This document shows positions 1 to 64,000 of a stretch of DNA of 64,000 nt, piece by piece. The stretch is from Alphaproteobacteria bacterium (lineage in GTDB: Bacteria > Pseudomonadota > Alphaproteobacteria > UBA7985 > JAUIBT01), in the NCBI GenBank assembly GCA_030428565.1, contig JAUIDR010000003.1:62001-126000 (forward strand). Direction: 5' to 3'. Under the pieces are notes generated by a model. It had not been told where the DNA came from. It did not search any database and saw nothing but the letters and a program-made list of their open reading frames with translations. How positions within the stretch are numbered: position 1 is the stretch's first letter; each line of letters opens with the position of its first letter. The position numbers and the translations under genes are program-made.

Positions 1-181
1 CAGATACGAAGACCGAACGAATGCGCTGGCGGGCTTCGGCCTTGGCGTCTGGCAGGGCGCTATCTTCCAAATCCAACACGATAACATCGGCCTGCAATTG
101 GCTAAGCTTAGCCATGGCGCGGGGGTTGGCGGCCGGAACATATAAGATCGAGCGGTAGCGTTGGCGGGCGTTTTGAGGCAT
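1..181 (-). CDS. HpcH/HpaI (CitE-like) aldolase/lyase, N-terminal part
   Basis: Only the first 60 codons lie in the window; the gene runs off the left edge. Read on the minus strand from the ATG at 181, it begins MPQNARQRYRSILYVPAANP and continues to a VIVLDLEDSALPD segment. The opening RS-(I/L)-L-(Y/F)-VP-(A/G)-xNPR motif followed by a V-I-L-D-L-E-D strand is the N-terminal signature of the CitE-like branch of the HpcH/HpaI family (citrate lyase beta subunit, malyl-CoA and beta-methylmalyl-CoA lyases). The Asp/Glu of LDLED are expected to take part in metal and substrate binding. The exact substrate cannot be told from this fragment. It is divergent from the pyridoxal kinase gene, with about 80 bp between the two starts. 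Confidence 0.75.
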   Translation of the reverse strand, partial: MPQNARQRYRSILYVPAANPRAMAKLSQLQADVIVLDLEDSALPDAKAEARQRIRSVFVS

Positions 182-264
182 GACACAAGTCCCTAAGAGA
201 GCGGATACGAGCACAAACACCGCGCGGACGCGCGCGGGTTCGCTCTGAACGCGAATGCGATGGA

Positions 265-1110
265 ATGAATTTGCTGCCTATGAATAGCTACCCACTGGTC
301 TCACTGCAATCGCATGTGGCATTTGGCTATGTCGGCAATGCTGTCGCGGTGCCCGCGCTCCAAAGCCTAGGGCGCGAGGTCTGGCCCCTCAATTCGGTCA
401 GTTTGAGCAACCATAAGGGCTATGGTTCCTGGCAGAGCCTGGCCGATCCTTTGGATGTCGCCATGGGTCTGGCCAGTCTTGACGCGCAGCTTGATTGGTC
501 GCAAACGGCATTGCTCAGCGGCTATTTGGCCAAAGCAGAGCAGGGTTTGGCGCTCGGTGATTACATCGCAACGCGTCCGCCAGGCTTCTATTTGCTCGAT
601 CCGGTCCTGGGGGATGAAGCACCGGGTCTCTATGTCGATCCGGCTTTGGTGCCGGTCTATCGCGATGCGCTGGTGCCGCGCGCGCATGCGGTCTGCCTCA
701 ACTACTTCGAGTTTTGCACTTTGACCGGCTGCCTCGCGCCCGATGCGCTGCCGGCTGCGTTGTTGGCTTGGGTGCCCGCAACGGTCTTGGTGACATCCGT
801 ACCCACGGCGAGCGGGTTGGCCTTGTGGGCTAAGCAGAGCAGCGCGCTTTGGCGGCTGGAGACGCCCAAACTCGAAGCACAACCCAGCCGGATGCCCAAT
901 GGTTTGGGCGATCTGGCGTCGGCGCTGATGCTAGACGGCCTGCTGCGCGGCCAGTCTTTGCCCGCACTGATGGAGGGGCTGGCGGACCGGCTATTCGCCT
1001 TGCTGGAGGCAAGCTTGCAACAAGGCCGACGGGAGTTAGACCTGATCGGCCAGCGTCAGCTCTTGATCGAGGCTCCGGCCAGATTTACCGCAACGGCGAC
1101 TGCGGGCTAG
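265..1110 (+). CDS. pdxY: pyridoxal kinase
   Basis: Cytosolic ribokinase-fold kinase that phosphorylates pyridoxal to pyridoxal 5'-phosphate in the B6 salvage pathway. Visible family features in order: SHVAFGYVGN near residues 16-25, EVWPLNSVSLSNHKGYG at 38-54, GYL at 86-88, LLDPVLGD at 110-117, the NYFEFCTLTG segment at 146-155 and VLVTS at 174-178. The anion-hole and catalytic stretch is NGLGD at 212-216. Most relatives have GTGD; here Thr is replaced by Leu but the catalytic Asp216 is kept. Length 281 aa is normal. A second in-frame ATG at 280 leaves the conserved domain intact and could be the real start; neither has a strong ribosome-binding site. Its 3' end overlaps the convergent ccmB by 4 bp. 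PdxY versus PdxK cannot be separated here. Confidence 0.88.
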   Translation: MNLLPMNSYPLVSLQSHVAFGYVGNAVAVPALQSLGREVWPLNSVSLSNHKGYGSWQSLADPLDVAMGLASLDAQLDWSQTALLSGYLAKAEQGLALGDYIATRPPGFYLLDPVLGDEAPGLYVDPALVPVYRDALVPRAHAVCLNYFEFCTLTGCLAPDALPAALLAWVPATVLVTSVPTASGLALWAKQSSALWRLETPKLEAQPSRMPNGLGDLASALMLDGLLRGQSLPALMEGLADRLFALLEASLQQGRRELDLIGQRQLLIEAPARFTATATAG

Positions 1111-1772
1111 CTGCGATTATGGTGCAGCGCTAGGCTGGCGGTACCAAGACTGAGTGGCAGCAACAGGCAGGCCAGTCCCGCCAGAGCGTACCAAGCGCTG
1201 GCGCCGTTCATGGCTTGTTGGCTCAAAGTCACCGCGCCGACGCCAAAAATCAGCACCGGGATCATCAAGGGCAGTGCAATCAGCGGGATCAATAGGCTGC
1301 TTTTGCGCGCACCCAGCGATAAAGAGGCCGCGATCAGGCCCAGCGAAGTGAGGCTGGGCGTGCCAAGCAGAAGGCTCGACACCAGCAAGCCCGTAACTTG
1401 GCCCGGCAGGAAATACAGCAAGGTCATAATCGGCGTCATGGCCACCAAGGGTAGGGCGGTCAGCAACCAGTGAACCAGCCATTTGGCCAGCACGTATTCC
1501 AAGCTGACAATGGGGGCTAGCAGAATTTGATCCAGCATGCCGCTGCGTTCGTCGCGGGCGAAGAGGGTGTCCAAATTGAGAAGCACCGCCAACATGCCCA
1601 CGACCCAGACGATAGCGGGCGCGGTTTGCTGCAACAGCGCTTTGCCGACGCCTAGGCCAAAAGGAAAAAGGCTCAGCGTGATGGCGAAGAACATGACCAC
1701 GGTCAGAAGGTCGCCGGTGCGGCGCATCGACAGCCGCCATTCGCGACGAAAACAGGTCCAAAAGCCGGTCAT
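1107..1772 (-). CDS. ccmB: heme exporter protein CcmB
   Basis: Inner-membrane subunit of the CcmABCD system, which provides heme for periplasmic cytochrome c maturation. The 221-residue protein is almost entirely hydrophobic, with about six membrane segments. It opens with the family-typical FRREWRLSMRR cytoplasmic start and a first helix beginning LLTVVMFFAITLSLFPFGLG. The following PAIVWVVGMLAVLLNLDTLF and DERSGMLDQILLAP segments are also typical of CcmB. Length matches the family. The start ATG overlaps the end of ccmA by 4 bp, so the two are probably translationally coupled as an ATPase plus permease pair. ccmC and ccmD are not in the window. Confidence 0.95.
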   Translation of the reverse strand: MTGFWTCFRREWRLSMRRTGDLLTVVMFFAITLSLFPFGLGVGKALLQQTAPAIVWVVGMLAVLLNLDTLFARDERSGMLDQILLAPIVSLEYVLAKWLVHWLLTALPLVAMTPIMTLLYFLPGQVTGLLVSSLLLGTPSLTSLGLIAASLSLGARKSSLLIPLIALPLMIPVLIFGVGAVTLSQQAMNGASAWYALAGLACLLLPLSLGTASLALHHNRS

Positions 1773-2560
1773 GGCGAAGGTGCCTCGCTGTTTTCTTGTG
1801 GCGCCAAAGCAGCCGACGCATCAACCGGCAGGCTGGCGACTAATGGGCTGGCGACTAATGGGCTCGCACCGCTTGCGCTGGGCGCTAGCGTCATAACGCG
1901 GGCCTTGTCTGTCAGGCCCGGTGCGTCCTGGTGGCTGATGAGGATGCAGGCGCCATTTTGCGCGACATGGTCTTGAATCAGCGCCATGACCCAAGCGACG
2001 GAGGCTTGATCCAGACCGACCAGCGGCTCGTCGAGCAACCAGACAGGGCGCGGGCAGATCAACAAGCGCGCAAGCGCCGTGCGGCGGCGTTGGCCCGAAG
2101 ACAAATAGCGGCAGGGTGTCGCCAAAAACGCTTGCAGACGCAGCGCTTTGATGGCGCGCGCCAGATCCTCGGCGTTGGCACGATAGAGCCGTTGCCAAAA
2201 CGCCAGACTGTCTTCAACACTCAGATCTTCATCGAGGGCGTTGGTATGCCCGAGATAATGGAATAGGGCGTTGCCGTCCTGCGTAGCGGCCTGACTCCCC
2301 TGCTTAGCGGACTGGCTGCCCCGCGTAGCGGACTGGCCATCCGTGTCTTGCCAGGCAATGCTGCCTTCTTCGACCGGCAACAGCCCCGCCAGTTGGCGCA
2401 ATAGGCTGGATTTTCCGACGCCATTGGGGCCCTTGAGCCAGACCAAATCGCCCGAGCGCAGCTCAAGGCTGAGGCCACGATACAACAGCAACTCGCCGCG
2501 CAAACACGCCAAGTTGGTAAAACGGTGATGAAGGTCAGGATAGGCCGACGGCGGGATCAT
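1769..2560 (-). CDS. ccmA: heme exporter ATP-binding protein CcmA
   Basis: Cytoplasmic ABC ATPase that works with CcmB in the heme-handling step of cytochrome c maturation. Walker A is GPNGVGKSS, the signature is YLSSGQRRR, and Walker B is VWLLDEPLVGLD. The start is taken at the ATG at 2560 (263 aa), because the 29 upstream in-frame residues resemble no CcmA. Two things make it longer than the usual protein of roughly 200-215 aa. A 7-residue repeat (period S-Q-x-A-x-Q-G) is inserted after the GSIAW strand of the nucleotide-binding domain. The C-terminus carries a PLVAS repeat and an Ala/Pro/Ser tail. Both arise from DNA repeats described separately. Function is likely kept, because every ATPase motif is intact. 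Confidence 0.93.
   Translation of the reverse strand: MIPPSAYPDLHHRFTNLACLRGELLLYRGLSLELRSGDLVWLKGPNGVGKSSLLRQLAGLLPVEEGSIAWQDTDGQSATRGSQSAKQGSQAATQDGNALFHYLGHTNALDEDLSVEDSLAFWQRLYRANAEDLARAIKALRLQAFLATPCRYLSSGQRRRTALARLLICPRPVWLLDEPLVGLDQASVAWVMALIQDHVAQNGACILISHQDAPGLTDKARVMTLAPSASGASPLVASPLVASLPVDASAALAPQENSEAPSP
1831..1866. repeat. 15-bp tandem repeat in ccmA 3' end
   Basis: Unit GGCTGGCGACTAATG occurs at 1831-1845 and again, identical, at 1846-1860, followed by the start of a third copy. On the coding strand it gives PLVAS-PLVAS near the C-terminus of CcmA. The unit is a multiple of three, so copy number can change without a frameshift. Confidence 0.9.
2281..2338. repeat. 21-bp tandem repeat in ccmA
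   Basis: Nearly three degenerate copies of a 21-bp unit beginning GCGTAGCGG or GCTTAGCGG. On the coding strand they encode a 7-residue period (GQSATRG, SQSAKQG, SQAATQD). The array falls between the GSIAW strand and the segment NALFHYLGH, within the nucleotide-binding domain. Confidence 0.85.
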
Positions 2561-2705
2561 GATGAGCGATGGTAGCCTTGCAAAGGGGCGCGCGCCGATC
2601 TGCGGCGCAACAGCCGCCAGGTCTACGACACTTGACCCCGATTGCAAAGCCGCGCTTGGTCGCTGTCAAGCTCACTCGCTGCGCTGGCCAGCAGGCTCGC
2701 CGAGG

Positions 2706-3245
2706 CTAGCTGTCCAATTCCGGCAATTTGGGGAGCGGCATGATATCAATGCCTTCGTCCAACAATTCTTCAATGTCATCGCTGCTAGCTTGGCCATAGA
2801 TGCCGCGCTCTTCGCTCTCGCCGTAGTGGATTTTGCGCGCTTCTTCGCTGAATCCGCTGCCCACGTCGTCAAAGTTCTGTTCCACGTAGGCCTTAACGCG
2901 GCGCATGGCGGTGACAAAGGCGTGCATTTGAGCCACCTGCTCGGCGCTCACCGGCGCGCTGCCGCGGCTCTGGCCGTCGCTCAATTCGGGGCCGCCTTGG
3001 GGGGCGATATCTTGGGGCACGGAAGAGGCTGCATTGGCGCTGGAAGCCTGGGCGGTTTCAGAGGGGCGGCTACGGTCACGGCCGCCGACGACGCTGGGGC
3101 GCTGCAGGCCTTTGCTGACTTGGAGCGAGCCGCATTCAGGGCAAGACACTAGGCCCCGCTCGTTCTGCGATTCGAACGCGGCAGAATCGGGGAACCAGGC
3201 ATTGAAGCGGTGGCCGTCATGGCACAGCAAAGTCAACTCAATCAT
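2706..3245 (-). CDS. DUF1178 family protein
   Basis: A 179-residue cytosolic protein. It begins MIELTLLCHDGHRFNAWFPD, carries CPECGS (a likely zinc- or iron-binding CxxC) near residue 35, and has an acidic C-terminal half with EEARKIHYGESEERGIYGQA and EGIDIMPLP. These are hallmarks of DUF1178, a widely conserved alphaproteobacterial family of unknown function. A variable Ala/Ser/Gln-rich linker separates the two halves. The start lies 4 bp after the nitrilase-like gene, making it the last gene of the comF-grxC-nitrilase-DUF1178 run. The conserved proximity to grxC and a deaminated-glutathione amidase-like enzyme hints at a thiol or redox link, but that is only an inference from gene order. 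Confidence 0.9.
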   Translation of the reverse strand: MIELTLLCHDGHRFNAWFPDSAAFESQNERGLVSCPECGSLQVSKGLQRPSVVGGRDRSRPSETAQASSANAASSVPQDIAPQGGPELSDGQSRGSAPVSAEQVAQMHAFVTAMRRVKAYVEQNFDDVGSGFSEEARKIHYGESEERGIYGQASSDDIEELLDEGIDIMPLPKLPELDS

Positions 3246-3249
3246 AGAC

Positions 3250-4110
3250 TTATAAGTAAGCGTCTTGTTGCGACAAATCTAGGGTTGGAATGCGCGCACG
3301 GCAGCTCTGTAGGTGTTTTTGGCTCAAATTAGCCAGGATCACGCCCGGCTGATCGGCGCTGGCCTCGGCCAGAATCTCGCCCCAAGGATCAACGATCAGA
3401 CTATGGCCATAGCTGGTGCGCCGGGCATTGTGGGGGCCGGCTTGCGCGGGTGCACAGACATAACAGCCGGTCTCAATCGCGCGGGCTCGCAATAACACGT
3501 GCCAGTGGGCGCGACCGGTGGTCTGGGTGAAGGCCGACGGCAGGGTCAGGATTTGCGCGCCGTCGCGGGCCAGCGCTTGAAAGAGTTGCGGGAAGCGCAG
3601 GTCAAAGCATATGCCGTGGCCAAGTTTCCAATCTTGGTCGCCGTCATGACCAAGTTGGGAGACCAGGCGCTGGCGGCCTGCGGCGTAGTTGCGGCTCTCG
3701 TGGTAGGTCTCACCACCGGGCAGCGTGACATCAAACAGGTGGATCTTGTCATAGCGCGCGCGAATATCGCCCTTGGGGTCGATCAGAAACTGCCGATTAG
3801 CCAGCTTGTCCTGCTCCGGGACTTTTATGATGAGCGAGCCCAGCAGTAGCCACACGCCCAGCTCACGCGCCAGTGAGCGAGATTTAGCAAGGTGCTCATC
3901 CTTGTCCTCAAGGCGCGCGGTTGCCAGTGTAGCTTGGCGGTCTTCACCAATGAAATTGCTGCACTCGGGCGATGCAATCAGTTGCGCATCCTGATTGGCG
4001 GCTTGCCGAACCAGTTTTTCAAAGCTCTCAAGGTTGGCCGCTGGCTGGCCGCTGACATTGAGTTGCAAACAGGCCAGCGTGAGGCCTTCGCTTGGCAAGC
4101 TGAACGACAT
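3250..4110 (-). CDS. carbon-nitrogen hydrolase (Nit1/Nit2-like amidase)
   Basis: A 286-residue nitrilase-superfamily amidase. The catalytic triad is visible: Glu49 in SPECSNF, Lys122 in YDKIHLFD and Cys168 in GHGICFDLRFPQLF. The motif I(C)(F/Y)DLRFP and the neighbouring HLFDV are typical of the Nit1/NIT2 branch. That branch includes deaminated-glutathione amidase and omega-amidase, which repair or recycle side products of glutathione and glutamine transamination. Full length and intact. It sits between grxC (15 bp upstream) and the DUF1178 gene (4 bp downstream), so it is probably cotranscribed. The exact substrate cannot be settled from sequence. Confidence 0.88.
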   Translation of the reverse strand: MSFSLPSEGLTLACLQLNVSGQPAANLESFEKLVRQAANQDAQLIASPECSNFIGEDRQATLATARLEDKDEHLAKSRSLARELGVWLLLGSLIIKVPEQDKLANRQFLIDPKGDIRARYDKIHLFDVTLPGGETYHESRNYAAGRQRLVSQLGHDGDQDWKLGHGICFDLRFPQLFQALARDGAQILTLPSAFTQTTGRAHWHVLLRARAIETGCYVCAPAQAGPHNARRTSYGHSLIVDPWGEILAEASADQPGVILANLSQKHLQSCRARIPTLDLSQQDAYL

Positions 4111-4125
4111 GCGCGCCCGCTGCCT

Positions 4126-4443
4126 CTAGGCGTTCAACAAGCGGTCGAGTTGGCCCGAGCGTTCGGCATCGAACAGATCGTCGCAACCGCCAAGGTGGCG
4201 CCCATTGATGAAGATTTGCGGCACGCTGGTGCGTCCGCCCGCACGCTGGACCATTTCGGCCTTGCGGTCGGTCTCTTTCCAGATGTCGATGGTCTTGATC
4301 GGCAAGTTTTTCGAGTCCAACAGGCGCTCGGCAGCTGCGCAAAATCCGCAAAGATCGCGGCGGTAAATTTCAATTTCTGGCAGTTGGCGACCAGCGAATG
4401 CGGTCAGATCGTCGTCGGCTGCGGGATCAAATGGGGCGGTCAT
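4126..4443 (-). CDS. grxC: glutaredoxin 3 (GrxC-type)
   Basis: Small cytosolic thiol-disulfide oxidoreductase that uses glutathione to reduce disulfides or deglutathionylate proteins. The thioredoxin fold is recognisable from EIEIYRRD, the active site at residues 32-35, the cis-Pro segment TSVPQIFING and the glutathione-binding GGCDD. The active site reads C-G-F-C rather than the usual C-P-Y-C of GrxC, which should shift redox behaviour. About 20 residues precede the fold (MTAPFDPAADDDLTAFAGRQ), so the true start could be a little downstream, although no better Met is present. It lies between comF (5-bp gap) and the nitrilase-like gene, a neighbourhood common in alphaproteobacteria. Confidence 0.9.
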   Translation of the reverse strand: MTAPFDPAADDDLTAFAGRQLPEIEIYRRDLCGFCAAAERLLDSKNLPIKTIDIWKETDRKAEMVQRAGGRTSVPQIFINGRHLGGCDDLFDAERSGQLDRLLNA

Positions 4444-4448
4444 GGGCG

Positions 4449-5447
4449 CTATCCTTGCAAGCTGTCCTCTTGGGGGTCTGATGCTAAATAGGAAGCCTTA
4501 GGCGCGGGCACAAGCGCTATCACCAGAGCGTCAACTTGGCGCGCCCCGGATTGTATCAAGGTCTCGCCAGCCGATTGCAGCGTCGCGCCGGTCGTACGTA
4601 CGTCGTCAATCAAGATGATGCGCCGATCTTGCAACAGGCCGCGCCGCTTGGGGCGGGTGCGAAACGCTTCATAGAGGTTCGCAAAACGCTCGTCGGCGGA
4701 CTGGCCTTTCTGGCTGGCGATGAAGTGCTGGCGGAGCAGCGCATCTTGGCACAAGGGCAGGCGGCTTGAGCGTGCTAGGGCTTGCGCCAAAAGCCCCGAT
4801 TGATTGTAGCGACGCTTGAGGTGCCGGCGCCAGTGCAGAGGAATCGGCACAATCAGCGGCGGCTGTCGCTCATCGGTCTTTTGGTGCAGCAACTCTTGAC
4901 CGGCGGCTTGCATCCATTGCGCCAGGCGCGGCACAAGGTCGAGGCGGTCGCCGTGCTTGTAGGCTTTGATGAGCTCGGCCAGGGCACCCTGATAGAGGCC
5001 AACCGCGCGCGTTCGCGCCAGCGCAGAGACGGCCAGCGGCTCTTCACAGGCCGGGCAGAGCGCTTGGCTGTCGAGCGAGACCAGCAGGGGCGTGCCGCAA
5101 CCATCGCACAGCGGCGGGCGAATAAAGGCCATCGAGCCAAAACAAGCCGCGCAGAGCCCCGAAGGGACCTGGGTTGGTTGCGCGCAGGCCAGGCAGTGTG
5201 CCGGCAACAACAGGTCCAAACCGGCCTTGAGCGATGTGTTGGCGAGGCGAAACGGCCCGCGCAGCGGTCGCGCCAAGGGGGCGAGGTAGCGCTGTCCGCC
5301 GAGCCTGAGCTGAGGCCATAGCTTGCCCTCTCGTGCGGGCCTGTGGCCGGGCCTCTGGCCGGACAGGTGACGAGGTTCGGCGTTGGGCGGTTCGTTCGCG
5401 GCCGGATCAGCGACAGAGCCTTGTGGGTCGGGTTGCGTCTGGGGCAT
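4449..5447 (-). CDS. comF: ComF family phosphoribosyltransferase-like protein
   Basis: ComF proteins have an N-terminal zinc finger and a C-terminal type-I phosphoribosyltransferase fold; in competent bacteria they are needed for DNA uptake. Here paired cysteines occur near residues 85/88, 99/102 and 114/117. The PRPP-binding loop appears as IILIDDVRTTGAT near residue 280, and RYNQSGLLA is also typical. At 332 aa it is longer than the usual 230-260 aa: the first ~70 residues are a Pro/Arg-rich, low-complexity stretch with no family match. The next Met is inside the domain, so the long form is annotated. It heads the leftward comF-grxC-nitrilase-DUF1178 run and is divergent from the methyltransferase gene. 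In non-competent alphaproteobacteria its role is unknown. Confidence 0.9.
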   Translation of the reverse strand: MPQTQPDPQGSVADPAANEPPNAEPRHLSGQRPGHRPAREGKLWPQLRLGGQRYLAPLARPLRGPFRLANTSLKAGLDLLLPAHCLACAQPTQVPSGLCAACFGSMAFIRPPLCDGCGTPLLVSLDSQALCPACEEPLAVSALARTRAVGLYQGALAELIKAYKHGDRLDLVPRLAQWMQAAGQELLHQKTDERQPPLIVPIPLHWRRHLKRRYNQSGLLAQALARSSRLPLCQDALLRQHFIASQKGQSADERFANLYEAFRTRPKRRGLLQDRRIILIDDVRTTGATLQSAGETLIQSGARQVDALVIALVPAPKASYLASDPQEDSLQG

Positions 5448-5506
5448 GGCGCTAGTCTAGCGCAAGGATACTTGCCAAAGCCCGGAAAAAGCGACATCTA
5501 GCAGGC

Positions 5507-6406
5507 ATGAACCAAGCATTGCACATCGACCGCGCGGCGGTCCGCCATCATCGTGACCGCGCCCAGGGCCTGATCGACCAGGCTGATTTTTTGCACCAAG
5601 CCTGCGCCGACATGCTGGCTGACCGGGTCCAAGACATCGCCCGCCCCTTTACGACGGTGGCTGAAATCGGCGTCGGAGGCGATTGGCTCAAGGACCGCCT
5701 GGCGCCAAAACTGTCCCCCGATGCGCGCTATCTCAGCCTCGATCTTAGCCTGCCCTTCTTGCAGGATCTGCCTCCCGGCCGTTGGGCTGTGCAGGCTGAC
5801 GAGGAAGCGCTGCCTTTGGCGGCGGGCTGCTTTGATCTCATCGTCTCGAACCTGTGCTTGCACTGGGTCAACGATTTGCCCGGCTGTCTGACTCAAATTC
5901 GCCGTGCGTTGAAACCCGATGGCGTGATGATCGTCACCCTGTTCGGCGGGCAGACGCTGGCCGAGCTCTATCAAGCCTTCGCCCAGGCCGAGAGCCAGAC
6001 TATGCAAGCCATGAGCCAACGCACCGCTCCGCGCATCGAGCTGCAAGAGGCGGCGGGGCTGTTGCAGCGCGCGGGCTTTGCGCTGCCGGTGGCGGACCGC
6101 CAGCCTTATACCGTGACCTATCCACACGTCTTCAAGCTGATGCACGATCTGCGTGCTTGGGGGGAGACCAACGCCATGGCGGGCCGCATCAAGGGGCTCA
6201 GCCGCCGCGATACCATGATGCGCTTGGGCGAAGCCTATCGCGCGCTTTGTCCGGCCGAAGGCGAGCGTATTCGCGCTGAATTCGAGGTCTTGACCCTAAC
6301 GGGTTGGGCACCCGACGCCAGCCAGCAGCAGCCTTTGCGCCCGGGCGCGGGAACGATCTCGCTCGCCGATTTTTTGACCCAAGATGAGGTCGAAGGATCT
6401 GCCTAA
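5507..6406 (+). CDS. class I SAM-dependent methyltransferase, NDUFAF5/BioC-like
   Basis: A 299-residue Rossmann-fold methyltransferase. Motif I is VAEIGVGG near residue 53, an acidic strand follows (YLSLDLSLPFL), then CFDLIVSNLCLHWVNDLP and the post-motif LKPDGVMIVTLFGG. The combination SNLCLHWVNDLPG, LPVADRQPYTVTY and a C-terminal MRLGEAYRALCPAEG is typical of the bacterial relatives of human NDUFAF5, a complex I assembly factor that hydroxylates an arginine; BioC is the nearest other family. It is divergent from comF, with about 60 bp between starts, a pairing often seen in alphaproteobacteria. A role in biotin synthesis is less likely, because no bio genes are near. Confidence 0.82.
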   Translation: MNQALHIDRAAVRHHRDRAQGLIDQADFLHQACADMLADRVQDIARPFTTVAEIGVGGDWLKDRLAPKLSPDARYLSLDLSLPFLQDLPPGRWAVQADEEALPLAAGCFDLIVSNLCLHWVNDLPGCLTQIRRALKPDGVMIVTLFGGQTLAELYQAFAQAESQTMQAMSQRTAPRIELQEAAGLLQRAGFALPVADRQPYTVTYPHVFKLMHDLRAWGETNAMAGRIKGLSRRDTMMRLGEAYRALCPAEGERIRAEFEVLTLTGWAPDASQQQPLRPGAGTISLADFLTQDEVEGSA

Positions 6407-6449
6407 CTAAGGGGTGGCGAGGGCTAAAGCCCAAAAAGCTCAAGTCTCG

Positions 6450-8855
6450 CTAACGCGCCACTGCGAAGGTCAAACGTTGAGGCGCCAGGCAAATTTGGTC
6501 GTTGCAGGCCTGAAAGACCAGTGTCAGGTCGCCCGGCGTATCGGGCATGATGAACGCGAAACGAAGCGCGTCGTGATATTCGGCAACCGGATCATCGAAG
6601 TAGGTCACCGGGCGCAGGCTTGCCTGTGGCTGCTCAACGATGGTCAAGGAAGCTTCAGCGCTGTCTTGGCCTTGCCAAGTCAATTGGGTTGCAATCAGTT
6701 CGCTTTGTAGGGGCTCCAATGCGTTGATATGCCAGCCTTCAGCGAGCTGGATGTCCAGCTCTGCCATGGGGCGTTGCTCCTGGATTGCAGGGCGCAACCG
6801 AGCGCGCACCACCCCGCCATCGGCGACGCCAAAGCCCGCAAAGCCAGCGTTGGGCTGCCAGACGCGCAAGGCCGCGCGCCAAGCGGTCGCGTGCGCCTCT
6901 GGGTTCTCGCCTATGCGGCCCAACAATCCGGCCAGAGCCTGCTTTGCCAGGGTCTGCGTTTGGCGGTCGTTGCTGCGCTGGGCAAGCTCTGCCATGGCCA
7001 AAACCGCTGCGCTGGAATCCGAAGGCTGCGAACTGTCCATGTTGTCAATGGGCGTGGCGAACAGGGCCGCTTGCGGGGGCCCTTGGCCGATGAACAGACT
7101 GCGTTCGGGCTGCCAAAACTGCTCTGTCATAAGCGCGGCCAAGCGCTGAGCGCGGTCAAAAAAGCGGGGCTGGTTGGTTAGGTCGTGAAGGCTAAGATAG
7201 GCCAGAATAGCAAAAGCATGGTCCTGTAGACCGCCTGCGGTATGGGCGCGATCACCGCCCACGCCGCCCGTATCCATACTAAAGCGCGCCAGGCCCGCTC
7301 CATTTTCAACGAAATGCAGGGCCCAGAGCCGATCCCCGGCACGAACCGCCGCTTGTTGCCAGGCCTCAATCTCCAGCAGGCGCGCGGCGCGGGCCAGGCC
7401 TTCGACCATCTGAGCATTCCAAGCGGTAATGCGCTTGGTGTCTAAAAAGGGCTGGGGACGCAGAGCGCGGGCTTGGCGGAGCCTCTCAAGCTGGCGGTCA
7501 AGCGCAGGATCGAACGGGCCTTTCAGCGCTGCGGTCGAGGCCTGCCCCAGCAAGGGAAAGTCATCGTCGATGTCAAGTCGCGCTGCGAGCGCTCGGCCCT
7601 CATCGCCCAACAGGGCTTGGATCTCTGCGGCCTGCCAAAGGTAGTAGAGGCCTTCTTCTTTGTTTGCACCTGCATCGTGGCTGACGGGTGAATCTGCATC
7701 AAAACCGGCGTAAAACAGCCCATCGCTGGCGCGCATATCGCGGAGTACGAAGGCGACCAGCCGCTCGGCCGTGCGGCGAAAACTGGGATCTTTGTACAGG
7801 ACAGCCGCCCTGGCATAGAGCGCCAAGAGCTGAGCTTGATTATAGAGCATCTTTTCAAAGTGTGGCACCCGCCAAGCCCGATCAACGGCATAGCGATGAA
7901 AGCCGCCGCCGACCTGGTCGTGGATGCCGCCCGCCTGCATGCCTTCCAGGGTGAGCCGCAGGGCCTCGGCTAGCCCAGGATGGCTTGGGGCAAGCTCTAA
8001 GAGGTCCATCAGCCAAGCCAGGCTCGTCTCATTGGGGAACTTGGGTGCGCGGGCCAGACCGCCGAATTTTTGATCTAGATCGAGCAAACGCGCCGAGGCT
8101 GCGTTCAGAGAATCCGTCAAGGTCAGTCGGCGCGCTTCGCCTTCAAGCGCCATAAAGCCTTGCACCGCTTGGCTGAGGCCCCTCGCGAAATTCTCTAGCT
8201 CCTTGGGTTGATGCTGCCAAAGACGTCTACTCTCGTCCAACACTCTGGTCAGGACATCGGGCGGCAAATACGAGGCGATGAAAAAGGGCTCGCCGCTGGG
8301 AAGCAAGACCGCGGTCAGGGGCCAACCGGCGGTCTCTGATGTGATTTGCAGGGCGGTCATATAGAGCAGGTCGATATTGGGGTGCTGCTCTCGATCAACC
8401 TTGATTGCCACAAAGTTCGCGTTGATCAGCGCGGCAATGGCCTCGTTGTCAAAGCTCTCTTCTTCCATCACGTGGCACCAATGGCAGGTGGCATAGCCTA
8501 TCGACAAAAAGATTGGGCGATTGGTTTGACGCGCTAGCGCCAGGGCGTCTGGCCCCCAAGCGTGCCAATCCACGGGCGTATGAGCGTGCTGGCGCAGATA
8601 GGGAGAGGGCTCCAAGATGAGGCGATTGATATAGACCGGCTGGCCGTTGGCATGGCGGTAGCGGGTGCGATCGGCAAAGCGGCCGTCGTAGGCTTGGCTC
8701 AATCTGTCGAGCAAGGCGGGGTTGGTGTCGCCACCTGCCAAGACGAAGGCATTAGCGCTAAAGGCCGAGCTGCTGAAACCGGCAACAAGGCCAAGGCTGC
8801 ATACCAGCGCAACCATGACGAGCTGTGCAAGCGTGGGTCGTTGTGCTGAATTCAT
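6450..8855 (-). CDS. secreted DUF255 (YyaL/SPATA20-like) protein with C-terminal DsbD-alpha-like domain
   Basis: An 801-residue protein in three parts. Residues 1-34 look like a signal peptide (hydrophobic core [16 protein letters not shown], ending SAFSA), so it should act in the periplasm. Next comes a DUF255 thioredoxin-like domain with [17 protein letters not shown] and a [16 protein letters not shown] active site (Cys124/Cys127), followed by the six-hairpin (alpha/alpha) region, including GGFHRYAVD and [12 protein letters not shown], as in YyaL/SPATA20. The last ~110 residues depart from that family: [15 protein letters not shown] and a terminal [13 protein letters not shown] (Cys784/Cys789) resemble the DsbD N-terminal (alpha) domain. 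That makes a two-thiol-centre fusion, probably a periplasmic disulfide reductase or thioredoxin-like enzyme; the substrate is unknown. Intact, no frameshift. Confidence 0.82.
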
Positions 8856-9050
8856 GCCAAGTCTTGCCTATACCGGTGGTCAGTGGCCCATTATTCAGGC
8901 GCAAGCAGCGCTTACCAGCAAGACACGATTGGGCGAGGCGACCGGCAGGCGTGGCGGCTATCCAAGTCTCGCCTTGCAGGCCAAGCGTTCGCTTGGGCTT
9001 ATTTTTAAGTTTATCAAAGGCCTAGCAGATTAGCGGCGGCGGTGTTCAGC

Positions 9051-9452
9051 CTATTGTGCCGCGCTGTTGCCTTGAGCGTCAGTGCTGGACAGAGCGTCGT
9101 GCATTTGCGCCAGGTCAGAGCGGCGGGCGACGCCGGTCTCACACAGGCAGGCTTCTGCGCTTTTGGCGTCTTCCAAATCGCAGGCGGCTTTGCGGCTCTT
9201 GACCCAATAGGCTTGCGAACGCGCGAACATGACGCTGGGTTTTGTGGCCAGATCGGGCATGTTCACATCAAGCTGTTGCAGCTCCTGGCCGACTTGTTGG
9301 GCCAATTCTTTGACCTCGCCTTCCACTTTGTTCAGCGGATCGCCCTGGCAGCTATCCGTGCCGGTTTCTTCTGCAAATGCGGGCGCGTATAGCACGCCGA
9401 ATGCGAGGCTGACGCATAGGATATGGGGAAAAAACGGGCGAGTCTGAGGCAT
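9051..9452 (-). CDS. small secreted protein, LprI/DUF1311-like
   Basis: A 133-residue protein with a clear signal peptide (hydrophobic stretch ILCVSLAFGVLYAPAFA, likely cut after AFA). The mature part has four cysteines, one near its start and three in KAACDLEDAKSAEACLCE. The C-terminal pattern SQAYWVKSRKAACDLE...C...VARRSDLAQM resembles the DUF1311/LprI family, in which a W-x-x-(Y/S)-R-x-A-x-C strand and a later Cys-Arg helix are linked by disulfides; some members inhibit lysozyme. The match is by eye and weak. It sits between rnd and the secreted DUF255 redox protein, both leftward, with spacers of about 135 and 195 bp. The link to a disulfide enzyme is suggestive only. Confidence 0.55.
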   Translation of the reverse strand: MPQTRPFFPHILCVSLAFGVLYAPAFAEETGTDSCQGDPLNKVEGEVKELAQQVGQELQQLDVNMPDLATKPSVMFARSQAYWVKSRKAACDLEDAKSAEACLCETGVARRSDLAQMHDALSSTDAQGNSAAQ

Positions 9453-9587
9453 GGCGGAAGCTTACTGCGATTCTGTTTGGCACGACAAGGGTACAAGCAG
9501 TCTCACTGAGTGGTTTCTTGCGGAAATTTGGCTGGTCGCTGGCAGAGTAAGGAGCGCGCGCCGAAAGCTTGTACGCCCCAACGCGCT

Positions 9588-10793
9588 TTAGTCTGCACTA
9601 TCCTGGTCCGCCTTCTTGAGGGCTTCGACGCTCTGGCAGACCACGCGGCCATCGTGGATGCGAATACAGATCTGGCCCGCCAGCAATTCGCGCGCTTTTT
9701 GCCCGAAGATCTCATTGCGCCAGCCGCGATTGGCGGGCAGGTCGGCCTCGGGGTTTTGCGCCATCGTGCGTAGGTCATCGGCATTGGCTAGCAGCTTGGG
9801 AGCCACGCCGAATTCCTGGCTCTGGAATTGCAGCAAGACCCGCAACAGTTCGACTTGCGCGGTCAAGTAACCGGGCAGCTTGCCTTGGCGCTTGGGCAGT
9901 TGCGGGCAATCGGCTTTGGGCGTCGCAGCGCCGACGCGAATAGCTTCCAACAGTGCGGCCCCTAGGGCGCCTTGCGCGCGGCCTTTATCAACGCCTCGGA
10001 TAGCGAGCAATGCGTCTTGGGTCTGCGGGGCAGCGGCGGCCAACTCCAACACAGCATCGTCGCGCATGACGCGATTGCGGGGTACGTCGCGGCGCTGGGC
10101 TTCGCGCTCGCGCACGTCGGCCACTTCGCGCAAGATGGCCAGAAACTTAGGCTTGTCAGAGCGCGGCTTGAGGCGTTTCCAAGACTGGCGGAAATCCACC
10201 GCGTAGGTGTCGGGCGAACCCAAGATGGCCATTTCTTCATCCAGCCAGTGTTCGCGACCCTTTTCGCTCATCATGGTCTGCAAATGCTCGTAGACCGTGC
10301 GCAAGTGGGAGACATCGCCCAGGGCATAATCGATTTGCTTTTCGGTCAAGGGGCGCTTGGCCCAATTGGTATAGCGGCTGGATTTGTCAACTTGGGCACC
10401 GACGATGGCGTTGACCAGCGGCTCATAGCCGATATTTTCACCAAAACCACAGACCATGGCGGCGATTTGGGTGTCGAACAAAGGCGTCGGCACCTGTCCG
10501 CCTGACAAATAGTGCATGATCTCCAAGTCCTGCCGCGCGGCGTGGAAGACCTTGAGAACTTTGGGATTTGCCATCAGCGCGAACAGCGGTGCGAGGTCAA
10601 GCTCGGGGGCCAGGGTGTCGATGGCCACCGCCTTGCTGGCGGTTCCGATTTGCACCAAACAGAGCTGCGGCCAATAGGTGGTCTCACGCACGAACTCGGT
10701 GTCAACGGTGATGTAGGGCTCTTGGGCGGCCTCTTGGCACAGCGCTTCAAGTGCGGCTTGTTCGGTGATGGGGGTCAGGTCGTATTCGATCAT
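9588..10793 (-). CDS. rnd: ribonuclease D
   Basis: 3'-5' exoribonuclease that trims tRNA and other structured RNA ends. The N-terminal DEDD exonuclease domain shows YITVDTEFVRETTYWP with Asp31 and Glu33, HAARQDLEIM as the second motif, and YALGDVSHL with the final Asp. After it comes the HRDC domain (around 215-290, LREVADVREREAQRRDVPRNRVMRD in pieces) and a second helical domain. Length 401 aa is usual for RNase D. It follows the EamA gene by 31 bp and is probably read from the same leftward transcript. A second, shorter RNase D-like protein is encoded at 26700-27314. Confidence 0.95.
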   Translation of the reverse strand: MIEYDLTPITEQAALEALCQEAAQEPYITVDTEFVRETTYWPQLCLVQIGTASKAVAIDTLAPELDLAPLFALMANPKVLKVFHAARQDLEIMHYLSGGQVPTPLFDTQIAAMVCGFGENIGYEPLVNAIVGAQVDKSSRYTNWAKRPLTEKQIDYALGDVSHLRTVYEHLQTMMSEKGREHWLDEEMAILGSPDTYAVDFRQSWKRLKPRSDKPKFLAILREVADVREREAQRRDVPRNRVMRDDAVLELAAAAPQTQDALLAIRGVDKGRAQGALGAALLEAIRVGAATPKADCPQLPKRQGKLPGYLTAQVELLRVLLQFQSQEFGVAPKLLANADDLRTMAQNPEADLPANRGWRNEIFGQKARELLAGQICIRIHDGRVVCQSVEALKKADQDSAD

Positions 10794-10824
10794 GTTTCGT
10801 CTTTTGTCCGCCAGATCGGCAATA

Positions 10825-11760
10825 TCAGTTCGCGGCGGGGCGAAGCTTGGGGCTCAGCATGCGCTGACTGTTGACCACAAGCAGGCCGGTTAGAACCAAG
10901 GCAATGCCGACAAAGGTGAGGGAGGTGAAGTGCTCGCCGCGTACCAACCAGGCATAGAAGGCGGCGAATGCGGGCATCAGGAAATTCCAAAAACTGAAGT
11001 ATTTAGCGCCGCCTTGGTGGATCAGGAACAGCATCAAGAAGATGGCAAAGACCGACAGCACCACGGTTGACCAGGTCATGGCGAACAGCACCAGCGGCGT
11101 TGGATCAAAAGCAAAGCCCTCCAGCAGGCCCGCCAACAGTAGGCAGGGCAAGGCCGCGGCCATGAACTGGATGCTCATTTCGTTGATCTTCGAAGGGCAG
11201 CGGACATATTTAGAGGTATAGACCGCACCCAAGGCATAGGCGACCGCTGCTAGCACGTTGGCAAAGATGGCACCGCTGAGCTGCATGTCGCCGGACAGCT
11301 TTTGGCTAATGATAAGGAGCACGCCCAAGAAGCCCAGCGCCGCGCCCAGCATATCCCAGCGGGTCAACCATTTGCCCGTGAGCAGTACATAAAAGAACAG
11401 CGCAATCAGCGGCTGCAGACCCGCGATAATGCCGGATATGCCCGGCGGCACACCGCGCGAAATGGCAAAGAAGACCCCGCCTAAATACAGGCCTTGCAAC
11501 AAGAGGCCGGCCACGGCGATATGCAGGATCTGGCGCAGGCTGAGCGCCCAGCGGTGGCGCAGAACGCGGCCCATAACGAGCAAGATTAGGGCTGCCAAAA
11601 AGAAGCGGAAGCCTAAGAAGGTGAAGGGGCCACTGCCCGTCAGGCCCATATCGGCAAAGATAAAACCGGTACTAAAGACCGCCGTAAAAGCGATGGCAGC
11701 GCCGTGCAAGCGCGCTTCAGCGGGCGCGGCGGTGTTTGGCGAGGCAGTGTTGGGCATCAA
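10825..11760 (-). CDS. EamA/DMT family transporter
   Basis: A 311-residue inner-membrane protein with about ten hydrophobic helices arranged as two EamA repeats. The first repeat starts GAAIAFTAVFSTGFIFADMG and includes TFLGFRFFLAALIL; the second includes LGAVYTSKYV and ends FVGIALVLTGLLVVNSQR. EamA proteins export metabolites or amino acids, but the substrate cannot be told. The start ATG overlaps the gph stop by 4 bp, so it is translationally coupled to the phosphatase and likely belongs to the tkt-pgk-gph transcript. Intact and of normal length. Confidence 0.88.
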   Translation of the reverse strand: MMPNTASPNTAAPAEARLHGAAIAFTAVFSTGFIFADMGLTGSGPFTFLGFRFFLAALILLVMGRVLRHRWALSLRQILHIAVAGLLLQGLYLGGVFFAISRGVPPGISGIIAGLQPLIALFFYVLLTGKWLTRWDMLGAALGFLGVLLIISQKLSGDMQLSGAIFANVLAAVAYALGAVYTSKYVRCPSKINEMSIQFMAAALPCLLLAGLLEGFAFDPTPLVLFAMTWSTVVLSVFAIFLMLFLIHQGGAKYFSFWNFLMPAFAAFYAWLVRGEHFTSLTFVGIALVLTGLLVVNSQRMLSPKLRPAAN

Positions 11761-12437
11761 GCGGCTTTCTCTAAAGGGTCGAGGCCCAACAGGGGCAAGA
11801 GGTCTGGAAACTGCTCGCAGCGGTGGTCGAAATCCAGCTCTTCGACTTCGTGGCGACGGTAGCCGTAAGTCATCAGTGCCATGGCGCAGCCTGCATTGCG
11901 CGCGGCATTACAGTCGGTGACGGAATCGCCGATCATCAGGGTTGCCTCGGGCGCGATGCCGGTCTGCTCGGCGATGTAGTGCAAGCCCATGGGATCGGGC
12001 TTCATAACGGCCACACTGTCCCCGCAGATGATGTGATCCATGGGCAGCTGCAGGTCGAAGTGTTCGGCCAGCGGCAGAGCGGCTACGCGGGCCTTGTTGG
12101 TGCAAATGCTGAGCGTGAAGCCCGCCCCAGCCAAGCGATCCAGCGTGGCTGACACGCCGGGAAAGACCCTGGTCTCGACGGTCAGGCGCTTCATATATAG
12201 CGCGCGAAAGGCCTCGCGCTCGCGCTCGTAATCGGTCTCGCTTAGAGGGCCGAGGCCTGCTTCCAGGGCTTCGCGTAACATAAGGTACATGCCATTGCCG
12301 ATGCGGCGGCGAAAGACCAAGGGGTCGATAACAGGCAGCCCGTGGCTGGCCAGCAGCTCGTTGGCGGCGCCGGCGATATCCGGGTAGGAATCGATCAGGG
12401 TGCCGTCCAGATCAAAGACGAGACTTTTGTAGCTCAT
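11757..12437 (-). CDS. gph: HAD-family phosphoglycolate phosphatase-like
   Basis: A 226-residue haloacid-dehalogenase phosphatase. Motif I is FDLDGTLIDSYPDI just after the start, motif II is SICTNK, and motif IV is MIGDSVTDCNAARNAG, all as in phosphoglycolate phosphatase, which detoxifies 2-phosphoglycolate. The start is placed at the ATG at 12437 because a GGAGGG ribosome-binding site precedes it at a good distance. The 53 in-frame codons upstream are Arg/Pro-rich and not homologous to the family. It follows pgk by about 60 bp. PGP assignment within the HAD family is likely but not certain; pyrophosphatase PpaX-like activity is an alternative. Confidence 0.82.
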   Translation of the reverse strand: MSYKSLVFDLDGTLIDSYPDIAGAANELLASHGLPVIDPLVFRRRIGNGMYLMLREALEAGLGPLSETDYEREREAFRALYMKRLTVETRVFPGVSATLDRLAGAGFTLSICTNKARVAALPLAEHFDLQLPMDHIICGDSVAVMKPDPMGLHYIAEQTGIAPEATLMIGDSVTDCNAARNAGCAMALMTYGYRRHEVEELDFDHRCEQFPDLLPLLGLDPLEKAA

Positions 12438-12495
12438 GCTTGGGCCCTCCCAGCGGCGTCTGCGCGTCGGGCGACAAGGGAAGCTGTTGTGATGA

Positions 12496-13674
12496 TCACC
12501 GGCGCAAGATGGCAACGCCGGGCAGCTCTTTGCCCTCCAGCCACTCCAAGAAGGCCCCGCCCGCGGTCGAAACGTAGGAAAAATCTTCCAAGGCACCGGC
12601 GTGCTTCAGGGCTGCCACGGTATCGCCGCCTCCAGCAACCGAGGTCATGCGACCGGCCTTGGACAGCGCCGCGGCCTTCTGAGCGACGGCGTTGGTGCCT
12701 AGATCAAACGGCGGGACTTCAAACACGCCCAAGGGCCCGTTCCAAAGCAGGGTCTTGCAGCCGTCCAGCAGGCTCTCAAGCGCCGCAACCGACGCCGGGC
12801 CAACATCCAAGATCATCTCATCAGCGGGCACGGCGTCAACGCTGACAACGTGGGCCTTGTCTGGCGCATCAAAGGCGGGCGTGACCTGAACGTCCAGCGG
12901 CAAGACAATCTGTCGGCCCGAAGCTTCTGCCTTTGCCATAATGGCGCGCGCCGTGTCCAGCAAGTCGGGTTCGCACAAGGAGGTGCCGATTGCGACGCCT
13001 TTGGCGGCCAGGAAGGTGTTGGCCATGCCGCCGCCGATAATCAAGGCGTCTACGCGCTCCAACAGGTGTTCGAGGACCGCCAGCTTGGTCGAGACCTTGG
13101 CTCCGCCCACGACCGCAGCGATGGGGCGCTCGCCCTGGCCAACCGCGGTCTCCAGCGCCGCCACTTCTTCGCGCATCAACAGACCCGCATATGACGGCAA
13201 CAAGCGCGCGACACCTTCGGTCGAGGCGTGAGCGCGATGGGCGCATGAAAAGGCATCACCGATATAAACGTCAGCTGTGCCAGCCAGGGCCGCAGCAAAG
13301 TCTGGGTCGTTCTTTTCTTCGCCGGCGTTAAAGCGCAGGTTTTCGAGCAGGATGACTTTGGCCGTTGCCTGGCGCGCTTGGTCGATCTCGGCCAACGCAA
13401 CCGTTTCGCCCAAGCGGCTCTCCAGTTCGGGCACCAGCGGCGCTAGGCTAAGATCGGCGACGACTTGTCCTTTAGGTCGGCCCAGGTGAGCGCCGATCAC
13501 CACTTCTGCCCCCATGGCGCGCAGCGCACGCACGGTGGGCAAGCTGCGCTCAATGCGCGTGGCGTCCGTGACCTTGCCGTCTTTCATCGGCACGTTCAGA
13601 TCCAAGCGGACCAAAACACGCTTTCCGTTCAGATCAGCTTGCTGGAAATCGGGCAGGGTCGCGTCGGCGGTCAT
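12496..13674 (-). CDS. pgk: phosphoglycerate kinase
   Basis: Glycolytic and gluconeogenic enzyme that interconverts 1,3-bisphosphoglycerate plus ADP and 3-phosphoglycerate plus ATP. The family landmarks are all present: [21 protein letters not shown] in pieces near residues 18-38, [40 protein letters not shown] and the C-terminal [11 protein letters not shown] with [14 protein letters not shown]. Length 392 aa is standard. It starts 3 bp after the tkt stop, so the two are cotranscribed. In many alphaproteobacteria gap lies between tkt and pgk; here it is absent from that place. Confidence 0.98.
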
Positions 13675-13677
13675 GGC

Positions 13678-15693
13678 TTACTTTCCTTCAGAGTTCAAAA
13701 GGGCTTCGACATCCAGGTCGGCAATCAATTGCTCAGCGCGCGCGGCAACATTCTCGGCTGTAAAGCCGAAGTGCTTGAACAGCTCGCCCGCTGGGGCAGA
13801 AGCGCCGAAGCTTTCCATGCACACCACGTCGTCAGCATACTTGTACCAACCTTGGTCAATTCCAGCTTCAATCGCCAGCACAGGCGCGTCGCCCAAAACG
13901 TCGAGTTGATAGCTGCTGCGCTGAGTATCAAAGGCCTCAAGGCAGGGCATGGATACCACGGTCGCCTTGATGTTCTTTTCGGCCAGTTTCTCGGCGGCAG
14001 CGACAGCCAGCTCCACCTCAGAGCCGGTAGCCATCAGGGTAACGTCGCGCTCGCTCTTATCGCCGCTCAAGATGTAGCCGCCCTTGGCGGTCAGGTTCTC
14101 TTTCTTGGTCGAGGCGCGCAGCGCGGGCAGGCCTTGACGCGACAGAGCCAAAACGCAGGGGCCGCTGGTGTTGGCCAATGAGGCTTGCCAGGCTTCAGCC
14201 GTCTCAAGCGCGTCGGCAGGACGCCAGACCTGCAGATTGGGGATGGCGCGCAGGCTGGCGACGTGCTCGACTGGCTGGTGCGTGGGGCCGTCTTCGCCCA
14301 GGCCGATAGAATCGTGGGTCAGGACATAAATGACGGGCGTGCCCATCAAGGCCGCCAGGCGCATAGCCGGGCGCATATAGTCAGAAAAGACCAAGAAAGT
14401 GCCACCGTAGGGACGGAAGCCCCCGTGCAGCGCCAGACCGTTCATGATGGCGCCCATGGCGAATTCGCGCACGCCGTAGTGGATATAGGCGCCGCCGTAG
14501 GCCCCCTTTTGAACGGGCTCCTGGCTCTTGGCTTTGGTGTTGTTGGAGCCGGTCAAATCGGCTGAGCCACCGACAAAGCCGGGCACCGCGTCCGCGATCG
14601 CGTTGAGCGTGTTTTCGCTGGCCTTGCGGGTTGCGACCTTGGGCATGTCTTTGGCCAGGGCCTTTTTGTGTGCCGCGATGGCATCGTTGAGCGCGCTGGT
14701 GTCGCCCGAGCCATAGGCGGCCTGCCAGGCGTCGCGCTGCTCTTGCGGAGCGTTGGCGAAACGCTCGCTCCAAGCCGCAAATTCGCCTTGCCCGCGCGCG
14801 CCGATTGCGCGCCACGCTTCCAGTACCTCGGCGGGTGTCTCAAAGGCTTCGCCCGCCCAACCCAAGGCCTCGCGCATGCCTGCGATTTCTTCGGCGCCCA
14901 GAGGGGCACCGTGGGTCTTGGCGGTTCCGGCCAGCGTCGGCGCGCCCCAACCGATCACGGTCTTGCAAGCGATCAGGGTCGGCTTGTCTTGGTTCTTGGC
15001 TTGGCTCAAGGCTGCGTCGATAGCGGCCATGTCGTGGCCGTCAACACTCAGCGTCGCCCAGCCAGCGGCTTCGAAGCGCTTGATCTGGTCTTCGGAGGTC
15101 GAAACGTCGGTCGAACCGTCAATAGTAATGGCGTTGTCGTCCCACAGCACGATCAACTTGGACAGGCCTTGGTGGCCCGCGAAGGAGATCGCCTCTTGGC
15201 TGATGCCTTCCATCAGGCAGCCGTCGCCGGCAATGGCGTAGGTGTGGTGGTCAACCAAGTCATCGCCATAGCGCGCATTGGCCATACGCTCACCCAGGGC
15301 CAGGCCAACGGCCATGGCCAGACCTTGGCCCAGCGGGCCGGTAGTGGTCTCGATACCCGGTGCGTGGCCGTATTCGGGATGGCCTGCTGTGATGGAGCCC
15401 ATCTGGCGGAAGTTCTTGATCTGCTCCAGGGTCATTTCCGGGTAGCCGGTCAAATAGAGCAGCGAATAAAGCAGCATGGAGCCGTGGCCCGCCGACAGCA
15501 CAAAGCGGTCACGGTCGGCCCAATCGGGTTGGCTGGCGTCGAATTTCAGATGCTTGCTGAACAGCACCGTCGCCACGTCGGCCATGCCCAACGGCATGCC
15601 AGGGTGGCCGGAATTGGCGGCTTGAACGGCGTCAGCGGACAAGAAGCGGATCGCGTTAGCCAGGGTCTTGTCTTGCGTTGACTGATCGAGCAT
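13678..15693 (-). CDS. tkt: transketolase
   Basis: Thiamine-diphosphate enzyme of the pentose phosphate pathway that moves two-carbon ketol units between sugars. Present in order: SGHPGMPLGMADV near residue 29, GPLGQGLAMAVG, the ThDP/Mg motif GDGCLMEGISQEA, IVLWDDNAITIDG, GSADLTGSNNT in the pyrimidine-binding domain, and EDGPTHQPVEH. The start is the ATG at 15693 (671 aa, normal for Tkt), which begins MLDQSTQDKTLANAIRFLS. The 42 in-frame codons upstream are Arg/Pro-rich and unrelated. It heads the leftward tkt-pgk-gph-EamA run. Confidence 0.97.
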   Translation of the reverse strand: MLDQSTQDKTLANAIRFLSADAVQAANSGHPGMPLGMADVATVLFSKHLKFDASQPDWADRDRFVLSAGHGSMLLYSLLYLTGYPEMTLEQIKNFRQMGSITAGHPEYGHAPGIETTTGPLGQGLAMAVGLALGERMANARYGDDLVDHHTYAIAGDGCLMEGISQEAISFAGHQGLSKLIVLWDDNAITIDGSTDVSTSEDQIKRFEAAGWATLSVDGHDMAAIDAALSQAKNQDKPTLIACKTVIGWGAPTLAGTAKTHGAPLGAEEIAGMREALGWAGEAFETPAEVLEAWRAIGARGQGEFAAWSERFANAPQEQRDAWQAAYGSGDTSALNDAIAAHKKALAKDMPKVATRKASENTLNAIADAVPGFVGGSADLTGSNNTKAKSQEPVQKGAYGGAYIHYGVREFAMGAIMNGLALHGGFRPYGGTFLVFSDYMRPAMRLAALMGTPVIYVLTHDSIGLGEDGPTHQPVEHVASLRAIPNLQVWRPADALETAEAWQASLANTSGPCVLALSRQGLPALRASTKKENLTAKGGYILSGDKSERDVTLMATGSEVELAVAAAEKLAEKNIKATVVSMPCLEAFDTQRSSYQLDVLGDAPVLAIEAGIDQGWYKYADDVVCMESFGASAPAGELFKHFGFTAENVAARAEQLIADLDVEALLNSEGK

Positions 15694-16250
15694 GGGCAAG
15701 GGTCTACTTTCGATTGGCGAGCGGCAGCGGGTTGCGTCCCTTGGGGGCGCGCCAGCCCGAGCGTCGTTGTATGATGGATGGTTCGGCATCTGAGGCCAAA
15801 GGGCGCGCTGTCGCGTCATCCGTCTTGGTCTAAGGCACCGAAGCTCGGCTACTTCCTACGACTGTCCGCGGCCCGGGTCAAACCCTGGAAAAGGCCTGAA
15901 TGGCGTGATTTGCTAGAAATTGCATGCCAAAGACGGCCTGCGCGCTTTTGCTCACCAACGCAGACTGGTTCTGGTCGGCCCGCGCTGGCATTTTGGCCCG
16001 AGTTATCAGCAATTCGATCAAAAACGGGCGGATTGTTCGAATGGGGAATGCAAGTTGCAGGCTTGCTGCTCAGCCGGGGCTTTGCCCTTGACTTGCAAGC
16101 CCGGCCTGATGCCAATACTTTGGCTGATTAAATGGCTGCCTTTGCGCGCGCTTGTTTGGGGTTCCAAACCCGGCTGTGCGCTGCCAGCCGTGCGTTCTGC
16201 GCTCTGCGCAGGCTCAACATCCGGTGCGAACACCAATGCAAGAAAGCTTT
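15694..16250. other. Intergenic region upstream of tkt, no protein gene supported
   Basis: About 560 bp between the divergent starts of tkt and the Sel1/SPOR gene. Short open frames exist on both strands but look like neither family proteins nor genes with ribosome-binding sites. It must hold both promoters. On the minus strand, roughly 15785-15895 can form a long imperfect hairpin: AGGCC and CCAGGG upstream pair with CCCT and GGCCT downstream, with a small CCGA/TCGG hairpin near the tip. This might be a structured RNA, but the pairing is weak and unconfirmed. Confidence 0.5.
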
Positions 16251-18248
16251 ATGACTGGCTTGTCTCGTCGCTTGCCCCCTTTCCTCTACCACATGGCTGC
16301 CAAGGCTTTGGTCGCCTTCTGGTCGCTGGCGCTGGTCGTGGGCGTTATTGGACAGGCCGCAGCGCAATCGACGGCAAGCTTTCGAGACGGCCTTGCAGAG
16401 ATGGAGGCGGGCCGGGTCAACGAGGCGGTGGCCATCTGGAGCCAATTGGCGGACCAAGGCAGCGTCGAAGCGCAATACGGTCTTGCTCTGGTCTTTGAGA
16501 GCGGCGCGCCCGGCATTGCGCCTGATCCTTTGTTGGCGGTCAGCTACTACCAACGCGCTGCCGAAGGCGGCCTGCCAGAGGCTCAGACGAACCTAGGCTT
16601 GCTCTACGCGGAGGGGCGTGGCGTCGTCGAGAGCCAGGAAAAGGCTGTGGCGCTTTGGACGCAAGCGGCCAAGAAGAACAACGCGATCGCCCAGTTTAAT
16701 TTGGGGCTGGCCTATTTCTCGGGCCGCGGCATTGAAGCCGATACGCAAGAGGCCCTGGGCTTGGTGCTGGTCGCAGCCTTGCAGGGGCTGCCGCAGGCTC
16801 ACTACGCCATTGGCCAATTCTATCTGCGTGGTCTGGGCGTCGAACAAGATGAGGGCTTAGCCCTGGCCTTTTTGCAGCAGGCCAAGTTGGGCGGTAACAA
16901 TGCGGCGGATAGCTTTGTGGCCGATCTGAAAGCCCGGGGCGTCCTTGAGGCGGATCTGAACGATCCAGCTGTACAAGCAAAGCTGCCCAAGCTGCCGCGT
17001 TTGGTAGCGCAGCGAGAAATAATCGACGACGAACCGGCAGAGGCGTTCGTCGGCGCCCAAGCGAAGGCACCAACCGTCGCGCCGCCGACCGCCTCACCCG
17101 CGGCTCCCTCGTCCGCCAATACTGCGGTTTCAGTGCCGCGTTTGCCGACACAAAAGCCCGCCGGTGCGGGCGGGCAGGGCGGCGATCTACCGCCAGTGCC
17201 CTTACCCCTGGATGAGGAGCAGGACGAACAAGCAGGGCCGGAGGCAGCAGGCGATGCAGCCGCCACTGTGGGCGATGCGGGCAACAGTGCCAGTACCGAC
17301 TTACCGGAAGCGACAACCTTCGACGGCAGCCCGCCGCTGATCGATCCCAAATTGCTGGCTAAGGGCGCGCTAAACTTCAGCGGGCTGCAATTGGGCAAGG
17401 TCGATACGCAGTTGCTGCAACCGAGCCAGTCGGCTCAGAACCCAAACAATCTGGTCCAAGGCAATCTGGTCCAAGGCAACCAGGCGCAAGGCAACCAGGC
17501 GCAAGGCAACCAGGCGTCTAACACAGCAAACGCAGGCGGGGTGCTGCCCGCGGTGCCGGCACTCGGCCTTTCTGCGGCAAATCAAGCGGACAATGGGGCG
17601 GGTAACGCTGACAACCAGAGCGCTGGCAACCAGAGCGCTGGCAATATGGCGGCAGCCCTTGCAGAGAGCCCCTTGCGCATACAGCCCGGCACCCCCCTGT
17701 TTGACCAAGATAGTGCAACGGCCCTGCTGGATGACGGACAGGTGCAACAGCCCGTGGGCAACAGTGGTGATTTGACCCTGCCGCAACCCCAACAGGGGCC
17801 AGCCTTGGGCCAGAACGGCCAGCGCCTTGGCCCGCTGCGTCCGCAAAATCAGGGTGCCAATCAGGGGGCTAATCAGGGCGCCAACCAGTCCGGTATTGCG
17901 TCTGCCAATCCGGCCCCCGCCCAGCCCGTGGGCAACGCTTCCTTCCAACCGACGCCAGAAGGCCTGATGGTACTTGTCGGCCCCAAACCTGACGGCGTGC
18001 CCTTCGTGCTGTGGGTCGGCACGGTCGAGACCAGCAAGCAAGGCGCTGAGCTTTGGTTGGCGGCTCTGGAGGTCGAGCCCAGCATATTGGGCGGCCTGGA
18101 AGCCATCTTGGAGCCCGTGAAGATTGGTAAGAAGCCGGGCTTTCGCGTCCTGGCTGGTCCGATCCCCGAAGAAAAGCTGGGCTGGCAGGTCTGCAACGCG
18201 GTCAAAGCGGGCAGTCTGAGTTTCTTTTGCAAAGTGAGGGCGTTTTGA
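16251..18248 (+). CDS. Sel1-repeat and SPOR-domain envelope protein
   Basis: A 665-residue exported protein. The N-terminus has a signal peptide or anchor (AKALVAFWSLALVVGVIGQAAAQ split after AAAQ). Residues ~45-240 are Sel1/TPR-like repeats, recognisable from AEMEAGRVNEAVAIW, AQYGLALVFE, AQTNLGLLYAEGRGV, AQFNLGLAYFSGRGI and AHYAIGQFYLRGLGV. Then follow about 340 residues of Ala/Pro/Gln/Asn-rich disordered linker that contains three tandem arrays. The last ~80 residues (FRVLAGPIPEEKLGWQVC...FFCKVRAF) look like a SPOR domain, which binds denuded peptidoglycan glycan strands at division sites. A role in septal or envelope maintenance is inferred from that fold. The start is the ATG at 16251, which puts the signal peptide at the front; 16236 is an alternative. 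Confidence 0.8.
   Translation: MTGLSRRLPPFLYHMAAKALVAFWSLALVVGVIGQAAAQSTASFRDGLAEMEAGRVNEAVAIWSQLADQGSVEAQYGLALVFESGAPGIAPDPLLAVSYYQRAAEGGLPEAQTNLGLLYAEGRGVVESQEKAVALWTQAAKKNNAIAQFNLGLAYFSGRGIEADTQEALGLVLVAALQGLPQAHYAIGQFYLRGLGVEQDEGLALAFLQQAKLGGNNAADSFVADLKARGVLEADLNDPAVQAKLPKLPRLVAQREIIDDEPAEAFVGAQAKAPTVAPPTASPAAPSSANTAVSVPRLPTQKPAGAGGQGGDLPPVPLPLDEEQDEQAGPEAAGDAAATVGDAGNSASTDLPEATTFDGSPPLIDPKLLAKGALNFSGLQLGKVDTQLLQPSQSAQNPNNLVQGNLVQGNQAQGNQAQGNQASNTANAGGVLPAVPALGLSAANQADNGAGNADNQSAGNQSAGNMAAALAESPLRIQPGTPLFDQDSATALLDDGQVQQPVGNSGDLTLPQPQQGPALGQNGQRLGPLRPQNQGANQGANQGANQSGIASANPAPAQPVGNASFQPTPEGLMVLVGPKPDGVPFVLWVGTVETSKQGAELWLAALEVEPSILGGLEAILEPVKIGKKPGFRVLAGPIPEEKLGWQVCNAVKAGSLSFFCKVRAF
17448..17522. 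repeat. 15-bp tandem repeat (about 5 units)
   Basis: Units AATCTGGTCCAAGGC (two identical) then AACCAGGCGCAAGGC (two identical) and a diverged fifth unit. Read in frame they give NLVQG twice, then NQAQG, in the linker of the Sel1/SPOR protein. The two sub-types look like successive duplications of one ancestral pentapeptide unit. Confidence 0.92.
17613..17642. repeat. 15-bp direct duplication
   Basis: AACCAGAGCGCTGGC occurs twice, identical and adjacent, giving NQSAG-NQSAG. A third, partial copy (AAT) follows. It lies in the same disordered linker as the preceding array and its unit is related to it. Confidence 0.88.
17847..17891. repeat. 12-bp tandem repeat (3-4 units)
   Basis: Units AATCAGGGTGCC, AATCAGGGGGCT, AATCAGGGCGCC, then AACCAG. 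In frame they give NQGA repeated. Third positions vary while the peptide is constant, so the array is not brand new and has been kept at protein level. Confidence 0.9.
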
Positions 18249-19045
18249 GCCGCAAGCAGAAGAAGGCGATGGCCTCGCAAAGCGCCGCTTCAAAAACAGG
18301 GCATTGGCATTGGGATAGGCGCGATCTGTCTGGGCCCTTCGACTTCGTTGGCGATGTCCATGGCTGTTTTGACGAGCTGGTGGCGCTCATGCATCGCCTA
18401 GGCTACCAAATCGAGCCCTTCGATCCCCAAGGTGAAGCGCCCATCTTTGCCGCGCACCCTGAAGGACGCACCCTGCACTTCGTCGGTGATTTGGTGGACC
18501 GAGGCCCAAATTCAAAAAACGTGCTGCGCTTGGCCATGGGCATGCAGCACCAGGGCAACGCCATGACCGTCATGGGCAATCACGATGATCGCTTTATGCG
18601 TTGGCTCAAGGGCAACGACGTTCAAATCGCTTTTGGGCTTGAGACCAGCATCGCCGAAATCCGTGCCTGCAGCGATGCCTTTGGCGAAGCGGTGTTGGCC
18701 TATCTGCAAAACGTCAGCTTTTACCATGCCTTCGATGATGGACGCATGGTCATCACGCACGCGGGGCTGCGTCCCGACATGTTGGGCCAGACAGGTCCGG
18801 CGGTGCGGGCTTACTGCTGCTATGGCCCCGTGGACCGTGATACGGGCAAGCGCATCGTCTGGGCGCCGAGCTGGCGCGGGCCCTTCAGCGTCATTTATGG
18901 CCATACGCCGATTGAAGAAGCGCGCTGGCTCAACAATACACTGAACCTGGATACGGGCTGTGTTTTTGGCGGTGCGTTGACCGCGCTAAGATGGCCCGAA
19001 GGCGAGCTTGTCAGTCAGCCTTCGAGTTTCAGCTTCTACGATTGA
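18245..19045 (+). CDS. calcineurin-like metallophosphoesterase
   Basis: A 266-residue phosphoesterase of the PP2A-like bacterial type. The metal-binding motifs are FVGDVHGCFDEL near residue 36, FVGDLVDRGPNSKN, VMGNHDDRFM, and later VITHAGLRPDM and IYGHTPI, giving a complete two-metal site. Relatives include PrpA-type protein phosphatases, diadenosine-tetraphosphatases and bacterial polynucleotide kinase-phosphatases; the substrate cannot be chosen. The start is taken as a TTG at 18245, which overlaps the stop of the Sel1/SPOR gene and follows GTGAGGG by a few bases. An ATG at 18269 is the alternative but has its purine tract only 2 bp away. Probably cotranscribed with the upstream gene. Confidence 0.82.
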   Translation: MSRKQKKAMASQSAASKTGHWHWDRRDLSGPFDFVGDVHGCFDELVALMHRLGYQIEPFDPQGEAPIFAAHPEGRTLHFVGDLVDRGPNSKNVLRLAMGMQHQGNAMTVMGNHDDRFMRWLKGNDVQIAFGLETSIAEIRACSDAFGEAVLAYLQNVSFYHAFDDGRMVITHAGLRPDMLGQTGPAVRAYCCYGPVDRDTGKRIVWAPSWRGPFSVIYGHTPIEEARWLNNTLNLDTGCVFGGALTALRWPEGELVSQPSSFSFYD

Positions 19046-19068
19046 CGCCCCGGGACCAAACAGGCCCG

Positions 19069-20739
19069 CTAGTCCAAAATGGCGGGCAGGCGTAGACCGT
19101 GCTGGCGCGCGCAATCTTTGGCTTCTTCATAGCCCGCGTCGGCGTGCCGCCAGACGCCGGATGCTGGATCATTCCACAAGACGCGCTCCAAGCGCTTGGC
19201 GGCTTCTGGCGTGCCATCGGCCACGATGACCATGCCCGCGTGTTGGCTAAAGCCCATGCCAACGCCGCCGCCGTGGTGCAACGAAACCCATGTCGCCCCC
19301 GAGGCCGTGTTGATCAGCGCATTGAGCAAGGGCCAGTCGGACACCGCATCCGAGCCATCGCGCATAGCCTCGGTCTCACGATTTGGGGAAGCGACCGAGC
19401 CGCTATCTAGGTGATCGCGGCCAATGACCACCGGCGCGCTGAGTTCGCCGTTTGCAACCATCTCGTTAAAGGCCAGGCCCAAGCGGTGGCGCTCGCCCAG
19501 CCCGACCCAACAAATACGCGCCGGCAAGCCTTGGAAGCTGATGCGCTCGCGCGCCATATCCAGCCAGTTGTGCAGGTGCTTGTTGTCGGGCAGCAGCTCT
19601 TTGACCTTTTGATCGGTTTTATAGATGTCCTGCGGGTCTCCCGACAGCGCCGCCCAGCGAAACGGCCCGACGCCCCGACAAAACAGCGGGCGGATATAGG
19701 CTGGCACAAATCCCGGGAAGGCAAAGGCGTTTTCCAGACCCTCTTCAAAGGCCATCTGGCGGATGTTGTTGCCATAGTCTACGGTCGGCACGCCCGCTTC
19801 GTGGAAGGCCACCATAGCCGCGACTTGAACCTTCATCGACGCGCGGGCGGCAGCCTCGACTTCCTTGGGCGCACTGGCGGCCTTGGCGCGCCAGTCGGCG
19901 ATGCTCCAGCCTTGTGGCAGATAGCCGTTGATGGGATCGTGAGCCGATGTCTGATCCGTCACGATGTCGGGACGCACGCCGCGCTCGAAGATTTGCGGGA
20001 AAACATCGGCGGCGTTGGCGATCAGAGCGACCGACTTGGCTTCACCGGCCGCGGTCCAGGCTTCGATCAAGGCCAGGGCTTCATCCAGCGAGTGGGTCTT
20101 TTCATCGACGTACTTGGTGCGCAGGCGGAAATCGGCGCTCTTTTCATCACATTCGACCGCCAGGCAGCAGGCGCCAGCCATGACTGCCGCCAGGGGTTGC
20201 GCGCCGCCCATCCCGCCCAGGCCACCGGTCAAGATCCAGCGTCCCTTCAGGTCGCCGCCGTAGTGCTGGCGCCCGGCTTCCATGAAGGTCTCATAGGTGC
20301 CCTGCACGATGCCCTGCGAGCCGATATAGATCCAGGAGCCGGCGGTCATCTGACCGTACATAGCCAGGCCCTTTTTATCGAGTTCGTTGAAGTGATCCCA
20401 GGTGGCCCAGTGCGGCACCAAGTTAGAATTGGCGATGAGGACGCGCGGAGCGTCGGCGTGGGTGCGAATGATGGCAACGGGCTTGCCAGATTGCACGATC
20501 AAGGTCTCGTCGCCCTCCAGATCCTTCAAGCTATCGACGATGAGGTCGAAATCGCGCCAAGTGCGCGCGGCCCGGCCAATGCCGCCATAGACCACCAGCT
20601 CGTGGGGCTTTTCGGCGACATCGGGGTGCAAGTTGTTCATCAGCATGCGCATCGGCGCTTCGGTTAGCCAGCTTTTGGCGCTGATCTGGCTGCCGGTTGC
20701 AGGATAGATATCTCGCTGGTTGTGTCGTGCATCGCTCAT
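19069..20739 (-). CDS. hutU: urocanate hydratase
   Basis: Second enzyme of histidine degradation; converts urocanate to imidazolonepropionate using tightly bound NAD+. The 556-residue protein shows the N-terminal [19 protein letters not shown] and the NAD-binding [14 protein letters not shown]. The [19 protein letters not shown] segment carries the conserved active-site Cys, and the C-terminal [19 protein letters not shown] follows. Length and motifs are normal. It is the last gene of the leftward hutI-hutH-hutG-hutU operon; its ATG overlaps the hutG stop by 4 bp. Confidence 0.98.
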
Positions 20740-21566
20740 GTGCGGCCTCCCGTTTCAAGCGCCCCGCCAAGGGCAAGGTCTTCAAGTGTTTTCAATATCT
20801 TGGCCAGGTGCACCCTGAGCCCCTCGGCCTTGCTGGCTGCATAGTCAAAGGGTGGGGTCTCTTGAGCCAGGTGGGTGATTTGCGCCAATTCCATCTGGAT
20901 GGCATGGATGCCCTGCTCCGGTCGGCCATAGTGGCGGGTTGTCCAACCGCCCTTAAAGCGGCCGTTGACTACGTGGCTAAAACCTTGAGCCTCCGCGCAG
21001 ATTTGGGTGACGGCTTGCTGAATGACTGGGGCGCAGGTCTGGCCGCCATTGGTGCCGATGTTGAAATCCGGCAGGGTGCCGTCGAACAAGAAGGGCACCT
21101 TGGAGCGGATCGAATGGCAATCATAGAGGATGGCAACGCCATGGCGTTGGCGCACGCGCTCCAGCTCGCCAGCAAGCGCAGCGTGATAAGGCGCGTGCCA
21201 GGCAAGCCGCCGCGCTTGTATGGCGTCCGTGCTGGGCTCTTGATGCCAAAGAGGCAGACCGTCGAAGCTGGTCAGTGGCACGAGGCCGGTGGTGTTCTGG
21301 CCGGGGTAAAGGCTGGCACCAGAAGGGTCACGGTTGGCGTCCACGACGTAGCGGTGAAACTTAGCGCGAACCTGGCTCGCTGCGGGCAGCAGCCCGTCAT
21401 AGAGGCGATCCACGTGCCAATCGGTGTCGCCAAGGGTCTGGCCCAGAGGGGTCAGGGCGGCAAAGATCTCTGGCGGCACATAGGTGCCGGTGTGCGGCAT
21501 AGCCAGCACCACAGGGCTGTCGCCCTTTAAGACCTCGACCGGCGCAAGGGGGGTGGCGTTTGTCAT
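20736..21566 (-). CDS. hutG: N-formylglutamate deformylase
   Basis: Last step of the five-step histidine pathway: N-formylglutamate plus water gives glutamate and formate. The 276-residue protein has the FGase pattern: [17 protein letters not shown] near the start, [28 protein letters not shown]-type residues (here [14 protein letters not shown]), [10 protein letters not shown] with metal-binding His, and [13 protein letters not shown]. It fits the HutF found across the divergent promoter, because HutF produces N-formylglutamate. It overlaps both hutH and hutU by 4 bp, so translation is coupled. Confidence 0.95.
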
Positions 21567-23104
21567 GACAGGGGCTCCGCCAACAGCGCCGCCACACCAC
21601 AGACCGAAGCCAGGCGGCCGTCAGCGATCATGCTGGCCGCGGCCTCAAGGTCGCTCGCCATGTAACGGTCATGGGTCAAAGGCGGCACGGTCTTGCGCAC
21701 CTCGGCCACCGTTGTCTGCAAGGCGACACTGGTCTTGAGTGGGCTGCGGAATTCCACCCCCTCGCAGGCGCAAAGTACCTCAATGCCTAGAATGACCTGT
21801 AGGTTAGCGTTCATGCGGGCCAGGCGGCACGCGCCATGGGCGGCCATGGAGACGTGATCTTCCTGATTAGCTGACGTCGGCGTTGAGTCGGTCGAGCAGG
21901 GGTTGGCCAGGTGTTTGTTCTCGCTCATCAGGGCCGCCGTGGTGACTTCGGCGATCATCATGCCCGAGTTCAGACCCGGATCGGCGGCCAAGAAGGGCGG
22001 TAGGTCAAATGAGAGCGTGGGATCGACCATGACCGCGATGCGTCGCTGGGCGATGGCACCGATTTCAGCGATGGCCAGCGCGATTTGATCGGCGGCGAAG
22101 GCCACGGGCTCGGCATGAAAGTTGCCGCCCGAGACGATCAAGCCTTCCTCGACCAAGACGAGCGGATTGTCTGAGACAGCGTTGGCTTCGATCTCCAGCG
22201 TCTGCCCGGCAAAGCGCAACAGATCCAAGCAAGCCCCGGTCACTTGCGGCTGGCAGCGGATGCAGTAGGGATCTTGCACGCGGGTATCGTCGCTGCGGTG
22301 GCTCTCGCGAATTTCGGAGCCTTCCATAATGGCGCGCATGGCATGCGCGACCTGGATCTGTCCGCTGTGGCCGCGCAAGTGGTGGATGGCTGGTTGCAGA
22401 GGCGCGGTCGAACCCATGATGGCATCGGTTGACATGGCTGCCGCAACCAGGCTGCCTTCCAGGCTTTGCAGTGCGGTAAAGTAACCGACCAATGCGCAGG
22501 CGGTCGAAAACTGCGTGCCGTTTATGAGGCCGAGGCCTTCCTTGGGGCACAGGACGATGGGTTTCAGGTCAGCGCGGCGCAAGGCTTCGTGCGACGGCAA
22601 GCGCTGCCCATCGAACCAGGCCTCGCCTTCACCGATCATGCTGGCGGCCATATGCGCCAGCGGGGCAAGATCGCCCGAAGCGCCAACCGAACCCTGGCTT
22701 GGTACGACTGGCACGACATTGCGCGCGAGCATGTCCTCTAGCAAGGTCACGGTCTCTAGCTGGAGCCCCGAGGCACCGCGCCCGACCGAAATCAACTTGA
22801 GCGCCATCATAAGGCGCGTGGTGGCTTGGTCCAGCGGCGCGCCGACGCCGCAACAGTGCGACAAGATTAAATTGCGCTGGAGCCGGGCGGTATCCTCAGG
22901 CTGAATTCGCAAACTGGCGAGTTTGCCAAAACCAGTATTGATGCCATAGACCGCCTCATCACCCGCGGCGGCGGCGGCCACCATGTCGGCCGCTCGCTGG
23001 ATGCGTGCACGGGCTTGTTCATCAAGCTGAGCGGCGAGGCCGTCGCGCCAAATGCTCTCCAAGTCCGCCAACTGCACTGCGCCAGGATTGAGTTTTATCA
23101 ACAT
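21563..23104 (-). CDS. hutH: histidine ammonia-lyase
   Basis: First enzyme of histidine catabolism; removes ammonia from L-histidine to give urocanate. The Ala-Ser-Gly triad that cyclises to the MIO electrophile is at residues 142-144 in [15 protein letters not shown]. Also present are the [12 protein letters not shown] segment near residue 53 and [13 protein letters not shown]. Its 513 residues are the usual length. The start ATG overlaps the hutI stop by 7 bp and the end overlaps hutG by 4 bp, so the four-gene operon is tightly packed. Confidence 0.98.
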
Positions 23105-24303
23105 GGGGCTCCTCCAAAAAGGCGCTGGTATAGGGGGTTGAAGCCAATGCGGTAGGCTAGCTCAGCGGGATGCTCGACATCCCAGATTGCCAAATCGGCG
23201 CGCAGGCCCGCGCGGATCATGCCGCAATCGGTGAGCCCGAGCGCGCGGGCTCCGTGGCGCGTGACGCCCGCCAGGGCTTCTTCCGGGGTCATGCGAAATA
23301 AGGTGCAGGCCATATTCATCGTCAGCAGCAGTGAGGCCAAAGGCGACGAGCCAGGGTTGCAGTCGGTGGCTAGTGCCATGGCAACGCCGTGTTGGCGAAA
23401 GGCCTCGATTGGCGGCAACTGGGTCTCACGCAGGGTGTAGAAAGCGCCGGGCAGCACCACGGCGACACTGCCCGCTTTGGCCATAGCTGCCGCAGCGGCA
23501 TCGTCGGCGTATTCCAGATGATCGGCAGACAAAGCCCCATAGCGGGCGGCAAGCTCTGTTCCGCCCAAGTTCGAAAGCTGCTCGGCGTGCAGCTTGACCG
23601 GCAGGCCCAAGGCACGCGCGCTATCGAACACCCGTGCAATCTGTTGCGGCGTAAAGGCGATGCCTTCGCAAAATCCATCGACGGCATCGGCCAAACCTTG
23701 TGCATGTGCGGCCTCAAGCGCGGGTAGGCAGACGTCGTCAATGTAGGCGTCGGGGCGGCCTTTGTACTCGGGCGGCACCGCGTGCGCGCCCAAAAAGCTG
23801 GTCTTGATGCGGATGGGCCGTGCCTGTTCAAGGGCGCGGGCTACGCGCAGCATTTTAAGTTCAGCGTCCAGGTCCAGACCGTAGCCCGACTTGACCTCAA
23901 CCACACTGGCGCCTTCTGCGATCAGCGCGTCCAGGCGAGGCAGTGCGGCTGCCAGCAGGGCGTCTTCGCTAGCCGCGCGGGTCTGCGTTACCGTTGAGAC
24001 AATGCCCCCGCCTGCGCGCGCCACCTCCTCATAGCTCGCGCCCTGCAAGCGCAGCTCAAACTCACGGGCGCGATTGCCGCCGTGGACTAAGTGGGTGTGG
24101 CAGTCGATCAGCGCAGGCGTGACCAAACGGCCTGCAAGGTCGGTTGTCGGACCTTCGCGCCAAATCGTCGGCACTTGATCGACGGGACCGGCCCAAGCGA
24201 TTTGACCGTTTTCCACCGCAACCGCCCCTTTGCCGATCAGGCCATAGGCAAGCTCAGGTCTCAGATCGTCCATGGTCGCCAGGGTTGCGTTGGTAAACAG
24301 CAT
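23098..24303 (-). CDS. hutI: imidazolonepropionase
   Basis: Third step of histidine degradation: opens imidazolonepropionate to N-formimino-L-glutamate. An amidohydrolase-fold metalloenzyme with [23 protein letters not shown] metal and substrate residues split across positions ~70-92, [15 protein letters not shown], and [13 protein letters not shown] carrying the conserved Asp. Length 401 aa is normal. It is the promoter-proximal gene of the leftward operon; its ATG is 75 bp from the hutF ATG, with the palindrome between them. Confidence 0.97.
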
Positions 24304-24336
24304 AAAAAAAGATCATTGTTTTGAGTGGCTATATTG

Positions 24337-24358
24337 TTATTATGTCTGCACATAATAA
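24337..24358. promoter_or_regulatory. Probable HutC operator in divergent hutI-hutF promoter
   Basis: Perfect inverted repeat: TTATTATGT, a 4-bp centre CTGC, then ACATAATAA. It sits in the 75-bp gap between the divergent hutI and hutF starts, in an AT-rich patch of a GC-rich region. hutC, the pathway's GntR-family repressor gene, is the second gene of the hutF arm. GntR/HutC regulators bind short palindromes of this size, so one site could shut both arms. The consensus differs from the Pseudomonas HutC site I know of, so assignment rests on position and symmetry. Confidence 0.7.
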
Positions 24359-24378
24359 TCTGTCAAGTGAGGAAACAC

Positions 24379-25746
24379 ATGCAGGAGATTTGGGCGAAGA
24401 CCGCTTTGCTGGAGTCTGGCTGGGTAGACAGCGTGAGGCTGACCATCGCAGACGATGGCCGCATTGCCTTGATTGAGCCCAACGCTGCGCCGAGCGGGCA
24501 CGCCGTGGGGGTCTTGCTGCCAGCCCCAGCCAACGCGCACAGCCACGCCTTTCAGCGCGCCATGGCCGGGCTCAGTGAGGCCCGCAGCCCCGAGGGCGGT
24601 TCGGACAGTTTCTGGACTTGGCGAAAGCTTATGTATGGCTTTTTGGATCAACTTGACCCCGAGCAGGTGCAAGCCATCGCCGCCTTCGTACAAATGGAAA
24701 TGGCTGAAGCAGGCTATGCGGCCAACGTCGAATTCCACTATCTGCACCACCAGGCCGACGGTCAGCCCTATGACCAGCTCAGCGAAATGGCAGGACGGAT
24801 CGTCGCCGCGAGCCAGACCAGCGGTCTGGGACTGACCTTGCTGCCGGTTCTCTACGAGTTTGGCGGCTGCGATGGTCGCGCTCTGCAAGGCGGGCAACGG
24901 CGCTTTGGCAACGATTTTGAGCGCTTTGCAAGGCTGCATCAGGAGGCGAGCGCCCTGGCGGCCGCGCTGCCGCAAGATTGCCGGACGGGTGTTGCCCCCC
25001 ACAGCCTGCGCGCGGTGCGCCCCGACGATCTCGCCCGGACCAAGGCACTGGCGGGCGACAACCCGTGGCACATGCACTTAGCCGAACAAATTCCCGAGGT
25101 TGAAGAGGTACAAGCTTACCTGGGTGCGCGCCCGGTGGCATGGCTGCTGGATAATATGGCGCTGGACTCGCGTAGCTGCCTGATCCACTGCACGCAAATG
25201 CAGCCGCACGAGACCCGCGGTTTGGCCGAGAGCGGTGCGATTGCTGGTCTGTGTCCCTTAACCGAATCCAGCTTGGGCGATGGCATCTTTGATGGGGTGA
25301 ACTGGCTAGCGGCGGGCGGACAGTTGGCGCTGGGCTCGGATTCGAACATCCGCATTAGCCTGTCTGAGGAGCTGCGCACCTTGGAATATTCGCAGCGGCT
25401 GCGCGACCATAGCCGTGCAGCGTTGGCGAGCCCCTCGCGCTCGACCGGTCGCAACCTTTGGCACCTGGCCTGCGCGGGCGGGGCGCTTGCTGCGGGACGC
25501 GATGCGGGCGCGCTTGCAGTTGGCTGCCTGGCTGACCTGGTGGCCTTGGACGCAGAAGCGCCGGATTTGGCGGCTGTGGTCGGCGATAGCCTGATCGACA
25601 GCTTCATCTTTGCAGGGCACGATGGCATGGTCACGGATCTGTGGTCGGCGGGGCGTCACCTGGTTAGCCAAGGCCGTCACAAGAACCGCGACGCCATAAC
25701 CGCTGCTTACCTGAAGGCGGTTGCCAGCTTGAGAGGAAAACTTTGA
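24379..25746 (+). CDS. hutF: N-formimino-L-glutamate deiminase
   Basis: Fourth step of the formylglutamate route: N-formimino-L-glutamate to N-formylglutamate and ammonia. A 455-residue amidohydrolase with NAHSHAFQRAMAGL (His54, His56), HYLHHQ, GVAPHSLRAV, MHLAEQ and LALGSDSNIRIS carrying the metal Asp. The start is the ATG at 24379, preceded by a good GTGAGGA site; in-frame codons further up would run into the operator. Presence of hutF together with hutG defines the five-step pathway rather than the formamide-releasing one. It is followed directly by hutC. Confidence 0.96.
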   Translation: MQEIWAKTALLESGWVDSVRLTIADDGRIALIEPNAAPSGHAVGVLLPAPANAHSHAFQRAMAGLSEARSPEGGSDSFWTWRKLMYGFLDQLDPEQVQAIAAFVQMEMAEAGYAANVEFHYLHHQADGQPYDQLSEMAGRIVAASQTSGLGLTLLPVLYEFGGCDGRALQGGQRRFGNDFERFARLHQEASALAAALPQDCRTGVAPHSLRAVRPDDLARTKALAGDNPWHMHLAEQIPEVEEVQAYLGARPVAWLLDNMALDSRSCLIHCTQMQPHETRGLAESGAIAGLCPLTESSLGDGIFDGVNWLAAGGQLALGSDSNIRISLSEELRTLEYSQRLRDHSRAALASPSRSTGRNLWHLACAGGALAAGRDAGALAVGCLADLVALDAEAPDLAAVVGDSLIDSFIFAGHDGMVTDLWSAGRHLVSQGRHKNRDAITAAYLKAVASLRGKL

Positions 25747-26603
25747 GCCAGTCCCCGAAACCGTCTGTGATAGAGCCCGACAAGGCGCAAGCTGACAGGG
25801 CACAAGCCGACAGGGCACAAGCCGACGGGGCACAAGCTGACAGGGCACAAGCTGGCACCCCCCAAGCTGGCACCTCCCAAGCTGGCACCCCCCAAGCTGG
25901 CACCCCCCAAGCTGGCACAATGAGCTGGCAAGCCGTGCAGGAAGAAGCTCTGCGCCGTATTCGCTCGCGTCAATGGCTGCCGGGGGAGCAAATCCCGAAC
26001 GAGGCCGAGCTATCGCGTGAGCTGGGTTGTGCGCGGGCCACGGTCAATCGGGCGCTGCGCAATCTGGCCGAAGCCGGGATTTTGGACCGCCGCCGCAAGG
26101 CAGGCACGCGGGTTGCCCTGCATCCGGTGCGCAAAGCCACCCTGGATATTCCGGTCATCCGCCAAGAGATCGAAGGCAAGGCCATGGGCTATAGCTACAC
26201 CTTGCTGTCGCGCCATCTGGGGGTGCCGCCCATGGATCTGCGCGCGCGCCTTCAATCGCCGGCAGGCCAGGCGCAACTTCACGTCAGCGCGCTGCATTTG
26301 GCGGATGGCCGACCCTATGTGTTTGAAGATCGCTGGATCAATCCTCAGGCTGTGCCCGCCGCACTGGATGCTGACTTTGCCCTGCGCAGTGCCAATGAAT
26401 GGCTGATCGAACAGGTGCCGGTTGAAGGTGGTCAGATCTCGTTTTCGGCCAAGACGGCTTCGGACCAAGACGCCGAGATATTGGCCTGTCAAGCGGGCGA
26501 AGGCCTGTTCGTTATCGACCGAACAACCTGGTCAGGCGGGCAAGTCATTACCTTGGTGCGGTTGGTCTTTCATCCCGGTTATCACATGCATACCCGGCTT
26601 TAG
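25743..26603 (+). CDS. hutC: histidine utilization repressor HutC (GntR family) with repeat-rich N-terminus
   Basis: GntR-family repressor that normally senses urocanate and silences the hut genes. The winged helix is ALRRIRSRQWLPGEQIP, NEAELSRELGCARATVNRAL and AGILDRRRKAGTRV, followed by a UTRA ligand domain (HVSALHLADGRPYVFEDRWIN split, and VIDRTTWSGGQVITLVRLVF). If translation begins at the TTG overlapping the hutF stop, the protein is 286 aa, and residues 13-57 are a nine-fold pentapeptide repeat (DRAQA, GTPQA). If it begins at the ATG at 25920, it is 227 aa, near the usual HutC length, and the repeats are a spacer. The frame is open throughout, but no ribosome-binding site is seen before 25920. 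I favour neither firmly. Confidence 0.9.
   Translation: MSQSPKPSVIEPDKAQADRAQADRAQADGAQADRAQAGTPQAGTSQAGTPQAGTPQAGTMSWQAVQEEALRRIRSRQWLPGEQIPNEAELSRELGCARATVNRALRNLAEAGILDRRRKAGTRVALHPVRKATLDIPVIRQEIEGKAMGYSYTLLSRHLGVPPMDLRARLQSPAGQAQLHVSALHLADGRPYVFEDRWINPQAVPAALDADFALRSANEWLIEQVPVEGGQISFSAKTASDQDAEILACQAGEGLFVIDRTTWSGGQVITLVRLVFHPGYHMHTRL
25779..25913. repeat. 15-bp tandem repeat, nine units, at hutF-hutC junction
   Basis: Five units of the type GACAGGGCACAAGCC are followed by four of the type GGCACCCCCCAAGCT; both share the tail C(A/C)CAAGC. Total 135 bp. It is the longest array in the window, with few mismatches within each block, which suggests recent expansion. It keeps the hutC frame open and immediately precedes GGCACAATG, the alternative start. 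Confidence 0.97.
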
Positions 26604-26699
26604 GGGGCACGCGGCGCGTCTCTTCTGCCCCTTGCGCGGCGCGGGCAAGCGGGCTAGCAAGGCGCGAACCTGACCCACACGCCAACCGAAAGCCTGGCC

Positions 26700-27314
26700 A
26701 TGACTATCTATTTGCATCAAAATGACCTGCCGGATGATCTGGCGCTGGGCCCCGTCGTCGCGGTCGATACCGAGGCCATGGGTCTGCGCAACCGTCGCGA
26801 TCGCCTGTGCTTGGCGCAACTATCCGAAGGCAACGGCGATGCCCATCTGGTGCAGTTTTCGGACCGCCAGTTTCAGGCACCCAACCTGGTCAAGCTGTTG
26901 GCGGACCCGGACCGGCTCAAACTGTTCCATTACGCGCGTTTTGATGTGGCTATTCTGAAGGCCTATCTGGGCGTTGAGGTTGCGCCGCTCTATTGCACCA
27001 AGATCGCCTCGCGCCTGGTGCGCACCTATACCGACCGCCACGGCCTGAAGGTCTTGTGTCAGGAGCTGATCGGCGTTGATATTTCCAAGCAACAGCAAAG
27101 TTCGGACTGGGGCGCTGAAACCCTCAGCGATGCGCAACAGGCTTATGCCGCCTCGGATGTGCTCTACCTGCACCGGATCAAGGAGGTGCTGGATACCATG
27201 CTGGAGCGCGAAGGTCGCCGCGAGTTGGCGCAAGCTTGCTTTGACTTCCTGCCGACCCGTGTCGCCCTCGACATGTTGGACTGGGAAGACACCGACATAT
27301 TCGCCCACGCCTAA
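26700..27314 (+). CDS. short ribonuclease D-like 3'-5' exonuclease
   Basis: A 204-residue DEDDy exonuclease domain without HRDC. The acidic residues appear in VVAVDTEAMGL, LFHYARFDVAIL and QAYAASDVLYL. Alphaproteobacteria commonly carry this short RNase D relative just upstream of lptC, as here. It is much shorter than the full RNase D at 9588-10793, so the genome has two paralogues with different domain content. Substrate is unknown; tRNA or other RNA 3'-end trimming is the family expectation. Confidence 0.9.
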   Translation: MTIYLHQNDLPDDLALGPVVAVDTEAMGLRNRRDRLCLAQLSEGNGDAHLVQFSDRQFQAPNLVKLLADPDRLKLFHYARFDVAILKAYLGVEVAPLYCTKIASRLVRTYTDRHGLKVLCQELIGVDISKQQQSSDWGAETLSDAQQAYAASDVLYLHRIKEVLDTMLEREGRRELAQACFDFLPTRVALDMLDWEDTDIFAHA

Positions 27315-27379
27315 AGCTTAGGTTGCAGAGCGCGAAGGGTGTTCGCGGCAAAAAGGGCGTGCAAGGCTGTTGAAAAATG

Positions 27380-27428
27380 CAAATTCGGCAGCCTCCATCC
27401 CATTACCGCTATGGGATCGCCCGATTTG
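27380..27428. promoter_or_regulatory. Nested inverted repeat upstream of lptC
   Basis: Inner perfect arms ATCCCAT (27397-27403) and ATGGGAT (27411-27417) with a 7-bp loop are enclosed by outer arms CAAATTCGG (27380-27388) and CCGATTTG (27421-27428), which pair with one bulged T. No T-run follows, so it is not an intrinsic terminator. Its 3' edge is 18 bp before the lptC ATG at 27447, so it could be a regulator site or a 5'-leader hairpin. Confidence 0.6.
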
Positions 27429-27446
27429 CGGCCTAGATAGGGTGCT

Positions 27447-28082
27447 ATGACCGTCACACAATTGTCCGCGCTGGATTTCTATAGCCTGTGGGTGCGCTTC
27501 CTTCGGGGTGGACTCATCGCGGCCATGGTGCTGGTCTTTGTGTCGCTGCTATTCATCCCTTTGTGGGAGCTACTGCGCTCGCGGAATCTGTGGGTGACAT
27601 TGATCGCGGGCCAGGTCTTGCCCAATCAGCCGGTTGAAAACCCGCGCCTGACCGAAAAAATCGACGATTTTCAATTTGATCTCAGGGCCAAGCGCGCCCT
27701 GCCTCTGACCCAAGATTGGAAGCAGCTGGAGATCATCGACGCGTCGGGTGAGATTACCAATGACGATGGAACGGGCCTGATCGTGCGGGCGCTGAAGGGT
27801 GCCTATGATATGGAAAAGAAGGAAGCCGTGCTGAGCGGCAATGTTGAATTTACCGATATCGACGGTGAATACCGGGTGACTACCACCTCGGCGGTGGTGG
27901 ACTTAGAGAGCGAAACCGTACGGGGCGATGCGCCGGTGACGGTTGAATCGAAAGATTTTCGCGTGCAGGGCGAAGGCTTCTTGGTGGAAGACCGGGGGCA
28001 GCGCGTTGTCATCCAAGGCAAAAGTGAGCTACTGATTTTCGATGAACTGCCGCAAAACCGCGAACAGTTGGCGGGGCAGTAG
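27447..28082 (+). CDS. lptC: LPS export system protein LptC
   Basis: Bitopic inner-membrane protein that hands lipopolysaccharide from LptBFG to LptA. One N-terminal membrane helix (GGLIAAMVLVFVSLLFIPLW, about residues 20-40) is followed by a periplasmic beta-jellyroll. In it, NPRLTEKIDDFQFDLRAKRA, EITNDDGTGLIVRALKGAYD-type stretches and the GNVEFTDIDGEYRVTTTSAVVD pattern are typical of LptC/OstA-like repeats. Length 211 aa fits. It is followed by lptA, 37 bp downstream. Confidence 0.93.
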   Translation: MTVTQLSALDFYSLWVRFLRGGLIAAMVLVFVSLLFIPLWELLRSRNLWVTLIAGQVLPNQPVENPRLTEKIDDFQFDLRAKRALPLTQDWKQLEIIDASGEITNDDGTGLIVRALKGAYDMEKKEAVLSGNVEFTDIDGEYRVTTTSAVVDLESETVRGDAPVTVESKDFRVQGEGFLVEDRGQRVVIQGKSELLIFDELPQNREQLAGQ

Positions 28083-28119
28083 CCGCGGGCTCATGATGCA
28101 CCGCGCGCAAAGGTTGGAT

Positions 28120-29061
28120 ATGATTAAGTTTGTAGAACCGCAACAAGACAAACAAAGCCTGCTTGGTAACGACCAGCCTTGGCGGTCTGGGCTTTGCCGC
28201 TCATCGTTGCTTGTCGCTGGCCTGGTCCTGTTGGCGGCTTGGGCGGCCAGCCCGGCGGTTTGGGGCCAGAGCAAGGACGACCCCATCGCTGTGACCGCCA
28301 CCGAAGGCATCGAGTGGGACCAGCAGCGCAAGGTCTATATCGCCAAAGGCGACGCGGCCGTGCAACAAGGCGAGGTGACGATCCACGCCCAGGAGCTGCG
28401 CGCCTACTATCGCGACGGCAAGGATGTCAATGCCCAAAGCGGCGTCGGTCTGGGCTCTGCCTCGGGCGCGATTCACCGCATTGAGGCGATCGGCGATGTC
28501 TATGTGCGCCTCGACAAAGATCAGCTGTCAGCAGGCAAGATTGTCTACGAGGTCGATAAGGACTTGATGACCGCGACCGGCGGCGAGCCGATCTTTGCCG
28601 CCGGTGATGGCACGACGGTGCAGGCGTCCGAAGCGCTGATCTATGATCCCCAGAACAATCGCGCGCTGGCCAAGGGCAACGTACGGGCCTGGGATAAGGA
28701 AAATCGCCTGAACGCCGACGAGCTGGAATTGCAATTTTCCAGCGAGGGCAGCGGTGGACCTGGCGTGCGTCCGACCGAGATCAAGCAAATTGTGGCGCGT
28801 GGCAATGTGGTGATTGTCCAAGGCGACGCCGCGGCCCAAGCGGATTCTGCGCTCTATGACCCTGAAGAAGAAGCCGCCAAGCTTGAAGGCAATGTGCGCT
28901 TGGTCCAAGACGGCAACGTTTTGACCGGTCAGTATGGCGAGTTTTTCTTCAAGCCTGGTATCGGCCGGATTTTGGCGGTGTCGCCGGGCACCAGCAATCC
29001 GGGCAACAATCAGCGCGTCTTTATCGTTATTAATCCGGCAACGCTCGACGGCGGGAGCTAG
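28120..29061 (+). CDS. lptA: LPS transport periplasmic protein LptA
   Basis: Periplasmic bridge protein of the Lpt machinery. It has an N-terminal export signal (LLVAGLVLLAAWAASPAVWG) and two OstA/LptA-like beta repeats: IEWDQQRKVYIAKGDAAVQQG and ALIYDPQNNRALAKGNVRAW show the strand-turn pattern, repeated again as ARGNVVIVQGDAAAQADSA. At 313 aa it is longer than E. coli LptA (185 aa) but similar to many alphaproteobacterial versions. The start is the ATG at 28120, which has AAAGG at a good distance; 28093 is the alternative. Confidence 0.93.
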   Translation: MIKFVEPQQDKQSLLGNDQPWRSGLCRSSLLVAGLVLLAAWAASPAVWGQSKDDPIAVTATEGIEWDQQRKVYIAKGDAAVQQGEVTIHAQELRAYYRDGKDVNAQSGVGLGSASGAIHRIEAIGDVYVRLDKDQLSAGKIVYEVDKDLMTATGGEPIFAAGDGTTVQASEALIYDPQNNRALAKGNVRAWDKENRLNADELELQFSSEGSGGPGVRPTEIKQIVARGNVVIVQGDAAAQADSALYDPEEEAAKLEGNVRLVQDGNVLTGQYGEFFFKPGIGRILAVSPGTSNPGNNQRVFIVINPATLDGGS

Positions 29062-29069
29062 GGCGAGGC

Positions 29070-31892
29070 ATGGCGGATAGACGCTATAATCGGGGACCGG
29101 ATCGCAGTTTGGACCCGAATGCGAGCAACCCCCTGCGCATGAGCGCGGATGAGCCGATCAGCGTGGCGCAGCGGCAGGCGCTGGACGAGCCGCGCTCTGC
29201 ACCCGGGCCGTCAGGGCGTCCGGCGGGACAGGCGGCGCGCTCGCCGCGCCAAGGGCAAGTGCCAAATCAGGCCCAGAATCAGGCCCAAAATCAGCCCCCG
29301 AATCAAACTCGGCGAGCAGGCCAATATCCGGCGCAAAGGGCCAGGCAACAGGCTGGGCCGGTTCGCGCCGCGACCAAGCAGGCCTCAGGGCCAGGATTGT
29401 GGGATCGCGCTAAAGGGCTCTTGGGCGCAGCGCCGACGCAACCCCAGTCGCGCCAAGCGGCCCAGCAAGAACACGCAAGGCAGCAGCAGGCCCAGCGGCA
29501 ACAGGCCCAGCAGCAACAAGCGCGTCGCGAATGGGAGCAGGCCCAACGGCAGGCTGCTCAACAAGAAGCAGCCCAGCGAGAGGCGGCCCAAAGGGAAGCA
29601 GAAAGGCGCCGCCAGGCTCAGCGCCAAAAAGAGCAACGCCAAAAAGAGCAACGCCAGAACGCGCAACGCCAGCAGGCCCAACGCGAGCACGCACAACGCG
29701 AACGCGCCCGTGCCGAGCAGGAACAGCAAGAACGGGCCCGCCAAGAACGGGTCCGCCAAGAACAGGCTCAACGCGAGCATGAAGAGCGCGAGCGTTTGGC
29801 CTGGGAGCAAGCGCAACGTGAACACGCCAGGCAACAGCAGGCCCAACAACAGCGTGTCCAGCAGGAACGCGCCCAGCAGGAACGGAAAAGGCGCGAGTAC
29901 GCCGCCCAACAGCGCCGCCAGTGGGAGGCCGAGCAGCGCGCGCGACAAGAGCAAGCACAGCGGGCTCAAATGGAGCGTGCAGCCTTCGAGCAGCAGCGTC
30001 AGCAACAGGCCCAGGCCCAGGCCCAGCAAGAGGCTGGCCCATCCCCCACATCGCAGCCTCAACAAGGCGATGGCGGCAAAGGGCGCTTTGCGCGCCGCGT
30101 TGCGGCCCAACGGGGCGAGCCTGCCCGGTCAAGCGAGCCTGCCCGGTCAAGCGGGACTTCCCAGTCAAGCGAGCCTTCCCAGCCAAGCGAGCCTGTCCAG
30201 CCAAGCGCTGGGGGTCAGCCAAACGCGGGTGTCCAAGGCTCAGCCGAAGCGCGGCCCCAAGTTGAGACCCAAAACCCGCAACCAAAGCGAGCCGATGCAC
30301 CCCAGCAACGGACTCAGCGCGCGCAGGTAGAAAAGACCAAGCGAGCAGAAAAAGCGAAGAAATCGCCCAAGGCTGGCAAGCCGCAACGCCAGCAGGCTGA
30401 TGACGCCGCGAACAGCAAACAGGACCACAGCGAGGCCGAAAAGCCACGCAAGAGCGGTGGATTCACGTTGCCTTGGTTTGGGAAGCGGAAGGACAAGACG
30501 ACCAGCGCGGAGGCGGCCTCGCCCGAGCCAGCGTCGATAAGCGAAGCGCCAAAGTCGGTAGAGGGGGCGCAGCCCAAGCAGGCCACGCCAAAGCCTGACC
30601 CGATCCTAGCCGCTCAAGCGGACAAGGCTCCGCCCGCACCAGGCGGTGCGGCCCAGGACAGCAGCGGGACCGAGGCAGCCAAATCAGACACAGACACCGG
30701 CAAGCCAGACACCGGTAAGCCAGACACCGGTAAGCCAGACCTAGGCAATCCGGAGCGGGCAAGCGCGAGCAAGGAGGCAAAGCCAACAGAAGGCGACCAG
30801 ACCTCAGCTGATGCCAAGCCCAGCGCCCCGCCGCCGCCGCCGTTGCCCAAGGCTAAGAAACTGCTGCCGAAAGTAGCGTCCCCGACCAAGGCGGCAGCGG
30901 ACCAAACCGGAACGACGACAGTTCAAGCCGCCGCCGCACAAACCAATCCAAGCGCCGGCAATGGCGCTGAGCCAGCGTTGCCGTCCCAAGAGCAAGCAGC
31001 GCCCGCCCAGCCATCTGGGGCGGCCCCAAGGCCCGTGCCAGAGCCGACGGACCCCACCGCTGCGCCCGCATCACGGCTGATCATCGATGCCCCACGACGC
31101 GCCAGTGCAAAGCCCGCGCGGCCGGCTCGCCGGTCCAATCTGCCCCCCATGCCCGCCCTGGATCGCAATTTTCCGGGCCTAGTCGCGCTTAATTTGCAGA
31201 AGTCATTCGGCAAGCGCAGAGTCTTGCACGACGTCAATATTGGCATTCGCCCAGGCGAGGTCGTCGGCCTGCTAGGCCCGAACGGCGCGGGCAAGACCAC
31301 GAGCTTTTACATCGTCTGCGGTCTGATTCAGGCGGATAAGGGCTATGTTGGCATCAATCAGCGCAACGTCAGTACCCTCCCCATGTATCGGCGCGCCAAG
31401 TTCGGCTTGGGCTACCTGCCGCAAGAAGCCTCGATTTTCCGCGGCTTGACAGTCGAGCAAAACATTATGGCGGCGCTGGAGGTGGTGCAGCCCGACCGTA
31501 AAAAGCGCAAGGCGCGACTGGAAGAGCTGTTGGCCGAATTCTCCATCAGCCACCTGCGCACGGTCAATGCCCTGGCGCTGTCGGGCGGTGAGCGGCGACG
31601 GACCGAGATTGCCCGCTCGCTGGCCAGCAATCCACAGTACATCCTGTTGGACGAGCCCTTCGCGGGCGTCGATCCCATCGCGGTCGGCGATATCCGCAGC
31701 CTGGTCGGTCAGCTCAAGCAACGCGGCATCGGCGTGCTGATCACCGATCACAACGTGCGCGACACGCTCAACGTGGTCGATCGCGCTTACATCATCTATG
31801 ACGGCCGGGTGTTGATGCAGGGCGAGCCTGCTGAAATCGTGCAAGATGAGCGCGTGCGCCAGGTCTATCTGGGCTCGGATTTCGAGCTTTAA
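29070..31892 (+). CDS. lptB: LPS export ABC transporter ATPase LptB with ~690-residue N-terminal extension
   Basis: The C-terminal ~240 residues are a complete LptB: Walker A GPNGAGKTT at 736-744, LSGGERRR from 837, Walker B ILLDEPFAGVDP from 858, the H-loop in LITDHNVRDTLN, and a YLGSDFEL tail. LptB normally is only this domain and powers LPS extraction from the inner membrane. Here it is preceded by about 690 residues in one open frame: a polar start (1-130), a long Gln/Ala/Arg/Glu stretch (about 130-330) with a five-residue period that should be helical, and Pro/Ala/Ser/Lys-rich disordered sequence (330-690). A strong AGGGCGAGG site lies just before the ATG at 29070, 8 bp after lptA. No ribosome-binding site precedes the Met694 that would give a normal LptB. 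So a 940-residue protein is predicted. Confidence 0.93.
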   Translation: MADRRYNRGPDRSLDPNASNPLRMSADEPISVAQRQALDEPRSAPGPSGRPAGQAARSPRQGQVPNQAQNQAQNQPPNQTRRAGQYPAQRARQQAGPVRAATKQASGPGLWDRAKGLLGAAPTQPQSRQAAQQEHARQQQAQRQQAQQQQARREWEQAQRQAAQQEAAQREAAQREAERRRQAQRQKEQRQKEQRQNAQRQQAQREHAQRERARAEQEQQERARQERVRQEQAQREHEERERLAWEQAQREHARQQQAQQQRVQQERAQQERKRREYAAQQRRQWEAEQRARQEQAQRAQMERAAFEQQRQQQAQAQAQQEAGPSPTSQPQQGDGGKGRFARRVAAQRGEPARSSEPARSSGTSQSSEPSQPSEPVQPSAGGQPNAGVQGSAEARPQVETQNPQPKRADAPQQRTQRAQVEKTKRAEKAKKSPKAGKPQRQQADDAANSKQDHSEAEKPRKSGGFTLPWFGKRKDKTTSAEAASPEPASISEAPKSVEGAQPKQATPKPDPILAAQADKAPPAPGGAAQDSSGTEAAKSDTDTGKPDTGKPDTGKPDLGNPERASASKEAKPTEGDQTSADAKPSAPPPPPLPKAKKLLPKVASPTKAAADQTGTTTVQAAAAQTNPSAGNGAEPALPSQEQAAPAQPSGAAPRPVPEPTDPTAAPASRLIIDAPRRASAKPARPARRSNLPPMPALDRNFPGLVALNLQKSFGKRRVLHDVNIGIRPGEVVGLLGPNGAGKTTSFYIVCGLIQADKGYVGINQRNVSTLPMYRRAKFGLGYLPQEASIFRGLTVEQNIMAALEVVQPDRKKRKARLEELLAEFSISHLRTVNALALSGGERRRTEIARSLASNPQYILLDEPFAGVDPIAVGDIRSLVGQLKQRGIGVLITDHNVRDTLNVVDRAYIIYDGRVLMQGEPAEIVQDERVRQVYLGSDFEL
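29265..29312. repeat. 12-bp tandem repeat in lptB N-terminal region
   Basis: Four units on the pattern AATCAGGCCCAG, giving NQAQ-NQAQ-NQPP-NQTR. The unit resembles the AATCAGGG(T/C)GCC array in the Sel1/SPOR gene. Confidence 0.85.
29622..29696. repeat. 15-bp tandem repeat in lptB helical region
   Basis: Units CGCCAAAAAGAGCAA (two identical), then CGCCAGAACGCGCAA, CGCCAGCAGGCCCAA and CGCGAGCACGCACAA. They encode RQKEQ, RQKEQ, RQNAQ, RQQAQ, REHAQ. The five-residue period continues in diverged form to about 29990, so the whole helix may have grown from this unit. Confidence 0.9.
30116..30205. repeat. 18-bp tandem repeat, five units, in lptB
   Basis: Units of the type CGAGCCTGCCCGGTCAAG; copies 1 and 2 are identical and copies 3-5 diverge. 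They encode a six-residue period: EPARSS, EPARSS, GTSQSS, EPSQPS, EPVQPS. Confidence 0.93.
30693..30752. repeat. 15-bp tandem repeat, four units, in lptB
   Basis: GACACCGGCAAGCCA, then GACACCGGTAAGCCA twice, then a diverged unit: DTGKP three times and DLGNP. Confidence 0.92.
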
Positions 31893-32048
31893 GTCGGCCA
31901 CGCCAGGGTGCGGCAGCGGGGGGCTTTCCTTCGCCCTAAACGCGCGCTATCTCATAGCCATGCAAGATTCCTGCCAATTTTATAATCATATCCCGTTTGC
32001 AGCTTTAGCAGGGGCGCCAGCGCCAGCTAAGCGAGGCTAGGTTCGTCT

Positions 32049-33674
32049 ATGGCACTGGGACCGGGCGTTCAGCTCAATCTTAAGCAACAACAGACGCTTG
32101 TCATGACGCCGCAGTTGCAGCAGGCGATTAAGATGCTGCAGCTCAGTCGTTTGGACTTGGCGAGCTATGTCGAAGAAGCCCTGGCCAGCAATCCCTTGCT
32201 CGAGCGCAGCGAAGGCGACGGGGCAAGCGTGGGCGATACCATGCTGCTTGGGGCCGACGGCCTCATGACCCGCATTAGTCAGCATCAAAGCGCCACGAGC
32301 CAAGCCGATGAAACGCGCGCTCGCGATGATGCGGCTAAAACCACGGCGCCGGGTGCCGGGGATGAGGCACCGATCTATCCGCTGGATTGGCGCGAGGATC
32401 AACGCTTGGAGGAGGGAGCCACCACCCGATCGCTGGGGGATGCGGAGGTAATATCCACCCAGGCCTTTGAGCTTAGCGCTGGGCCCAACGCGGCGCTGAC
32501 CCACGACTTTGGCGACCATAATCGCCCGACCGACTTTGCCGAGCCGCAACCCAGCTTGCATCAGCACGTCAGCCAAGCGCTGTCCTTGCTTTTCACCGAT
32601 CCCGTGGACCGAAAGATTGCGGAGAGTCTGTGCCTTTATCTGAGCCCGGCGGGCTATCTGGAGATCGACGCGGACGCCCTAGGCGAGCAATTGGGCGTTG
32701 ATGCGGATCATCTGGAGCGCATCATCGTTACCTGTCAGGAGATGGAGCCCGCGGGGCTGTTTGCTCGTTCGTTGGCCGAATGCCTACGCCTGCAACTGCA
32801 GGACCGCGGGCAGTATTCGGCGCTGCTGGCGCGGGTCTTGGCCGAGCTTGAAACATGGGCGGAGCTGTCGCCGGCCCAAGCAGCACAAAAATTGGATTGC
32901 AGCGAAGCGGCATTTCGCGAGGCCTTGGCAATACTCCGCCGTCTGGACCCCAAGCCCGGTGCCAAATTTGACGCGGGCGATGACGGCCTGTTGGAGGCGG
33001 ATATCTTCTTGCGGCCGGTCGAAGCCGGGGGCTGGCTGGTCGAACTCAACACCAACAATCTGCCGCGCTTACTGGTGAACCAGAGCTTTGCCCAACTCAC
33101 GAGCGTGAGAACAGAGCCCGCCAAGACCCAAGGCGCCGCGAAAAGTGAGTCGCGCCAACAAGACGACCAACGCTATATAAGCGAACAATGGCATTCTGCT
33201 ACCTGTTTGGTGTCTGCATTGGAGCAGCGGGCCACCACCATGTTGCGGGTCGCCTGCGCGTTGGTCGAAGCGCAGTCTGCGTTCTTTGAGCAAGGGCTCT
33301 ATGCGCTCAAGCCTTTGGTACAGCGGCAGCTGGCCGAACGCCTAGACCTTCACGAAAGTACCATCTCACGCGTGTGTGCCAATAAGTATATTTCGACACC
33401 TCGGGGCACCTATGAACTAAAATTCTTTTTTTCGTCTTCTGTGGGCGGCGGTGATGCTGAAGATCAAGGCCAAGCGGCCAAGGCGGTGCAGGCTCACATC
33501 AAGCGCTTGATCGAGCAAGAAGACCGTAAACGCCCCCTGTCCGACGATAAGATCGTTAAACTTTTAGCGTCCGAAAAAATTGGTCTAGCCCGCCGAACCG
33601 TGACCAAATATCGCGAGGCGCTAGGATTTGGCTCTTCGGTACAACGTAAGCGCCAATACGCCGCGCAATCTTGA
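32049..33674 (+). CDS. rpoN: RNA polymerase sigma-54 factor
   Basis: Alternative sigma factor for enhancer-dependent promoters, often nitrogen and carbon genes. Region I is the Gln/Leu-rich start (LKQQQTLVMTPQLQQAIKML). An acidic region II follows, then the core-binding domain. The DNA-binding C-terminus includes LHESTISRVCANKYISTPRG (helix-turn-helix) and the RpoN box at residues 514-523, ARRTVTKYRE, with Thr where most have Ala. Length 541 aa is normal. Conserved order lptB-rpoN-hpf-ptsN. Three short extra stretches around residues 80-170 and 360-380 are low-complexity, typical of variable region II and linkers. Confidence 0.97.
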   Translation: MALGPGVQLNLKQQQTLVMTPQLQQAIKMLQLSRLDLASYVEEALASNPLLERSEGDGASVGDTMLLGADGLMTRISQHQSATSQADETRARDDAAKTTAPGAGDEAPIYPLDWREDQRLEEGATTRSLGDAEVISTQAFELSAGPNAALTHDFGDHNRPTDFAEPQPSLHQHVSQALSLLFTDPVDRKIAESLCLYLSPAGYLEIDADALGEQLGVDADHLERIIVTCQEMEPAGLFARSLAECLRLQLQDRGQYSALLARVLAELETWAELSPAQAAQKLDCSEAAFREALAILRRLDPKPGAKFDAGDDGLLEADIFLRPVEAGGWLVELNTNNLPRLLVNQSFAQLTSVRTEPAKTQGAAKSESRQQDDQRYISEQWHSATCLVSALEQRATTMLRVACALVEAQSAFFEQGLYALKPLVQRQLAERLDLHESTISRVCANKYISTPRGTYELKFFFSSSVGGGDAEDQGQAAKAVQAHIKRLIEQEDRKRPLSDDKIVKLLASEKIGLARRTVTKYREALGFGSSVQRKRQYAAQS

Positions 33675-33828
33675 TCGAGTCGCAGCGATTTTTCTGTGTT
33701 GCGCTCTCACTTTCCGTCGTTTTGCCCTTGTCGGCCCTCTGGAATGCACCCACAGTCTAATTAGGCGCTGGAAAAAGGGCCTTGGCCCGAAACCGCCAGT
33801 TGCCGCATTTTAACGAAAGGAGTGCATT

Positions 33829-34389
33829 ATGAACATCTCGGCTAAAGGCTTACACGTTGAACTGAGTGACGCCTTTAAGGAGCGCTTCTCGACCGGGCTT
33901 GAGACTATTTTGACCAAGTATTTCGGACGCGCCGAGCACGCGGACCTGACCCTGTCTAAACGCCAGGGGAATTTTATGACCGAGATCCACATACGAATAG
34001 GCCATGACTTGAATTTTGCCGCCTCTGGAGTGGCGCGCAACGCCTATCAAAGCCTTGATGTTGCTCTAAAAGCGCTGGGCAAGCAGCTTCGGCGAAACAA
34101 GCGTCGTCTGCGCGAAGATCACCCCCTGCCCATCGAAGAAACCGGACTGATTTCCGACCAGGACGACGACGATCACCTGGACAACGACGATGCTATCAGC
34201 GGCGCCGCGCCCCTGGTCATTTCTGAAAGTTTGAATGATCTGCCCAACATTAGCGTTGGTGAAGCCAGCATTCTGTTGGAGCAAGAATTGAGCGGCTTTA
34301 TCCACTTTGTGGACAAGTCAACTAACAAGCTGGCCATCCTATACCGCCGCGAAGACGGCAATCATGGCTGGATTGAAGAAATCGCATGA
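33829..34389 (+). CDS. hpf: ribosome hibernation promoting factor, long form
   Basis: Binds the 30S decoding centre and dimerises ribosomes into inactive 100S particles in stationary phase. The N-terminal domain begins MNISAKGLHVELSDAFKERF and includes NFMTEIHIRIGHDLNFAASG; the C-terminal dimerisation domain (EASILLEQELSGFIHFVDKS...LAILYRREDGNHGWIEE) marks the long form at 186 aa. An acidic linker (DQDDDDHLDNDD) joins them. A clear AAAGGAG site precedes the ATG. It lies between rpoN and ptsN, as in many proteobacteria. Confidence 0.95.
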   Translation: MNISAKGLHVELSDAFKERFSTGLETILTKYFGRAEHADLTLSKRQGNFMTEIHIRIGHDLNFAASGVARNAYQSLDVALKALGKQLRRNKRRLREDHPLPIEETGLISDQDDDDHLDNDDAISGAAPLVISESLNDLPNISVGEASILLEQELSGFIHFVDKSTNKLAILYRREDGNHGWIEEIA

Positions 34390-34390
34390 A

Positions 34391-34405
34391 TTAAGGGCAA
34401 ATTAA
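34391..34405 (+). promoter_or_regulatory. CtrA-like full site TTAA-N7-TTAA
   Basis: TTAA (34391-34394), seven bases GGGCAAA, TTAA (34402-34405), within two direct 11-bp-spaced copies of AATTAAGG. This matches the CtrA consensus of alphaproteobacteria. It lies 2 bp after the hpf stop and about 420 bp before ptsN, so it would serve an unseen transcript in this spacer or distant ptsN control. Chance occurrence is possible. Confidence 0.4.
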
Positions 34406-34823
34406 GGCTTGCATTTGCAAAGTCTTTTGCACATTCATACGCACCGATCGCGCGCTGGGTCCGTCCCAGCGCGTAGGCCCCACAATGGGCCGCCCGTTGA
34501 CAGAGCGTCAAAGGGCCGTTGACCACTTCTCCGTTGGCCCAGATCGGCCGCCGCAGACAAGGTCAGCATTCGCCTCTGCCGGCTCGCAAATTGCGCCGGT
34601 GACCGTAGTCGCAACAACATGGAGCCCCGTGTAGACGTTTTACATTTTGTGCCGCTTCAATAGCCTTTGATTAATCGCGCTTTGCACCATGCTGGGACTC
34701 GTTCACCGAACGCGCCTTGGCAGATATCGCGTGAATGCGCCAATCATTGAAGGTCCAGAGTTCTTCTGGGATTTTCTGGGAGCAAGCTGGCATGAGAGAC
34801 CTAGCGATAGTCACGGTAAACCT
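34406..34823. other. hpf-ptsN spacer with two hairpins, no protein gene supported
   Basis: About 420 bp. A perfect 9-bp stem, CGCGCTGGG (34451-34459) with CCCAGCGCG (34465-34473) and a 5-bp loop, is followed by GGCCC/GGGCC (34476-34491). No T-run follows, so they are not a standard terminator. The short open frame on the minus strand here has no family features. The region could carry a leader or small RNA, but nothing further supports it. Confidence 0.45.
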
Positions 34824-35354
34824 ATGGACCTCAGCAAACTACTCTCGCTCGACACCATCAACTTGTCTTGTGACGCCGAAAGCATGAAGCAAGCCTTCTG
34901 CTGCATCGCGCGTCAAGCTTGTGAGACCAACGGCAGCCTCGACCGTAGCGGCATTATTGCCGCTCTGGTTGATCGCGAGCGCTTGGGCTCGACCGGCATC
35001 GGTGGCGGCATTGCCTTGCCGCACGCACGCCTGCCGGGGTTGACCCAAGAAAAGGCCATCATCTTGCGCCTGGACAAGGCCGTAGACTTTGATGCTCACG
35101 ATGATCAGCCGGTTGATATCGTTTGCGCGCTGCTGGTGCCCGAAGACGCCTGCCAAGACCACAAGAAGTGCCTCGCCAAATTGGCGCGCGTGCTGCGTGA
35201 TCCTAAGGTCAGCAAGCGGGTTCGCGAAGCGGCCAGCAAAGAGGCTGTCCACACCGCCCTGCAAGCAGGCATAGCGCATCAGGCGAACGGTGGCGCTTCT
35301 GGCAACGGGGAAGCGCTGAATTTGCGCGCGGCCACCGCCAACGTCGCGGCCTAA
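34824..35354 (+). CDS. ptsN: PTS IIA-like nitrogen regulatory protein PtsN (EIIA-Ntr)
   Basis: Cytosolic phosphoacceptor of the nitrogen PTS branch, which links nitrogen and potassium state to regulation. The 176-residue domain begins MDLSKLLSLDTINLSCDAES. The phosphorylated His67 is in GGIALPHARLPGL, and later VDIVCALLVPED and HKKCLAKLARVLRD are typical. The start at 34824 is chosen because the 45 in-frame codons upstream have no homology, and PtsN proteins start this way. The C-terminal ~20 residues are Ala/Gly/Asn-rich. It completes the conserved rpoN-hpf-ptsN set; ptsP and ptsO are not in the window. Confidence 0.95.
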   Translation: MDLSKLLSLDTINLSCDAESMKQAFCCIARQACETNGSLDRSGIIAALVDRERLGSTGIGGGIALPHARLPGLTQEKAIILRLDKAVDFDAHDDQPVDIVCALLVPEDACQDHKKCLAKLARVLRDPKVSKRVREAASKEAVHTALQAGIAHQANGGASGNGEALNLRAATANVAA

Positions 35355-35547
35355 ACGCGCAGCCCAGCCCCTCATCCAGACCCGTCCCCATCCAGTCCCA
35401 CTTAGCGATGGGCGGCCAAGCGTGACGCCCAACTCGTCACCTTTGGCCTGGTCGCGCGCCTGCGATTATCCTCATCGCCGGTAATGTCGTTTTACAGCGG
35501 CGCACTGTTGCGTCCGATGCTTGGCCTGTACCTGTGTTTGGGGGCGT

Positions 35548-35631
35548 GCCTGTCTTGGTGAACCTGTCTTGGTGAACCTGTCTGGGGGCACCTGTCTGGG
35601 GGCACCTGTCTGGGGGCACCTGTCTGGGGGC
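35548..35631. repeat. 14-bp tandem repeat, six units, in ptsN-lpxK spacer
   Basis: One copy of GCCTGTCTTGGTGA, one of ACCTGTCTTGGTGA and four identical copies of ACCTGTCTGGGGGC, ending just before CTAGCAG. The unit is not a multiple of three, and the array lies between the convergent ends of ptsN and lpxK. The four identical copies point to recent expansion. Reading frames through it are accidental. Confidence 0.96.
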
Positions 35632-35652
35632 CTAGCAGTAAGTTAGCTCCCG

Positions 35653-36678
35653 CTAGCCAGGCTGCCATTCGGACATGGCGGCCTCAATCAAATCCAAAGC
35701 TCGATCGCGCTCCCAATCCAGGTGCAGGGGCGCAAAGTGGACCCGCGCGCGCCATTGTTCGGGCAAGCGCAGCCAATCCTTCTCGGTCGTAATGAGCTGC
35801 GCCTCGTCGGCCTGAGCGCGGCGGTAAAGATTGCCGAGCGCGGCCTCGGGAAAGGGCTGGTGGTCCCCAAAGGGCTGCGTATCCGTCACGCGATAACCCG
35901 CCTCTGCCAGCGAGCGGAAGAATTTGGCAGGGCGCGCGATACCGCAAAAGGCCAAGACCCAAGGATGGGCGGGGGCGGCCTGCAAATAGCTGCTGCCTTG
36001 CAAAACGGGCAGCCCGCATTCGCGGGCGAGCGCCAGCAAGTCATCCATGCTAGGATGATCCGCCTCTTGACCGGTGTGCAAGACGATCACCGCATGGCTG
36101 CGCCGCAGGCCGAGCTTTAGGGGCTCGCGCAATGGGCCAGCGGGCAGGGTGCGCGCATTGCCGATGCCGGTGCCCGCATCGACCACACCAAAGGCCAAAT
36201 CGGGAGCCAGCGAGGGGTTTTGCAGCCCGTCGTCCATGATGATGAGGTCATAGGGCTTGACGTCAGCCTTGGCGAGTTCGCGTCGCAAGAAGGTCATGCC
36301 GCTCGCACGTGAGTGCGCCACCATCACGGGGCCGTTGCCCGCCAGCAACAAGGGTTCGTCGCCAACATCAGCGGCGCTATGATTGAGCGGATCGACCCAC
36401 AAGGGCCCCTTTAAGCGCCCGCCATAGCCCTTTGAGACCACCACCGGCCGATGACCGCGCGCTTCCAGGCCTTCGACCAGGGCCCGGACAACGGGGGTCT
36501 TTCCCGCACCGCCAGCGGTATAATTGCCGACGCAGATCAGCGGCAGTGGGGCTCGAACGGTGGGCTTCAGGTGCCGGTAAGCGAGCACCGCGCCGCTGTA
36601 GGCCAAAGCCAGCGGTTGCAGCGCCCAGGCTTTCCAGCCGCCTCTCGACCAAAAGCGCGGGGCTTTGAGTTCAACCAT
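35653..36678 (-). CDS. lpxK: tetraacyldisaccharide 4'-kinase
   Basis: Inner-membrane enzyme that phosphorylates the 4' position of lipid A disaccharide to make lipid IVA. It has the typical N-terminus (APRFWSRGGWKAWALQPLALAYSGAVLAYR in pieces) and the P-loop VGNYTAGGAGKTPVVRAL near residues 52-66. SKGYGGRLKGP and DDGLQNPSLAPDL are classic LpxK motifs, and LITTEKDWLRLP is near the end. Length 341 aa is normal. Its start overlaps the waaA end by 8 bp, so it is cotranslated from the DUF374-waaA-lpxK run. Confidence 0.97.
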   Translation of the reverse strand: MVELKAPRFWSRGGWKAWALQPLALAYSGAVLAYRHLKPTVRAPLPLICVGNYTAGGAGKTPVVRALVEGLEARGHRPVVVSKGYGGRLKGPLWVDPLNHSAADVGDEPLLLAGNGPVMVAHSRASGMTFLRRELAKADVKPYDLIIMDDGLQNPSLAPDLAFGVVDAGTGIGNARTLPAGPLREPLKLGLRRSHAVIVLHTGQEADHPSMDDLLALARECGLPVLQGSSYLQAAPAHPWVLAFCGIARPAKFFRSLAEAGYRVTDTQPFGDHQPFPEAALGNLYRRAQADEAQLITTEKDWLRLPEQWRARVHFAPLHLDWERDRALDLIEAAMSEWQPG

Positions 36679-38047
36679 GGCGCTGGCTTTCTGGCTGGTC
36701 TTGGCTTTCTGGCTGGTCTTGGCTTCCTATCTGGTCTTGGCCGTGGCTAAAGCGCTCAAAATCGCCAGGTTGGTAGCGCCCTGCGAGCAGCGCTTCAATG
36801 GCGATCACCACCGCTTCGCCCTGGTGCCGGTCTTGCTGGTTATAACTGTCGCCAGCCGCTTGCATGGCATCGCGCTGGCCCTGATCGCCAAGCAAGGTCG
36901 CCAGGGCCGAGGTAAGGCTGTTGGCGTCTTGGACCTCGCGCGCTGCGCCTTGGGCCAGCAAAGCGTCTGCGTCGGCGCGCAGATTGCTCATATCGGGCCC
37001 AAACAACAAGCAGGTGGGCGCGCGCAGAGCTTCAAAGACATTGTGCCCGCCCAGGCCCAAATTCATGCTGCCGCCGACAAAAGAAATCGGCAAATAGCGA
37101 TAGAGCTGTTTGAGCAGGCCCAATCGGTCGATCATCAAGATGTCGAGCGGCTCGCCAGGCTGCCAATCAGACAGGCAGACAACGCGCAGGCCCGCCGCTT
37201 CGCCTTGGCGCAACAAGTCGGGCACCCGCTCGGGGTGGCGCGGAGCCAGCACCGTGAGCAAGCCGGGGAACCTCTCCTTAAGGGCAAGGGCCACCTGGTA
37301 GACAAGCTCTTCTTCGCCGGGATGCGTGCTGGCGGCCAGCCAGCGCAGGGGCTGCTGCCTAAGTGTCGCCAGCTTGGTGACGATATCGTCGGGTAGCGGG
37401 CGCGGGCGGTCGAACAACTGTTTCAGGTTGGCGCAGCCTTCGACACCGACGCCTAGGTCACGTTGCAAGCGGCGCGCGCTATCTTCGTCCTGCGCCAGAA
37501 TGAGGCTAAAGCGGCCGAGCAAACTGGAAAAGAATCCGCGTCCGACCCGCCGCCATCGCCGCGCCGAGCGGGCCGATAAGCGCGCATTGATGAGCCCCAA
37601 TGGAATTTTACGATCTGCGCTGAGCCCGATCATATTGGGCCAAAGCTCTGATTCCACCAAGAGCGCGCAGTCGGGTGCCCAATGGTCCAAGAAGCGCTTA
37701 ATCCAGCCTGGGTTATCCAGCGGCGCATATTGGTGATAGGCGCGCTGGGGCATGTCTTCTGCCAAAAGATTGGCCGAGGTGCGGGTGCCCGTGGTCAGCA
37801 AAATATTGAGGTCCGGGTCGCGGTCCAGCAGGGTCTCGACCAAGGGCAAAATGGTCTGGCTCTCGCCGACGCTGGCTGCATGGAACCACAACAGCTTGCC
37901 GACTGGTCGCGGTTGGCTGGCTTGGCCCATGCGCTCGTCCAGGCGCTGGGGGTCTTCTTTATCGCGTTGGCTGCGTTGGGCCAACAAGGCACGCAGAGCC
38001 GGGCCAGAGGCGGCGCTAATCAGGGCGTAGGCGTAGCGAAGGGGCAT
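36671..38047 (-). CDS. waaA: Kdo transferase WaaA (KdtA)
   Basis: Glycosyltransferase that adds Kdo to lipid IVA at the inner membrane. The GT30 pattern is present: KLLWFHAASVGES near residue 51, TTGTRTSANLLA, HQYAPLDNPGW, LLVESELWPNMI with the conserved Glu, and FVGGSMNLGLGGHNVFE. The usual length is about 420-430 aa. This one is 458 aa because the C-terminus ends in a six-residue repeat (QDQIGS, QDQPES, QDQPES) encoded by an 18-bp array. The next gene, lpxK, starts within the overlap at its end. About 320 bp separate its start from the DUF374 gene. Confidence 0.96.
   Translation of the reverse strand: MPLRYAYALISAASGPALRALLAQRSQRDKEDPQRLDERMGQASQPRPVGKLLWFHAASVGESQTILPLVETLLDRDPDLNILLTTGTRTSANLLAEDMPQRAYHQYAPLDNPGWIKRFLDHWAPDCALLVESELWPNMIGLSADRKIPLGLINARLSARSARRWRRVGRGFFSSLLGRFSLILAQDEDSARRLQRDLGVGVEGCANLKQLFDRPRPLPDDIVTKLATLRQQPLRWLAASTHPGEEELVYQVALALKERFPGLLTVLAPRHPERVPDLLRQGEAAGLRVVCLSDWQPGEPLDILMIDRLGLLKQLYRYLPISFVGGSMNLGLGGHNVFEALRAPTCLLFGPDMSNLRADADALLAQGAAREVQDANSLTSALATLLGDQGQRDAMQAAGDSYNQQDRHQGEAVVIAIEALLAGRYQPGDFERFSHGQDQIGSQDQPESQDQPESQRHG
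36684..36746. repeat. 18-bp tandem repeat at 3' end of waaA
   Basis: TGGCTTTCTGGCTGGTCT occurs at 36684-36701 and again, identical, at 36702-36719; a diverged third unit is at 36720-36737. On the minus strand it encodes QDQPES repeats. It lies immediately upstream of the lpxK start at 36678, so it also forms the lpxK translation-initiation region. Confidence 0.93.
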
Positions 38048-38370
38048 GAAACGGGGCAGGCGTGCAAATAAGAGACGTCAAAACGACGGGCGAAAGCGAC
38101 GGCAGAACGACAGTGCAGGCCACAAAGATGCAGGCGCTGCAGGTCGCCGAGCTGCCGTATGAACATCATACGATAAATCAAGGCCCCTAGGCTATGCCTG
38201 ATGGCCGGAAAGGGTGCAAGCGGCAAACCCGCAGCGGGGCCAAATGACCAGGTCTAGACAGTTGCCTTGGGCGAGAAAAACCGCAGATCGTACGTCACCG
38301 CCCGCAACCCTTCTCCGCGTAGTTACTGACCCTTAGTTGCTGGCCGGTAATTGAAGATCAGAAGCAAGCG
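38048..38370. other. waaA-DUF374 spacer, nothing recognised
   Basis: About 320 bp between the DUF374 stop and the waaA start on the same strand. I see no protein gene, tRNA or clear terminator. It should contain the waaA promoter if the two genes are not cotranscribed. Confidence 0.5.
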
Positions 38371-39192
38371 TTATTCGTCGCCTGCGGCTTGTTTGCTGTT
38401 GGTCTGCTGCTGCTGTTGGGCGGCGTAGGCGTCGAGGCGGCGCTGACGGTGTTTTGTTCGCGCCTTTGCCAAGCTGCGAAGCGCTTTCATGCGCTCGGCC
38501 TCGTTGGGAAATTCCAGCGGCGGGCGGCCACAGAGCGCGTCGGCGCGTTGGGTCAGCGCATTCAACCTGTCGGCCATGTCTTCTTGGCTCTGATTTTCCA
38601 CCCAAAAAGGGCCTTCGATCAGCACGACCGCGCGTCCAAAAGGCAGCGGCACCAGCATGTGATCCCAGGAACGCTTGACCAAAAAACCCCGCGTGCAAGA
38701 GAAGCTGCACAAGAACAAAGGCACCTTGTGCTCTTGAGCCAGCTTGTGGCCGATAGAGTTGAATTCATAGCGCGGGCCGCGTGGTCCGTCGGGGGTAATG
38801 CCGATCGCATCGCCGCGCGCCAGCGCCCGCAACATCTTGCGCGTCGCTGCGATGGGCGCATCGGCCCCCGAACCGCGAATGGTCTTGATGCGAAAGCGCC
38901 AAGCCAATCGCTCCACAATATCCCCATCGCGTGAGGGCGAGACCAGCATACTCAGGGCGTGTTTATGGTCGATGCGAAACCCGTCGTAGTAGAGCGGCGC
39001 CATCATGAGAATGCGGCTGTGCCAAAAGCAAGCCACGTAAGGCTTTGGGCCAGCGGAGTAAGCTTCGGCTTCTGGGCTCATCTGGATGTCCCAGCGTTGG
39101 CTTCTGTAAATCAGCCACAGGACGGTCGGCAGAGCGTATTGAAAGACCGCGATCAAGGCTCGCGATACGCGACGATTGAGCCATTTGATCAT
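38371..39192 (-). CDS. DUF374 lysophospholipid acyltransferase-like protein
   Basis: A 273-residue inner-membrane-associated acyltransferase relative. After an N-terminal hydrophobic helix (ALIAVFQYALPTVLWLIY) come the DUF374 landmarks: VACFWHSRILMMAPLY (acyltransferase-like HxxxxxD region), LVSPSRDGDIVERLAWRF, IRGSGADAPIAATRKML, and GITPDGPRGPRYEF. The C-terminal ~30 residues are Arg/Lys/Gln-rich. In alphaproteobacteria this gene sits upstream of waaA and lpxK, which suggests a role in lipid A or LPS acylation. The substrate is not known from sequence. Confidence 0.88.
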   Translation of the reverse strand: MIKWLNRRVSRALIAVFQYALPTVLWLIYRSQRWDIQMSPEAEAYSAGPKPYVACFWHSRILMMAPLYYDGFRIDHKHALSMLVSPSRDGDIVERLAWRFRIKTIRGSGADAPIAATRKMLRALARGDAIGITPDGPRGPRYEFNSIGHKLAQEHKVPLFLCSFSCTRGFLVKRSWDHMLVPLPFGRAVVLIEGPFWVENQSQEDMADRLNALTQRADALCGRPPLEFPNEAERMKALRSLAKARTKHRQRRLDAYAAQQQQQTNSKQAAGDE

Positions 39193-39221
39193 GCTGGCGG
39201 TCTTGCTCCCTGTTTGATGGC

Positions 39222-39392
39222 TTAATGCGTTGGCGCTCTGGCCCCTGGGGTGGCCGTGCGCGTTTGGCCTGACGGCGGTGCTTGTCCGCCCAGGCCATAA
39301 ACGATTGAATTGACCGTTTGTCTACGAATAAACTGGTATCGCATCGGCGGAAATTCCTCAATCGCCTTGTTTCGCCTGAGCCAAAACGCCAT
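39222..39392 (-). CDS. Possible small protein, 56 aa
   Basis: Open frame from an ATG at 39392, beginning MAFWLRRNKAIEEFPPMRYQ and ending Pro/Thr-rich. It is charged, without a clear membrane helix or signal. No family is recognised and no strong ribosome-binding site is seen. It sits 29 bp before the DUF374 gene on the same strand, which is the main reason to mention it. It could equally be the leader of that gene. Confidence 0.25.
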   Translation of the reverse strand: MAFWLRRNKAIEEFPPMRYQFIRRQTVNSIVYGLGGQAPPSGQTRTATPGARAPTH

Positions 39393-39442
39393 GATGAAGC
39401 TGATATTTTTCAAACTCGGCGGCCTGGATTGGGCGGCCCCAA

Positions 39443-40666
39443 ATGGATGAGCGCGTGTTAGATTCCGCCCCCCTAGAACCCCTGGATCGTGAGCTGTACG
39501 CCGCCTTTGCCGCCAGTGATCATGGCATGCTGCCGGTCTCAGACCAGCACAGCTTGAATTGGAGCGTCGCGGGCAATCCGGACGGCGTGCCGGTCTTGTA
39601 TCTGCACGGCGGACCTGGCGGTGGCTGCAATCCGATATTTCGCCGCTTTTTTGACCCCCGCCACTATCGGGTCATTATGCTGGATCAGCGCGGCTGCGGG
39701 CGATCGCAGCCTTATGCTAGCGCCGAGGACAACACCAGCCAAGCCCTGTTGAATGACATCGACGCTCTGCGCCAGCATCTTGGCATCGAGCGCTGGCTGC
39801 TGTTCGGTGGTTCCTGGGGCAGCACGCTTGCCCTGTTGGTTGCGCAACGCTGGCCCGAACGTTGCCTGGGCCTGTGCCTGCGTGGCGTCTTCCTGGGCAG
39901 TCAAAACGAAATCGATTGGTTCTTGAACGGCATCGCCCATTTCTACCCCGAACGGGCGCAGGAGCTCATTGAGGCCCTGCCCGAGGACGAACGGGGCGAC
40001 GTGCTGGCGGCCTATCATGCGCGCTTGATGCATGACGATGCGGCGGTTCATGGGCCTGCTGCAGCCGTGTGGACGCGCTATGAGATGGGCTGCTCTAGCG
40101 TTGAACCTAGAGGGCCGCGTAGCAGCGGTTCGGCCAACCTGGCCTATGCGACTGGCTCCCAGGGGGCCAAGCTTGCCGGAACTGGAGTTGCCGGAACTGG
40201 AGTTGCCGGTGCAGGGCATGCCGGAGCAGGTCTTGCGGGCCCCAAGCCGCAGGCGGCCAAATTGGTGGCGGGCCACCCGCGTGAGCAGGCCCCAGCGATT
40301 GACCAGCTGCCAGCCAACAGCCAAGAAGCCGCCGCGCAAGCGCAGACCAGCCAGCTTGCGAGCGGTGGCTCTTTGTCCTTGGCGCGCCTTGAAGCGCACT
40401 ACATGGCCAATGGCTTCTTTTTGGAGCCCGGCCAAATTATGCGCGACATGCCGCGTATTGCGCATATTCCCGGTATCATCATTCACGGGCGCCATGACGT
40501 GATTTGCCCGCCCAAGACCGCTTACGACCTGGCCGCCGTTTGGCCAAGCGCGCGCCTTCGTATCATTGCCATGGGGGGGCATTCAGCGCTAGAGACCGCC
40601 ATGCGCCGGGCGTTGGTGGGGGCGATGGAGTCCTTTAAGACCCTTCGCCTTCAAGACGCCCGCTAG
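39443..40666 (+). CDS. pip: prolyl aminopeptidase (proline iminopeptidase) with internal insertion
   Basis: Alpha/beta-hydrolase that removes N-terminal proline from peptides. Catalytic features: VLYLHGGPGGGCNP near residue 51, DQRGCGRS, the nucleophile Ser124 in GGSWGST, Asp in IIHGRHDVICPP and His in AMGGHSALE. Typical length is about 310-330 aa; this one is 407 aa. The excess lies between VWTRYEM (about 208) and LARLEAHYMANGFF (about 316), which are adjacent in normal family members in the helical cap domain. The insert is Ala/Gly/Gln/Ser-rich and contains four 15-bp repeats. The core is intact, so activity is plausible, although the cap shapes substrate access. Confidence 0.92.
   Translation: MDERVLDSAPLEPLDRELYAAFAASDHGMLPVSDQHSLNWSVAGNPDGVPVLYLHGGPGGGCNPIFRRFFDPRHYRVIMLDQRGCGRSQPYASAEDNTSQALLNDIDALRQHLGIERWLLFGGSWGSTLALLVAQRWPERCLGLCLRGVFLGSQNEIDWFLNGIAHFYPERAQELIEALPEDERGDVLAAYHARLMHDDAAVHGPAAAVWTRYEMGCSSVEPRGPRSSGSANLAYATGSQGAKLAGTGVAGTGVAGAGHAGAGLAGPKPQAAKLVAGHPREQAPAIDQLPANSQEAAAQAQTSQLASGGSLSLARLEAHYMANGFFLEPGQIMRDMPRIAHIPGIIIHGRHDVICPPKTAYDLAAVWPSARLRIIAMGGHSALETAMRRALVGAMESFKTLRLQDAR
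40172..40240. repeat. 15-bp tandem repeat in pip cap insertion
   Basis: Units CTTGCCGGAACTGGA, GTTGCCGGAACTGGA, GTTGCCGGTGCAGGG and CATGCCGGAGCAGGT, then a partial fifth. They encode LAGTG, VAGTG, VAGAG, HAGAG, LAG. Position corresponds to residues 244-266. Confidence 0.92.
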
Positions 40667-40738
40667 TCGGCCCGCTCTCTTATCCAATTTGACAGTCAAT
40701 CGACGCTGTATCGCCATTCCCCGCAGGAGACCCGCACC

Positions 40739-41572
40739 ATGACCGCTGAGACCACAACCGCCGCTGCCAATCCTGTCAAGTTGGGCCTTATGGGCAGCGG
40801 CGGGCGCATGGGGCGCATGCTGATTGAGACGATTTTGAGCCAACCCGGCGCGGTGTTGGCTGGCGGGGCAGAGCGTTCGGGCGCCGATGTGCTGGGCCAG
40901 GACTTGGCCAGTTTGGCGAACCGCCCGGCGATTGGCATCACCGCCACCGATGACCGCCGCAGCGTGTTCGAAGCCTCGGACGTTGTGATTGATTTTTCGC
41001 ACTACACCGCCACCGACGAGACGCTGGCGCTGGCCGTCGAGACCGGCACTCCGTTGTTCTTAGGCACAACCGGCTTGACCGAGGCGACCCAAGCGGCGGT
41101 GCGCGCGGCGAGCGAAAAGGTGGCGATCGTCTGGGCAGCCAACACCAGCCTGGGCGTCAACCTGCTGGCGCTGCTGGTCGAACAAGCGGCCAAAGCTCTG
41201 GACCCCAGCTTTGACATTGAGGTGGTGGAAATCCATCACAACAAAAAGGTGGACGCGCCTTCGGGAACCGCGCTGATGTTGGGCGAGGCAGCCGCGCGCG
41301 GGCGCGAACAGAACCTGGCCGACGTTGCTTGCTATGCGCGTGACGGCCATGTGGGTGCGCGCCCCGATGGTGAAATTGGCTTTGCGACGCTGCGTGGCGG
41401 CGATGTGGCGGGCGAGCACACGGTCATGTTGGTCGGGCAGCAAGAACGGATCGAGCTGACCCACCGGGCGACCAGCCGCTCGATCTTTGCTGCGGGCGCG
41501 GTCAAGGGCGCCGTGTGGCTGCCCGGACAACCCGCAGGGCTCTATAGCATGCGCAACGTTTTGGGGCTTTGA
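40739..41572 (+). CDS. dapB: 4-hydroxy-tetrahydrodipicolinate reductase
   Basis: Lysine and diaminopimelate pathway enzyme that reduces HTPA with NAD(P)H. The nucleotide-binding start is VKLGLMGSGGRMGRMLIE. Also present are VVIDFSHYTATDETL, LFLGTTGLT, the catalytic VVEIHHNKKVDAPSGTA, and RATSRSIFAAGAVKGAVWL with LYSMRNVLGL at the end. Length 277 aa is normal. A GCAGGAGA-type site precedes the ATG. It is convergent with the MFS gene that follows, with about 10 bp between stops. Confidence 0.98.
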   Translation: MTAETTTAAANPVKLGLMGSGGRMGRMLIETILSQPGAVLAGGAERSGADVLGQDLASLANRPAIGITATDDRRSVFEASDVVIDFSHYTATDETLALAVETGTPLFLGTTGLTEATQAAVRAASEKVAIVWAANTSLGVNLLALLVEQAAKALDPSFDIEVVEIHHNKKVDAPSGTALMLGEAAARGREQNLADVACYARDGHVGARPDGEIGFATLRGGDVAGEHTVMLVGQQERIELTHRATSRSIFAAGAVKGAVWLPGQPAGLYSMRNVLGL

Positions 41573-41582
41573 TCCGCGGGCC

Positions 41583-42893
41583 TTACTCGTCGTCGATACT
41601 CTCTAGCTTCTCGTCGAAGTGGTCCTCAAAGTCCTGCACGTCTTCGCTGAGATCCAACAGCTCGATCGCCCCCAGCGTCGTCGGTAAGACAGTGACGCTC
41701 TCTTGCAGTTCTTCGGGTGCAGCCTCGCGCTCCATCGTCCGGTAGAAGATAAAGACCAGCATGACCGTCGACAGCACGCCGGTGGTCAAAAACAACCCGA
41801 CTGCTTGCCAGCGCATGATGAAAGAGGCCAGGATCGGGCCGAGCGTCGCGCCCACTGAAAAGACAATCAACAGACCCGACGCCGCCGAGATATATTTCTG
41901 GGGCGCGATGTGGTCGAAGGCCTGAGCGACCGAGATCGGGTAAATCGACGCTTGGGCCCCGCCGAACAAGGCCACCAAAGCGAGCAGCAGCCAAAAGTTA
42001 GGGATGGTCGTTGCGCTGGTAACGATTGCCAAAGACACCGCTATCGCGATGGCCAACAAACCCATCATGACAAAGCGCCGGTCCACCATGTCGGCCAGGC
42101 GCCCGGAAGGAAACGACAACAGCATGCCGCCGACCAGAATCGAGCCGGTGAACAGCGAGGTCTCATAGACGCTCAGGCCGATGCGCTGGGCAAAGACCGC
42201 GCCCAGTGAAAGGGTGGATCCCACCAGCACACCGCTGCCCAAGGTGCCTGCAATGGCGGTGGGCGAAGCCTGGTAGAGCTCGATCAAGCCCATGCGCTGC
42301 ACGTCGCTAAGCTCGGGCGGATAGAGGCGGGTCATAGCCACCGGGATCAAGGACAAGGAGCCCAGAATTGACGCGATGATAAAGGGCTCGATCTGTGTGA
42401 AATCCCAGACGTTGACCAGGAGTTGGCCCGCGATCTGAGCGAGGTAGTTGGTAATGACGTAGATCCCCAGTACCGTACCGCGGCTCTCGGTCGGGGTGCG
42501 GTCGTTCATCCAACTTTCGACGGCGGTGAAAATGCCCGCCAGGCAGGCCCCCGACAGCAAGCGCAAAACTGCCCAGATGGCCCAGTGGTCCAAGATCGGG
42601 TGGGCCAGGAACAGCGCCGATTGCATGGTGGCAAAGATGGCAAAAGCGCGGATATGACCGACGGTGTTGATCAGGGTCGTCGCATAAAGGGCACCCACCA
42701 GGAAGCCCGCGAAGTTGCCAGCCATTACCACCGATGTCACGGTTGTATCGTAGCCCCGGCTCTCCATTTGCAGCGCCAAAACGATGCCGAGCAAGGTCGA
42801 GCCGACCAGGGCAATCGAGGCCCCCCAAAGCAGGGCACCAATGGTGATGATGGTGGACCAAGCACTGTTAGCTGATGGGGTTACGGCGTTCAT
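41583..42893 (-). CDS. MFS transporter, YcaD-like
   Basis: A 436-residue inner-membrane carrier with about twelve hydrophobic segments. The N-terminal half has the YcaD-like pattern: GSTLLGIVLALQMESRGYD, FAGFLVGALYATTLI, VGHIRAFAIFA, and ESWMNDRTPTESRGTVLGIYV at the loop after helix 4. The central loop and second half (FPSGRLADMVDRRFVMM) follow the usual MFS pattern. The C-terminal ~50 residues are cytosolic and strongly acidic (many Asp and Glu), which is uncommon. Substrate unknown. The spacer upstream (42894-43219) carries the terminator of the antiporter gene. Confidence 0.88.
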   Translation of the reverse strand: MNAVTPSANSAWSTIITIGALLWGASIALVGSTLLGIVLALQMESRGYDTTVTSVVMAGNFAGFLVGALYATTLINTVGHIRAFAIFATMQSALFLAHPILDHWAIWAVLRLLSGACLAGIFTAVESWMNDRTPTESRGTVLGIYVITNYLAQIAGQLLVNVWDFTQIEPFIIASILGSLSLIPVAMTRLYPPELSDVQRMGLIELYQASPTAIAGTLGSGVLVGSTLSLGAVFAQRIGLSVYETSLFTGSILVGGMLLSFPSGRLADMVDRRFVMMGLLAIAIAVSLAIVTSATTIPNFWLLLALVALFGGAQASIYPISVAQAFDHIAPQKYISAASGLLIVFSVGATLGPILASFIMRWQAVGLFLTTGVLSTVMLVFIFYRTMEREAAPEELQESVTVLPTTLGAIELLDLSEDVQDFEDHFDEKLESIDDE

Positions 42894-43116
42894 CGGGGTC
42901 TCGTGTTGTGTCGCTTGGGGCGGGTTAGGTGCGGGGACAACCGCAGCTCAAACAGGCCCCGCCTTAGCAGAGCGCTTTGCAGGGCATTCGCGCGAAAGCG
43001 ACCCTTGCAGGTCGGCAGCCATCGCAGCAGAGCTCATTCTAAGACGTTGCCCAAACAATGGAAGCGTTACAATGGAAAGGTTTAGCGGGGCTGCGCGGCA
43101 GCAATTGTGGGGTGCC

Positions 43117-43150
43117 ATAAAAAAGGGGCCGCCTTGGTGGGCGCCCCCTC
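43117..43150 (-). terminator. Rho-independent terminator of the antiporter gene
   Basis: GGGGCCGCC (43125-43133), a short loop, then GGGCGCCCCC form a GC-rich stem with one bulge. On the minus strand the stem is followed by six T, which places it about 70 bp beyond the antiporter stop at 43220. The rest of 42894-43219 holds no recognised gene; it should contain the promoter of the MFS gene at 41583-42893. Confidence 0.85.
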
Positions 43151-43219
43151 TTTCTTTTGTTTTTGGCCTATGGGCCCGTAACCTACTAGCCGTGATCTAG
43201 GAGCCAGACGCAGCGCGCC

Positions 43220-44542
43220 TTAGTGCGCGGCTGCTTCACCGGCCTTGGTCGCAGCTTCGGCAATGGCTGCTTTCAGCACTTCATCCATGCCCAGCATGGC
43301 GCCCAGATCGGCAAACCAGCCCATTTGATTGGCCAGAATGACCAAGATCGCCAAGCCGAAATTCATGGGAATTACCAACAGCGTATAGGCGATGGCTTCG
43401 GGCACGTAAGGACCGCGGAAACCAATCGCGCGCGCAGGCGTTGCCATCCACTTCGGCAGCTCTTCGCGGTGGATCTGATTGGTAAAGACCACGATCGCAA
43501 CCAGCGAGGAGAAGACGAACATGGGAGCGCCCAGCATGATAAGCGACAGGTTCCAATAGAACTCCTCAAGGCTGGCGGGCATGGCGGTCATAGCCCCGGC
43601 AAACGGCGAGGAGATGGCCGCGCCGACGAACAGACCCAGGCCGTGCAATTGAGCGGTAATCAATTCACCCATACCCGGAATTTGTTGGATCAGCACCGCC
43701 AGCATGATCAGGCCCAGCGCATTTAGGCCGCCATCGGTCAGCTCGTGCGCGGTACGGTGAACTAGGTCCAAAGTATCCTTGTGGCCGCGCATGCCATACC
43801 AGAGCGGTGAAACGGCGGAGTAAATGAAGATCAAGCCGATGCAAAAGAAGGGGTTGTGGGTGATGATGATGGCCAACAGGGCGACCACAAACTCCAGGCC
43901 CGCCATGGCTTGCTGACGATCGAAGGGCGCTTTTTGGATTTCCACGGGGAAGAAGGCGCCCGCGACCAAGCCCAAAAAGATGCTGTAGGGGGTCAAGACC
44001 AGCAGCAACGGCCAGCCGGCGTTCGGCGTATCCAGGCCTGATGTGATGTAGTAGGGCAGGCCCCAAAGCTCACCGAGGTAAAAGCCGCCGCCGACGGTCA
44101 GCGCCGCAAAGGCTGCGATGGCTTTGACAGCAAAGGCATTGAAGTTGTTCGCCTTTTGGGTTGGGAAGAAAACGATACCGGTCGAGAGCAGCAAGATGAC
44201 GGCAAAGCTATCGAAGAACAATGAGATGTGGCCCGCAAAGACCACTAGGGCAAAGGTGGACCAAAAATTTGAACGCGTGAAAAAGGTCGGCATTTTAAAG
44301 CCGCAGTAGGCCACGACCATGGTCAAGTAGAGTGCGACCAACAGGGTCTCGACGGTTGCTGACAAATGCAGCGGACCGTGTGAAATGTGGCCGTCTTTCC
44401 AGGGGAAGGCCCACCAAATCAGAACGGCGCCCAGCAAGAACCCCAGAATGATGCTCTCTGTCGTGATAATTCGCCGTTGTCCTGACGACAATGCCGGCAG
44501 GTCTTCGTCCATGTTGTCCTGCGCATCGGGGTTTTCTTGCAT
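43220..44542 (-). CDS. putative Na+/H+ antiporter-like membrane protein
   Basis: A 440-residue integral membrane protein with about ten to eleven hydrophobic helices, including ESIILGFLLGAVLIWWAFPW, AFALVVF-type stretches around residue 95 (FWSTFALVVFAGHISLFFDS) and FVVALLAIIITHNPFFCIGL. The sequence resembles a small conserved family annotated as putative Na+/H+ antiporters, but I recognise it by general pattern only. Acidic residues inside membrane segments (for example in HISLFFDSF) would suit ion coupling. The start at 44542 gives an acidic cytosolic head of about 25 residues. It lies between two MFS genes on the same strand. Substrate and direction are unproven. Confidence 0.55.
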   Translation of the reverse strand: MQENPDAQDNMDEDLPALSSGQRRIITTESIILGFLLGAVLIWWAFPWKDGHISHGPLHLSATVETLLVALYLTMVVAYCGFKMPTFFTRSNFWSTFALVVFAGHISLFFDSFAVILLLSTGIVFFPTQKANNFNAFAVKAIAAFAALTVGGGFYLGELWGLPYYITSGLDTPNAGWPLLLVLTPYSIFLGLVAGAFFPVEIQKAPFDRQQAMAGLEFVVALLAIIITHNPFFCIGLIFIYSAVSPLWYGMRGHKDTLDLVHRTAHELTDGGLNALGLIMLAVLIQQIPGMGELITAQLHGLGLFVGAAISSPFAGAMTAMPASLEEFYWNLSLIMLGAPMFVFSSLVAIVVFTNQIHREELPKWMATPARAIGFRGPYVPEAIAYTLLVIPMNFGLAILVILANQMGWFADLGAMLGMDEVLKAAIAEAATKAGEAAAH

Positions 44543-44615
44543 GCTTGTGCCTCTCTCCGTCTAGGTTCTGGGTCGCACTTATATACGTTGCAAAGGCGAA
44601 ATGTCACCCCTGAGA

Positions 44616-44645
44616 CTGACAGATTTCGTGCCAATATCCTGTCAG
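44616..44645. promoter_or_regulatory. Inverted repeat upstream of the antiporter gene
   Basis: CTGACAG (44616-44622) and CTGTCAG (44639-44645), perfect 7-bp arms 16 bp apart, extending to 9 bp with one bulge. It lies in the 122-bp gap between the MFS stop (44665) and the antiporter start (44542). With no T-run, an operator is more likely than a terminator. Confidence 0.45.
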
Positions 44646-44664
44646 CCCAACCGCGTTATAACAA

Positions 44665-45819
44665 CTAGTGCAATTTTTTTTGTGCAGGCCGCAAGATTGC
44701 GATGATCAGCATGCCCACCATGATGGCGCTCATGACCCAAATCAACGCTTGCGACCCGAACAGCTGCATTTGAGCGCCTGCGACCGGCGGCAAGATGATG
44801 CCGCCCAGCCCCCACCCCAAAGAAAAGACGCCGTTGGCAGCAAGCAGGCTTTGGCCGGTAAAGCGCTCGCCTAGCTCGACCATGCAGAGCGTAAAAATCG
44901 GCATGATGGAGCAGCCCCAGGCGGCGGCCAGGGGCCACATCCAAACGGAATGCACGGGCGCAGCCAATAGGAGCCATGGCAGCCCCGCAGCGCAGGCTAA
45001 AGTGGCGATCCACAAGGCGCGTCTGGGCAGAGCATCAATCAACCAACCATAGGCCAGCAAGAACAGCGCGCCGGAGGCCAGGACCACCGTCAGCAATCGC
45101 AGCGCTTGGTCTTGGTCCAGGCCTCGACTTTGCATAAATAGAGCGAAAAAGGCCAAAATGACCTGATCGAAGCCGCCCAGCACCACCGTCGCCAGGCCCA
45201 AGAACATCATGAGCGGCAAGACCGACCAAGGGTTGGATTCGGCCGCATTGGCTTTCCAGCGAGGAAGGCGCTTGTAAATTAAGGCGATGAGGAGCGCCAC
45301 CAGCAGTGAGAAGCTGGCCGCGGCGACGAATGGCGCGAGCCCGCCGGTACCCAGCAGCGAAAGCAGCAACGGGCCCAAACCGAAGCCCACCGAGGTCAAG
45401 AAGTTATAAAAGCCCACGACCCGCCCGCGTCCGGGCGCGGGGGTCATGCTCAGGATCCAGGTCTCGGCAATGACAAACTGCGAGGCGATGGCCAGGCCCA
45501 AAAAGAAGCGGAAGAAAAACCAGGCCCAAATGTTCTGAACCAAGCCAATCGCCAGCAAAGAGGCGGCGATCATCAAAGCCGTAATGATGGCCCAGTTGCG
45601 CGCCCCGACGCGAGCGGTGACGGGGGAAATGGTCAGACCCATGACCATGATTCCAACCGGTACCATAGCTGCGTTGAGTCCGATCAGCGCCTCACCGTGG
45701 CCTTGCGCGGCCAGGATGGCGGCCAGCAGAGGATAGCTCAGCCCTTGCCCGACGGCGAACAGGGCCACCATAAGCATGACCAAGAAGGTGACAGGCGAAA
45801 CGGAGCGCAAAATCGACAT
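44665..45819 (-). CDS. MFS transporter, YcaD/CynX-like
   Basis: A 384-residue carrier with about twelve membrane helices. Features: GQGLSYPLLAAILAAQGHGE, LIGLNAAMVPVGIMVMG, FFFRFFLGLAIASQFVIAET followed by WILSMTPAPGRGRVVGFYN (the conserved loop after helix 4), and GWLIDALPRRALW in the second half. It differs clearly from the 41583-42893 carrier, so this is not a recent duplication. The gene ends with a run of eight A just before its stop (QKKLH), a possible slippery run at the DNA or transcript level. Substrate unknown. Confidence 0.87.
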   Translation of the reverse strand: MSILRSVSPVTFLVMLMVALFAVGQGLSYPLLAAILAAQGHGEALIGLNAAMVPVGIMVMGLTISPVTARVGARNWAIITALMIAASLLAIGLVQNIWAWFFFRFFLGLAIASQFVIAETWILSMTPAPGRGRVVGFYNFLTSVGFGLGPLLLSLLGTGGLAPFVAAASFSLLVALLIALIYKRLPRWKANAAESNPWSVLPLMMFLGLATVVLGGFDQVILAFFALFMQSRGLDQDQALRLLTVVLASGALFLLAYGWLIDALPRRALWIATLACAAGLPWLLLAAPVHSVWMWPLAAAWGCSIMPIFTLCMVELGERFTGQSLLAANGVFSLGWGLGGIILPPVAGAQMQLFGSQALIWVMSAIMVGMLIIAILRPAQKKLH

Positions 45820-45950
45820 GGTGAACCAAAGGCGGGAAGACGAGCTGACAGCCGGTCTAGACGCCGACAGGACGCCAAGCTAAGGGGAATAGCTGGGCCA
45901 GGCAAGCAGTCGCTGTATGGTCTGTAGCTTTTGTTATGCGCGGTATCGTT

Positions 45951-45971
45951 TGTTAGGGGTGTGGCCTAACA
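45951..45971 (+). promoter_or_regulatory. Perfect inverted repeat upstream of lysE-like gene
   Basis: TGTTAGG, 7-bp loop, CCTAACA. It lies 50 bp before the ATG at 46022. No T-run follows. It could be an operator or a leader hairpin controlling the exporter. Confidence 0.45.
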
Positions 45972-46021
45972 GGAGACATCAACCTTTATTGAGCGCTACC
46001 CACAGGATTTTAGGGGCCAGC

Positions 46022-46696
46022 ATGTCTAGCTTATCTCAGCTCGTGCCAAGCGATCCTTGGCTGTTGGTCAGCTTTATCTCCGTCATGCTGGCGCTGAATT
46101 TTACGCCGGGACCGGCCGTGTTCAAGGTCGCCAGCGATGCCCTTGGTTCGGGTCTGGCGGCAACGCAGGCCAGCATCGCCGGGGTGTTTGCTGCCAACTT
46201 TTTCTATGCCGTTATGGCCGCAACCGGGGTGGCGGTGCTGGTCTTTTCTTTCCCGGGACTATTGCTGGTCATCAAGTGGCTGGGCCTGGCTTATATCGCA
46301 AGCATGGTTTTAGGGGCTCTGCGCGGCGCTTGGCGGGCCCATCGTGGCACCCTAAGCCAGCGCCGCAAGCGCCCAGCCTGGCGCTTGTTTGCCTCCAGTT
46401 TCGCCCTGCAAGTCTCCAACCCAACTTCGCTGCTGTCGTTTGGCCTCATGCTGCCGGTTTTCGCCGGCCCTGGCGAGGGTCTGGCGTTGCGCATGTTGGC
46501 GTTGGCGGTGTTATCGCTGGTCCTGGAGTATCCGGCCATGCTGTTCTATGCGGGGCTAGCAGCCTGGTCGGCCCGAGCACTTGAGGGTTCGCGCTTTTCG
46601 GTCGCCATGAACCTGGCATCGGCTTTGCTGTTGGCGGTGGCTTGGGTCTTGATTGCCCTGACCGACTTTGCGGCTCCGCCGCCTGCGGTCACTTAA
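46022..46696 (+). CDS. LysE/RhtB family exporter
   Basis: A 224-residue inner-membrane protein with about six helices, typical of the LysE/RhtB amino-acid or metabolite exporters. The signature is the early NFTPGPAVFKVASDAL (usually TPGP near residue 24), followed by GVFAANFFYAVMAATGVAVL and LGLAYIASMVLGALRG, and in the second half SLLSFGLMLPVF. The start at 46022 follows an AGGGG site; the 35 codons upstream are not family-like. Its end overlaps the convergent comM by 8 bp. Substrate unknown. Confidence 0.9.
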   Translation: MSSLSQLVPSDPWLLVSFISVMLALNFTPGPAVFKVASDALGSGLAATQASIAGVFAANFFYAVMAATGVAVLVFSFPGLLLVIKWLGLAYIASMVLGALRGAWRAHRGTLSQRRKRPAWRLFASSFALQVSNPTSLLSFGLMLPVFAGPGEGLALRMLALAVLSLVLEYPAMLFYAGLAAWSARALEGSRFSVAMNLASALLLAVAWVLIALTDFAAPPPAVT

Positions 46697-48221
46697 TTGC
46701 CCGACGTGCGGGGCCGCGGCGGCGGTATTGCAGCGCTTCGGACAGGTGGCGGGCCTGGATTGCCGCGCTGGCCTCAAGGTCGGCGATGCTGCGGGCAACT
46801 TTGATAACGCGATAAAAGCCGCGCGCCGACAGCCGCAGTTGCTCGACAGCCTGTTCCATCAGAGCCATGCCCGCTTGATCCAACGGAGCGGCGCGCTCCA
46901 ACCAATCACCGTGCAAGTCGGCGTTGGTCCGTAGGCCGCCTGGAGCCTCGAGTTCGGCGAAGCGTTCGGTCTGGCGGGTTCTTGCGGCTTCTACGCGTGC
47001 AAGCAAGGTGGCCGACGCTTCCCCTTCGGGTTCGCGTGCCAGCTCGAGCGGGGACAAATTATTCATCTCGATGATGAGGTCTATGCGGTCGAGCAGTGGG
47101 CCGGAGAGGCGATTTTGATAATCCGCGCCGCACTGGGGCGCTTTGTTGCAGGCCTGCTCGGGATCGTTCAGATAGCCGCAGCGGCAGGGGTTCATAGCCG
47201 CGATCAACTGAAAGCGCGCGGGATAGGTGACGTGGGCGTTGGCTCTGGCTAGCGAGACGCTGCCGGTCTCTAGAGGCTGACGCAGCGCCTCTAAGGTGCG
47301 GCGGTCGAATTCAGGCAGTTCGTCCAAGAACAAAACCCCACGATGGGCGAGCGAGATCTCGCCCGGCCTGGCGCGCAGACCGCCACCTGTCAAAGCAGGT
47401 AAGGAGGCCGAATGGTGGGGGGCGCGGTAGGGGCGCTGGTGCAAAAGTCGCCCTTCATCAAGCTGGCCTGCGATGGAATGGATGGTGGAGACCTCCAAGG
47501 CCTCACCGGGCTCCAGTGGCGGCAGGATACTAGGCAGGGCCGCCGCTAGCATAGACTTACCCGCACCGGGCGGGCCGATCATCAGCACGTTGTGGCCGCC
47601 GGCTGCGGCAATCTCCATGACGCGTTTGGCGCTGGTTTGGCCCTTGATCTGAGCGAAATCCCGCTGACCCGGATCGGCGCCTGCGACCAGTGGTTCGGGC
47701 GTTGGCAGCGCCGTTTCGCCCTTAAAGTGGCCGATTAGGTCTAGCAGATGGCTAGGGGCTAGGACGCTGGGCGGGCTGGCCCAAGCGGCTTCACCGCCCT
47801 GGCTGGCCGGGCAGATCAGCCCCCAGTCGCGTTCTGCGCCAAAGCGGGCGGCGGCCAAAATGCCCGAGACCGCAGCCAAAGAGCCATCCAGCCCCAATTC
47901 GCCGAGCGCGACATAGCCCGCCACTTCGTCTTGGGCGATCAGCTCCATCGCCACCAACAGGCCTAGGGCGATCGGCAGGTCAAAGTGGCTGCCCTCTTTT
48001 AAGATATCTGCTGGCGCCAAGTTGACGGTGATTCGCTTGGGCGGCAGCGCCAGGCCAATCGCGCTGAGCGCTGCGCGTACCCGCTCTTTGGACTCGGCAA
48101 CCGCCTTGTCGGGCAGGCCAACCAACGTGAAAGCCGGTAGGCCACCCGACAACTGCACTTGCACATCGACAGGCGCAACATCAATGCCACGAAAAGCAAC
48201 GGTGTGGATGTGAGCGACCAT
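46689..48221 (-). CDS. comM: YifB/ComM family Mg chelatase-like AAA ATPase
   Basis: A 510-residue protein with an N-terminal Lon-like (S16) fold and a central AAA+ domain. ComM is a hexameric helicase that promotes branch migration during natural transformation. Seen: FRGIDVAPVDVQVQLSGGLP at the start, Walker A IGPPGAGKSMLAAALP, LFLDELPEFDRRTLEALRQP (Walker B and sensor), a zinc-like CRCGYLNDPEQAC, and the C-terminal LSARGFYRVIKVARSIADLE. Length is normal. It follows gshB by 23 bp on the same strand, a neighbourhood common in alphaproteobacteria. Together with comF it keeps the option of transformation-like DNA processing, although no uptake pilus genes are here. Confidence 0.95.
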   Translation of the reverse strand: MVAHIHTVAFRGIDVAPVDVQVQLSGGLPAFTLVGLPDKAVAESKERVRAALSAIGLALPPKRITVNLAPADILKEGSHFDLPIALGLLVAMELIAQDEVAGYVALGELGLDGSLAAVSGILAAARFGAERDWGLICPASQGGEAAWASPPSVLAPSHLLDLIGHFKGETALPTPEPLVAGADPGQRDFAQIKGQTSAKRVMEIAAAGGHNVLMIGPPGAGKSMLAAALPSILPPLEPGEALEVSTIHSIAGQLDEGRLLHQRPYRAPHHSASLPALTGGGLRARPGEISLAHRGVLFLDELPEFDRRTLEALRQPLETGSVSLARANAHVTYPARFQLIAAMNPCRCGYLNDPEQACNKAPQCGADYQNRLSGPLLDRIDLIIEMNNLSPLELAREPEGEASATLLARVEAARTRQTERFAELEAPGGLRTNADLHGDWLERAAPLDQAGMALMEQAVEQLRLSARGFYRVIKVARSIADLEASAAIQARHLSEALQYRRRGPARRAIK

Positions 48222-48244
48222 GGCGGCGGGCGCGTCCTTTCAGG

Positions 48245-49201
48245 CTAGAGGCGCTTTTCGATGGCGTCCCAAATCAGGGCCGCGCCATCGACGCCGCTGA
48301 AGCGTTGCAGCTCTTGCAGACCGGTGGGCGAGGTGACGTTGATTTCGGTCAAGACATCGCCGATGACGTCGATGCCGACGAAAATCAGGTCGCGCTCGAC
48401 CAGGGTTTGTTGCAAGCGTGCACAGATTTCGCGGTCGCGTTCGCTCAGCTCGATGGGTTCAGCACGGCCACCAACGTGCATGTTCGCGCGCGCTTCGCCA
48501 GCCGCCGGGATGCGGTTGATGGCGCCGATGGGCTGGCCATCGACCAGGATGATGCGCTTATCACCCTGGCGCACCGCGGGCACGTATTGCTGGACCATCA
48601 GCTGCTCGCGCGAGCTGGCAACGTGGTTTTCAAACAAGGCGCTCAGGTTTTCATCGCCGGGCTTGAGGTGGAAGACGCCCGCGCCGCCATTGCCAAACAG
48701 TGGCTTGATAATGATGTCTTGATATTCGTCGCGAAAGGCGCGGATGTCGTCCAGGTTGCGGGTAATCATGGTCGGCGGCATGAGGTCGGGGAAGTAAGTG
48801 ACCAGCAGCTTTTCCGGTGAATTGCGCACGTGGAAGGGGTGATTGACCACCAGCGGGCGCGGATGATCCAGCTCCAGCAAATGCGTGGCGGCGATGTATT
48901 GCATGTCAAACGGCGGGTCTTGGCGCATCAGCACCACGTCAAAGTCCTTCAAGCACTTGCGCGGCACCATCTCACCGGCGCTGTAATGGTTGCCCGCCTC
49001 GCGCCGCAGCTCGATTGGACGCGCGCTAGCGCAGACCTGGCCGTGCCAATAGGTCAGATCGGTGACGAGGAAGTGCCACAAATCATAACCGCGCTTTTGC
49101 GCCTCTAAGCCCAAAACGAAGCTGCTGTCTGCGTTAATGTCGATGGGGGCCAGGGGGTCCATTTGCAGGGCGACTTGTCGGCGTTCTGAGCGATCGGACA
49201 T
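48245..49201 (-). CDS. gshB: glutathione synthetase
   Basis: ATP-grasp ligase that joins glycine to gamma-glutamylcysteine, the second step of glutathione synthesis. The 318-residue protein shows MDPLAPIDINADSSFVLGLE at the start, DVVLMRQDPPFDMQYI, KPLFGNGGAGVFHL in the ATP-grasp domain, and FVGIDVIGDVLTEINVTSPTG with the metal-binding Glu and Asn. Length and motifs are normal. It precedes comM in the same direction. It supplies the thiol used by the glutaredoxin encoded at 4126-4443. Confidence 0.97.
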   Translation of the reverse strand: MSDRSERRQVALQMDPLAPIDINADSSFVLGLEAQKRGYDLWHFLVTDLTYWHGQVCASARPIELRREAGNHYSAGEMVPRKCLKDFDVVLMRQDPPFDMQYIAATHLLELDHPRPLVVNHPFHVRNSPEKLLVTYFPDLMPPTMITRNLDDIRAFRDEYQDIIIKPLFGNGGAGVFHLKPGDENLSALFENHVASSREQLMVQQYVPAVRQGDKRIILVDGQPIGAINRIPAAGEARANMHVGGRAEPIELSERDREICARLQQTLVERDLIFVGIDVIGDVLTEINVTSPTGLQELQRFSGVDGAALIWDAIEKRL

Positions 49202-49325
49202 GCAAGGTTCCTTTATTGGTTGGGCCGGTTTAAGCGGGCGCGTTCTGGTTTGTTTGGCGAACTATGTCTTGAGCAAAGCGCGCGCGGGTCGCGTCAGGTG
49301 CTGGCAGTATCGCGCCCGGATCTTG

Positions 49326-49363
49326 TTCAGGCAATATTCAGTTGGAGTTCAGAAGGCGTTCAG
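49326..49363 (+). promoter_or_regulatory. Four TTCAG boxes with exact 11-bp spacing
   Basis: TTCAG starts at 49326, 49337, 49348 and 49359, one helical turn apart. Such phased direct repeats are how OmpR/PhoB-family response regulators bind. The array lies about 95-130 bp before the OmpA-like gene and about 125 bp before gshB on the other side. No response regulator gene is in the window. Confidence 0.6.
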
Positions 49364-49456
49364 TGGGGACTTGTTACAACCGCCTCATGGTCATGAACAA
49401 GAACCAACCTGTCTAACAAGACCAGCTTTGGTCGAATGCCTCAAGGATGAAGTCCC

Positions 49457-50263
49457 ATGTTTACCTCTTTTAGCCCCCGCAACACTCCCCGTGTTAATCC
49501 CCGTGTTAATCCCCGCAACGGCCTTGCCAAGAGCGTGATGGTCTCAGTTGCCGCGGCCGTCAGTCTTGTTGCCGTTGCCGGTGGTGCCTCAGCCCATCAT
49601 AAGGCCAAGGCCACCTTTGGAGCCTACCTTGGCGTCTATCCCTTCATCACGCCAAATAATATCATCACGCCGAACAATATAATTGCGCCGAACAACGTGG
49701 CCCCGACGGTCGTGGTGCCGCCCGCCCCGACGCCTATTGCGCCCCAGCCCCCGCTGACGCAAGTCGGTCAGCCCAAGGTGGTCCAGCCCAAGATCGTTCA
49801 GCCGCCCGTTGATACCTGTGGCCCTTCGGTCTTCCAGATGAAGCGCAAGCTTGGCGTCATGCTGCATGGCACCGGTGCTACCATCAAACACAAGGGCCAG
49901 CGTGTGATCGTCAATCTGCCGTCAAATGTAACGTTTGATTCGGGCTCATATTTCGTCAAGCCCAGCTTCCGCCCCATGCTGCGCCGTGTTGCGCGCCGAC
50001 TGTCGCGCTGGAACCATACCCGCGTACGGATCGTTGGCCACACCGACAGCGTTGGCAGCTATGCCTACAATCAGACCCTGTCTGAAAACCGCGCTCTATC
50101 AGTAGCACGCATTCTGGGCCGCAACGGTGTCGATTGGCGCCGCATGCGCACCCGTGGCTTCGGTGAGACCCGCCCGATTGCGGATAACTATAGTGCCGCC
50201 GGTCGTGCCGCCAACCGCCGCGTTGAGTTGACCATCTTACGTCGTCCGCGTCCCGGCTGTTAA
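49457..50263 (+). CDS. OmpA/YiaD-like envelope protein
   Basis: A 268-residue secreted protein. A long basic N-region (residues 1-28, with an N-P-R repeat) precedes a hydrophobic core (MVSVAAAVSLVAVAGGASA) and likely cleavage after ASA. Then comes a Pro/Asn/Val/Gln-rich tether of about 80 residues holding an 18-bp repeat (TPNNI). The C-terminal ~130 residues are an OmpA-like peptidoglycan-binding domain: VTFDSGSYFVKP, VRIVGHTDSVGSYAYNQTLS, ENRALSVARIL, TRGFGETRPIADN and AANRRVELTIL. It should anchor to peptidoglycan in the periplasm. No lipobox Cys follows the signal. A strong terminator follows. Confidence 0.85.
   Translation: MFTSFSPRNTPRVNPRVNPRNGLAKSVMVSVAAAVSLVAVAGGASAHHKAKATFGAYLGVYPFITPNNIITPNNIIAPNNVAPTVVVPPAPTPIAPQPPLTQVGQPKVVQPKIVQPPVDTCGPSVFQMKRKLGVMLHGTGATIKHKGQRVIVNLPSNVTFDSGSYFVKPSFRPMLRRVARRLSRWNHTRVRIVGHTDSVGSYAYNQTLSENRALSVARILGRNGVDWRRMRTRGFGETRPIADNYSAAGRAANRRVELTILRRPRPGC
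49478..49513. repeat. 12-bp tandem repeat in OmpA-like gene N-region
   Basis: A diverged unit CGCAACACTCCC followed by two identical copies of CGTGTTAATCCC. They encode RNTP-RVNP-RVNP, adding positive charge to the signal peptide N-region. Confidence 0.85.
49646..49699. repeat. 18-bp tandem repeat in OmpA-like gene
   Basis: Three units on the pattern ATCACGCCGAACAATATA, encoding ITPNNI, ITPNNI and IAPNNV. It lies about 20 residues after the predicted signal cleavage, in the tether. Confidence 0.88.
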
Positions 50264-50287
50264 GCCCCGCCGATTTGACAATAAAAT

Positions 50288-50320
50288 ACCCCCGTTGGTG
50301 CAGCCAGCGGGGGTGTTTGT
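50288..50320. terminator. Bidirectional intrinsic terminator
   Basis: ACCCCCGTTGG (50288-50298), loop TGCAG, CCAGCGGGGGT (50304-50314): an 11-bp stem with one G-T pair. A T-rich tail (GTTTGT) follows on the plus strand and ATTTTATT on the minus strand. It serves the OmpA-like gene and the convergent bmt gene. Confidence 0.9.
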
Positions 50321-50339
50321 ATGCCCAAGGCGGTGCGTT

Positions 50340-51365
50340 TTAACCGCGTCGGCGCCCGCGCCGCCGGCCACCTGCCGCTTCTTTGCCGCCCTCTTGCGGA
50401 CGGGTAATGGCACCTAAGATAGCCTCGATCTCATCATAGTCCGGCGCTGGGCGCGGCTCGTAGTCTTCCAGCGCTTCTTTCATCGCGCGAATGTGGGCGG
50501 GCGTCGTACCACAACATCCCCCGACCAATTGCGCGCCGGCAGCCAGAGCCAGCTTGGCATAGGCGGACATGAGCGGCACATCGCCTGAATATTGGATTTT
50601 GCCCTCTTTGAATTCTGGGATGCCGCAATTGGCTTTGGCGACCAATAGGGTATCGGGGTCGGCGGCTTGGCGCATCGCTGTGATGACCGCGACCAGCTCT
50701 GACGGGCCAGTCCCGCAGTTGGCACCAAACCCGTCCGCGCCGCCCAAATCCTTGACCAGTTTTGGCATGTCGCCGGGCGCGATGCCCATCATGGTGTGTC
50801 CGTTGGTGTCAAAGGACAGAGTGCAGACATGCGGCAGGCCGACATTTTTGCAGGCTTGCAGCGCCGCGGCCATTTCATCCGAAGCCGAGATGGTCTCGAC
50901 CCACAGCAAATCAGCGCCCCCATCTTTCAAGGCTTGGGCTTGCTCTTCAAAGGCTTCAATGGCGCCGTCCCGGGTCAGCGCGCCCAGCGGCTCCATCAAT
51001 TCGCCGGTTGGCCCCATAGAGCCCGCGACCAGCACGGTCTGTTCGGCCTTGTCGGCTTCTTCGCGCGCGAGAGCGGCGGCGGCCTGGTTCAGTTCATGCA
51101 CGCGGTCTTGGGCGTTGTGCAGCTTCAGGCGGTGACGATTGCCGCCAAATGAGTTGGTGAGAATGACGTTGGAGCCCGCTGCCGTCCAGTCCGCATAGAG
51201 GCCCTGGATGATCTCGGGCTTATCGATATTCCACAATTCGGGCGCATCGCCGCTGGTCAGTCCGCGGTCAAACAGGTTGGTTCCGGTAGCACCGTCCAAC
51301 AGCACATAGCCTTGCTGGTCGATCAGTTGACGGATGGTTTCAAGTGCAGATTGGGGGGTAGGCAT
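50340..51365 (-). CDS. bmt: homocysteine S-methyltransferase family protein (betaine-homocysteine type)
   Basis: A 341-residue zinc methyltransferase. The barrel begins VLLDGATGTNLFDRGL, with TNSFGGNRHRLKLH; the zinc ligands are in DGFGANCGTGPSEL and in LVGGCCGTTPAHIRAM, giving the expected three cysteines. Members use betaine, S-methylmethionine or dimethylsulfoniopropionate-type donors to methylate homocysteine to methionine. Size and pattern fit alphaproteobacterial betaine-homocysteine methyltransferases. The C-terminus is Lys/Arg-rich and diverged. It is divergent from an MttB-superfamily methyltransferase, 154 bp away, which suggests that both act in one-carbon or betaine use. Donor is inferred, not proven. 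Confidence 0.85.
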   Translation of the reverse strand: MPTPQSALETIRQLIDQQGYVLLDGATGTNLFDRGLTSGDAPELWNIDKPEIIQGLYADWTAAGSNVILTNSFGGNRHRLKLHNAQDRVHELNQAAAALAREEADKAEQTVLVAGSMGPTGELMEPLGALTRDGAIEAFEEQAQALKDGGADLLWVETISASDEMAAALQACKNVGLPHVCTLSFDTNGHTMMGIAPGDMPKLVKDLGGADGFGANCGTGPSELVAVITAMRQAADPDTLLVAKANCGIPEFKEGKIQYSGDVPLMSAYAKLALAAGAQLVGGCCGTTPAHIRAMKEALEDYEPRPAPDYDEIEAILGAITRPQEGGKEAAGGRRRGRRRG

Positions 51366-51376
51366 ACCCTGACCTC

Positions 51377-51392
51377 ATAAAGATAGCTTTAT
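51377..51392. promoter_or_regulatory. Palindrome in bmt-mttB divergent region
   Basis: ATAAAG, ATAG, CTTTAT: perfect 6-bp arms around a 4-bp centre, 12 bp before the bmt start. AT-rich and suited to a dimeric repressor that could block bmt initiation; short enough that chance cannot be excluded. Confidence 0.4.
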
Positions 51393-51519
51393 ATTTTGAT
51401 ACATCTAAACACGTCAATCGGCAAGCGAGTTTTCGCGCTAAGCGATTTGATGGTCGCTTTTTTGGCAATGTTGGTGACGCACATGCGGCATGATTTGCGC
51501 CAGATCAAAGGAGTCGTAC

Positions 51520-53076
51520 ATGACCAACGAACAAGAAGCCTCTTCGGGCCGCCGCGGACGTTCAAAGCAAGGCGGCGCGGCATCGCGTCGTGCCTTGCGC
51601 ACTGCGGCGGTTCACACAAGCCTGCCTGTCCTTCAACGCAATCTGCCGCTGATGGAGCTCTTGAGCCCCGAAGGCCTGGAAATCGTTGAAGCCAACGCCG
51701 AGACCCTGTTGCAGGAAATCGGTATCGAATTTCGCGACGAGGAAGCGCTGGCCATTTGGAAAGAAGCCGGCGCCGATGTGCAAGGCAGCCGGGTGCGCTT
51801 TGAAAAAGGCATGTGCCGCCAGCTCTGCCAGACGCTACCCAGCGAATTTGAACAGGTGGCTCGCAACCGCGAACGCAACGTAATCATTGGTGGCAAGCGC
51901 ACCGTCTTTGCCCCGGTCTATGGCCCGCCTTTCTACCGCGACTACGAGACGGGGCGCCGCTATGCGACCATCGAAGACTTCCAGAATATCGTGAAGCTGG
52001 TCTATATGCTGCCCGCGCTGCACCACTCGGGCGGTACGGTGTGCGAACCCGTCGATGTGCCGGTAAATAAGCGTCACTTGGACATGGTGTATTCGCACCT
52101 GCGCTATTCGGACAAGCCGATCATGGGGTCTGTGACCGCGCCCGAGCGCGCGCAAGACACGGTCGACATGCTGAAAATCGTCTTTGGTGATGAATTCGTC
52201 GACCAAAACGCCTGCTCGATCAGCTTGATCAACGCCAACTCGCCGCTGGTCTTTGATGACACCATGCTGGGCGCGCTGAAAGTCTATGCGCGCAACAACC
52301 AGGCTTGTATCGTATCGCCGTTCATCATTGCGGGCGCCATGTCGCCTGTGACCCCCATGGGCACCATGACCCAGGCACTGGCCGAAGCCCTATCGGGCCT
52401 GGCCTTCACCCAGTTGCTGCGCCCGGGCTCACCTATGGTCTTTGGCACCTTTGCGGCTTCGATGTCGATGCAGACCGGCGCGCCGACCTTCGGGACACCT
52501 GAGCCCGCCATGGTATTGTTGGGCATGGCGCAATTGGCGCGCCGCCTTGGCGTTCCTTTCCGCTCGGGTGGTGCGCTTTGTGCGGCCAAGATCCCCGATG
52601 CGCAAGCGGCCTACGAGACCATGAACACCTTGTATCCAGCGGTCTTTGGCGGTGTGAACTTCATGCTGCACTCGGCGGGCTGGTTGGAAGGCGGCCTGGT
52701 TTCGTCGCCCGAGAAGATCATTCTGGATGCCGACAATCTGCACATGCTGCAGATCTTGCAAGGCGGGGCCGCGACCGACGAGAACGCCCAAGCGATGGAC
52801 GGACTGCGCGAAGTGGGGCCGGGCTCGCACTTCTTGGGCTCAGCGCACACCCAAGCCAACTTTGAGACAGCCTTCTATAAGTCAACCTACGCCGACTCAA
52901 ACTCCTTTGAGCAGTGGGAAGCCGAAGGCTCGCGCGATGCTTTTGCGCGCGCCAATGACATCTTTAAGAAGATGATGGCTCAGTACCAGGCGCCCACCAT
53001 TGACCCGGCGATCGACGAAGCGCTGCGCGCCTACGTGGATCAGAAGAAAGGCAGCCAGCCGGATATGAACTTCTAA
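51520..53076 (+). CDS. MttB superfamily methyltransferase (non-pyrrolysine)
   Basis: A 518-residue member of the trimethylamine methyltransferase (MttB) superfamily, which moves methyl groups from quaternary or tertiary amines to a corrinoid protein. Visible: an Arg/Gly/Ser-rich head, then LLSPEGLEIVEANAETLLQE, a barrel containing PVYGPPFYRDYETGRRYATI, SVTAPERAQDTVDML and GAMSPVTPMGTMTQALAEAL, and the FGGVNFMLHSAGWLEGGL segment. No in-frame TAG interrupts the gene, so this is a pyrrolysine-free type, like glycine-betaine methyltransferases. The start at 51520 has a strong AAAGGAG site. No corrinoid protein gene is adjacent. It is divergent from bmt and followed by a strong terminator. Confidence 0.88.
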   Translation: MTNEQEASSGRRGRSKQGGAASRRALRTAAVHTSLPVLQRNLPLMELLSPEGLEIVEANAETLLQEIGIEFRDEEALAIWKEAGADVQGSRVRFEKGMCRQLCQTLPSEFEQVARNRERNVIIGGKRTVFAPVYGPPFYRDYETGRRYATIEDFQNIVKLVYMLPALHHSGGTVCEPVDVPVNKRHLDMVYSHLRYSDKPIMGSVTAPERAQDTVDMLKIVFGDEFVDQNACSISLINANSPLVFDDTMLGALKVYARNNQACIVSPFIIAGAMSPVTPMGTMTQALAEALSGLAFTQLLRPGSPMVFGTFAASMSMQTGAPTFGTPEPAMVLLGMAQLARRLGVPFRSGGALCAAKIPDAQAAYETMNTLYPAVFGGVNFMLHSAGWLEGGLVSSPEKIILDADNLHMLQILQGGAATDENAQAMDGLREVGPGSHFLGSAHTQANFETAFYKSTYADSNSFEQWEAEGSRDAFARANDIFKKMMAQYQAPTIDPAIDEALRAYVDQKKGSQPDMNF

Positions 53077-53104
53077 GGCGACCGCATCGCCTGCCCCTAG
53101 CGAC

Positions 53105-53137
53105 AAAAAAGGCCGAGCAAACGCTCGGCCTTTTTCT
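53105..53137. terminator. Intrinsic terminator after mttB-like gene
   Basis: GGCCGAGC (53111-53118), loop AAAC, GCTCGGCC (53123-53130), flanked by an A-run and a T-run, so it works in both directions. It lies about 30 bp after the mttB-like stop and also faces the end of the convergent BAX-inhibitor gene. Confidence 0.95.
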
Positions 53138-53232
53138 TTGTGTCTGCAATTTGTTGCGGCCTTGATCATTGTCCCGGTCGCAAACAAGCGGAATGGCTCC
53201 CGCTTGTTATCTCATGCCTGGGCTTACGAAGT

Positions 53233-53964
53233 TTACTCGCTGCCGTTCATCAGGCTCATGATCCACACGAAAATCGTCACGAAGTTACCATAGAGCATGA
53301 AGGCACCGGCGACTGCGAACTGGTTGGCCATGCCCTGTGCGGCAGCCTGTGAATACATCTGCTTGATGACTTGGGTCTCATAGGCGGTCAGGCCCGCGAA
53401 TACCAAGATCACGCCAATGGCCATCAGTGTGTGGAAGGTTGAGCCCAACACAAAGAAGTCAATGCCAAACAGCGGCAAGATCCAGCTCATCAGTACGATG
53501 GCAAACAGGCCAAAGGCTGCCATGGTCAAGAAGCGACCGACCGGGCCCAAGTCACGCTTGGTGGTGTAGCCAAACAAGCTGGTCGACGCGAACATGGCTG
53601 ATGTCATGAAGAAGGCGTTGATGACCTGCGAGGCATCTAGGAAATAGAACCAGGGCGCGATCAAGATACCCCAAGCCGCCGCGTAGGCGAAGAATGCGAC
53701 ATAGCCGACCATGGGGTTGCGAGCAAAGAAGATGCGGTTGGCGAGCATGCCAATGCCGATTACACCCAAGAACAGGGCCCATTTTAAGCTCAGTGCCGTA
53801 CCCAACAGGGCCACATTGCTAGACAGAAGCCAGGCAACAGCACCGGTCAGCGCAACGCCCAATGTCATGTAGTTGTAAACGCGCAGCATGTATTTGCGCA
53901 GACCCTCGTCATAGGCGGCCTGCGAGCTAGCCGTGCTGGTCGCGTAGCGAGTTTGGTTTACCAT
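53233..53964 (-). CDS. BAX inhibitor-1 family (YccA-like) membrane protein
   Basis: A 243-residue inner-membrane protein with seven hydrophobic helices. Family features: VYNYMTLGVALTGAVAWLL near residue 29, FFAYAAAWGILIAPWF, SAMFASTSLFGYTTKRDLGP (the loop typical of BI-1/YccA), and FAGLTAYETQVIKQMY near the end. In E. coli YccA modulates FtsH protease; the general role is a membrane Ca2+ leak or protease modulator. The start at 53964 is chosen because the polar head MVNQTRYATSTASS is typical and the 22 codons upstream are not. It is divergent from the aldo/keto reductase. Confidence 0.93.
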   Translation of the reverse strand: MVNQTRYATSTASSQAAYDEGLRKYMLRVYNYMTLGVALTGAVAWLLSSNVALLGTALSLKWALFLGVIGIGMLANRIFFARNPMVGYVAFFAYAAAWGILIAPWFYFLDASQVINAFFMTSAMFASTSLFGYTTKRDLGPVGRFLTMAAFGLFAIVLMSWILPLFGIDFFVLGSTFHTLMAIGVILVFAGLTAYETQVIKQMYSQAAAQGMANQFAVAGAFMLYGNFVTIFVWIMSLMNGSE

Positions 53965-54072
53965 GTCTTTTCCCTGTGTGAATGGAAGATATTTGTTTTT
54001 GCCATGTAGGAACTCTAGGCACAATGTCAATCGTTTGCGTCTAGGATAGGGCGCACATTATCTTGGGGGTAA

Positions 54073-55128
54073 ATGATGGAAAAAAGACGCCTTGGCCGCA
54101 GTGATATTCACGTTTCCGTTATGTCGCTGGGTTCAATGACCTGGGGGCAGCAAAACAGCGAATCAGACGCGCATGCGCAATTGGATATGGCCCTGGATCA
54201 CGGGGTCAACCTGATCGACACCGCTGAGCTCTATTCGGTGCCGCGCGCCGCAGAAACCCAGGGCTCGACCGAGCGCTATATCGGCACCTGGCTGGCCAGC
54301 CGGGGCCGGCGTGATGAGGTGGTTTTGGCCTCCAAGGTCGTTGGCCCCATGGACGAAGCGACTTGGATCAGGGGCGGGGATAATCGTTTCGATCGTGCCC
54401 ACATGACCCAGGCGTTAGAGGAGAGTCTCAAGCGCTGCCAGACCGACTATTTTGATCTCTACCAACTGCATTGGCCCGAGCGTGATGTGCAGGTTTTCGG
54501 GCGCGGTGGTCCGACCTTTGATCGCAAGATCGACCACGACTTTACGCCCTTTGACGAAGTGCTGGATGTCCTGCAAGATTTTGTAAAACAAGGAAAAGTA
54601 CGCGCGGTGGGCTTGTCGAATGAGACCGCTTGGGGGACCATGCGTTATTTGGCGGCTGGCGAAGCCAAGCCAGGACAGCGCCCACGCATGGCCAGCATTC
54701 AAAACGCCTATTCTTTGCTCAATCGCAGCTTTGAGAGCGACCTAGCCGAGGTGGCGCTCTATGAAGATTGCGGGCTTCTTGCCTATTCAACGCTGGCCAA
54801 CGGCCTGTTGACGGGCAAATACCAGGGCGGCGTCATACCGCCGGGCTCGCGTTTGACCGTCTGGCAGAATCCGCGCTATCTCAAAGCGCCCTATATGCAG
54901 CCCGCGCTCGATGCCTATTTGGATCTGGCGCGCGAGAGCGGCTTGGACCCGGTGCATATGGCGCTGGCCTTTGTCAATTCGCGCCCGTTTGTCACCAGCA
55001 ACATCGTCGGCGCCACGTCTACGAAACAGCTCCAGCAGAACCTAGCGGCGATTGATTTGACCATGAGCGCGGAGGTGCTGACAGCGATCAACGCTATTCA
55101 TCGTCAGTACACAAACCCTTGCCCTTGA
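54073..55128 (+). CDS. aldo/keto reductase, Tas-like
   Basis: A 351-residue NADPH-dependent oxidoreductase of the Tas branch. Seen: MEKRRLGRSDIHVSVMSLGS at the start, LIDTAELYSVP with the catalytic Asp and Tyr, LASKVVGP with the Lys, YFDLYQLHWP with the His, and the cofactor-binding VGLSNETAWG, YSLLNR and NIVGATSTKQL near the end. The pattern GSTERYIGTWL is typical of Tas. Substrate unknown. GGGGGT precedes the ATG; a second ATG directly follows. The region after its stop carries a 14-bp repeat. Confidence 0.93.
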   Translation: MMEKRRLGRSDIHVSVMSLGSMTWGQQNSESDAHAQLDMALDHGVNLIDTAELYSVPRAAETQGSTERYIGTWLASRGRRDEVVLASKVVGPMDEATWIRGGDNRFDRAHMTQALEESLKRCQTDYFDLYQLHWPERDVQVFGRGGPTFDRKIDHDFTPFDEVLDVLQDFVKQGKVRAVGLSNETAWGTMRYLAAGEAKPGQRPRMASIQNAYSLLNRSFESDLAEVALYEDCGLLAYSTLANGLLTGKYQGGVIPPGSRLTVWQNPRYLKAPYMQPALDAYLDLARESGLDPVHMALAFVNSRPFVTSNIVGATSTKQLQQNLAAIDLTMSAEVLTAINAIHRQYTNPCP

Positions 55129-55133
55129 GCCCG

Positions 55134-55213
55134 GTTTTGGGGCTGGTTCTGGGGGCCTCGTTCTGTGGCCCTAATTCTAGCCTCCTAGTTTTGGGGCTCT
55201 AGTTTTGGGGCCA
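55134..55213. repeat. 14-bp degenerate tandem repeat downstream of the reductase gene
   Basis: Starts of GTT or ATT occur at 55134, 55146, 55160, 55174, 55188 and 55202: one 12-bp step, then four 14-bp steps, with core GTTTTGGGGC or GTTCTGGGGG. The unit is not a multiple of three. It runs into the last codons of the SH3-like gene on the other strand. The G-rich core resembles the 14-bp unit at 35548-35631. Confidence 0.8.
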
Positions 55214-55627
55214 CTGATCTTCTGGCAATTGGTCGTAGAGCGTTGGGCCCGCAGGCTGTGAAGCCGGCGTCCAGCAGCCCTCGAACTCTAAGGCTCCCGC
55301 TGGAATATAGCCCAGGGTCTGGTTTTCATAGATTTCGGCCCAGGCTTCGTCCGGGGTCGCGCCATAGACGTGGATTTGGCGCGCAGGCTCACCCGCGGTC
55401 AGCTGGAACAGCACCGGCGCCCCCGCGACCGGCGCAGCGTGAACCGGCACGTCTTCCATCAGGCACAAGGTAGCATCAAAGCGAAAGATTGCGGTGCTGT
55501 CGCTGTAAAGCGAGGCTTGCGCTTTGCTGTCTAGGCCAGCCACCAGGCCGACGGCCAGGCTTGCCGTCGCCAGGATCAAAAGCTTAGCGGATCGTGGGCA
55601 GGCGGTTAAGTCGGGTAGCGGCGGCAT
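55199..55627 (-). CDS. small secreted SH3-like protein
   Basis: A 142-residue protein with an N-terminal signal (LLILATASLAVGLVAGL, likely cut after SKAQA). The mature region looks like a bacterial SH3 domain: LCLMEDVPVHAAPVAGAPVLFQLTAG, then EAWAEIYENQTLGYIPAGAL. Two cysteines, in TLCLMED and EGCWTP, could form a disulfide. The start is taken at the ATG at 55627 so that the signal peptide is N-terminal; a longer 180-residue reading also exists. Bacterial SH3 domains often bind cell-wall peptides. Function is otherwise unknown. Confidence 0.6.
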   Translation of the reverse strand: MPPLPDLTACPRSAKLLILATASLAVGLVAGLDSKAQASLYSDSTAIFRFDATLCLMEDVPVHAAPVAGAPVLFQLTAGEPARQIHVYGATPDEAWAEIYENQTLGYIPAGALEFEGCWTPASQPAGPTLYDQLPEDQWPQN

Positions 55628-55806
55628 GGGGCAAGGCTCCAAATTCGGTGACGGCAGAAATTCAGACCCCTGTCTTAGCTTTGCCGCGCGCTCAAGCAAA
55701 ATCACCTCTGCGCTATATGAGAACGGATGGACTACGCCCACCGCTGGCGTGTGTTACCTGTTCTTACAACCCTAGAACAAAAGCGGTGTACAGATGGCGG
55801 GCATTC

Positions 55807-55842
55807 GTTAAGTTTGGCGTTAAGTTTGGCGTTACGTTTGGT
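55807..55842. repeat. 12-bp tandem repeat upstream of AI-2E family gene
   Basis: GTTAAGTTTGGC twice, identical, then GTTACGTTTGGT. It lies 28 bp before the predicted start at 55870, so it is probably in the leader. If a longer frame were used it would read VKFG repeats. Confidence 0.88.
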
Positions 55843-55869
55843 CCCAATACTGCTGAAATGAGGTTGAGC

Positions 55870-56940
55870 ATGAATAACCCGTCCGGATGGGGCAGCAATC
55901 GCGTTACCCCCACCCATATTTTGATCACCGCCGCGACGCTGATCATCATTGGGGCGATCGGCTATTTCTTATCAACGTGGCGCTCAGTGTTGGTGCCCGT
56001 GGCTATTGCTTTCATGGCCTGGTTTTTGATTTCCGCGCTGGCCTATCGCGTCCATAAGATCACGCGACTGCCGCGCTGGCTCTCGCAACTCTTTACCATC
56101 ATGGCTCTGGCGTCGGTCTTTTATCTCAGCGGCCGGATCATCTTGGATCAGTTTATAGCCATTCAAGCCGAAGCGCCGGTCTATCAAGCCAAGCTGACGG
56201 CGCTGTTCCGTGATCTGGCCCAGTACTTTGGCCTCGATGATACTGATATCAACATGGTGTTGGATCAGTTCAATTTCGTCGCCTTGGCTGGCCGCTTGGC
56301 CAATGCTGCGCGCGGTTTCCTGACCACCTCACTGCTGGTCCTGCTCTATGTCTTGTTGCTGTCCCTGGAACAGCACCTGTTCCCGCGCAAAATCAGCGCC
56401 ATTTTCGGTGAAGGCGAAGCGCGGGCCACCGCAGAGCAGACCCTGACCCAGATCCAACGCCGCGTTCAATCCTATGTCGCGGTCAAGACCTTGGTCAGCT
56501 TTCTGACCGGCGCTTTGTCTTGCATTATCATGATCGTGGCGGGGGTCGAGCACGGCATCTTTTGGGCCTTCTTGATCTTTATGCTGAACTACATCCCGAA
56601 CATCGGCTCGGTAATTGCCGTTCTGCTGCCTGTGCTGATGACCTTATTGCAGACCGGCGACTGGGGCGCGACCATCGGTCTGGCTCTGGCCTTGACCATT
56701 GTGCAGCAGATTTTGGGCTCCATCGTTGAGCCGCGCTTGATGGGCTCCTCGCTCAATATCTCGCCCTTTGTGGTGCTGCTGTCCTTGACGGTCTGGGGCT
56801 CCATGTGGGGTCTGCCGGGCATGTTCTTGTGTGTGCCTTTGACCGTGGTGGCCATGATCATCATGGCAGAATTCCCCAACACACGCGCGCTGGCGCTGCT
56901 TCTATCGCGCGACGGCAGTCTGACCGATAGCAAACACTAG
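55870..56940 (+). CDS. AI-2E family transporter (PerM-like)
   Basis: A 356-residue inner-membrane protein with about eight hydrophobic helices. Features: an N-terminal pair of helices from THILITAATLIIIGAIGYFL, a long periplasmic or cytosolic segment with ITRLPRWLSQLFTIMAL, and the family's conserved GVEHGIFWAFLIFMLNYIPNIGSVIAV and SLNISPFVVLLSLTVWGSMWG. Members export autoinducer-2, other small molecules or act as Na+/H+ antiporters; the substrate here is unknown. The start at 55870 follows TGAGG at a good distance. It is followed 7 bp later by addB. Confidence 0.92.
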   Translation: MNNPSGWGSNRVTPTHILITAATLIIIGAIGYFLSTWRSVLVPVAIAFMAWFLISALAYRVHKITRLPRWLSQLFTIMALASVFYLSGRIILDQFIAIQAEAPVYQAKLTALFRDLAQYFGLDDTDINMVLDQFNFVALAGRLANAARGFLTTSLLVLLYVLLLSLEQHLFPRKISAIFGEGEARATAEQTLTQIQRRVQSYVAVKTLVSFLTGALSCIIMIVAGVEHGIFWAFLIFMLNYIPNIGSVIAVLLPVLMTLLQTGDWGATIGLALALTIVQQILGSIVEPRLMGSSLNISPFVVLLSLTVWGSMWGLPGMFLCVPLTVVAMIIMAEFPNTRALALLLSRDGSLTDSKH

Positions 56941-56947
56941 GGGCGAG

Positions 56948-59900
56948 GTGGTGAGCCAGAACGAAGCGAGTAAAGGCGGCGAGCCCAAGGACAAGATTTG
57001 GACCATTCCGGCGCGTTGCGGCTTTACCGACGTGTTAGCAGCCCAGCTTTTGGCCGAGGTCGCGCGCGGCGACTTGGTGCTGGAGGACGCCACCATCTTG
57101 CTGCCCAATCGGCGCGCGGTGCGCAGCCTGCAAGAGGCTTTCTTGCGCCAGTCAGAGGCTAAGGCTTTGTTGCTGCCGCGTTTGATGGCGGTGGGTGATC
57201 TGGATAGCGACGAGCTGGAAACCCTGGATTTGCTCGACCTTCCCGCCAACCTGGCGACGGCGCTGGCGCTTCAGTCCGATATCCCTGAGGCCATCGCGAC
57301 CCAGGACCGGCGCTTGTTGCTGACGCAGCTCATCCTAGCGGCCAAAGGCCTGTTTTCCGAATCCTTAGATCAGGCCCTTGCAATGGCGGACGAGCTGGCG
57401 CGCCTGTTGGACCAATGCCAGACCGAAGCGATTTCGTTGGATCAGCTCGACACCTTGGCCCAAGAGGCCGAGCTGTCGGAACATTGGCAAAAGACGCTGC
57501 GGTTTCTAAGCCTGGTGCGCGACATCTGGCCCGAAATTTTGCACGAACGCCAGGTCTGCGACCCAGCCGAACGGCGGCATAAGCTCATGATGTTGCAAGC
57601 GCAATACTGGGCCGAGCTGACCCCGCCGCAGCCCTTCATCTTGGCGGGTTCGACCGGCTCGATCAAAGCCACGCGGGCGCTGATGAAGACGGTGCTGGGC
57701 TTGCCGCGCGGGCGCCTGATTTTGCCGGGCTTGGATACCCACTTGCCCGCCGAGGTCTGGCCACAAGTCGCCCAGACTCCCAGCCATCCGCAATTCGGTT
57801 TTGCGCTCTTGCAGTCGGAAATCGGCTTTGATCCTTCCGCCGTGCCCGAACTCGAAGCCGCCCAGCGCCCGGAGTTTCAGCTCAGCGCGCCTGAGCGCAT
57901 CGCCCTGTGTCAGTTGGCTATGTTGCCCGCCGAAGCCATCGCCGAACCGAGCCACGGCTGGCAAGCGCCGCGCGGGCTTGGCGATAGCGCGTGGCAGGGG
58001 CTCTCCTACCTAGAGAGCGCGGACGGTGCCCAAGAGGCCGCCAATATCGCCCTGGCACTGCGCCATGCCATCGAGCAGCCGGGCCGCACCGCTGCTTTGG
58101 TGACGCCGGATCGCGGCCTCGCGCGCCGGGTACAAGCCGAACTGGCGCGCTTTGACGTGCTGGTGGAGGAGAGCGCCGGCACGCCGCTGAAGAATACCAG
58201 CTTGGGAGCGTTCGTTAGACTGACCGCTCGGGCCTTGGCCGAAGACTGGGCACCCGTGGCGCTGCTTTCGGTGCTCAAGCATCCGCTGGCGCGGTTGGGG
58301 CTGGCTCCCCAGGTGTTGCGCCACCAAGTGCGAGCGCTGGAAATGTTGGTGCTGCGTGGACCGCGCCCGGCCGAACGCGGATTGCCGGGGCTAAAGGCTG
58401 CCGTTGAGCAACGCATGCGAGACATCAAGGAGGAGGGCGGCCACTTGGCGCCGCTGGAACGATTTATCCCCGACGCTTTGGCTCTGCTGGCACAGCTCGA
58501 GACCCTGGCGGCTCTGTTGACGACGCAGTGGCAGCGCGGCGATCAGGCCCTAGGCGAGCGCTTGCAGTGCCATCTTGCGGTTCTGGAGGCCTTGAGCGAG
58601 CCCGCGCCGCAGGCCAGCGGTGAGGTGCCCGGTAAAGCGACCAGTAAAGCATCCGGTGAGGGCGTTACACCCGATTTATTTGGCCAAGACGATCAAGAAG
58701 CACCGATCTCCAGCCTTTGGCAGGGTGAGGAAGGGCAGGCCTTCGAACAGCTCAGTCTTGATCTGTTGGCCGCCGCTGGGTCGATGAGCGATCTGGTGCT
58801 GCCAGCCAAAGATTATGGCGAGGTCTTCGACAGCCTCATGGGCGATCAGCCCATCCGCAAGGCCTATGGCACCCATCCGCGACTAGCGATCTGGGGCACC
58901 ATGGAAGCGCGTCTGCAAAAGAGCGATTTGATGATCCTCGGCGGTCTCAATGAGGGCGTTTGGCCCGTACCGACCGATACCGGGCCTTGGATGTCGCGGC
59001 CCATGCGCGCGGCCATCGGTCTGCCCTCACCAGAGCGGAAGATCGGCTTGGCGGCGCACGATTTCTGCCAGGCGTTTGGGGCAAAACAAGTCATGCTGTC
59101 CCGCGCGTTGAAGGTGGGCGGCGCGCCCAGCGTGCCTTCACGCTGGTTGCTGCGCCTGGATTCGGTGCTGCCACCGGCCAGCAAACTCAAGGATTTAGCG
59201 GTGGCCGAGCCCTATCATGCTTGGTCGCGGCGCTTGCGTCAGCCCGCCAGCATACAGCCCCGTCCACGCCCGGCGCCCAATCCGCCGTTGGACGAGCGCC
59301 CGCGATCGCTTTCGGTCACGCACATCCGGACATGGATGCACGATCCTTATGATCTCTACGCCAAGAAAATCTTGGGTCTGAACCGGCTTGACCCGATTGA
59401 TGCTGATCCCTCGCCCGCCGACCGCGGCAACGCGCTGCACAAGAGCCTTGAAGATTTCATCGCAGCTTATGGCGTCACGCTGCCGACCGATGCCGAGGCC
59501 TGGCTGGTGGACCATGCCCAGGCTTGCGCCGATGCGCGGCTAAATGCGCCTCTGGAGCGGCGGTTCTGGCAAGAACGCCTGGCGCGCATTGTACCTTGGT
59601 TCATCGCTCAGCAGCGTGAGCGCCTGCCTGAGATCGCCGCTATCCAAGGCGAGACCAGCGAAGCTTGGTCGCTGACTAAGCTAAAGTCCGAGCGCGACTT
59701 TCGCCTCAAGGCGCGCGCCGATCGCGTGGATCTGCTAAAGGCGGGTGGATTGGCTATCATCGACTATAAGACCGGCAAAGTGCCGAGTTTCCCCGATATG
59801 CAAAAGGGGCTGGAGCCTCAGTTGCCGCTGGAGGCCGTGATCGCTCAGAACAAAGGTTGGGGCAGTTTTGCGCCCAAGCCGGTCACCAGCTTGGAGCATT

Positions 59901-60136
59901 GGCATCTGCATGGCGGCAAGCAAACCGCCTCAATCGTTGCCACCCGTGCGCCCGAAAAGGACATTGATGGCCTGATCGAAGAAGCTGAAGCTGGCATTCA
60001 CGCGCTGATCGACGCTTTTTTCCAGGACGATCAGCCCTACTATTCCTTTGCCGATATCGGCCCCAAAAAGCGCTTTGACGACTATTTGCATTTGCATCGT
60101 CTGGCTGAATGGCAGGGCAACGATCATGAGGCTTGA
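56948..60136 (+). CDS. addB: double-strand break repair protein AddB
   Basis: Subunit of the AddAB helicase-nuclease, which resects double-strand breaks and loads RecA, replacing RecBCD. The 1062-residue alphaproteobacterial-type AddB begins IPARCGFTDVLAAQLL, has LPNRRAVRSLQEAFL and ILAGSTGSIKATRALM, and the C-terminal nuclease motif LAIIDYKTGKVPS preceded by ADRGNALHKSLEDF. Start is GTG at 56948 or 56951 after GCGAGG. A short Lys/Ala/Ser-rich stretch near residue 560 (PGKATSKASGEG) looks like a diverged repeat. It overlaps addA by 11 bp, so synthesis of the two subunits is coupled. Confidence 0.96.
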   Translation: MVSQNEASKGGEPKDKIWTIPARCGFTDVLAAQLLAEVARGDLVLEDATILLPNRRAVRSLQEAFLRQSEAKALLLPRLMAVGDLDSDELETLDLLDLPANLATALALQSDIPEAIATQDRRLLLTQLILAAKGLFSESLDQALAMADELARLLDQCQTEAISLDQLDTLAQEAELSEHWQKTLRFLSLVRDIWPEILHERQVCDPAERRHKLMMLQAQYWAELTPPQPFILAGSTGSIKATRALMKTVLGLPRGRLILPGLDTHLPAEVWPQVAQTPSHPQFGFALLQSEIGFDPSAVPELEAAQRPEFQLSAPERIALCQLAMLPAEAIAEPSHGWQAPRGLGDSAWQGLSYLESADGAQEAANIALALRHAIEQPGRTAALVTPDRGLARRVQAELARFDVLVEESAGTPLKNTSLGAFVRLTARALAEDWAPVALLSVLKHPLARLGLAPQVLRHQVRALEMLVLRGPRPAERGLPGLKAAVEQRMRDIKEEGGHLAPLERFIPDALALLAQLETLAALLTTQWQRGDQALGERLQCHLAVLEALSEPAPQASGEVPGKATSKASGEGVTPDLFGQDDQEAPISSLWQGEEGQAFEQLSLDLLAAAGSMSDLVLPAKDYGEVFDSLMGDQPIRKAYGTHPRLAIWGTMEARLQKSDLMILGGLNEGVWPVPTDTGPWMSRPMRAAIGLPSPERKIGLAAHDFCQAFGAKQVMLSRALKVGGAPSVPSRWLLRLDSVLPPASKLKDLAVAEPYHAWSRRLRQPASIQPRPRPAPNPPLDERPRSLSVTHIRTWMHDPYDLYAKKILGLNRLDPIDADPSPADRGNALHKSLEDFIAAYGVTLPTDAEAWLVDHAQACADARLNAPLERRFWQERLARIVPWFIAQQRERLPEIAAIQGETSEAWSLTKLKSERDFRLKARADRVDLLKAGGLAIIDYKTGKVPSFPDMQKGLEPQLPLEAVIAQNKGWGSFAPKPVTSLEHWHLHGGKQTASIVATRAPEKDIDGLIEEAEAGIHALIDAFFQDDQPYYSFADIGPKKRFDDYLHLHRLAEWQGNDHEA

Positions 60137-63100
60137 AGCTGAAGGCATGACCATAGTTTGGGCGGCAAGCGATGGCCCGAGCGGCGGCGGCGACCGCGTC
60201 GCAGCGGCCAGCCACATACAAGGCCAGGCCAGCGATCCTGGCGTATCGGCTTGGGTGGGGGCATCGGCGGGTTCTGGCAAGACCAAGGTCTTGATTGACC
60301 GCATGTTGCGCTTGCTGGTAGCGGGGGCTGAGCCTCACCGCATTTTGGCGCTGACCTTTACCAACACGGCGGCGGCCGAGATGGCTAACCGCCTGCAAAG
60401 CAAACTGGCCGAATGGGCCGTGATGGCGCGACCCAAACTGGCCGAGGTCTTGGAAAAAGACCTGCTCAAGCGCCCCGCAGAGCGCGAGGAGTTAGAGCGG
60501 GCACAAGCGCTGTTTGCTCGGGTCTTGGATGCGCCCGGCGGCATGAAAATCCAGACCATCCATTCGTTTTGTCAGTCTTTGCTGGGGCGCTTTCCGGTCG
60601 AGAGTAACACGCCGCCGCGCTTTCGCTTGTTGGACGATCGCGGTCGCGCCGAGCTGTTGAATGCTGAGCTGACCGATATCATCTTGGACGCCTACCAGCA
60701 CCCGGAAGCAGCCATGGGGCAGGCGCTGACCCATCTAACCGAGAGCCTGCAAGATACCGGCTTTCGCGACGCCATGTTGGGTGCCGCAAAGAAACGCGCG
60801 CGCTTGCAGCGGCTGACACAAAGCGGGGGATTGGCGGCTTTACTGGCTGAGATGAAGTCCAAGCTGGGTGTTGATCTGCAGTCCTCGCGTGAGGCGTTGA
60901 TCGCGCGCGCTATCGGCCCTGAAGCCATCGCAGAGACGGGCTTTCGCGGTGTCTGGGAAGTGATGCGCAATGCCAAGGGAAAGCACATGGCTGCGGCCAT
61001 GCAGGCGCTGACCGCCTTGTTCGATGACAGCTTGAGCCTGGAAGAGGCTTGGGAGCTGGCTCAAAGCGAGCTTCTGAAAAAGACAGATCAGGAAATCCGC
61101 ACGCACAATTTCCCAACCAAAGGCGACTTGGACGCTTTCCCCGAAGTGCTGGAACCCTTGCGGGCCTTCCAAGCAGGGGTGAAGGGCTGCTTTGATGCGC
61201 TGCTCGCGCGCGATCTCTACCGGGCGAACGAAGCTTTCTTGACCGTTTTGGCCGAGCTCCTCACCCGTTTCGAGCGCGCGAAAATGGCCCGGTCCTTGCT
61301 GGATTTTGATGACCTGATCGAGCGCGCAGGCCTGTTGTTGGAAGATAGTGCCTTGTGGGTCCACTATAAGCTGGATCAGGGCCTGGATCACATCTTGGTC
61401 GATGAAGCGCAAGATACCAACCCTGCGCAATGGAAGGTGATCCAGGGGCTGGCAGATCTGTTTTTTGATTCGCCCCCCGAGGCCTTCGAGCGCCCCCGCA
61501 GCTTGTTTGTGGTCGGCGATGAAAAGCAGTCGATTTTTTCCTTTCAACAAGCCGATCCACGCAAGTTTTCGCAAATGCGCCAATACTTTAAGCAGCGCGC
61601 GGGCGAGAGCGGACACGATTTTAGAGACTTGAGCCTCGACGTTTCTTTCCGCTCGGTCCCGGCGATTTTGAACAGTGTCAATCAGGTTTTCGATGATCCG
61701 GCAGCCTTTCGTGGCGTCATTGATGCGGACGCGACCGCCTGGCCGCAACACCAGGCGGCTAGGGCAGGCGAGCCGGGAAAAGTCATCATCTGGCCGGCCT
61801 TTGAGAAGGAAAAGGCGCCCAAATCTGCTGCCAAAGGCGTTGGCGAGGCCGCGGTCGCCAAAGAGGTCGGCTGGAAATTGCCGTTAAAGCCGGTCGCAGA
61901 AGTGCGCACCGATTCGGCCCTGGCGCGCACGCTGGCCCATCAAGTCTATTATTGGTGCTATGACCCCGATGGGATTGATGATCCTGACTGCTATCTAACG
62001 ATCAAATCGCAAAAGGACGACCGTCATTCGCGCCGCCGCATAACGCCGGGCGATATCCTGGTGCTGGTCCGTAAGCGCAACGACTTCGTGGCTGAACTCA
62101 ACGCTCAGCTCAAGGGGCTTGGGGTCACGCAGATTGCCGGTCGCGACCGCATGAAGTTGTCACAGCAATTGGCGGTCCACGACCTCCTGTCGCTCGCGCG
62201 CTTTTTGGTACTGCCGAGCGACGATCTCAATCTGGCGGGCCTTTTGAAATCGCCGCTGGTTGAGCTGAGCGAAGCGCAGCTGTTTGAATTGGCAGCCGGA
62301 CGGGGCAAGAAAAGCCTCTGGGAGGCCCTGGAGGGCAAGGCGAGCGGCGCTGCGACTGGTGGCGCTGCAACTGGTGGCGCTGCAACTGGTGGCGCTGCAA
62401 GCGAGGGCGATGAGACCGGCGGTGCGACCGTCGATCAGGCCCACCGCTTCTTGGCGGCTTGTCTGGCGCGCGCCGATGCTCAGCCGCTGTATGAGCTGTT
62501 CGTTTGGGTCTTGGGCCACCACCAGGGCCGCTCGCGGCTGCTGCATCGCCTAGGCCTGGATGCAGAAGATGCCATCGACGAGTTCATAAACCTGGCACTG
62601 GATTACGACGCCCAGCATCCACCGTCGCTGCAAGGCTTCTTGAAGTGGATGGAAGGCGATGAGGTCGAGATTAAGCGCGATATGGAGGCGGGCGACGGTA
62701 AGCTGCGCATCATGACCGTTCACGGCTCCAAGGGCCTGCAAGCGCCGATCGTGGTGCTGCCCCTGGTAGAGACGAAGAAACCCAAGGGCGATCCTTGGCT
62801 GTTCGATGAGAACGGCATGCCTTTATGGTTGCAGAACAAGGACATGGCCGAGAGCTACGCCAAGGGCCTCAAGGATCAACAGCAGCAGGACGAAGAGGAA
62901 GAATCGCGCCGTTTGCTCTATGTTGCGCTGACACGCGCCTCGGACCGCTTGCTGATCTGTGGGGCCGATACCAAGGGCAAGGGCTGGTACAACCTGGTCA
63001 GCCAACGCATGCAGGCCATGGTGTCGCCGGGCCAGGCTCCGCCCGCAGTTGAAGCGCGCTTGCCCGAGCCGCCACAGGTCTTTGAGCCGCTGGCCGCTCC

Positions 63101-63767
63101 AGACCCTTCGCAAATGGTCGATACGGCAGCACCGCTGAGCACCGCGCGTGGTACAGATCAGGGCGCGGTACTGGATGAGGGTCAAGACAGCCTGCCGGAT
63201 TGGCTCGTGGGTCCGCTGCCGATTGAACCGCAACCCCCGCGCCCACTCAAACCTAGCGAGCAAGAAGCACCGCGCTCCTTCTTCCGCCTAGGCGGTGACG
63301 CGCAAGCTGCCGTCGAGCGCGGAATCCAGGTGCACCGCTTGCTGCAGTATCTGCCGGAACTTTCCGAAGATGCGCGCCAGGATGCCATGGCGCGCTATTT
63401 GGCCACGCAAAACCGCCTGAGCGAGAGCGAGCAAGCGCGAATCGCCGAAGATGTGGCGCGTGTCCTTGCCAGCGCAGAACTGGCGTTTGCCTTTGAACCG
63501 GGCTCTAGAGCGGAGGTGCCGCTGAGCGGCCAGGTCGGTAAAGACCTTATTACCGGGCGAATCGACCGCTTGCATATCGGCGAAGATCGGGTGGTGTTCG
63601 TGGACTATAAGACCGGTGCGCCGCCTTTTGATGGCCGCCCGCCGCGCGCCTACAGCACGCAGTTGCGTCAGTATGCGGCCGTGCTGAAACAGATCTATCC
63701 CGGGCGCACAATCGAGGCTTTCTTAGTCTGGACCCGCAGCGCCGAAGTTATGGCGGTGGCTGTCTAA
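60126..63767 (+). CDS. addA: double-strand break repair helicase AddA
   Basis: UvrD-family helicase plus nuclease subunit of AddAB. The 1213-residue protein has Walker A VGASAGSGKTKVL near residue 40, LALTFTNTAAAEMANRL, the DEAQDTNPAQWKVIQGL Walker B, GDEKQSIFSFQQADP, RIMTVHGSKGLQAPIVVLPL, LLYVALTRASDRLLICG, and the C-terminal nuclease VVFVDYKTGAPP. The start at 60126 overlaps addB; 60147 is an alternative. An insertion near residues 741-760 (GAATG repeated four times) comes from a 15-bp array. A Pro/Ala/Gln-rich linker near 960-1030 precedes the nuclease domain. Its stop overlaps the convergent regulator gene. Confidence 0.96.
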   Translation: MRLEAEGMTIVWAASDGPSGGGDRVAAASHIQGQASDPGVSAWVGASAGSGKTKVLIDRMLRLLVAGAEPHRILALTFTNTAAAEMANRLQSKLAEWAVMARPKLAEVLEKDLLKRPAEREELERAQALFARVLDAPGGMKIQTIHSFCQSLLGRFPVESNTPPRFRLLDDRGRAELLNAELTDIILDAYQHPEAAMGQALTHLTESLQDTGFRDAMLGAAKKRARLQRLTQSGGLAALLAEMKSKLGVDLQSSREALIARAIGPEAIAETGFRGVWEVMRNAKGKHMAAAMQALTALFDDSLSLEEAWELAQSELLKKTDQEIRTHNFPTKGDLDAFPEVLEPLRAFQAGVKGCFDALLARDLYRANEAFLTVLAELLTRFERAKMARSLLDFDDLIERAGLLLEDSALWVHYKLDQGLDHILVDEAQDTNPAQWKVIQGLADLFFDSPPEAFERPRSLFVVGDEKQSIFSFQQADPRKFSQMRQYFKQRAGESGHDFRDLSLDVSFRSVPAILNSVNQVFDDPAAFRGVIDADATAWPQHQAARAGEPGKVIIWPAFEKEKAPKSAAKGVGEAAVAKEVGWKLPLKPVAEVRTDSALARTLAHQVYYWCYDPDGIDDPDCYLTIKSQKDDRHSRRRITPGDILVLVRKRNDFVAELNAQLKGLGVTQIAGRDRMKLSQQLAVHDLLSLARFLVLPSDDLNLAGLLKSPLVELSEAQLFELAAGRGKKSLWEALEGKASGAATGGAATGGAATGGAASEGDETGGATVDQAHRFLAACLARADAQPLYELFVWVLGHHQGRSRLLHRLGLDAEDAIDEFINLALDYDAQHPPSLQGFLKWMEGDEVEIKRDMEAGDGKLRIMTVHGSKGLQAPIVVLPLVETKKPKGDPWLFDENGMPLWLQNKDMAESYAKGLKDQQQQDEEEESRRLLYVALTRASDRLLICGADTKGKGWYNLVSQRMQAMVSPGQAPPAVEARLPEPPQVFEPLAAPDPSQMVDTAAPLSTARGTDQGAVLDEGQDSLPDWLVGPLPIEPQPPRPLKPSEQEAPRSFFRLGGDAQAAVERGIQVHRLLQYLPELSEDARQDAMARYLATQNRLSESEQARIAEDVARVLASAELAFAFEPGSRAEVPLSGQVGKDLITGRIDRLHIGEDRVVFVDYKTGAPPFDGRPPRAYSTQLRQYAAVLKQIYPGRTIEAFLVWTRSAEVMAVAV
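62346..62405. repeat. 15-bp tandem repeat, four units, in addA
   Basis: GGCGCTGCGACTGGT, then GGCGCTGCAACTGGT twice, then GGCGCTGCAAGCGAG. Encodes GAATG three times and GAASE, at residues 741-760, within the second helicase half. Confidence 0.94.
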
Positions 63768-64000
63768 AGTAAGCTGGCGTGGGCGCGCTGGGGGCAGCCT
63801 TGGCGCGGGCAGAGGCGGCAGGTCGAGCCGACGGGCGTAGTGACGCCGCGGCCGGTCAGGTCCAGACCGTCGCCATAAACGGTCTGGTCGGCATAGACCA
63901 GATCGCAACCGATCATGATGGAAAAGGTCTGCTGCGGTGCGCGATAGGCGCTGGACTGCTTGGTCACGGTGCGGGCCAGGAACAAGAATCGGCTGTTGTT
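63764..64000 (-). CDS. C-terminal part of ScfR/RamB-type XRE transcriptional regulator
   Basis: The last 78 residues of a minus-strand gene that continues beyond the right edge. The visible part includes RFLFLARTVTK, FSIMIGCDLVYADQTVYGDG, LDLTGRGVTTPVGSTCRLC and PRQGCPQRAHASLL. This matches the C-terminal DUF2083-like domain of short-chain fatty acyl-CoA responsive regulators (ScfR, RamB, MccR-like), where the paired Cys-x-x-Cys and CPQRA motif are conserved. Such proteins have an N-terminal XRE helix-turn-helix, which lies outside the window. They control propionate, glyoxylate or acetyl-CoA metabolism. Its stop overlaps the addA stop. Confidence 0.8.
   Translation of the reverse strand, partial: NNSRFLFLARTVTKQSSAYRAPQQTFSIMIGCDLVYADQTVYGDGLDLTGRGVTTPVGSTCRLCPRQGCPQRAHASLL

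Follow-up and report, generated by a model that had tools for sequence, protein, structure and literature searches.

A tandem array of nine 15-bp units at the junction of hutF and hutC raises the question of whether it is translated as part of the HutC repressor or stands untranslated in front of it, and of what it could do in histidine catabolism in either case. An earlier note on this DNA had set both readings side by side and suggested a possible contingency locus whose copy number could set the amount or activity of the repressor. Our analysis of the window, the whole stretch of 64,000 nucleotides in which the locus lies, and of related genomes makes it rather likely that the array arose recently and in this lineage by an in-frame minisatellite expansion within the hutC coding sequence, and that it would be translated as a disordered tail.

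The hut locus and the HutC repressor

The hutF product scored 528.3 bits against TIGR02022 (cut-off 413.05) and 619.1 against NF006684 (cut-off 525), and its divergent minus-strand neighbours were read as hutI, hutH, hutG and hutU from their translations alone. hutI and hutF diverge, and the 75 bp that separate them hold the perfect palindrome TTATTATGT-CTGC-ACATAATAA, predicted to be the HutC operator (Table 1); ATTATGTNNNNACATAAT matches positions 24339-24356 with 0 mismatches, the chance mean being 0.29 at up to 3 mismatches. The palindrome core ATTATGTCTGCACATAAT is kept in G001, a genome of the same genus (contig L042), and many other hut loci have palindromes of the TTATGT-NNNN-ACATAA type upstream of hutF. 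We infer that HutC binds at this palindrome.

Table 1. Coordinates of features at the hut locus of the window
Feature	Position	Strand	Remarks
Inverted repeat TTATTATGT-CTGC-ACATAATAA, predicted HutC operator	24337-24358		perfect palindrome
hutF, formimidoylglutamate deiminase, 455 aa	24379-25746	+	stop TGA 25744-25746
GAGAGG, likely Shine-Dalgarno sequence of hutC	25731-25736	+	6 nt before TTG 25743
hutC, histidine utilization repressor, 286 aa from TTG	25743-26603	+	GntR 65-124, UTRA 150-278
N-terminal HutC leader containing the array, 59 codons	25743-25919	+	modal length 6 codons in relatives
Array of nine 15-bp units	25779-25913	+	five units of the D[KR][AG] type followed by four of the GT[PS] type
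ATG, alternative start of the earlier note	25920-25922	+	without evident Shine-Dalgarno sequence; start not conserved
AGCTGGCA	25923-25930	+	first conserved HutC codons; also in an array unit and at the array-less G001 junction

HutC itself scored 258.8 bits against TIGR02018 (cut-off 220) over residues 62-285, with Pfam GntR (PF00392) and UTRA (PF07702) both over their cut-offs. In domain content, in its operon partner hutF and in its probable operator type it is like the other GntR-UTRA repressors of the HutC kind (TIGR02018), unlike which it carries a 59-codon leader instead of the usual 6 codons. AlphaFold2 gave residues 61-286 a pLDDT nearly always above 80 and mostly above 90, and residues 1-60, which immediately precede the DNA-binding domain, a pLDDT of 40-60 with a low-confidence helix modelled at 14-34; because the 30-sequence alignment used as input covers the tail with zero rows, such low values are expected there whatever the structure of the tail. 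In our reading the tail has about 55 residues and is probably disordered. The conserved core would be expected to go on acting at the hutI/hutF operator, and the effect of the tail on repression would most likely be small.

Structure of the array

TRF and unit alignment returned nine 15-bp units, a copy number that may be an assembly value in this draft of 114 contigs, and the position, period and division into five and four units described in the earlier note hold. TRF reports the array as two rows, 25779-25854 (15 bp x 5.1, score 117) and 25848-25918 (15 bp x 4.7, score 135); in the register of the earlier note the five units are of the GACAGGGCACAAGCT type and the four of the GGCACCCCCCAAGCT type. 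Read in the HutC frame as (QADRA)n(QAGTP)n, and leaving aside the degenerate edge units (EPDKA, the first, and QAGTM, the last), units of one sub-family agree at 13-15 of their 15 bases and units of different sub-families at 8-10, identities that fit the stepwise expansion of two sub-families that had been suggested.

The nine-unit array far exceeds chance. Codon shuffling of the 59-codon leader, repeated 1000 times, gave a maximum TRF score of 64 and never reached 100. Resampling the whole window under a first-order Markov model gave no array at a score of at least 50 in 17 of 20 cases and one or two in the remaining 3, against 24 such arrays observed. The octamer AGCTGGCA is a possible seed of the array. 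When the 44-residue repeat was searched in G000, G001 and G002, only weak matches beyond the repeat itself were returned (best other E 0.0029), and on this search the unit was rejected as a mobile or shared element. In the literature that we searched on tandem repeats, minisatellites, intragenic VNTRs and divisibility by three, a repeat or VNTR in hutC was unreported.

The start codon of hutC

The TTG that the earlier note had placed over the hutF stop is present at 25743-25745 (TTGA), and the frame from it is open through the array into HutC; a second frame of the array is open too, and openness by itself therefore proves little. Pairing with the anti-Shine-Dalgarno sequence reaches -6.0 kcal/mol at this TTG versus -3.3 kcal/mol before ATG 25920, on a scale where the median for random 17-mers drawn from the window is -2.6 kcal/mol and 19% of them reach -5.

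The hutF-hutC junction was then compared in 80 loci fetched with a HutC alignment, 62 of which were analysable as hutF followed by hutC (17 had no hutF or hutC hit and 1 was otherwise arranged). An NTG overlapping the hutF TGA, in frame with HutC, was found at 52 of the 62 junctions, these 52 including L042, the G001 contig. The overlapping codons were 21 ATG, 13 GTG, 12 TTG and 6 CTG, the last of which may not be true starts, and their median Shine-Dalgarno pairing was -5.5 kcal/mol. Leaders in the same 52 relatives measure 2-36 codons with a mode of 6 (36/52), and in just five is there a later ATG up to and including the core codon.

On these comparisons, translation of hutC from TTG 25743 is the best reading and probably the one that the cell uses, and ATG 25920 is probably an internal Met codon. 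Two observations count against the TTG: it is an inefficient start codon, and the overlap start of G001 has weak pairing (-2.9 kcal/mol).

Around the start of HutC, 6 of 74 relatives have a TRF row with a score of at least 40 between -250 and +60, and only two of the six rows lie in a leader or spacer. One is a 12 bp x 2.4 array in a low-complexity leader (L080). The other, in Stappia sp. BW2 (L085, 2915-3000), is an independent, non-coding 13 bp x 5.4 array with in-frame stops, which separates hutF and hutC, genes that usually overlap.

Comparison with congeners

G001 keeps the hutF stop, the TTGA overlap, the frame and the HutC core, and lacks the array, the two flanks abutting each other, with a HutC leader of 10 codons there versus 59 here. 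The overlap start in this array-less congener, together with its conservation in the relatives, supports the pentapeptide tail that the earlier note had offered as one of its two readings. HutC is 77% identical to its G001 counterpart over residues 57-286, and the core has a dN of 0.164 and a dS of 1.73, which places the repressor core under purifying selection. In the second congener, G002, a close HutC was not found (best E 3.7e-5), and recent turnover of the hutC array is deduced from one congener. G001 has a 12/24-bp array between the end of hutC and an RNase D-like gene, close to hutC (L003, 1320-1375), which is absent from the window.

Taken alone, the hutC array would give a known repressor a minor N-terminal tail. 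The 4-base overlap conserved with and without it in two congeners provides a dated example of the gain of a new low-complexity tail with the operon unbroken.

Alternative readings and proposed origin

If hutC were started at ATG 25920, as the earlier note also envisaged, the array would be an untranslated spacer that only fixes how far the hutC start lies from the hutF stop, and thereby tunes reinitiation. Of the two start codons ATG is the better one, this ATG is a single codon away from the first conserved HutC residues, and Stappia sp. BW2 has a non-coding array at the same junction, although the spacer idea fits that genome better than this window. Against it stand the pairing before this ATG, close to the random median, the conservation of the overlap start set against the rarity of later ATG codons, the distance of about 170 nt, which is far for reinitiation without a Shine-Dalgarno sequence, and the length of the units, all nine of them 15 bp, whereas arrays outside ORFs in the genus are mostly not multiples of three (46/62). 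We therefore consider an untranslated spacer distinctly unlikely. Quite improbable, too, is that copy number in a translated tail alters the dimer activity, solubility or DNA affinity of HutC and makes the array a contingency locus of histidine catabolism. The tail does stand directly before the DNA-binding domain, steps of 15 bp would change it gradually, and tandem repeats in promoters of M. tuberculosis are reported to be phase-variable (PMC12817950). However, the leader is conserved and of near-constant length in relatives, so that its length is hardly a general means of tuning, the array is absent from G001, and many unrelated genes of the genus contain arrays of a similar kind.

A contingency locus of the switching kind fares no better: with units of 15 bp, changes in copy number cannot shift the frame, so an on/off switch is unlikely, and the array is inside the operon and not at the hutI/hutF promoter region, so that neither frame nor promoter spacing offers a way for copy change to switch expression. 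An RNA switch was rejected as well, since the 221-nt leader folds no better than its shuffles (z 0.25; 120 of 200 shuffles at least as stable). The M. tuberculosis repeats resemble the hutC array in being tandem copies beside a gene with a possible quantitative effect and differ from it in acting through promoters (PMC12817950), the hutC array being probably translated, in-operon and frame-preserving. An assembly or sequencing artefact seems very improbable. The genome is a draft, and tandem repeats are known to mis-assemble, according to sections of PMC9879509, but two diverged sub-families with point differences, an intact frame into a conserved gene and arrays of the same kind carried independently elsewhere by congeners speak against it; the copy number could still be off.

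We return to an in-frame coding minisatellite, with 15-bp units inside an open reading frame. Bacterial intragenic VNTR or minisatellite loci carry in-frame tandem units inside a gene, presumably in variable copy number, and the hutC array is like them in its in-frame units within a gene. A ribosome finishing hutF would pass into hutC through the TTGA overlap and would translate the array as (QADRA)4-5(QAGTP/S)4-5 ahead of the winged-helix domain of HutC. Slippage or unequal recombination would probably have given rise to the tail, with AGCTGGCA at the first conserved HutC codons as a possible seed, and the tail could have grown in two rounds of expansion, one for each sub-family; purifying selection would then retain those in-gene arrays whose units are divisible by three and which lie outside folded domains. 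The tail is probably near-neutral, and the array would seem to be one of the ordinary outcomes of an active minisatellite process.

Tandem arrays across the genome, the genus and the class

The hutC array is not singular, its two TRF rows ranking 6th and 14th of the 98 arrays in 356 kb of the source genome. At a TRF score of at least 50, arrays per 100 kb number 37.5 in the window and 25.4, 20.6 and 13.1 in the genus samples G000, G001 and G002. Samples of the same order gave 4.6 (G003), 1.5 (G004), 4.4 (G005, G007 and G009 together) and 0 (G006, 4 kb). Samples of 40-55 kb from the rest of the class gave 5.5 (G011), 0 (G014), 5.0 (G024), 15.0 (G025), 27.5 (G043), 2.5 (G050) and 0 (G051). Array density is high in the genus, yet not unique within the class. 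Loss of repair genes was rejected as the cause of the many arrays, polA and mutS being present in 8 of 8 genomes tested, and recJ in 7 of them, the one exception being G001, whose completeness is 86%.

Array periods cluster at 12-18 bp inside and outside ORFs alike. In the genus samples they are divisible by three in 107 of 120 in-ORF arrays versus 16 of 62 elsewhere (Fisher p 6e-18, a value that treats arrays as independent and depends on a crude longest-frame rule for calling ORFs that can exaggerate this bias). Of the 21 array clusters of the window, 16 could be mapped to the syntenic G001 contig and 5 could not, and the array is absent there at 13 of the 16; conversely, the 19 clusters of G001 comprise 10 unmapped ones (6 of these beyond the shared stretch) and 9 mapped ones, 6 of which have no array in the window. 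At three sites both genomes carry an array, so that turnover is incomplete. In the simplest view, arrays are generated everywhere by a mutational process and filtered by the reading frame.

The nearest described case is that of the tandem repeats of Borg elements, for which the sections of PMC9879509 consulted report that every in-ORF repeat unit is divisible by three, as against only 14-38% of intergenic ones. As far as those sections go, the arrays of this genus resemble the Borg repeats in their short unique units, rarely conserved between close relatives, in the divisibility by three of in-ORF units and not of most intergenic ones, and in their low-complexity, putatively disordered product. 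They differ from the Borg repeats of the same sections (PMC9879509) in being hosted by a bacterial chromosome, in their imperfect units, and in that 13 of 120 in-ORF arrays are not divisible by three under the crude ORF call. A more far-reaching reading sees in the genus a Borg-like, chromosome-wide process that continually produces 12-18-bp arrays which, filtered by reading frame, turn into new disordered tails on conserved housekeeping and regulatory proteins, such as HutC and, with an extension of about 690 residues, an LptB-like ABC ATPase, the length of the HutC tail altering the strength of hut repression; we regard this reading as unlikely. Should the abundance of 12-18-bp arrays hold throughout the genus, it would offer a chromosome on which to follow the birth of disordered regions gene by gene.

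The ABC ATPase at 29070-31892 of the window, which we take to be LptB-like, has its Pfam ABC_tran domain at residues 719-865 and is preceded by two genes that resemble the LptC and LptA type. Its N-terminal extension of about 690 residues is of low complexity, rich in Q, A and P, and contains many short arrays. The open frame has 951-953 codons in 3 of 3 genus genomes versus 254-299 in 7 of 7 others, and compared with G001 both ends of the extension are conserved and the repeats differ. Elsewhere in the window, a 14 bp x 5.9 array (35549-35631, score 124), outside ORFs of at least 100 aa, is absent at the corresponding place in G001, and an in-frame 15 bp x 3.7 array (62346-62400) lies inside a UvrD-helicase/PDDEXK nuclease protein (60048-63767). 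Units much exceeding the usual 12-18 bp are found in G002, where non-ORF arrays of 104-bp units occur in 4.5 copies (L169, 5066-5533) and 4.0 copies (L171, 18495-18907).
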